Origin: a virus
Length of the DNA stretch: 20,401 nt
Reading direction: 5' to 3' (one strand)
IMG/VR virus record: IMGVR_UViG_3300039159_000766
Location: 1-20,401 of that record
Every line of letters begins with the position of its first letter. The stretch's first letter is position 1. The translations under genes were made by a program, and so were the position numbers. The notes beneath the pieces were generated by a model. The model saw nothing but the letters and a program-made list of their open reading frames with translations, made no database searches and was not told where the DNA came from. Of this stretch, positions 1 through 20,401 are shown piece after piece.

Positions 1-79
1 GACGATAACCATCGCGCATCTGTGCAATACGAGCCTGGTCGGCCAGATACTTATCTTGTTTTGTTTTGCCAAAGATCAT
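1..79 (-). CDS. hypothetical protein, N-terminal part only
   Basis: Twenty-six codons from ATG (79-77) run off the window edge; the protein starts MIFGKTKQDKYLADQ and is hydrophilic. The start codon overlaps the stop of the upstream gene as ATGA (79-76), the usual coupling in this phage. No clear Shine-Dalgarno sequence is visible. No family is recognised. It is the last visible gene of the unit that starts at the promoter at 1201-1229. Confidence 0.5.
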   Translation of the reverse strand, partial: MIFGKTKQDKYLADQARIAQMRDGYR

Positions 80-396
80 GGTATAGGAAACACCATAAAA
101 GAGTTGATAGAAATATCCGCAGACGGACAGCAATCATTGGACGGCATGGCTTCCCCATACAGCCACCGATTAACTGTGCACAACACTAGACGGACCTTTC
201 CGTTCTTGCAATAGTCGGCAGTACCGATGGTGGTAAAAGAGTAGCCGTTTGCATTCCGGGAATATCCGTATCTTTTTTCCAGCTGGATTTCATTCCCAAG
301 GGCGTCATGGCCGTTTGCATTCCGGGAATATCCGTATCTTTTTCCCAGCTGGATTTCATTCCCAATAGCGTCAAAATGTTTTGGTTCTGTGTTCAT
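76..396 (-). CDS. small phage protein with a duplicated 22-residue segment
   Basis: Reading from ATG 396 gives 106 residues (MNTEPKHFDA...). An upstream in-frame ATG at 420 would lie inside the preceding 31-codon gene, so 396, four bases after that gene's stop, is preferred. Residues of the type DAxGNEIQLxKRYGYSRNANG occur twice in a row (22-residue period). The remainder resembles the protein at 1202-1516: both share an N-terminal DAxGNxIxLGxxYG motif, a central GxAxxxxxGxVxL stretch and a C-terminal aromatic FxFPxx motif, so they look like paralogues. Function is unknown; it may be a small beta-rich domain. The stop overlaps the next start (ATGA). Confidence 0.72.
   Translation of the reverse strand: MNTEPKHFDAIGNEIQLGKRYGYSRNANGHDALGNEIQLEKRYGYSRNANGYSFTTIGTADYCKNGKVRLVLCTVNRWLYGEAMPSNDCCPSADISINSFMVFPIP
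245..376. repeat. 66-bp tandem duplication, two copies
   Basis: Copies at 245-310 and 311-376 are nearly identical, differing at only a few positions. The period is 66 bp, exactly 22 codons, so the reading frame of the host gene is kept. The duplicated unit encodes the DAxGNEIQL...YGYSRNANG segment. Confidence 0.9.
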
Positions 397-400
397 GATA

Positions 401-496
401 TTAAAGATCCAAAAGAGCAAAAATGACTAGGCGGATAAATGCCCACCAGGGAGCGGCTAGGAGCAAAAAAGAAACAAATGTGAAAAGTGCGAGCAT
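401..496 (-). CDS. 31-residue single-pass membrane peptide, copy 2
   Basis: ATG 496 to TAA 403-401 encodes 31 residues starting MLALFTFVSFLLLAAPWW and ending LLDL. It is almost entirely hydrophobic, with one predicted membrane span broken by APWW. It begins at the last base of the stop of a sister gene (TAATG) and is a clear paralogue of it: both share MLALF, a central APWW-x-FI and a final L-x-D. The next gene starts 4 bases downstream. Function unknown; tiny phage membrane peptides can be holin-like, pinholin-like or superinfection-exclusion factors, but nothing here decides between these. Confidence 0.68.
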   Translation of the reverse strand: MLALFTFVSFLLLAAPWWAFIRLVIFALLDL

Positions 497-591
497 TATG
501 AATCCGCCATCAAACAAAGGAAGCCAATAATGAATACCCACCAAGGAGCACCCAGGCCGATACAAACAAAGAAACCGAACAAGGCGAGCAT
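496..591 (-). CDS. 31-residue single-pass membrane peptide, copy 1
   Basis: ATG 591 to TAA 498-496 encodes 31 residues starting MLALFGFFVCIGLGAPWW and ending MADS. It is hydrophobic throughout, with one transmembrane segment, and shares MLALF, APWW-x-FI and a C-terminal D with the gene that follows. It starts one base after the stop of the 194-residue gene and overlaps its sister by one base (TAATG). The pair looks like a tandem gene duplication that has since diverged. Function unknown. Confidence 0.68.
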   Translation of the reverse strand: MLALFGFFVCIGLGAPWWVFIIGFLCLMADS

Positions 592-592
592 T

Positions 593-1177
593 TTATTCTT
601 TCAAGATGGTGGCCACAATTTTAGGCCGGGTGATAGCGGTCTGCTTGGCCCCGTTGTATTCCTTGTGACCCTTGATGGTACACAGGATAGCAGCAGTCTC
701 GCCTTCCTTGGGCATGTCCGAACTACCGATATAGGTAATCTTGTTGCCGGCTGAATCTTCGCACATGTAGAGGTTGGAAACGCCGCTGTCGTAGTAGGAG
801 AAAGAAACTCCTTGGATCTGCTTGATCTTTTTCACGGTGATCGTGAGGGGAAACTTTTTGGCACCGACTTCGCCAAGGTATACCAGGGAAAGATTTTTCT
901 TGGCATTCTCTGCGGCCCAGGCGGCCTTGCGTTCGGCTTGCCGGGTGATAGAATTCCGGATTGCCTGGCATTGCTTTTCCGTGAGCTTGCCGTAGTTGGC
1001 GTAAGCGGCGGCCAGAGATGCCATGAAGGAATCACCGCGGTACTCAGCATCATGCATATATGCCACCAGATCACCCGCGTCAGCCACGGTTCTGAGAAAC
1101 GTAGTAGCAGCATTCCGGATGATATTCCGGCGGGTCGCGGCCGCGTAGGCTTCTGGGTATTCGATGATTTTATCCAC
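593..1177 (-). CDS. hypothetical phage protein, OB-fold-like C-terminal half
   Basis: The 194-residue protein starts at GTG 1177-1175, preceded by AGGAAA with 5-base spacing. The N-terminal half is alanine-rich and helical. The C-terminal half has short beta-like segments and ends with HKEYNGAKQTAITRPK, a pattern I associate with phage proteins that may carry a nucleic-acid-binding OB-like fold; that is recollection of the pattern, not a database match. It is the first gene after the early promoter at 1201-1229 and is followed by two tiny membrane peptides. Confidence 0.78.
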   Translation of the reverse strand: MDKIIEYPEAYAAATRRNIIRNAATTFLRTVADAGDLVAYMHDAEYRGDSFMASLAAAYANYGKLTEKQCQAIRNSITRQAERKAAWAAENAKKNLSLVYLGEVGAKKFPLTITVKKIKQIQGVSFSYYDSGVSNLYMCEDSAGNKITYIGSSDMPKEGETAAILCTIKGHKEYNGAKQTAITRPKIVATILKE

Positions 1178-1200
1178 GGTGTTTCCTGAGTTGATAAGTT

Positions 1201-1229
1201 ATTATATCATGACTCGGGGTAAAAGTATA
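1201..1229 (-). promoter_or_regulatory. early promoter copy 1 (P1)
   Basis: On the minus strand, -35 is TATACT (1229-1224), the spacer is 17 bp and -10 is TATAAT (1206-1201) with an upstream TGA giving an extended -10. Downstream comes AACTTATCAAC, shared with other copies. The -10 box overlaps the stop codon of the 1202-1516 gene. It drives the gene starting at 1177. Confidence 0.88.
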
Positions 1230-1516
1230 CTGTTAAAAGTAATAACTTGTTCCTCCACAGGGAAAAGAAAGTAAGGTTTGTGAGAGACCGTTCTTTTTGG
1301 TTTGTCGCCCCAGTACGTGGAACTTGTGCGATCGACCATTCCACCCCTCCCCTCAGCCAGACGCTTGGTGATGTGCAATGTTACATTGCCAGCCTCTGTG
1401 ATTTTCTCTGCGATCCCCACAACGACGGTGTTGGTGCCGTCGTACTTAGAGACGGTTCCGTACTTTGCCCCAAGAACTATGGGGTTGCCCAGGGCATCTT
1501 TTGGATCAGGGATCAT
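1202..1516 (-). CDS. hypothetical protein, paralogue of the duplicated-segment protein
   Basis: The 104-residue protein starts MIPDPKDALGNPIVLGAKYG, the same DAxGNxIxLGxxYG motif as in the 76-396 product, and ends with a similar KPYFLFPVE motif before a short tail. Its start overlaps the stop of the upstream gene (ATGA, 1516-1513). Its last codons run into the promoter of the next unit, so the stop TAA is part of the TATAAT box. Function unknown. The shared architecture suggests a small domain family amplified in this region. Confidence 0.72.
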   Translation of the reverse strand: MIPDPKDALGNPIVLGAKYGTVSKYDGTNTVVVGIAEKITEAGNVTLHITKRLAEGRGGMVDRTSSTYWGDKPKRTVSHKPYFLFPVEEQVITFNSILLPRVMI

Positions 1517-1710
1517 GTTTCAGCCACCCACTGAGTATCTGAATCCTTAATGCCGTGCACGCTTTCGACTGCCCTCACAATACCCATTATGGCATCCATG
1601 GACAAGCCAATTTCGGCCGTACCATTCCAAGCCATAATTTCATCACTGTTCCACACCTGGTCGGCCGTCAGTGGTTTCCGATCAGCGCTTGTAATGGCAT
1701 GGGCGCTCAT
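1513..1710 (-). CDS. hypothetical small phage protein
   Basis: ATG 1710 has a good Shine-Dalgarno (GGAGG) and gives 65 residues starting MSAHAITSADRKPLTADQ. The open frame extends upstream, but the ribosome site supports this start. The first 29 bases overlap the previous gene in another frame, and the end overlaps the next start by ATGA. The protein is acidic with a likely C-terminal helix (SMDAIMGIVRAVESVHG). No family recognised. Confidence 0.65.
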   Translation of the reverse strand: MSAHAITSADRKPLTADQVWNSDEIMAWNGTAEIGLSMDAIMGIVRAVESVHGIKDSDTQWVAET

Positions 1711-1882
1711 AGAGGCCTCCGTTGTTACGATAGATTGAAATATAATGCCCGTGACGGCTACCATCATCCCACGTCCAGGAGACGGTTTCACCATAGCTGA
1801 TGGGCGCAAAGTGGATTTTCCATGCATCAAGCAAGCCTTCGGATTCCAGAGCGGCATTCAGAGTGGGAAAGTAATTGCTCAT
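1682..1882 (-). CDS. hypothetical small phage protein
   Basis: The 66-residue protein (MSNYFPTLNAALESEG...) starts at ATG 1882, overlapping the preceding stop as TAATG. It is rich in aromatic residues in the middle (VSWTWDDGSRHGHYISIY), suggesting a small beta-rich domain. Its 3' end overlaps the next gene by 29 bases. No family recognised. Confidence 0.65.
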   Translation of the reverse strand: MSNYFPTLNAALESEGLLDAWKIHFAPISYGETVSWTWDDGSRHGHYISIYRNNGGLYERPCHYKR

Positions 1883-1959
1883 TACATCCCCAGAGCCATC
1901 ATCACACCGATGACGGCAAAGACAAAAACCGTGGCTACGACATACATAAAATCAGTCAT
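1882..1959 (-). CDS. 25-residue membrane peptide
   Basis: ATG 1959 to TAA 1884-1882 encodes MTDFMYVVATVFVFAV and nine further residues. It is a single hydrophobic helix with a short acidic N-terminus. Its stop overlaps the next start (TAATG), and its start overlaps a TGA that ends an open frame in phase with the upstream 78-residue gene (ATGA). Coupling on both sides supports translation. Function unknown. Confidence 0.58.
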   Translation of the reverse strand: MTDFMYVVATVFVFAVIGVMMALGM

Positions 1960-2033
1960 TGCTTTTCCAGATCAAAAAGTTGAATATTGATAGAAGAGAT
2001 TTCTGATGAGAGTTGTTTGATAACACCATCAAT
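1956..2033 (-). other. in-frame open extension after a TGA stop (possible readthrough segment or gene remnant)
   Basis: Directly after the TGA (2036-2034) that ends the 78-residue gene, the same frame stays open for 25 codons: IDGVIKQLSSEISSINIQLF followed by DLEKQ, then TGA (1958-1956). The composition is that of a normal amphipathic helix, and the second stop overlaps the next start as ATGA, the junction type used by neighbouring genes. The first codon is ATT, so independent initiation would need a rare start. Either the first TGA is a recent nonsense change or sequence error, it is read through, or ATT is used as a start. Confidence 0.45.
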
Positions 2034-2270
2034 TCACATAGTATCTTCTTCTTCCAGTTCCCGGGCCCGCTTAACATACCAGTCTTTGGTTTTCCCCATC
2101 GTATCGAGAAAATCCTGCTTTTGCTTTTTTGAGAGCATCTCGAACATCCTCACAGACAGGGTCCCGAGATATCCGGCAGCAAAGGCATGACTGCCATAAA
2201 CTGCGTGCGTGGAGTCGGTGAGCGCGTTGACGGTTTCTTGGAATTCTTGGGTAAGGTTGCTGGTGAACAT
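2034..2270 (-). CDS. hypothetical small helical phage protein
   Basis: The 78-residue protein starts MFTSNLTQEFQETVNALT and ends ARELEEEDTM. It is mostly helical and acidic at the C-terminus. It starts 5 bases after the stop of the 68-residue gene; no strong ribosome site is seen. An in-frame extension follows the stop (see 1956-2033), so the original product may have been 103 residues. No family recognised. Confidence 0.68.
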   Translation of the reverse strand: MFTSNLTQEFQETVNALTDSTHAVYGSHAFAAGYLGTLSVRMFEMLSKKQKQDFLDTMGKTKDWYVKRARELEEEDTM

Positions 2271-2275
2271 TTTGA

Positions 2276-2482
2276 TTATGCCATTTCGTTGAGACGAAGA
2301 CTGATCGCTTGGTATTCTTCACGAATATCCATGGAGACACCACGGAGCTCGGTGCATGCATCCGCATCTTCGCGGATCATGGCGTTGCCCAGGGCATTCT
2401 GGTTTATGATGAGCTCTTGCTCCAGGGCCGCGAGCTTGACATAGAGACGGTTTACTAAGGCGCTGTTGTGTTGTGATTTCAT
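2276..2482 (-). CDS. hypothetical small helical phage protein
   Basis: ATG 2482 follows an early-promoter leader with GGAAAC and gives 68 residues (MKSQHNSALVNRLYVKLAAL...). The frame is open further upstream, but that would run through the promoter, so this start is chosen. The sequence predicts a helical hairpin or coiled coil. First gene of a unit of small genes reaching 1202. No family recognised. Confidence 0.72.
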   Translation of the reverse strand: MKSQHNSALVNRLYVKLAALEQELIINQNALGNAMIREDADACTELRGVSMDIREEYQAISLRLNEMA

Positions 2483-2504
2483 GATGTTTCCGTGTTGATA
2501 AGTT

Positions 2505-2533
2505 ATTATAACACGCCCAGGAATAAAAGTAAA
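2505..2533 (-). promoter_or_regulatory. early promoter copy 2 (P2)
   Basis: Minus strand: TTTACT (2533-2528), 17-bp spacer, TATAAT (2510-2505), with TGT before the -10 giving an extended -10. The leader AACTTATCAACACGGAAAC places a ribosome site before ATG 2482. The -35 box begins 2 bases after the TAA stop (2537-2535) of the zinc-finger gene. Confidence 0.92.
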
Positions 2534-2534
2534 C

Positions 2535-2717
2535 TTACTTCTCTTCCCACATCCCCAGGTAGAAGAACCGCCGCTCAATATCTTCTAACGACTCGGGCTC
2601 AATCTCGAGCCCGGGCGTGTTCCGATGCTGCCCGGCTTGGTGGTTTTTGAAATCTACCTTCAAGATAAACTGCATGCACCAGGGGCAGAGATAGGATAAC
2701 TTTTCTGGATCTGCCAT
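2535..2717 (-). CDS. small C2H2-type zinc-finger protein
   Basis: ATG 2717 has a strong GAGGAG ribosome site and yields 60 residues. Near residues 11-31 the sequence reads CPWC, eleven residues, H, four residues, H, a C-x2-C...H-x4-H pattern of a single zinc finger. The rest is acidic (EIEPESLEDIERR). It follows the PD-(D/E)XK nuclease gene by 38 bases and may bind nucleic acid or protein; the role is not known. Confidence 0.72.
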   Translation of the reverse strand: MADPEKLSYLCPWCMQFILKVDFKNHQAGQHRNTPGLEIEPESLEDIERRFFYLGMWEEK

Positions 2718-2755
2718 AATTATCTCCTCAAAATAACAAAACTTTCTGGATCCAT

Positions 2756-3421
2756 TTAGTATCCTTTCAGGGCCCTGAAGGCCTTTCTGGTTTCGATAAA
2801 TTCCGGCACCCAATCTCGTACCTTCTCCTTGAAGATAACGGGTCCATAATCCTCTACGGCCATAGCGATCGTGATATTCGGCACCGCCAGACCTGTGCGC
2901 TCCCAGAACGCGGTGGCATAAAAAGCGCATTGCTTGAAGTAGGAATGAATGTCGTCCCTCGATTTATAGCGACCGCTGGTTTTCCAATCTAGGATCGTCA
3001 TATCGCCGTCAATTCTGCAGATCAAATCCACGGTACCGGCAGTCCCCAGAATATCCGAGTACAACCGGGTCTCCATAGCATGAACTTCCTCTACCGATTC
3101 TATCGTGGGCAGGAGATACTCGAACATGGCTTTGTTGTTTGCGTCAAACATTCCCCAGGTGTGTTCTTTTCCCATGATGTAATCTTCACAAGCCTCATGC
3201 ACCATGGTTCCGCGGGCCGCAGCTTTTCGGCTAATCTCATCGGCCACAGCATGCCCGACTCGGTTTCTCCATTCGGTAATGAACTTGAGCGACTCGATGC
3301 CAAGCACGGTTGTTACAGATGGATACTTCTTGCCGCCCGGGGTCGCGTATAGCCGCCCAGTGGGTGAGTTGATCTGCTCGATCGCCTCTATTTCGTGATG
3401 TATAAATACCTTAGGAATCAT
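2756..3421 (-). CDS. PD-(D/E)XK superfamily nuclease (RecB/Cas4-like exonuclease)
   Basis: The 221-residue protein carries the RecB-like nuclease motifs in order: RGTMVHEACEDYI with His75, GTAGTVDLIC with Asp132, ILDWKTS with Asp145 and Lys147, and QCAFYATAFWE with Gln164 and Tyr168. These form the metal-binding D...DxK core and the QxxxY motif IV of single-domain DNA exonucleases. It probably degrades or processes DNA during replication, recombination or host DNA breakdown. It is transcribed divergently from the endolysin, and its first codons contain the plus-strand late promoter of the endolysin gene. No strong ribosome site precedes ATG 3421. Confidence 0.86.
   Translation of the reverse strand: MIPKVFIHHEIEAIEQINSPTGRLYATPGGKKYPSVTTVLGIESLKFITEWRNRVGHAVADEISRKAAARGTMVHEACEDYIMGKEHTWGMFDANNKAMFEYLLPTIESVEEVHAMETRLYSDILGTAGTVDLICRIDGDMTILDWKTSGRYKSRDDIHSYFKQCAFYATAFWERTGLAVPNITIAMAVEDYGPVIFKEKVRDWVPEFIETRKAFRALKGY
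3401..3408 (+). promoter_or_regulatory. T4-type late promoter for the endolysin
   Basis: An exact TATAAATA octamer lies 27 bases before the endolysin ATG at 3436. Transcription should begin near 3414. The box lies inside the 5' coding part of the divergent nuclease gene. Late control fits a lysis gene. Confidence 0.83.
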
Positions 3422-3435
3422 AATACGAGGGCTCT

Positions 3436-4044
3436 ATGGAAATTAAATTTGAACAGCTACAGAACATGCTGCCGCGCTGTGATGATGTGATTCAATGGAC
3501 GGTTCTCCTAAATACTTATCTTCCAAAATTCGGAGTCGACACGCCCGAGGAGATTGCCAGATTCATTGCCCAGTGCGGCCATGAATCCAACGACTTCAGT
3601 GTGCGCTCAGAGAACCTAAACTACTCCACCCAAGGCCTTCTCAAGACCTTCCGGAAGTATTTTGATGAATCCACAGCTCCCGCCTATGCTCGGAGACCAG
3701 AAAAGATTGCCAACCGCGTGTATGCCAACCGCATGTCCAACGGCAACGAAGCCTCCGGGGACGGTTGGAAGTTCCGAGGTCGGGGCATCATCCAGCTCAC
3801 CGGCAAAGCAAACTACCGGACCTGCAGCGAAGATCTTTTTCAAGATGAGCGCCTACTGGCCAACCCAGAAACCGTGGCCGAACCTAATATGGCTCTGCAG
3901 TCTGCTCTCTGGTTCTGGAACAAAAACAAACTCAATGCCATCTCGGATATGGTTCTTCTTACCAGGAGAATCAACGGGGGGCAGCACGGACTTGCCGATC
4001 GGCAGTCCCGCTACAGCCACTCAATTAAAATTTTGAAAGGGTGA
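3436..4044 (+). CDS. GH19 family endolysin (chitinase-like glycosidase)
   Basis: This 202-residue protein is a glycoside hydrolase family 19 lysozyme, predicted to cut the glycan strands of host peptidoglycan at lysis. The motif FIAQCGHESNDF holds the likely catalytic Glu50; SENLNYS (Glu59) supplies the likely second acid, and GDGWKFRGRGIIQLTGKANY is the typical substrate-cleft signature. No signal peptide or membrane segment is seen, so release would depend on a holin, not recognised here. The start follows GAGGG. A TATAAATA late promoter lies just upstream. PhoH follows on the same strand. Confidence 0.93.
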   Translation: MEIKFEQLQNMLPRCDDVIQWTVLLNTYLPKFGVDTPEEIARFIAQCGHESNDFSVRSENLNYSTQGLLKTFRKYFDESTAPAYARRPEKIANRVYANRMSNGNEASGDGWKFRGRGIIQLTGKANYRTCSEDLFQDERLLANPETVAEPNMALQSALWFWNKNKLNAISDMVLLTRRINGGQHGLADRQSRYSHSIKILKG

Positions 4045-4084
4045 TAGTTTTTAGTCGGTTCGTTTAACAACAAAGGTAATTTCA

Positions 4085-4876
4085 ATGGCAAGAAAATCTC
4101 AAACATTCAGTAAGCGCACTCGGTATGATCACTACGAGGAGACTGTGAGAAAAACCACAAACGCTGTGGTTCTATATGAGACCCCGAAGAAGAAGTTTAC
4201 GACACATGATTTGAAAAATATACATCCCAAAAATTATTCCCAAGAAAGAGTATTTGAATCCTACCAGGACGGTAACTCGATCGTATTGACCGGCTCGGCT
4301 GGAACCGGAAAAACTTTCCTTGCTATGTATCTCGCCCTCCAGGAAATTCTATCCGGAGAATCTCAGTTCAAAAAGTTGATCATCATTCGATCAACAGCAC
4401 CGCTTCGTGAAATAGGACATCTCCCTGGCACGGTAGAAGAGAAGATTGCCATCTATGAGATGCCGTACAAACAGCTCTGCGATGATATCTTCACGCGCCA
4501 TGGGCAGTACGAGAAGCTAAAGGAATCGGGTATCATCGAGTTTATCTCGACTTCGTTCATCCGCGGTGTTACCTTCAAGGACTGCATCGTGATTGTTGAA
4601 GAAGCGCAAAATCTAAATTGGGCAGAGATTTCTAGTTGTATAACCAGGGCTGGTAACAACTGCAAGTATTTTATTTGTGGAGACACGAAGCAAACGGATT
4701 TGCTATATCGTAAGAATGACGAATCTGGTCTTGGTAAATTTATTGCTATTTCAAAAATGATTCCATCATTTAGATGTGTAAATTTCACAATGGAAGATAT
4801 TGTTAGATCAGGATTGGTAAAAGAGTTTCTAATAGCAGAATCAAGATATGATGAGATTGGATCAGAAAGAAACTAA
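4085..4876 (+). CDS. phoH: PhoH-like ATPase
   Basis: The 263-residue protein has a Walker A GSAGTGKT at residues 70-77, the PhoH segment RSTAPLREIGHLPG, an EEAQN Walker B (172-176; DEAQN is usual) and GDTKQTDL (199-206), all typical of the PhoH P-loop family. PhoH is a common gene in T4-like phages; its role there is still unclear, with RNA-related or stress functions proposed. A ribosome site (AAGG) precedes ATG 4085. The next base after its TAA starts the late promoter of the HNH gene, so the homing gene is inserted flush with its end. Confidence 0.92.
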   Translation: MARKSQTFSKRTRYDHYEETVRKTTNAVVLYETPKKKFTTHDLKNIHPKNYSQERVFESYQDGNSIVLTGSAGTGKTFLAMYLALQEILSGESQFKKLIIIRSTAPLREIGHLPGTVEEKIAIYEMPYKQLCDDIFTRHGQYEKLKESGIIEFISTSFIRGVTFKDCIVIVEEAQNLNWAEISSCITRAGNNCKYFICGDTKQTDLLYRKNDESGLGKFIAISKMIPSFRCVNFTMEDIVRSGLVKEFLIAESRYDEIGSERN

Positions 4877-4884
4877 TATAAATA
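4877..4884 (+). promoter_or_regulatory. T4-type late promoter for the HNH gene
   Basis: TATAAATA begins at the base after the phoH stop codon. It is followed by three bases and then the 5' hairpin at 4888, so the transcript should start at or near the first hairpin base. Confidence 0.83.
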
Positions 4885-4887
4885 AGC

Positions 4888-4918
4888 GGTACTCACGAGA
4901 TTAGCCGTCTCTAGTACC
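4888..4918 (+). promoter_or_regulatory. 5'-terminal mRNA hairpin of the HNH gene
   Basis: GGTACT pairs with AGTACC (6 bp), then A4895 pairs with T4912, then GAGA pairs with TCTC around the loop TTAGCCG. The same architecture occurs before the GIY-YIG gene at 13840-13869 with compensatory base changes. It is followed by TTTAGTCAAC and a TAGGAG ribosome site. Confidence 0.8.
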
Positions 4919-4944
4919 TTTAGTCAACCGTTCTTAGGAGTCAT

Positions 4945-5958
4945 ATGACCAACACTGATATTTATTCCGTTCTGGAATCAAAGCCTCACAACCCACACTA
5001 TCTAAAGCGCTACTGGAAGTTTATCCAATCTTGTTCTAATGATGGGGCAAAGTATACTGAGAAACATCACATTTGCCCAAAAGCGAAGGATTTGTTTCCT
5101 ATGTTTATCAATGTTAAATACTTCCCCTGGAACAGTATAGACTTAACAGCACGACAACACTTTTTGGCCCATAGAATGCTTTGGAAAGCTTACGGGGGTT
5201 CTATGGCTTATGCGTTTTGGTCTATGTGCAATCTTTGGACTAGCAAAAATCTTAAGCGGGATAACTTAAAAATAAATTCTAAAACTTATCAGAGACTAAA
5301 AACTGAGATTAATTTATTAAACAAAAAACTATTCATCGGTAAAGCTTCATATGTGGATATTTTGGGTGTTAGTCATTGCGTAGAAACAAATCACCCAAAA
5401 GTTTTATCTGGGGAATATTTAAGCACGACTCTTGGGAGAAAACAACCATGGGCCGAAAGATCCATCGAGAGCATGGAAAAAAGACGTCAGAATTGTAAAG
5501 ATGCTAAATGGGCCCAATATCCTATTCGGGTAAAGACTCTTTATAAATCTGAATTGAAAAAAGAAGTAAGTTATACCAAAGAAGGAAATGAACTAGATAG
5601 ATACTATAAGTCTGGATGGGTAGATAAAGCCACCAGAGAATATATATCACAAGTCCGTATAAGCCAGAATAATAAAAGATCCAGTGAATCAAGGACTCGG
5701 GCAGCCAAAAACATATCACTAGCCGCAGACCAGCGCAAAGCTGGAATAAAGCGTTGTAAACTTTACTATAAACTGGGTGTGTTTATGGAGCTAGATCCTA
5801 AATTTGATAGTATCATCGGCTGGTCTGTAGTATTTCTTAGAACTGGGAATTCTAGAAGAGTTTTTGGTGATAATGGACTAATAAAGATAGTCGACAAAGA
5901 TATACCCATGCCCCCGGGATATTCTGAATTCCGTAGAGAATCTCTGAAGGCAGCTTAA
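4945..5958 (+). CDS. HNH homing endonuclease
   Basis: The 337-residue protein has an N-terminal HNH nuclease domain: KHHICPKAKDLFP, then WNSIDLTARQHFLAHRML, giving the H-H...N...H metal-binding layout of phage HNH enzymes (about residues 40-80). The C-terminal part is basic and probably recognises DNA. The gene is AT-rich relative to its neighbours, lies on the plus strand directly behind phoH, has its own late promoter and structured leader, and its stop overlaps the end of the convergent zinc-ribbon gene by 4 bases. This is the pattern of a free-standing mobile homing gene. Start ATG 4945 has AGGAG 7 bases upstream. Confidence 0.86.
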   Translation: MTNTDIYSVLESKPHNPHYLKRYWKFIQSCSNDGAKYTEKHHICPKAKDLFPMFINVKYFPWNSIDLTARQHFLAHRMLWKAYGGSMAYAFWSMCNLWTSKNLKRDNLKINSKTYQRLKTEINLLNKKLFIGKASYVDILGVSHCVETNHPKVLSGEYLSTTLGRKQPWAERSIESMEKRRQNCKDAKWAQYPIRVKTLYKSELKKEVSYTKEGNELDRYYKSGWVDKATREYISQVRISQNNKRSSESRTRAAKNISLAADQRKAGIKRCKLYYKLGVFMELDPKFDSIIGWSVVFLRTGNSRRVFGDNGLIKIVDKDIPMPPGYSEFRRESLKAA

Positions 5959-6230
5959 TCCATCGTAGTCGGACCCGTGTTCCGACCTGTCTCCAGGTTG
6001 GTTCGCGGGTTTCTCTCTGAGATCTTGGAGAGAACTTCGCCAAACCCGCTGTCCTTTTTGTGTGTCATAAGCCGCTCTGAGTGGCGGGATAGCACAGGGG
6101 TGGAAAGCATATAAACCGAATCCATGCCTCCGCAATGGGGGCACTCTTTCGGTTCATCTTTTTCGGCGATACGGCAACGAACTTCAAACAGCTCATCGCA
6201 TTCGTTACATTTTTTATCGTATGTGGGCAT
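5955..6230 (-). CDS. FmdB-like zinc-ribbon protein
   Basis: ATG 6230 gives 91 residues (MPTYDKKCNECDELFEV...). Four cysteines in CNEC and CPHCGG form a rubredoxin-like zinc ribbon of the FmdB type in the first 40 residues; the tail is basic and polar with no fold recognised. A longer frame upstream exists, but the MPTY start matches how FmdB-type proteins begin. It overlaps the preceding 53-residue gene by 17 bases and the convergent HNH gene by 4. It may be a small regulator; function unproven. Confidence 0.8.
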   Translation of the reverse strand: MPTYDKKCNECDELFEVRCRIAEKDEPKECPHCGGMDSVYMLSTPVLSRHSERLMTHKKDSGFGEVLSKISERNPRTNLETGRNTGPTTMD

Positions 6231-6375
6231 CGTCGTCTTTCTGGTTTGTTTCTGTGAGTTGCACAATAATCTTTGGGATACTAGGATGGTAATGTATACC
6301 CACCGACCCGTCTGGCATCTGTATAACTTTTGTAGTTATTTTATCATCAAACCAATATTTAGCACGCTCGATCAT
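6214..6375 (-). CDS. hypothetical small phage protein
   Basis: ATG 6375, with AAGGAA five bases upstream, gives 53 residues (MIERAKYWFDDKITTKVIQM...). The middle MPDGSVGIHYHPSIPKIIV looks like a compact beta domain. It overlaps the start of the zinc-ribbon gene by 17 bases. A 9-bp hairpin lies just upstream of its ribosome site. No family recognised. Confidence 0.62.
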   Translation of the reverse strand: MIERAKYWFDDKITTKVIQMPDGSVGIHYHPSIPKIIVQLTETNQKDDDAHIR

Positions 6376-6391
6376 AATTTCCTTAATATGG

Positions 6392-6423
6392 GCAGGTTGA
6401 TTGAGTGATAAAGTTCAACCTGC
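6392..6423. other. 9-bp perfect inverted repeat (RNA hairpin)
   Basis: GCAGGTTGA at 6392-6400 pairs perfectly with TCAACCTGC at 6415-6423 around a 14-base loop. It lies in the intergenic gap before the 53-residue gene. No U-run follows on either strand, so it is not a standard terminator; an RNA processing or translation-control hairpin is possible. Confidence 0.65.
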
Positions 6424-6474
6424 AAAACTTCAGCTAGCCTCAAGCGGCGATAGCGAAAAGTGCGTCGTTAGCGT

Positions 6475-6624
6475 TTACTTTGGTTTAGTTTTTGCGTCTA
6501 TCTCTGACGAGTAGCCAATATATCTTACTTCTTTCGCGGTCGATCCTGTGTCATCCCCATCAAAAAGACACAGAATATCTTTTTGGTGGAGATGTCCGGC
6601 GCTGCCCCGGAGTGTCGCAAACAT
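6475..6624 (-). CDS. hypothetical small phage protein
   Basis: ATG 6624 to TAA 6477-6475 encodes 49 residues (MFATLRGSAGHLHQKDILCL...), with FDGDDTGSTAKEVRYIGYSS following. Composition is protein-like and acidic in the middle. It lies 33 bases after the 123-residue gene. The ribosome site is weak. No family recognised. Confidence 0.5.
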   Translation of the reverse strand: MFATLRGSAGHLHQKDILCLFDGDDTGSTAKEVRYIGYSSEIDAKTKPK

Positions 6625-6657
6625 TTCTTATAACCAGTTTACTACTATTCTTTTTAT

Positions 6658-7029
6658 TTAGTGTATGTACTCATTGGGTGGAGCTGCTTCCTCAGACTCC
6701 TCTGAAACTAGAAAATCCGTAACTCTCTTGGCATACTGGATAGGTTTTACCCCGGCCTCAATAATCATAATCTCATTTTTGAAATTGGGTGCCAAGGCTG
6801 ATGCTGTCGATATAGCTTGATAAATGGCGTCATCAATATTTGCAGAGTAGATTGTTGTGACCATTGAAACAGCGTGATGTACTTCTGGATCAGGTTCCAA
6901 CGCAACCCCCACAAATCCGATGGTTGGGTTGTAGAGAACTTCTCCCTCACTCGAAAATCTGTAGACTGTAAGAAAGAAAAAACTGGCGTTCATCATGCCC
7001 ATCGGCTCGATGGCGGTAAAATCCTTCAT
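6658..7029 (-). CDS. hypothetical phage protein
   Basis: The 123-residue protein begins MKDFTAIEPMGMMNASFFF; its start overlaps the stop of a 25-codon gene (ATGA, 7029-7026), with AAGG-like bases not evident. It reads as an alpha/beta domain with FYRFSSEG-like and SANIDDAIYQAISTASAL segments and an acidic, proline-containing C-terminus. No family recognised. Confidence 0.72.
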   Translation of the reverse strand: MKDFTAIEPMGMMNASFFFLTVYRFSSEGEVLYNPTIGFVGVALEPDPEVHHAVSMVTTIYSANIDDAIYQAISTASALAPNFKNEIMIIEAGVKPIQYAKRVTDFLVSEESEEAAPPNEYIH

Positions 7030-7103
7030 GGCATCGGCCTAAACGGCAGCACCTTCAGTAACTCAGTCAGATCAAAAATTACATATTCAAATTCTTCGTT
7101 CAT
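7026..7103 (-). CDS. 25-residue small protein
   Basis: ATG 7103, preceded by AAAGGA with suitable spacing, encodes MNEEFEYVIFDLTELLKVLP and five more residues, then TGA overlapping the next start (ATGA). The good ribosome site and coupled end support translation. It may serve as a leader peptide for the 123-residue gene. No family recognised. Confidence 0.55.
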   Translation of the reverse strand: MNEEFEYVIFDLTELLKVLPFRPMP

Positions 7104-7112
7104 GGTAATCCT

Positions 7113-7347
7113 TTATAGCATCCGCATATGGGCGGTTTCCGGGTGAAAGATAACCTCATCGTCAGTCAGCACATGTCCGAATGTTCCAAGCCCGGTTTGT
7201 TTGGCGTATCTACCGCCCTCCATCTGGCATAAAATGTCGTCTGTGTACAACTCAAACATTCTGCCCTTGTCTGGTTCACATGGCCATGGATATTTTTCCG
7301 TCTTTCTTGACAGTGTAATATCCCGTTACTTTAAAATTATACCCCAT
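7113..7347 (-). pseudogene. 77-codon gene split by a +1 frameshift in an A5 run
   Basis: ATG 7347 opens MGYNFKVTGYYTVKKDGK, but the frame ends at TGA 7278-7276. Skipping one A of the A5 run (7297-7293) joins it to a second frame, YPWPCEPDKGRMFELYTDD..., which runs to TAA 7115-7113. The fused 77-residue product reads as one natural small protein. Without the shift, two pieces of 23 and 48 residues (second ATG 7259) would be made. The start overlaps the end of the upstream gene. The cause could be sequencing error in a homopolymer, true inactivation, or programmed frameshifting. No family recognised. Confidence 0.62.
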
Positions 7348-7963
7348 TTGCCCATTCCTTTCCTTGTCGTTTGCATCGTTTCAATGAGCGCTTGTGTAGC
7401 AATTCTGGTGTTGTTGGGTCCTCGATCCCAACGATTGAAGGTTTTACCTGATGAAAAACACCTGACGGAAATTCCCCTGGCTTGGTATCCGCATTAGAAT
7501 CCAAACGAAGATAACCAGCGTGATGGCCCATGATGTAATAATCAACATCTACAATATGCAGACCAGATACTACGCGGGAACCTTTTTTCGTGATGGTGTT
7601 TATATCCTTCGAGCCATTTTCAATCTTGCGCATCACAGAAGTTTTACGCATTGCGCTCTTGATATTGCCGATGATCACATTCCGCAGCAGGTTATCCACA
7701 AACATCAGCTCATCCGGGTGAACACCCTCAACCTGTAGATTGATACCGGTGGCCTCTTCCCGCAAGAGCCGCAGCAGGTTTGCCGCAACTTTTGTCTCCA
7801 TGCTCTCAGTCGTGACCGCGGTCACGACGCCAGCCACATTGGTGTTGAAGGCGTTCACCCGGACCGTGCACGCCCGACTCAGCTTTTTGCTGTCAAGCTC
7901 AATCAAGCGGCGCGCCAGGTAGTTGGCTGCAGGAGTTTTCCCGAAGGTATTAAGATCTAACAT
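7337..7963 (-). CDS. hypothetical phage protein, 208 residues
   Basis: Reading from ATG 7963 (with a GGAAGA ribosome site) gives MLDLNTFGKTPAANYLARRL... The frame is open upstream to 8173, but that part overlaps the previous gene fully and looks like a shadow. The middle is helical and basic (NIKSAMRKTSVMRKIENG); a beta-rich part follows (RVVSGLHIVDVDYYIMGHH). It overlaps the 83-residue gene by 14 bases and its end holds the start of the frameshifted gene. No family recognised. Confidence 0.72.
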   Translation of the reverse strand: MLDLNTFGKTPAANYLARRLIELDSKKLSRACTVRVNAFNTNVAGVVTAVTTESMETKVAANLLRLLREEATGINLQVEGVHPDELMFVDNLLRNVIIGNIKSAMRKTSVMRKIENGSKDINTITKKGSRVVSGLHIVDVDYYIMGHHAGYLRLDSNADTKPGEFPSGVFHQVKPSIVGIEDPTTPELLHKRSLKRCKRQGKEWANGV

Positions 7964-8201
7964 TTTCTTCTTCCGTAATTTGGACAAGTAGGCCCTGATC
8001 GTTGGGTTCGTAAACACCAGAGCCACCAGGGGTGATTTTCTCTGGTGATTCAGTGAAAGGGCTTTTGATGAAAGCCTGTTTGATATTTTCTTCACCGATG
8101 CCATGGGCTTTGCAAAATTGAATGGCATCGTTTTGTTTGTTTGAAAAGTGAACGATTCGATCGTTCTGATCATATACTATACATCCTATTCGCCTGAACA
8201 T
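7950..8201 (-). CDS. hypothetical small phage protein
   Basis: The 83-residue protein (MFRRIGCIVYDQNDRIVHFS...) starts at ATG 8201, overlapping the RNA ligase stop (TAATG), so it is coupled to the ligase. The first half looks like a small alpha/beta domain; the second half is acidic. No family recognised. Confidence 0.7.
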   Translation of the reverse strand: MFRRIGCIVYDQNDRIVHFSNKQNDAIQFCKAHGIGEENIKQAFIKSPFTESPEKITPGGSGVYEPNDQGLLVQITEEENVRS

Positions 8202-9340
8202 TAAAAACCCTTATAACTTGGCCCGATGAACTGTCGGATAGATTCAACCGTGGATGAAGACGAGCAGTTCTTGATCAGGAATTCCTTGAATCCGGTCGAA
8301 CCTCTGTTCTTTAGAGAAAACAGGAACTTGGTGTATTCTGGGTGAGCCTGGGCCCAAAAAGCATACTCGCGGTCAGGCAGTCCAGCATCAACAGCAGGGC
8401 CATAAAGCCCATAGATAATCTGAGCGTGCTTGGTTAAATGCTTCAAAACCGAAGCTTGATATGCAACCATACGAGCCCGACGCTCCTCGGATACCAGGGG
8501 TAGAAAATCATCCAGAGTCCCATTTAGAACCAACTCGAGGACGTTCTTTTCGTGCTGAATCACGTCAAGGCTTCGGTGAAGCAAGCAGTACTGATCTGCC
8601 TTGATTTTAACTCGGAAGCCACTATCAAAGGTTATCACCACGCCCTCAGCGTCATCCCACAGTTTCACTTCTGCAGCGATTTCCCGAATGGTAGATTTGT
8701 TATCCAGGATCTCTTTTACAATTGGAATAAGACCGCTCGTATATAACTCAAGTTCAGTATAGTTACAATAATCCCCAGTCCAGTTATCACGGGCAGCAAG
8801 TAGAGTTAGAGCAGCTTCAGGATAGTCAATCACGACCTGATTTTCGCGTGAAGTATACTCAAAGATTGGCGTAACATTGTCTTTTAGACACTTCAGAAAA
8901 AATGCCTCGTATGAACCCTTTAGGGGTGAGTTTTTCACGAACCGTTCGGCCATATCTGAATAATCAGTCATGCCCGCGCGAGTTCCAAGACGGTAATCGA
9001 AACTATCGATGCCATCACCAAAAGCAATGAGACGAATCATCGACCCATCCAACTTTTCTAGGATAGAAAATGGTTCAGTAAAATCAATATCTTTCTCGAG
9101 CCAACCTTCACATTCGCCCAGATTGTGGAATTTATCCAGAGCAAGACTGCAGATCAAGCCATCTTGATCAAAGCATGTGCCGCGCAGATTTTTCAGGATA
9201 AGGGTTTCGCGTTCATTTTTTCCCACAAAAGTGCCGGGCATTGTGAGATTGTAGTCGATCACAGAAAACCCATCCCGCTGATTGTGGGAGAACTCAGACT
9301 TGTCTTTTATTGCTTCTAGAGCTTCATTCAAATTGAACAT
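8201..9340 (-). CDS. rnlA: T4 RNA ligase 1-type RNA ligase (Rnl1)
   Basis: The 379-residue protein is close to the length of T4 Rnl1 and carries nucleotidyltransferase motifs in order: motif I EKLDGS with the AMP-accepting Lys96, motif III PIFEYT (Glu161), motif IV EGVV (Glu232) and motif V VKIKADQY (Lys245, Lys247). Rnl1 enzymes use ATP to join 3'-OH and 5'-phosphate RNA ends; in T4 the enzyme works with Pnkp to mend host tRNA cut in the anticodon loop. No Pnkp is seen in this window. It is the first gene after early promoter P3. The interrupted tRNA-Leu gene at 15152-15408 is a conceivable local substrate, which is speculation. Confidence 0.92.
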   Translation of the reverse strand: MFNLNEALEAIKDKSEFSHNQRDGFSVIDYNLTMPGTFVGKNERETLILKNLRGTCFDQDGLICSLALDKFHNLGECEGWLEKDIDFTEPFSILEKLDGSMIRLIAFGDGIDSFDYRLGTRAGMTDYSDMAERFVKNSPLKGSYEAFFLKCLKDNVTPIFEYTSRENQVVIDYPEAALTLLAARDNWTGDYCNYTELELYTSGLIPIVKEILDNKSTIREIAAEVKLWDDAEGVVITFDSGFRVKIKADQYCLLHRSLDVIQHEKNVLELVLNGTLDDFLPLVSEERRARMVAYQASVLKHLTKHAQIIYGLYGPAVDAGLPDREYAFWAQAHPEYTKFLFSLKNRGSTGFKEFLIKNCSSSSTVESIRQFIGPSYKGF

Positions 9341-9368
9341 TTTAGTCTTTCTGGGTAGGTATGTGTTT

Positions 9369-9397
9369 ATTATATCACATCTAGGAATAAAAGTAAA
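9369..9397 (-). promoter_or_regulatory. early promoter copy 3 (P3), for the RNA ligase
   Basis: Minus strand: TTTACT (9397-9392), 17-bp spacer, TATAAT (9374-9369) with TGA in front. The -35 box starts 1 base after the stop of the upstream gene. The leader differs from most copies (AAACACATACC instead of AACTTATCAAC). Confidence 0.88.
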
Positions 9398-9398
9398 T

Positions 9399-9704
9399 CT
9401 ATCGAACTACTTTCCAGCCTACGCTACCACATAGGTAGTTCACGTTATCGACCGATACTACGTCCCCGATGGAGACCGATCGACCCCGGCCATAAAAAAC
9501 TTCTCGTTCTCGAAGACGGTTCGGATTGTTTGTTAGATCAAAAACCTCCTCGGCGGCACTTTCGCCGTCCAGGTGCATATCAATCTCACGAGAACAGCTG
9601 TATTGATCCAGATTATTTTGGACCAACTTAGTGATGTTGTCGTTGTTCATGTAGAAAGATGGGGCCATGCTATTTGGGGCCAAGAGCACGCGAACTTTAG
9701 ACAT
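9399..9704 (-). CDS. YodL-like small phage protein
   Basis: ATG 9704 overlaps the preceding stop (TGATG) and has AAGGAG 8 bases upstream, giving 101 residues (MSKVRVLLAPNSMAPSFYMN...). The C-terminal half, VFDLTNNPNRLREREVFYG then GRSVSIGDVVSVD and YLCGSVGW, matches my recollection of the YodL-like domain (GRSVSxGDVVxVD) common in phages and conjugative elements. Function unknown. Confidence 0.76.
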   Translation of the reverse strand: MSKVRVLLAPNSMAPSFYMNNDNITKLVQNNLDQYSCSREIDMHLDGESAAEEVFDLTNNPNRLREREVFYGRGRSVSIGDVVSVDNVNYLCGSVGWKVVR

Positions 9705-9877
9705 CAATATGTCTCCTTGACGTAGTAGTATTTTTCGGAGGGCCAAGTGTCCTGGAGAACAGGATCCTTGAGATACTCGTTGTATCCCTTGGCATCGTGG
9801 AAGGTCCGTCGAAAAACCGTTTTGTGAGTTTTCAGATCTACCACGCTCAAATATACGCTCTTAGCTTTTCCGCCCAT
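9704..9877 (-). CDS. hypothetical 57-residue phage protein
   Basis: ATG 9877 to TGA 9706-9704 gives MGGKAKSVYLSVVDLKTHKT... with a tyrosine-rich end (SEKYYYVKETY). It looks like a small beta-hairpin plus helix domain. Its stop is joined to the next start by one base. The ribosome site is weak. A late promoter lies 87 bases upstream. Confidence 0.65.
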   Translation of the reverse strand: MGGKAKSVYLSVVDLKTHKTVFRRTFHDAKGYNEYLKDPVLQDTWPSEKYYYVKETY

Positions 9878-9879
9878 AA

Positions 9880-9960
9880 TTATTCTCGTTCAAAAAAGTA
9901 TTTACAAACAAAATGCAGGCAGACAATTACGATACCCGCGACCAAAAGATCATGTAACAT
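9880..9960 (-). CDS. 26-residue membrane peptide
   Basis: ATG 9960 to TAA 9882-9880 encodes MLHDLLVAGIVIVCLHFVCK plus six residues, one hydrophobic span with a charged end. It fills the gap between two genes and ends 2 bases before the next ATG. Its ATG lies three bases past a TATAAATA box, so a late transcript starting there would probably lack this start; only transcripts from further upstream would express it. No Shine-Dalgarno is clear. Confidence 0.42.
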   Translation of the reverse strand: MLHDLLVAGIVIVCLHFVCKYFFERE

Positions 9961-9963
9961 CTC

Positions 9964-9971
9964 TATTTATA
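9964..9971 (-). promoter_or_regulatory. T4-type late promoter (minus strand)
   Basis: The plus strand reads TATTTATA, an exact TATAAATA on the minus strand in the gap after the 61-residue gene. Expected initiation is near 9958. It would drive the 57- and 101-residue genes late. Confidence 0.75.
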
Positions 9972-9990
9972 CAGTCACTAAAGTATTACT

Positions 9991-10176
9991 TTAGAAGGAC
10001 TTTATCCAGCGGGTAAGGATTTCCTGAGATTCCCTCAGGGTGATATCTTCAAATGCTGCGTACAAATACGGGCCCGCGCCGAACATGTTGGTGATACCCG
10101 AATCTCGCAGTTCAACAAGATAATCAAAGTACTTTTGGTCCGACGGATTCTGGGCGGTGGTGGTTTTTGTGTTCAT
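9991..10176 (-). CDS. small conserved-type phage protein, probably leaderless
   Basis: The 61-residue protein contains KYFDYLVELRDSGITNMFGA and ends ILTRWIKSF, a pattern (YLxxLRxSGxTNMFGAxPYL) I recall from many small phage proteins of unknown function. The ATG (10176-10174) lies only five bases after the TATAAT box of P4, where transcription would be expected to start, and no Shine-Dalgarno precedes it, so the mRNA may begin with AUG. Confidence 0.76.
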   Translation of the reverse strand: MNTKTTTAQNPSDQKYFDYLVELRDSGITNMFGAGPYLYAAFEDITLRESQEILTRWIKSF

Positions 10177-10181
10177 AAGTT

Positions 10182-10210
10182 ATTATAACACACCCGAGGA
10201 TAAAAGTAAA
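10182..10210 (-). promoter_or_regulatory. early promoter copy 4 (P4)
   Basis: Minus strand: TTTACT (10210-10205), 17-bp spacer, TATAAT (10187-10182), extended by TGT. The -35 box lies 2 bases after the stop of the AAA+ gene. The usual TTATCAAC leader reads TTATGAAC here, which creates the start codon. Confidence 0.92.
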
Positions 10211-10212
10211 AC

Positions 10213-11310
10213 TCAGTAGAAGCCCGCGGACCTCTTGCCAGTGTCGCGGTTGGTCTCGTTGAAGTTGTATAGCTCAGCGAGAGTTTTTGGCTTGTTGTCA
10301 GTTGGCCTCCAGTGAATATCCGGGTGAATCGAGAGGAACTTTAGAATCTCTGCGTGCTCAAGAGAACGGAATTTCACGACTCCGGCACAGCGACCACGCC
10401 TCGTGAGGGCTGGGTCCACGTTGTCCAGATTCTCTAGGTTTGTGGAAAAGATAATCTTCTTTTTTGCCGAGGAAACAAGGCCGTCCGATGAGTTGAGAAA
10501 CTTCACCATCATGTCATTGCCGCCTTCCCTGGAGCCCAGGAGGTTGTCGGCATCCTCAAACACCAAGGTGCCTGCTTCGGATTCAGCAAAATATGCAAAG
10601 ATGCCGTCCTTCGACATAATGAGGGGGTCGTATGTGACCATACCGCCCTTCTTGGATTTTGAGATGATGTACTTGATAAGATTGGTTTTGCCGGTACCCG
10701 GTGGGCCAATCAACAAAAGCACGTTCTCGGGCCCAGAGAGATAAGCCTCGATAAACGGATCAAGGCCCTCTTTGATGAAGGGGTATGACTCGTCGGTAAT
10801 GCCCTTGGGTTGTATAAGAGGAATGGTGACGGAATTCATATCTGTGGATGTAACCCACTCGATTGAACATGGGACCACAGTGAACGATGAAGTCAAAGCG
10901 GTCTCGAGAGATTTTACTAGAGGCAGGTCCCCGGCTACCGTGACGTCAATCGAGGTTGAGGACGTACGAATGTTCACAAGTAGAAAGTCATCTGCATCCA
11001 CGAGAACAGTGAGCCGTGAGCTCATCCGAGTAGCCGTCAGGTTCAGCTGAGACTTTTCGAGAATAAACTCGTAGATGTCATCGGACGTCAGCATCCCCCG
11101 TGAAAGATTGACATTGCGCCCGAACACGGATCGCTTGTTCTGGATGTTGGTCATCAAGAATTGAGACTTGATGTACTCTGGCATCTCAGTCTCAACGTAG
11201 GAAATTGGATTTTGTTTCATAGTATTATTCGCTGAAAGATTTGCCGCAATTTTTGTCGATGAGCTAATCCATCGCTTGTGCTCCAAGGAATCTAGGGCAG
11301 TTATTGACAT
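10213..11310 (-). CDS. AAA+ ATPase (BCS1-like core)
   Basis: The 365-residue protein has an N-terminal alpha/beta region of about 190 residues and a C-terminal AAA+ module: Walker A GPPGTGKT (202-209), Walker B TLVFEDAD (248-255), sensor 1 IIFSTN (286-291) and an RRGRC arginine-finger region (304-308). The core resembles BCS1-type AAA proteins, though no membrane segment is seen. ATP-driven remodelling of a protein or nucleic-acid complex is likely; the substrate is unknown. It overlaps the dCMP deaminase stop by one base (TAATG) and is the last gene of the unit starting at RNase H. Confidence 0.88.
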   Translation of the reverse strand: MSITALDSLEHKRWISSSTKIAANLSANNTMKQNPISYVETEMPEYIKSQFLMTNIQNKRSVFGRNVNLSRGMLTSDDIYEFILEKSQLNLTATRMSSRLTVLVDADDFLLVNIRTSSTSIDVTVAGDLPLVKSLETALTSSFTVVPCSIEWVTSTDMNSVTIPLIQPKGITDESYPFIKEGLDPFIEAYLSGPENVLLLIGPPGTGKTNLIKYIISKSKKGGMVTYDPLIMSKDGIFAYFAESEAGTLVFEDADNLLGSREGGNDMMVKFLNSSDGLVSSAKKKIIFSTNLENLDNVDPALTRRGRCAGVVKFRSLEHAEILKFLSIHPDIHWRPTDNKPKTLAELYNFNETNRDTGKRSAGFY

Positions 11311-11747
11311 TATAGTTTGCTCACGGCCACACCAAAATTAGATAAAAATTCAACACCCGACTCGTCCCGGTATGAATGACGATAGTAAACATTTTTTATG
11401 CCTGCGCCATATACCATTTTTGCACAGTGTATGCATGGCAGTAGGGTAACATACAAAGTTCCATCCTTCGCGGAATTACCCGCCTGTAGCATTTTCAGGA
11501 GAAGATTTTCTTCGGCATGCTGAACGGTGGGAAGGGTTTCAAGAACTGTAGTTCCATCCTCGAGCTCAACAGTTTTTTCACAGCAATTGTCGGCCCCCTT
11601 GGGCTGCCCATTCCAGCCATGACCCACAATGTTACCGTCTTTCACCAAAATCGCGCCGACCTTGGATCGTACCGCGTGGCTCATTAGGGCAACCCGAGAG
11701 GCAACATCCATGTAAAGATTGTGGTATCGGATTTCTTTTTCCGTCAT
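11310..11747 (-). CDS. dCMP deaminase
   Basis: The 145-residue cytidine/deoxycytidylate deaminase-fold protein has the zinc site HAE (His77, catalytic Glu79) and PCIHC (Cys105, Cys108). The SKVGAILVKDGNIVGHGWNG segment is typical of phage dCMP deaminases. It converts dCMP to dUMP, feeding dTMP synthesis. It overlaps the DUF6433-like gene by ATGA. With the dUTPase at 16991 and the HAD nucleotidase at 19387 it belongs to the phage's nucleotide-pool enzymes. Confidence 0.93.
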   Translation of the reverse strand: MTEKEIRYHNLYMDVASRVALMSHAVRSKVGAILVKDGNIVGHGWNGQPKGADNCCEKTVELEDGTTVLETLPTVQHAEENLLLKMLQAGNSAKDGTLYVTLLPCIHCAKMVYGAGIKNVYYRHSYRDESGVEFLSNFGVAVSKL

Positions 11748-12142
11748 TTCAGGTAGCCGACTTCCTTCAAAGCTGCTGCTGTAATGTTGGGATACAAGGT
11801 TTCAAGATTCTGTTCCTTGATAGCGATGAGAACTTTTGCTTCCTCTGCGGATATAGATTCCAGACAGCCGATGAACATTGCTTCACGCTTGGCTGGTTTC
11901 AAGTCAGCTCGGCAATAGACGTAAAATTTGCGGGCCTCCATGAAGAAAGTCTGATCATGCTGCACAGACGGTCCCAACTGTGTTTTGTATGGTGGAACCC
12001 CTTCTGGAAGGATAAACTTCTTCTCTGGAATAAAAGCGTGCTCGAACACGTTCCGTAGATATGTGTTATTAGAGTACTTCGAGATCTTAGAGATATCTTC
12101 GTTCAATTCCTTGAGAATATCAGAGATGAGAATGTTTGCCAT
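11744..12142 (-). CDS. DUF6433-like phage protein
   Basis: The 132-residue protein contains YLRNVFEHAFIPEKKFILPE, GVPPYKTQ, and FIGCLESISAEEAKVLIAIK, the order and wording I recall for the DUF6433 family of T4-like phages. Function unknown; predicted helical. ATG 12142 has AAGGAAAC upstream. It sits between RNase H and dCMP deaminase in a replication-related unit. Confidence 0.78.
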   Translation of the reverse strand: MANILISDILKELNEDISKISKYSNNTYLRNVFEHAFIPEKKFILPEGVPPYKTQLGPSVQHDQTFFMEARKFYVYCRADLKPAKREAMFIGCLESISAEEAKVLIAIKEQNLETLYPNITAAALKEVGYLK

Positions 12143-12151
12143 AATGTTTCC

Positions 12152-13039
12152 TTAGAATTCTGCTACACGGGGCGTGAGCTGTCGCAACTTATGTTTAATG
12201 CAATATTCAAAAATTGCATTCCGATCGGCTTTGTCTGGTGCCATCTTATACTGAGCAATGACCCGGTCCCGCAAGTCTGTTGGAACAAACGCGGAGCTAA
12301 TTAGAACCTCATTCCGCTTGTAGCGGGCGAGTTCGGCTTCGCTCAGGATGGATAAATTCGAGAACTTTTCAACCACCTTCTTGGTAACGGGTATGGCTCT
12401 ACCGTACTTATCCCGGTTTATCAGAAAGTCATCTGGCATCAGGACCGATGGCACACCATCACCCTCATCGCCGGCAATAATCTTATCTACCAGGAAAGTT
12501 GAGACTGGTTTCGGAACAACCTTCTTTACTCGGGGGCTCCATTGGGCATAGTTCTTGTGCTTGTACTGCTGCAGAAAGTCGTGATCCGAGGAGATATTCA
12601 TCACCCGCTGAGCTGATTCCTCTAGGCCGTCTTGTACAAAATCATTTTCCGCGAAGTAATCCGAGAGAATGAAGATGATGTCGTCGCCTTCGGCCTGATC
12701 GTCCTGAAGAACTTTGTAGGGGAACATCGTGGCGAGTTCGAGTTTTACGTCTCCCAGGATGGAGAAGATAGAGCCCCAGTCGGTATCCGATTCCTCGCGC
12801 TTGGCTTTCCGCATACCCTTGTATTGGGGAAAAACAGTCTTGCGCCAGTTGGCTTTTCCGTCACAGGCTATCACAAGATTCCCGCACTTGCTGCCCCAGG
12901 CCTTTTTGTAGCCCAGGAGAGAAGTTAGGAAAATGTGGCGGGCGATTTGGCCCATCTTTTCGGTGGGCTCGCCTTTTTTGAAGTCGTTGGTGAAGGCAGT
13001 CACGGACGCAATGAACACATTGCTATAGTCGATAAGCAC
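12152..13039 (-). CDS. rnh: T4-type RNase H (5'-3' FEN-like exonuclease)
   Basis: The 295-residue protein carries the acidic sites of the FEN/T4 RNase H family: LIDYSN (Asp4), ACDGK (Asp60), AEGDDII (Glu117, Asp119, Asp120), SSDHDF (Asp152, Asp154) and GDEGDGVPS (Asp191, Asp194). It removes RNA primers and short flaps from lagging-strand fragments. The start is GTG 13039; the AAGGGG ribosome site lies 12 bases away, with the palindrome GGAATACTATTCC between, so an in-frame ATT six bases upstream is an alternative start. It is first after early promoter P5, and the DsbA-like gene is nearby, as in T4. Confidence 0.93.
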   Translation of the reverse strand: MLIDYSNVFIASVTAFTNDFKKGEPTEKMGQIARHIFLTSLLGYKKAWGSKCGNLVIACDGKANWRKTVFPQYKGMRKAKREESDTDWGSIFSILGDVKLELATMFPYKVLQDDQAEGDDIIFILSDYFAENDFVQDGLEESAQRVMNISSDHDFLQQYKHKNYAQWSPRVKKVVPKPVSTFLVDKIIAGDEGDGVPSVLMPDDFLINRDKYGRAIPVTKKVVEKFSNLSILSEAELARYKRNEVLISSAFVPTDLRDRVIAQYKMAPDKADRNAIFEYCIKHKLRQLTPRVAEF

Positions 13040-13040
13040 T

Positions 13041-13053
13041 GGAATAGTATTCC
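13041..13053 (-). promoter_or_regulatory. palindrome between the rnh ribosome site and start
   Basis: GGAATACTATTCC is a perfect 13-base palindrome around one central base, directly before GTG 13039. As RNA it can fold into a 4-bp hairpin using bases of the AAGGGGAA ribosome site. It may be a translational operator or a DNA-binding site; this is inference. Confidence 0.5.
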
Positions 13054-13071
13054 CCTTGGTTGGTTTGGACT

Positions 13072-13100
13072 ATTATATCACATCACCGAATAAAAGTAAA
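13072..13100 (-). promoter_or_regulatory. early promoter copy 5 (P5), for rnh
   Basis: Minus strand: TTTACT (13100-13095), 17-bp spacer, TATAAT (13077-13072), extended by TGA. It overlaps the last codons of the upstream membrane-protein gene. Its leader (AGTCCAAACCAACCAAGG) differs from other copies. Confidence 0.9.
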
Positions 13101-13280
13101 ATAGATCACTGGGGCGTAAAAAGCAGCCCAGGCAAAAATCTGGATGGTGTTTCGCGTGGGTGTTGACGGAAGAGCCCCGAACCACATCACTGAGATGGAA
13201 TGAATAAATGCAATGAGCAAAAGCGGCCCGATGCATATTACCAGAACCAGATAGATCACGATTCGTTCAGAAAAGCTCAC
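13083..13280 (-). CDS. small two-span membrane protein
   Basis: The 65-residue protein starts at GTG 13280, overlapping the preceding stop (GTGA). Residues 7-33 (VIYLVLVICIGPLLLIAFIH) and 47-64 (IFAWAAFYAPVIYFTFI) are hydrophobic spans joined by a short loop, so it should lie in the inner membrane. Its 3' end carries the -35 box of P5. Function unknown. Confidence 0.7.
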   Translation of the reverse strand: MSFSERIVIYLVLVICIGPLLLIAFIHSISVMWFGALPSTPTRNTIQIFAWAAFYAPVIYFTFIR

Positions 13281-13462
13281 TTTAGTACAAGGCGATCCGG
13301 ATACACGATAGGCGATTTAGAATTATCTAGATATAGCTTGCCATTCTCAATCCGAGTAACTTCCGCAATGTAGATATATGGTGACCCTCGGCGATGAGTT
13401 AACTTTGCCCGGTAAACCATATCGCCCACCGCCAGGGCTTTAAGATAATGATCGAAGATCAC
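13277..13462 (-). CDS. hypothetical small beta-rich phage protein
   Basis: The 61-residue protein begins at GTG 13462, overlapping the stop of the DsbA-like gene (GTGA). VGDMVYRAKL, IYIAEVTRIENGKLYLDN and VYPDRLVLK give the alternating pattern of a small SH3-like barrel. Position inside the dsbA-rnh cluster suggests co-expression; no function recognised. Confidence 0.7.
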   Translation of the reverse strand: MIFDHYLKALAVGDMVYRAKLTHRRGSPYIYIAEVTRIENGKLYLDNSKSPIVYPDRLVLK

Positions 13463-13755
13463 AGCGCCTGCTCGCCGAACACCGCCTTGTATGTCGCCTC
13501 GAGTTCGGCATTCTCCTCCTGTACGGTGCTGAACTTGGATTTGTGGAAGATTCTCGCCATCTTTTTAAGCATGGCCTTCGGAATCTCGTGCTCTTTGGAA
13601 ACCGCGGCAACAGCTTCCTTCTGAAAATCACGCTCACCCTCGGTGCGGGTCATCGAGCCGCTGAGTTCATTGCAAAGACCTTGGATGGCTTTTACCTGGA
13701 GCTCCGAATAGGTCACCAGGTCGGAGGCTTCTTCATCACGTTCAAATTCATTCAT
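13459..13755 (-). CDS. dsbA: DsbA-like late-transcription/dsDNA-binding protein
   Basis: ATG 13755, with AAGGAA upstream, gives 98 residues. The C-terminal KEHEIPKAMLKKMARIFHKS then FSTVQEENAELEATYKAVF matches the pattern of the T4 DsbA family, a small dsDNA-binding protein that assists late transcription. In T4 the gene lies beside rnh, and here only two small genes separate them, supporting the call. The frame is open upstream to 13881, but that part covers the divergent homing-gene leader and is not protein-like. The leader ACCAACCAAGG is shared with rnh. Confidence 0.8.
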   Translation of the reverse strand: MNEFERDEEASDLVTYSELQVKAIQGLCNELSGSMTRTEGERDFQKEAVAAVSKEHEIPKAMLKKMARIFHKSKFSTVQEENAELEATYKAVFGEQAL

Positions 13756-13828
13756 AATATAATTCCTTGGTTGGTTTTGGTGATTGTAGACAAGTTTCAA
13801 ATAGGAGCATAATCTAATTTCAGAGAAG

Positions 13829-13836
13829 TATAAATA
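13829..13836 (+). promoter_or_regulatory. T4-type late promoter for the GIY-YIG gene
   Basis: Exact TATAAATA, followed by ATT and then the 5' hairpin at 13840. Layout and spacing are the same as before the HNH gene at 4877. Confidence 0.83.
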
Positions 13837-13839
13837 ATT

Positions 13840-13869
13840 GGTACTCGCGAACTTGGCGGTTCCAGTACC
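13840..13869 (+). promoter_or_regulatory. 5'-terminal mRNA hairpin of the GIY-YIG gene
   Basis: GGTACT pairs with AGTACC, G13847 with C13863, and GAAC with GTTC around the loop TTGGCG. Compared with the HNH leader hairpin, three inner pairs change on both sides and stay paired. It is followed by TTTAGTCAAC and an AAGGAG ribosome site before ATG 13898. Confidence 0.82.
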
Positions 13870-13897
13870 TTTAGTCAACACCCGTTAAGGAGTCTAT

Positions 13898-14692
13898 ATG
13901 ACCAACAAAACTATTTATGTACCCGATGCCCCGAATGTAAAGTTTTATCACTATACATACATCATTTCTCATCTTGAGACCAATAAGCATTATATTGGTG
14001 TCCGTACTAGCAAAGTTGATCCAAATTTAGACCTAGGCGTGAAGTATTTTAGTTCTTCTACTGATCGACAATTCAAGGCTGAATTACGTAAGAATCCAAC
14101 CGCCTTTAAGTTTCAAATTATTGAAATTTGGGGCTCCAGAAAAGATGCACTTCTGCATGAAATTGATCTCCATGCTCTTTATGAAGTTGGTATTAGTCCA
14201 GAGTTTTATAATATAAGGAGAGCTACATCCTCCGGCTTTGATATGCTTGGGGCCAAACACTCAGATGCGGCGCGGACAAAGATATCTGCTGCACATAAAG
14301 GTCGTGCCCTTTCAATTGAACATCGCGCCAAAATATCCGCCGCAAGTAAAGGTCGTGCCCTTTCAATTGAACATCGCGCCAAAATATCCGCCGCACACAA
14401 GGGTAAAAAACGGTCAGAAGAACACTCAGCAAAAATAGCGGCCGCATTGAAAAATCCTTCTCAAGAAACAAGGGCAAAGATATCTGCTGCACAAAGGGGT
14501 AAAAAACTGTCAGAACAGGCACGCCAAAATATTAGTGTGGCGAGCAAAGGTAAATCAAAATCAGAAGCTCATCGTGAAGCAATGAGAAAACCTAAGACGG
14601 AAGAGCATATAAAAAACTCCCAGGCGGCTATGGCAAAAAATAGATTGGCTAGGTTAGAGGCTCAAATGGCTACCACTACCCACATAGAATAA
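13898..14692 (+). CDS. GIY-YIG homing endonuclease with NUMOD3 repeats
   Basis: The 264-residue protein starts with a GIY-YIG nuclease domain: YHYTYIISHLETNKHYIGVR (diverged GIY-YIG pair), then a basic stretch and LLHEIDLHALYEV with the conserved Glu. From about residue 115 come NUMOD3-like DNA-binding repeats (RTKISAAHKGRALSIEHRAK and similar), two of them virtually identical at DNA level. It is plus-strand, between minus-strand dsbA and the DUF6321-like gene, with its own late promoter and structured leader; it ends 1 base before the convergent neighbour. This is a mobile free-standing homing gene. AAGGAG supports ATG 13898. Confidence 0.92.
   Translation: MTNKTIYVPDAPNVKFYHYTYIISHLETNKHYIGVRTSKVDPNLDLGVKYFSSSTDRQFKAELRKNPTAFKFQIIEIWGSRKDALLHEIDLHALYEVGISPEFYNIRRATSSGFDMLGAKHSDAARTKISAAHKGRALSIEHRAKISAASKGRALSIEHRAKISAAHKGKKRSEEHSAKIAAALKNPSQETRAKISAAQRGKKLSEQARQNISVASKGKSKSEAHREAMRKPKTEEHIKNSQAAMAKNRLARLEAQMATTTHIE
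14296..14397. repeat. 51-bp tandem repeat in the NUMOD3 region
   Basis: Units at 14296-14346 and 14347-14397 are identical over the first 49 bases. The period is 17 codons, one NUMOD3 unit (KGRALSIEHRAKISAA). The near identity indicates recent duplication. Confidence 0.92.
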
Positions 14693-14693
14693 A

Positions 14694-15113
14694 TTACCCA
14701 CACCGCCACTTATCTAATGCTAGCTTTTTTCTGGTCGGGGTTCCGTCTGGATTTTTCAGGGGCCCCTCGACACCAGTCATCCTTGCGCAAAAGCTTTTTC
14801 GGCGTTTTGCTGCCTTGCTATCTGGATCTAATTCCGATGGGGGTGTGGTTACAGGGGCCTTAAGGTTGCTTCCGTTCTCCCGGTTGTAGTGATCGCGGCC
14901 CTTCTGGGTAAGGCCGCCGGTAGGGCTTTTGTGCCCTGCTCGATCCTCGTTGGTCTGGGAGTTTTTAAGATCCGCGTCCGTGGGAGCGCCTTCGGAGCCA
15001 GGCTTGCGCATAGTCTCCTTTGAGCCGTTTTTGATTCGTTCCCTCTTTTTGTGGATGTTAGCCCAGAGACCGTCGGCTTCGTTTAGGCCGAAAAATTCTT
15101 TGAATGATAGCAT
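14694..15113 (-). CDS. DUF6321-like phage protein, late-expressed
   Basis: The 139-residue protein begins MLSFKEFFGLNEADGLWANI and has HKSPTGGLTQKGRDHYN, SNLKAPVTTPPSELDPDSKA and AKRRKSFCARMTGVEGP, which match my recollection of the DUF6321 family found in T4-like phages. It is very basic and probably extended; the SFKEF start is common among virion-associated T4-like proteins. A TATAAATA late promoter lies 29 bases upstream, consistent with a virion role, which remains inference. Confidence 0.83.
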   Translation of the reverse strand: MLSFKEFFGLNEADGLWANIHKKRERIKNGSKETMRKPGSEGAPTDADLKNSQTNEDRAGHKSPTGGLTQKGRDHYNRENGSNLKAPVTTPPSELDPDSKAAKRRKSFCARMTGVEGPLKNPDGTPTRKKLALDKWRCG

Positions 15114-15141
15114 AAAGTCTCAATCGTTTTGGTATTTATGT

Positions 15142-15149
15142 TATTTATA
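15142..15149 (-). promoter_or_regulatory. T4-type late promoter for the DUF6321-like gene
   Basis: The plus strand reads TATTTATA, an exact TATAAATA on the minus strand, starting 2 bases after the CCA end of the tRNA locus. A second partial box (CATAAATA) lies about 9 bases downstream. Confidence 0.82.
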
Positions 15150-15151
15150 TT

Positions 15152-15408
15152 TGGTGCGTGTTACTGGATTCGAACCAGTGATCAATCCAAAATTGCTGAA
15201 TAGTTTGTGGGAAAGTTTACGCAATACCCATTCAAAAAATCTGTTAGTTATAGACAAAACAAACATCAAAAAGTTGAATGAAATTAAATGGTCCATCCGC
15301 CCAGAATCGAACTGAGATAACATCGATTATGAGTCGAGCATTTTACCTTTAAATTAAAGATGGAACTATATCTGAGTACCCTGCTTTAGGCCTCTAAGCT
15401 AAACACGC
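15152..15408 (-). tRNA. interrupted tRNA-Leu(CAG)-like gene with a tRNA nested in the anticodon loop
   Basis: The 5' part (15408-15370) has acceptor GCGTGTT, TA, a D-arm GCTT/AAGC with GG in the loop, A, then GGGTA and a loop CTCAGAT with anticodon CAG at 15374-15372. The 3' part (15202-15152) has TATTC, a class II variable arm CAAT/ATTG, a T-arm ACTGG-TTCGAAT-CCAGT, acceptor AACACGC, A73 and encoded CCA. The acceptor halves pair perfectly over 7 bp; the anticodon stem GGGTA/TATTC pairs with two G-U pairs. Summed, the halves make a 90-base tRNA, right for leucine. The 167-base insert holds a full tRNA(CAU). It may be a processed gene, a split tRNA, or a pseudogene. Confidence 0.6.
15289..15363 (-). 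tRNA. tRNA with CAU anticodon (Met, or Ile2 if modified)
   Basis: A 75-base cloverleaf: acceptor CCATCTT/CGGATGG (six of seven pairs, one G-U), D-arm ATTT/AAAT with GG in the loop, anticodon stem CTCGA/TCGAT (four of five pairs) with loop CTCATAA and CAT at 15331-15329, T-arm CTCAG-TTCGATT-CTGGG, A73 and encoded CCA. It lacks the initiator features (three G-C pairs in the anticodon stem). It lies wholly inside the insert of the tRNA-Leu-like gene, directly after the 6 bases ATAGTT. Confidence 0.85.
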
Positions 15409-15429
15409 ACAGATTGCGAGATCAGATCA

Positions 15430-15711
15430 TCAAGCATTTTGGACGACCGGAGCCAAATTATAGGTGACGCCCTCGAAGCTGTAGCTGGTAACCTGCTCGA
15501 AGTTGAAACTTCGGAATTCACTCACATCGACATCCACGACTTTAAAGAGGCCTTCTTTTTCAACTTGAGTGGTCACCGAGCCTTCGCCGGAAAATAGTGG
15601 GGCCATGACTTCTGGAATCTTGGTGCATTTCATAACACGAACCGAGCCGTCTTTCTTGGTGAAGGTAACTTCCACCACGCCGGTTTTCAAAAAAGTGTTT
15701 AGTTGTTCCAT
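15430..15711 (-). CDS. WYL_2/DUF2693-like SH3-barrel phage protein
   Basis: The 93-residue protein has a GVVEVTFTKKDGSVRVMKCT start and VDVSEFRSFNFEQVTSYSF later. This is the pattern I recall for the WYL_2 (DUF2693) family of small phage proteins, which end in a V-x-D-x-E...RSF strand. It is beta-rich. ATG 15711 has AGGAAA upstream. It is the last protein gene before the tRNA locus, which begins 22 bases further on, so the tRNAs may be cut from the same transcript. Confidence 0.77.
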   Translation of the reverse strand: MEQLNTFLKTGVVEVTFTKKDGSVRVMKCTKIPEVMAPLFSGEGSVTTQVEKEGLFKVVDVDVSEFRSFNFEQVTSYSFEGVTYNLAPVVQNA

Positions 15712-15723
15712 GGGATTTCCTAT

Positions 15724-15888
15724 TTATTTCCTAGAGAGAATTGGCTGGGGCGCTTTTTTGTTGCGCACAGTGTTGTTCGTGGGGTGAAGGACCCAAACCG
15801 AGCCCATCTTCTGTTTTGCTTCTTCGACCCGGGCCGCATTCCTAGCCATCAGATCGATGTGTTCCTGTGGGTAATCAACTTTGGGCAT
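15724..15888 (-). CDS. hypothetical 54-residue phage protein
   Basis: ATG 15888 (MPKVDYPQEHIDLMARNAAR...) lies 2 bases after the stop of the 47-residue gene and is preferred over an in-frame ATG at 15918 inside that gene. It has a helical N-terminal half and a basic tail (NKKAPQPILSRK). No family recognised. Confidence 0.66.
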   Translation of the reverse strand: MPKVDYPQEHIDLMARNAARVEEAKQKMGSVWVLHPTNNTVRNKKAPQPILSRK

Positions 15889-15889
15889 T

Positions 15890-16033
15890 TCAAGCAGCCT
15901 TCGAGTAGATGGTAACACACTTGCCCGACTTTTGCGAAAGGCGCTTTGCCTTGGGGACGCGGTTTGCCAGGTTTGTGAGCTTCTTGGCTTCTTTGGATTT
16001 TGCCACGAGTTGTACAGATACGAAAACAGACAT
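15890..16033 (-). CDS. hypothetical 47-residue basic phage protein
   Basis: ATG 16033, with AGGAAT upstream, encodes MSVFVSVQLVAKSKEAKKLT... ending KCVTIYSKAA. It is strongly basic in the middle (RVPKAKRLSQKSGK). It is the first gene after early promoter P6 and is followed directly by the 54-residue gene. No family recognised. Confidence 0.65.
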   Translation of the reverse strand: MSVFVSVQLVAKSKEAKKLTNLANRVPKAKRLSQKSGKCVTIYSKAA

Positions 16034-16059
16034 TTTGATTCCTAAGTTGTTGATATGTT

Positions 16060-16088
16060 ATTATATCACGGATTGTGATAAAAGTAAA
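16060..16088 (-). promoter_or_regulatory. early promoter copy 6 (P6)
   Basis: Minus strand: TTTACT (16088-16083), 17-bp spacer, TATAAT (16065-16060), extended by TGA. The stop codon of the upstream gene (16093-16091) forms TAAGTTTTACTTTTAT with the -35 region. Confidence 0.92.
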
Positions 16089-16090
16089 AC

Positions 16091-16456
16091 TTACAGCCCG
16101 AGTGCCTTGCGTTCTTCTGCCGTAAGCTTGGCCATGGCATTTTCACGAAGATTTTGGAGAACAGCTTGTTCTGCACGGGCCTCTCGGATTCGCCAGAGAA
16201 TATGCTCCAGATCTTTTAGATCTTCAAAGTTTTCAAATGTATACTCGGAGGAGAGACGGTGATATGTGGCCTCATTGCGATCGTAGAGAACATAGTTATT
16301 GGAGATAATACGGAGTTCGAAGTTGTTGTACAGTTGAGTTGCTTCTTCCAGAAGTGCCATCAGCCGCACAGGATACTCAGCCTCGTGCTGGGCAATCCGA
16401 GCAAGCAACTCGGATTCATCGCGGGCGGTTTTTTCTGCTTTAGTCAAACGGGTCAT
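16091..16456 (-). CDS. hypothetical helical phage protein
   Basis: The 121-residue protein (MTRLTKAEKTARDESELLAR...) is almost entirely helical with long charged stretches, likely coiled coil: DLEHILWRIREARAEQAVLQ and AMAKLTAEERKALGL at the end. It has its own early promoter (P7) and is followed immediately by P6, so it is a single-gene unit. No family recognised. Confidence 0.76.
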   Translation of the reverse strand: MTRLTKAEKTARDESELLARIAQHEAEYPVRLMALLEEATQLYNNFELRIISNNYVLYDRNEATYHRLSSEYTFENFEDLKDLEHILWRIREARAEQAVLQNLRENAMAKLTAEERKALGL

Positions 16457-16486
16457 GATATTCTCTATGTTTGGGGTTGATAAGTT

Positions 16487-16515
16487 ATTATATCACACCC
16501 GAGAATAAAAGTAAA
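16487..16515 (-). promoter_or_regulatory. early promoter copy 7 (P7)
   Basis: Minus strand: TTTACT (16515-16510), 17-bp spacer, TATAAT (16492-16487), extended by TGA, then AACTTATCAAC. The upstream stop codon again reads TAAGTTTTACTTTTAT. Confidence 0.93.
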
Positions 16516-16517
16516 AC

Positions 16518-16994
16518 TTACACGTACTCCACCACCGTCACCGTCCCACCCTGATCCTCTATATCCAGAGCAAATTCCTGGAGGATGTTGATGATTTCCT
16601 GGGGCTGCCCGCCAGCCAATCCCATGCCGATCATGGGGAAGCCAAACCGGCTTTTTCCATTCAGGTAGGAAAGTTTGCGAAGAATAAGACGGAAGGACTC
16701 GTACTCGAACCGATCTAATACCGGTTTCCCAGCAGAGTTGTAGCCAAATTGAGTGTATGCATTCACGATCAAAAAGCCAATATCCCCATTGGCTTTTGCC
16801 ATACTGAAGTTCCCAAGTTTATGGATAGTAACCCTGTCGGTTTCTTGATCAGCCGCATAAGCATTGGGGTATCGTTCCTTGATCTGCTTGGCGATTCCCG
16901 ACCCCATCGTGTTGAAACAGTTGCAGCCATGCACGATGATGTCGAACTCACCAGCGTCTGCCATGTCAAGCAGATTTCCTTGCACTACTTTCAT
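16518..16994 (-). CDS. macro-domain protein (ADP-ribose-binding/hydrolysing type)
   Basis: The 158-residue protein is a stand-alone macro domain: VVQGNLLD at the N-terminus, HGCNCFNTMGSGIAKQIK (Asn25 and the glycine loop for ADP-ribose) at 22-39, VNAYTQFGY near 77-85, and FPMIGMGLAGGQ at 119-130 for the phosphate loop. Such proteins bind ADP-ribose or remove it from proteins or nucleic acids, or act on ADP-ribose 1''-phosphate from tRNA splicing. In a phage, undoing host ADP-ribosylation defence is a plausible role. It overlaps the dUTPase stop (ATGA, 16994-16991). Confidence 0.88.
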   Translation of the reverse strand: MKVVQGNLLDMADAGEFDIIVHGCNCFNTMGSGIAKQIKERYPNAYAADQETDRVTIHKLGNFSMAKANGDIGFLIVNAYTQFGYNSAGKPVLDRFEYESFRLILRKLSYLNGKSRFGFPMIGMGLAGGQPQEIINILQEFALDIEDQGGTVTVVEYV

Positions 16995-17446
16995 AGTGAC
17001 GTGGAGCCGAGGCCACCTGCGCCGCGAACGGTTTCAGAAAGTTCATCCACAGTATAGAACTCAACTTTTGGGATCGGGAGAATCACACCTTGTGCAATGG
17101 CCTTGGATGAGTCTGGTAAAAAGTCTGGTTGGTGGGTATCCACAATCAGCTGCACCTTCACTTCACCCCTGTAATCCGAATCAATCAAGCCCACACAGTT
17201 GGTGAGCCTCATCTGGTTCTTGAAGCCATGCCCGGAACGGCTCAGAATAAACATCCCATAGCCTTCGGGGATTTCCAAAGCAAAGCCCAGGCCGAAGGTA
17301 TGAACCCCGAAGCTGGGCTCATTAATTTGAACAGTAGCCGCATAGAGATCAAATGCACCCGAGCCGTCCGTGGCATAACTGGGAACTTTGGCTTTTTCGT
17401 GGAGTTTTTTGAATGCTACTCGGAGCACGTTTGGATCAAATCGCAT
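16991..17446 (-). CDS. dut: dUTPase (trimeric type)
   Basis: The 151-residue protein has the five dUTPase motifs: GSGAFDLYA (28-36), SRSG (69-72), GLIDSDYRG (86-94), IAQGV (117-121) and the C-terminal arm RGAGGLGSTS (141-150). It hydrolyses dUTP to dUMP and pyrophosphate, preventing uracil in DNA and supplying dUMP. AAGGAAAC precedes ATG 17446. It is third in the unit that starts at P8 and is coupled to the macro-domain gene. Confidence 0.95.
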   Translation of the reverse strand: MRFDPNVLRVAFKKLHEKAKVPSYATDGSGAFDLYAATVQINEPSFGVHTFGLGFALEIPEGYGMFILSRSGHGFKNQMRLTNCVGLIDSDYRGEVKVQLIVDTHQPDFLPDSSKAIAQGVILPIPKVEFYTVDELSETVRGAGGLGSTSL

Positions 17447-17455
17447 AGTTTCCTT

Positions 17456-17860
17456 TTAGTCAAAATAATCGTCTTCTTCGTGATTCCCGGTAAAAACTGT
17501 GACGGGGCCAAACCGTAAGTTCTCGCCGTCGGTAGAGGTTCCGAAGTCGCTTTCAAAGTTGTAGATAATGCCCATCTTCAAAATATTGGCTCTTTCCATT
17601 CCTCGGATATCACTCACAAGAATGCACCCGATAGAACCAGAATCCACACCGATCTTGTGTATGGTGGTAGTTTCGTATTCGCCGTCCCCATAAGCTGTAT
17701 TGAAGTTAACGAACCGGCGACCGTCCTTTAGAGTGAACTGCCCCTCGTTGCATCCGTGGTCCGTACGGCCGTCAAAAAATAGACTGCAGCATTCGTCCCA
17801 CTCATCTTTCATAACGTAACAAAGGTCGCCAATATAGTAGTCACCTGCGGGCATTTTCAT
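17456..17860 (-). CDS. hypothetical phage protein, 134 residues
   Basis: The protein opens MKMPAGDYYIGDLCYVMKDE and has GQFTLKDGRRFVNFNTAYGD and GVDSGSIGCILVSDI. The PAGxYYIGDLCYVM opening is one I recall from many uncharacterised phage proteins, with acidic residues that could bind metal. It ends in HEEDDYFD. A ribosome site (TTAGGAAA) precedes ATG 17860. Function unknown. Confidence 0.82.
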   Translation of the reverse strand: MKMPAGDYYIGDLCYVMKDEWDECCSLFFDGRTDHGCNEGQFTLKDGRRFVNFNTAYGDGEYETTTIHKIGVDSGSIGCILVSDIRGMERANILKMGIIYNFESDFGTSTDGENLRFGPVTVFTGNHEEDDYFD

Positions 17861-17884
17861 GATATTTCCTAAGTTGTTCAGAAT

Positions 17885-18058
17885 CTAGCGGCCAACACTT
17901 TTGATGCGCCAAAACATGCGCCACATCCGGCTTGCGGGGGTGAGATGTAGGCTTTTGGTGCCGGAGAGGTACTTACCATCATGGTAGAAAGCGCGCTGTT
18001 TTGCCTTTGGCTGGTGTGCGAGCAATTTGATCGAGATGCGTTCGTATGATGAGATCAT
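17885..18058 (-). CDS. hypothetical 57-residue basic phage protein
   Basis: ATG 18058, with GGAAA upstream in the early leader, encodes MISSYERISIKLLAHQPKAK... with a tryptophan-, arginine-rich end (RMWRMFWRIKSVGR). It is strongly basic. First gene of the P8 unit, which continues through the 134-residue protein, dUTPase and macro protein. A small early basic protein could be a host-takeover factor, but no motif shows this. Confidence 0.65.
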   Translation of the reverse strand: MISSYERISIKLLAHQPKAKQRAFYHDGKYLSGTKSLHLTPASRMWRMFWRIKSVGR

Positions 18059-18080
18059 GATATTTCCGTGTTGATAAGAT

Positions 18081-18109
18081 ATTATAACACGACCGGGTAT
18101 AAAAGTAAA
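18081..18109 (-). promoter_or_regulatory. early promoter copy 8 (P8)
   Basis: Minus strand: TTTACT (18109-18104), 17-bp spacer, TATAAT (18086-18081), extended by TGT. The leader ends ACACGGAAATATC before ATG 18058, nearly the same as for P2. CGTGTT and AACACG flank the -10 as an inverted repeat. Confidence 0.93.
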
Positions 18110-18111
18110 AC

Positions 18112-18384
18112 TTACTTCTCCACGAACTCGAGCACCTTTTCTCGAACTTTATCTGGCAAAGCCGGGGGCATGATCTTTTTCAGCCAGTCAGCCGGAAGAT
18201 GAACCCGGTGGCCAACTCCGCCATACTCGGTGACAAGCTCATCTTGCGCCTGCACGAGCCACATCGTGCCGTAACGGCTGTGGACGCCATCCACCTGCAC
18301 GCACTGAACCACCCGACCGACCGAGAGGCCGTCAACGCTTCGGATAATATGGGCCAAGTCGCCCGGGGAAAGTTCTTTGTTCAT
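18112..18384 (-). CDS. hypothetical conserved-type phage protein, 90 residues
   Basis: The protein reads MNKELSPGDLAHIIRSVDGL, VGRVVQCVQVDG, and LVTEYGGVGHRVHLPADWL, which resembles a KOW/SH3-like small domain I recall from several phages. It overlaps the upstream 55-residue gene (ATGA) and ends 3 bases before the -35 box of P8. Function unknown. Confidence 0.78.
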   Translation of the reverse strand: MNKELSPGDLAHIIRSVDGLSVGRVVQCVQVDGVHSRYGTMWLVQAQDELVTEYGGVGHRVHLPADWLKKIMPPALPDKVREKVLEFVEK

Positions 18385-18548
18385 TGCAATGTTTTATGCT
18401 CAGGAAAGGTATGCGATTCAAGCCGCTGTAGAACGATTCGAGAAACAGCGGCTGAAACCTCACTCTCGAGCCAGGCAACTTCGATCTCAGTTAGCTGATC
18501 GTCGTCTAGGTCGCCGTCCATCCAGGCTTGAATTCGTTCTTTTTTCAT
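18381..18548 (-). CDS. hypothetical 55-residue acidic phage protein
   Basis: ATG 18548 to TGA 18383-18381 encodes MKKERIQAWMDGDLDDDQLT... with a helical middle (EIEVAWLESEVSAAVSRIVL). It is coupled on both sides: its start shares a base with the phosphoesterase stop (TAATG) and its stop overlaps the next start (ATGA). No family recognised. Confidence 0.66.
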   Translation of the reverse strand: MKKERIQAWMDGDLDDDQLTEIEVAWLESEVSAAVSRIVLQRLESHTFPEHKTLQ

Positions 18549-19390
18549 TAGATTTCCACCATAAAGTTTGGGTCGAATTTTGTGGTTCTGTGTTCACCCA
18601 CATAACCTCTTGGGTTGCAGACCACGCGGGTAGAGCCGATCATGTAGTCCGAGGGATCATGCATGTGTCCGTGAGTAACTACCTTGATTTGCGGCCGATC
18701 GAGAATAAATTCACTCAGATCGGATGCATAAGCCCCGTTCATTAGATATTGATCCTTGAAGTGCTCGTGGATGCTCATGTGAGAAGGAGCGTGATGGCCA
18801 ACCATAACAAACTTTTCATCGTGCTTTCCTTCCACCACAGCGCTGATGTATCCCAGAGTTTTTCTGTGGCGCAGAACCGTATGCGTCGGCCGGAGCTTCG
18901 TGAATCCAAGCTCATCGTTCCTGATTACCCGGAAGTCGTTCATCATGTCGTTTGTAGCATGCAACGTGAGCGGATCATGATTGTTCATATCCGTCCACAA
19001 CGTGCCGCCCACGAAAGTTACATCATCGAGCTTGAAGATATCATTCTCGAGGAAGTGGATGTTCGGATATCTAGCCGTAACTTCCCTCAGAATTTCCAAG
19101 CTTTTCACCCACTTGCCTTGGTAGAACTCGTGATTCCCGGCAACGTAGATAACATGGGCAAAGTCGTCAGAGACTTGCTGGAAGAAGTTTAGATAACGGA
19201 GTGCCGCTTGCTGTCGAGCTCCAAGCTTGGCCATGGCCCCGGGCGTGTACGGATCGTAGTCAGGGATGTTCCGATCGAGATCATCCGCCACACAGATGTC
19301 ACCCGAGAGGATCAGAACATCAGCTCCGGCGTTACCGATGACGATCGGGCCAAATTCAAGGTGAAGGTCTGAGACTAGCTGGCATTTCAT
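18548..19390 (-). CDS. calcineurin-like metallophosphoesterase
   Basis: The 280-residue protein shows all five metal-site motifs: SDLH (Asp8, His10), LSGDI (Asp31), AGNHEFY (Asn86, His87), VGHHAPS and THGHMHD. These place two metals as in calcineurin-type phosphodiesterases and phosphatases. Substrate is unknown: nucleotides, nucleic-acid ends and small cyclic nucleotides are all possible. It overlaps the HAD nucleotidase stop (ATGA), so the two are translated together, which hints at a nucleotide-related role. Confidence 0.92.
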   Translation of the reverse strand: MKCQLVSDLHLEFGPIVIGNAGADVLILSGDICVADDLDRNIPDYDPYTPGAMAKLGARQQAALRYLNFFQQVSDDFAHVIYVAGNHEFYQGKWVKSLEILREVTARYPNIHFLENDIFKLDDVTFVGGTLWTDMNNHDPLTLHATNDMMNDFRVIRNDELGFTKLRPTHTVLRHRKTLGYISAVVEGKHDEKFVMVGHHAPSHMSIHEHFKDQYLMNGAYASDLSEFILDRPQIKVVTHGHMHDPSDYMIGSTRVVCNPRGYVGEHRTTKFDPNFMVEI

Positions 19391-19887
19391 CGGAATTTCA
19401 TCCAGGGCATAATATCCTCAAGGAAGTTTTTGCATGACTGGGGATCGCGGTAAAGATGACCAAAGCCTTCCGCGGATTCCCACTCGGTTATGTTGGTTAG
19501 TTTATCGTCGATGAGAATATCACCGGGCTTGGCGTGAAAAAGTTTTTGATGAGCATATGGGCCGAAGAAGATATCCATGAAGGGGAAGTTTTTCCTCACC
19601 CAGTCCACTTTATCCATGCCAGCATATTGCCAGGGATGATTTCCATCATATGGGAGTGCGCTCAGGAAGGCTTGTTTGAAGCCAGCTTCCTCGAGAGCAA
19701 CGATGATGTTCTGCGCCTCATCCACTACATCAAGATCACGAAAGATCCGAGGCGCGTCCCGCCGAACGGTTTCCCAATCGGAAAGAGAGATAACATCGCC
19801 GATGCCATGGGGCGTACCCGTGAGTCGAGTAACAGCCCCGGCAAAATCAGCGGCAACGTCGTCGAGATCCCAATAAATCATAGTCAT
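19387..19887 (-). CDS. HAD-family 5'(3')-deoxyribonucleotidase-like protein
   Basis: The 166-residue protein has the HAD nucleophile motif YWDLDDVAADF (Asp7, Asp9), LSALP (Ser76) for phosphate, Lys residues near 99-130 and the acidic motif LIDDKLTNITEWE (Asp127, Asp128). This arrangement, with WDLDDV...F at the start and N-I-x-x-W near the end, fits the NT5C-type dNMP phosphatases. It probably dephosphorylates dNMPs to tune the pool. It overlaps both neighbours by ATGA. Confidence 0.86.
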   Translation of the reverse strand: MTMIYWDLDDVAADFAGAVTRLTGTPHGIGDVISLSDWETVRRDAPRIFRDLDVVDEAQNIIVALEEAGFKQAFLSALPYDGNHPWQYAGMDKVDWVRKNFPFMDIFFGPYAHQKLFHAKPGDILIDDKLTNITEWESAEGFGHLYRDPQSCKNFLEDIMPWMKFR

Positions 19888-20078
19888 TTGTTAATTTTCT
19901 GGCGCATGCCGTTCACAGATTCCATCGAGTAGTACACCTGCATTTGGAGGGGCAGTGATCGATAGATTTGATCCGAGATTTGCTCGGGTTTTGGGTAAGG
20001 CTTTTCAAGAACCTTGTTCCAACCATATTTTTGGCGCGGGCACAGATCTAAGTCTGCCATTTCCTGAAATGTAAGCAT
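19884..20078 (-). CDS. hypothetical 64-residue phage protein
   Basis: The protein (MLTFQEMADLDLCPRQKYGW...) is helical with a basic, proline-containing middle (KVLEKPYPKPEQISDQIYRS). Its start overlaps the previous stop (TAATG) and its stop overlaps the HAD start (ATGA). No family recognised. Confidence 0.7.
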   Translation of the reverse strand: MLTFQEMADLDLCPRQKYGWNKVLEKPYPKPEQISDQIYRSLPLQMQVYYSMESVNGMRQKINK

Positions 20079-20215
20079 TACAGAACCTCGTAGCCAACAG
20101 ACACCGGCACGGTGTACCAGATTTGAGTTACTTCATCGTAGATGGAAATAAACTCGTTATTGCAGAACAAAGAGCCGATAAGACCCTTGAATTCACCACT
20201 TTTTACTTGTACCAT
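20078..20215 (-). CDS. hypothetical 45-residue phage protein
   Basis: ATG 20215 to TAA 20080-20078 encodes MVQVKSGEFKGLIGSLFCNN... with IWYTVPVSVGYEVL at the end, a small beta-rich protein. Its stop is joined to the next start (TAATG). It lies 9 bases after the upstream stop. No family recognised; the KSGEFKGLIG opening is KOW-like. Confidence 0.62.
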   Translation of the reverse strand: MVQVKSGEFKGLIGSLFCNNEFISIYDEVTQIWYTVPVSVGYEVL

Positions 20216-20224
20216 GATGTGCTT

Positions 20225-20401
20225 TCAGTAGTTCACTTGTAACATAACACAGGGTTCGGCATCATCTTCTGGGCCAAAATCTGCGTCCGTGAAGCAATCA
20301 ACTTCTTCGAGGCTGTAAAATTCACCACCGCGATTGTCATTGATTTCCACTGGCAAATCCTGTGGCATCGTCCGAAGAAGGGCTATGAGTTCACTTACTA
20401 G
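20225..20401 (-). CDS. hypothetical protein, C-terminal part only
   Basis: An open frame enters from the right edge and runs 58 codons to TGA 20227-20225. It contains LVSELIALLRTMPQDLPVEI then NDNRGGEFYSLEEVDCFTD, followed by an acidic end. This pattern (ELIxLLxxMPQDLPV) is one I recall from small phage proteins of unknown function. The start is outside the window. Confidence 0.68.
   Translation of the reverse strand, partial: LVSELIALLRTMPQDLPVEINDNRGGEFYSLEEVDCFTDADFGPEDDAEPCVMLQVNY

Follow-up and report, generated by a model that had tools for sequence, protein, structure and literature searches.

How does a complete tRNA gene come to lie inside a second one, in its anticodon arm, and does the outer gene still yield a tRNA of its own? 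The question is raised by a locus on the minus strand (15408-15152) of a phage DNA stretch of 20,401 nucleotides, hereafter the window, in which two tRNA halves flank a complete tRNA(CAU). An earlier note had read the outer halves as an interrupted tRNA-Leu(CAG) and had offered three origins: an unusual intron, halves rejoined after maturation of the inner tRNA, or a gene broken through recombination between tRNA genes. The parts of the locus are as follows.

15430 to 15711, minus strand: WYL_2-domain gene (PF10902), directly upstream; a syntenic anchor by synteny with the related loci L209/L211/L217
15373 to 15408, minus strand: 5' half of the outer gene, assigned below to tRNA(CAU), with acceptor GCGTGTT, D-arm, anticodon 5' strand GGGTA and loop start CTCA; pattern TAGCTYA..GG..RAGCAGGGTACTCA of a phage tRNA(CAU) family
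15372 to 15378, minus strand: left near-direct repeat TACTCAG, of which TACTCA is tRNA sequence
15186 to 15372, minus strand: 187-nt insert that, from alignment to L219/L209 family members, appears to replace the seven family bases TAATGCC (anticodon third base to anticodon stem)
15364 to 15369, minus strand: ATAGTT, left arm of a 6-bp complementarity
15289 to 15363, minus strand: inner tRNA, complete, with anticodon CAU and encoded CCA (ARAGORN; Rfam RF00005, 45.6 bits)
15186 to 15288, minus strand: remainder of the insert, 103 nt, A+T-rich, of no known RNA family, with no phage match and no group I or II intron
15200 to 15205, minus strand: AACTAT, right arm of the complementarity
15196 to 15202, minus strand: right near-direct repeat TATTCAG
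15152 to 15185, minus strand: 3' half of the outer gene, with TTGATC, T-arm, acceptor AACACGC, A73 and CCA; the variable-loop TTGATC is shared with L216/L219/L223, and the acceptor pairs 7/7 with the 5' half
14694 to 15113, minus strand: DUF6321 gene (PF19846), directly downstream

The outer stems are fully paired (acceptor 7/7, D 4/4, T 5/5). The acceptor halves are GCGTGTT (15408-15402) and AACACGC (15162-15156), the latter followed by A73-CCA; the D-arm reads GCTT AGAGGCCTA AAGC, and the T-arm, ACTGG TTCGAAT CCAGT, lies 5' of the second acceptor half. Between the halves, the insert consists of a linker, the inner tRNA, which carries the mismatches U7/C66 and C27/U43, and the 103 nt. The acceptor halves with A73-CCA, the D-arm and the T-arm described in the earlier note are all present where it had placed them, as are the complete 75-base inner tRNA(CAU) with its own CCA (ARAGORN call and 45.6 bits, 15363-15289), the ATAGTT/AACTAT complementarity and the TACTCAG/TATTCAG near-repeat.

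With introns allowed and at the default threshold, ARAGORN called the outer gene at c[15152,15408] as Leu(CAA) with a 167-nt intron. The check by ARAGORN and covariance models that the earlier note had proposed bore out the inner tRNA, and with introns allowed it returned the outer gene, as CAA and not as CAG. When both flanks were dinucleotide-shuffled and the inner tRNA was retained, 0 of 4000 sequences gave an enclosing tRNA call, so the outer halves are not a product of chance. Related phage loci totalling 1.88 Mb, in which ARAGORN made 416 tRNA calls, contained no other free-standing nested case, and the remaining enclosing 'intron' calls all overlap complete array tRNAs. Taken together, the flank shuffles and this survey indicate that the outer halves are real pieces of one tRNA gene. 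The nested layout comes from one metagenomic contig (n=1).

In its arm AAAGCAGGGTACTCA the outer 5' half matches a tRNA(CAU) family common in phages, and we take this family to resemble E. coli ileX, tRNA-Ile2. IMG/VR was searched, with the window's own record excluded, for the 5'-half pattern TAGCTNARNGGN{1,6}RAGCAGGGTACTCA, in which the third anticodon base is left free. All 30 matching stretches were intact tRNA(CAU) genes, none being a tRNA-Leu and none interrupted, and they typically continued as CATAATGCCTTG[AG]TC. The closest family members, L219/L223 (GCGTTGGTAGCTTAGTGGCCTAAAGCAGGGTACTCATAATGCCTTGATC...) and L216, have TAGCTTAG.GG..TAAAGCAGGGTACTCA and TTGATC in common with the outer gene. 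Besides the D-arm-to-anticodon pattern of this ileX-like family, the outer gene shows its variable loop/T-arm motif TTG[AG]TC and a CCA-tailed acceptor complementary to the 5' end. It lacks a contiguous CAU with the TAATGCC 3' strand, the insert following CTCA instead, and is therefore a broken member of the family. With TAATGCC restored between them, the outer halves make up 77 nt, the length of the L219 gene, and ARAGORN then reads Met(CAU).

The position of the gene leads to the same family. Three relatives that are apparently one phage (L209/L211/L217) are colinear with the window through p15724, WYL_2, tRNA(CAU), p13459, RNase H and AAA, and an intact family tRNA lies 8 nt behind their WYL_2 gene; the outer gene of the window begins 21 nt behind its own. 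The earlier note had advised a look at homologous loci, and these gave an intact tRNA(CAU) at the same position in L209/L211/L217 and the insert in none of the compared relatives. Three closer relatives (L206, L208 and L164; 64-82% in most proteins shared with the window, 44-48% in WYL_2) lack a tRNA between WYL_2 and DUF6321. Both its sequence family and its position mark the outer gene as a tRNA(CAU), and specifically as the disrupted ortholog of a tRNA(CAU) that stood behind WYL_2 in the ancestor. It resembles the phage tRNA(CAU) genes of the ileX/tRNA-Ile2 type (L209, L216, L219, L223 and others) in its 5' half, its TTGATC variable loop, its 77 nt once the seven bases are restored and, for L209/L211/L217, its position; those genes are uninterrupted, whereas in the window 187 nt that include a second tRNA(CAU) split the anticodon arm.

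The reading that we favour, with a probability of roughly 0.8, is that a recent one-off insertion disrupted one tRNA(CAU) and supplied another, rather than that the locus is a new leucine tRNA with an intron. The tRNA(CAU) behind WYL_2 would have received, in its anticodon arm and in place of TAATGCC, a 187-nt segment that carried another tRNA(CAU). The inner tRNA(CAU) would be the working gene, the one transcribed and used, with RNase P forming its 5' end and nucleases its 3' end as in other phage tRNAs, in which case the insertion swapped one CAU tRNA for another. The outer halves would now be leader and trailer, whose acceptor and T stems may still form but which would give no charged tRNA; their stems would still be perfect because the insertion is recent. 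Of the three origins in the earlier note, the third, a gene broken through recombination between tRNA genes, is the best supported.

Several observations weigh against this reading. Intact outer stems would be expected of a functional gene too; they point either to a recent break or to stems that matter, and to no more. The inner tRNA, with its two mismatches, is no clear improvement on the outer gene; real introns, too, lie in the anticodon arm, where the break is; and the ATAGTT/AACTAT pairing and the repeats are without a proven cause. Anatomy, family, locus and the lack of the insert in every relative are established here; the argument that the outer gene has no function is built on homology and null models.

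The near-direct repeats TACTCAG/TATTCAG hint that the insert arrived through target duplication at the anticodon loop or by recombination between short repeats there. In shuffled sequences, TAYTCAG lay as near the right border (within 25 nt) in 0.2% of cases; this test was chosen after the repeat had been seen. Outside the inner tRNA, the insert matched no group I/II intron or other RNA family in Rfam up to E 10. Among 50,697 phage records there was no full-length BLAST match of the locus, the window, the joined 90-mer or the inner tRNA; exact patterns for the outer 3' half and the inner anticodon arm had 0 matches in IMG/VR, and the interrupted 5' pattern and the intact pattern ending TTGATC had 0 in 84,980 prokaryote genomes. 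A literature search on nested or tRNA-in-tRNA genes found nothing relevant.

The locus could also be the remnant of two genes, tandem copies of the outer tRNA around the inner one, the first of which lost its 3' half and the second its 5' half through deletion or decay. The matching acceptor halves would then follow automatically, TATTCAGCAAT is similar to TACTCATAAT, and tRNA genes are rearranged in this phage group. However, the gene would have had to break twice at one point, and no significant similarity to a tRNA 5' half was found in the 103 nt between the inner tRNA and the outer 3' half (anchored P 0.25, local P 0.31), on which ground a decayed second copy in this stretch was rejected. 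We consider this origin unlikely.

If the outer gene were an intron-containing tRNA-Leu(CAG or CAA), RNase P and 3' nucleases would cut the precursor as they mature the inner tRNA, and the outer halves, held by the acceptor and anticodon stems, would be trimmed and joined by a phage T4-type RNA ligase. The ARAGORN call of Leu with a 167-nt intron at c[15152,15408], a joined 90-mer with all arms, G15-C48 and A73, and a T4 Rnl1-type ligase gene nearby (8201-9340) are consistent with this. However, the 5' half is of the CAU family, and the leucine features recur in null models. With the conserved halves fixed (through CTCA, and from TTGATC) and the insert alone shuffled, ARAGORN reported an enclosing spliced tRNA in 3000/3000 sequences and 'tRNA-Leu' in 1406 of them (47%); random 7-mers between the halves yielded a tRNA call in 92% of cases. 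Of 20,000 shuffled inserts, 13% contained both a strand complementary to GGGTA and, at class II distance, a variable arm of 4 bp or more, so that the anticodon stem and long variable arm expected of an intron-containing class II tRNA-Leu do not exceed chance. Given the 3000/3000, 13% and 92% rates, class II structure is unsupported beyond chance.

The anticodon itself depends on the junction. CAG is made up of CA from CAU and the first base of the insert, ARAGORN reads CAA, and alternative junctions give SeC or Ser. No tRNA-Leu was found among the sequence relatives; those of the anticodon arm are CAU, and the Leu tRNAs of the compared phages are unlike the outer gene. On family membership and the null tests, a tRNA-Leu identity of the outer gene was rejected: the earlier note was right that a tRNA(CAU) sits inside the anticodon arm of another tRNA gene, which by family and position is a tRNA(CAU) and not tRNA-Leu(CAG), and its class II leucine identity did not hold.

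Neither processing cut falls at a usable junction, so before ligation both sides would need precise trimming, one of 5'-GATATAGTT-type leftovers and the other of about 83-103 nt. Such phages often encode T4-type ligases without having split tRNAs, and no second example of the layout was found. Rejoining by the ligase encoded at 8201-9340 is chemically conceivable but unlikely, and nothing here points to it. For the earlier options of an unusual intron or rejoined halves no positive evidence emerged, the suggestive features occurring at chance frequency given two CAU halves. We regard an intron-containing tRNA-Leu as quite improbable, and as very improbable the broader proposal of a bacteriophage tRNA with another tRNA as its intron, excised by inner maturation, with the outer halves joined by a phage RNA ligase into a second tRNA. 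If the outer halves did rejoin, this would be a new route to two tRNAs out of one nested gene.

Known interrupted tRNAs are alike only in part. PMC4090602 cites Reinhold-Hurek and Shub 1992 for group I introns in bacterial tRNA anticodon loops, and the interruption there is likewise in the anticodon region; the catalytic core is absent here by Rfam at E 10, and the window's insert is largely a tRNA gene. Archaeal and eukaryotic tRNA introns are spliced by proteins, and an archaeal tRNA-Trp intron holds a nested box C/D RNA (PMC4090602), a functional RNA within a tRNA interruption as in the window, where the nested RNA is a tRNA. At the borders in the window no bulge-helix-bulge (a 4-bp helix flanked by 3-nt bulges) was seen by eye. 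The tmRNA of the phage implies a bacterial host, unlike those systems. In permuted and split tRNA genes the halves also lie apart in the DNA (PMC3978253), whereas the window has them in normal order and gives no evidence of processing.

A structural role, in which the outer halves form a clamp (acceptor and T-arm) aiding processing or stability of the inner tRNA, is most improbable: the outer stems are intact and the minimum-energy fold of the whole precursor includes the outer acceptor and T-arm, but the layout is not conserved in any relative and other phage tRNAs need no clamp. A metagenome assembly artefact is hardly credible, since, although the layout is on a single contig, both flanks are colinear with relatives and the border repeat, of only about 7 nt, is too short to mislead an assembler.

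On the favoured reading of a recent insertion, the locus would illustrate tRNA turnover in phages, with one CAU tRNA giving way to another that was inserted into its anticodon arm. The locus also calls for caution, as intron-aware tRNA callers report a spliced tRNA of other identity when the halves of one gene flank any insert.

Other tRNA-related and mobile features were seen in these phages. The window has two homing endonuclease-like genes, at 4945-5958 (+) and 13898-14692 (+), the latter adjoining the DUF6321 gene; neither is found in the otherwise colinear L162/L206. A free-standing tRNA-Thr(GGT) with a 48-nt intron, called by ARAGORN in L173 (2896-3037), overlaps no complete tRNA and is due to chance or is an interrupted tRNA. 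In L209 (about 7670-7737), a degenerate tRNA-like sequence (GGGTTATAGTTC...AAACCCA) that receives no ARAGORN call lies directly behind the intact tRNA(CAU). The tRNA array of L203 (about 5930-6030) contains a tRNA-like sequence with matching ends (CACTG...CAGTG) and seemingly two T-arm-like hairpins, which seems to be another sign of tRNA gene rearrangement. Finally, the window carries a permuted (two-piece) tmRNA gene at 6384-6691 (-; RF04321 112 bits, RF01850 95 bits), conserved in L162 at 12446-12790 (ARAGORN tag AKTKTRVNANATQSDEFFALVA); two-piece tmRNAs are known from aquatic phages (PMC9004378).
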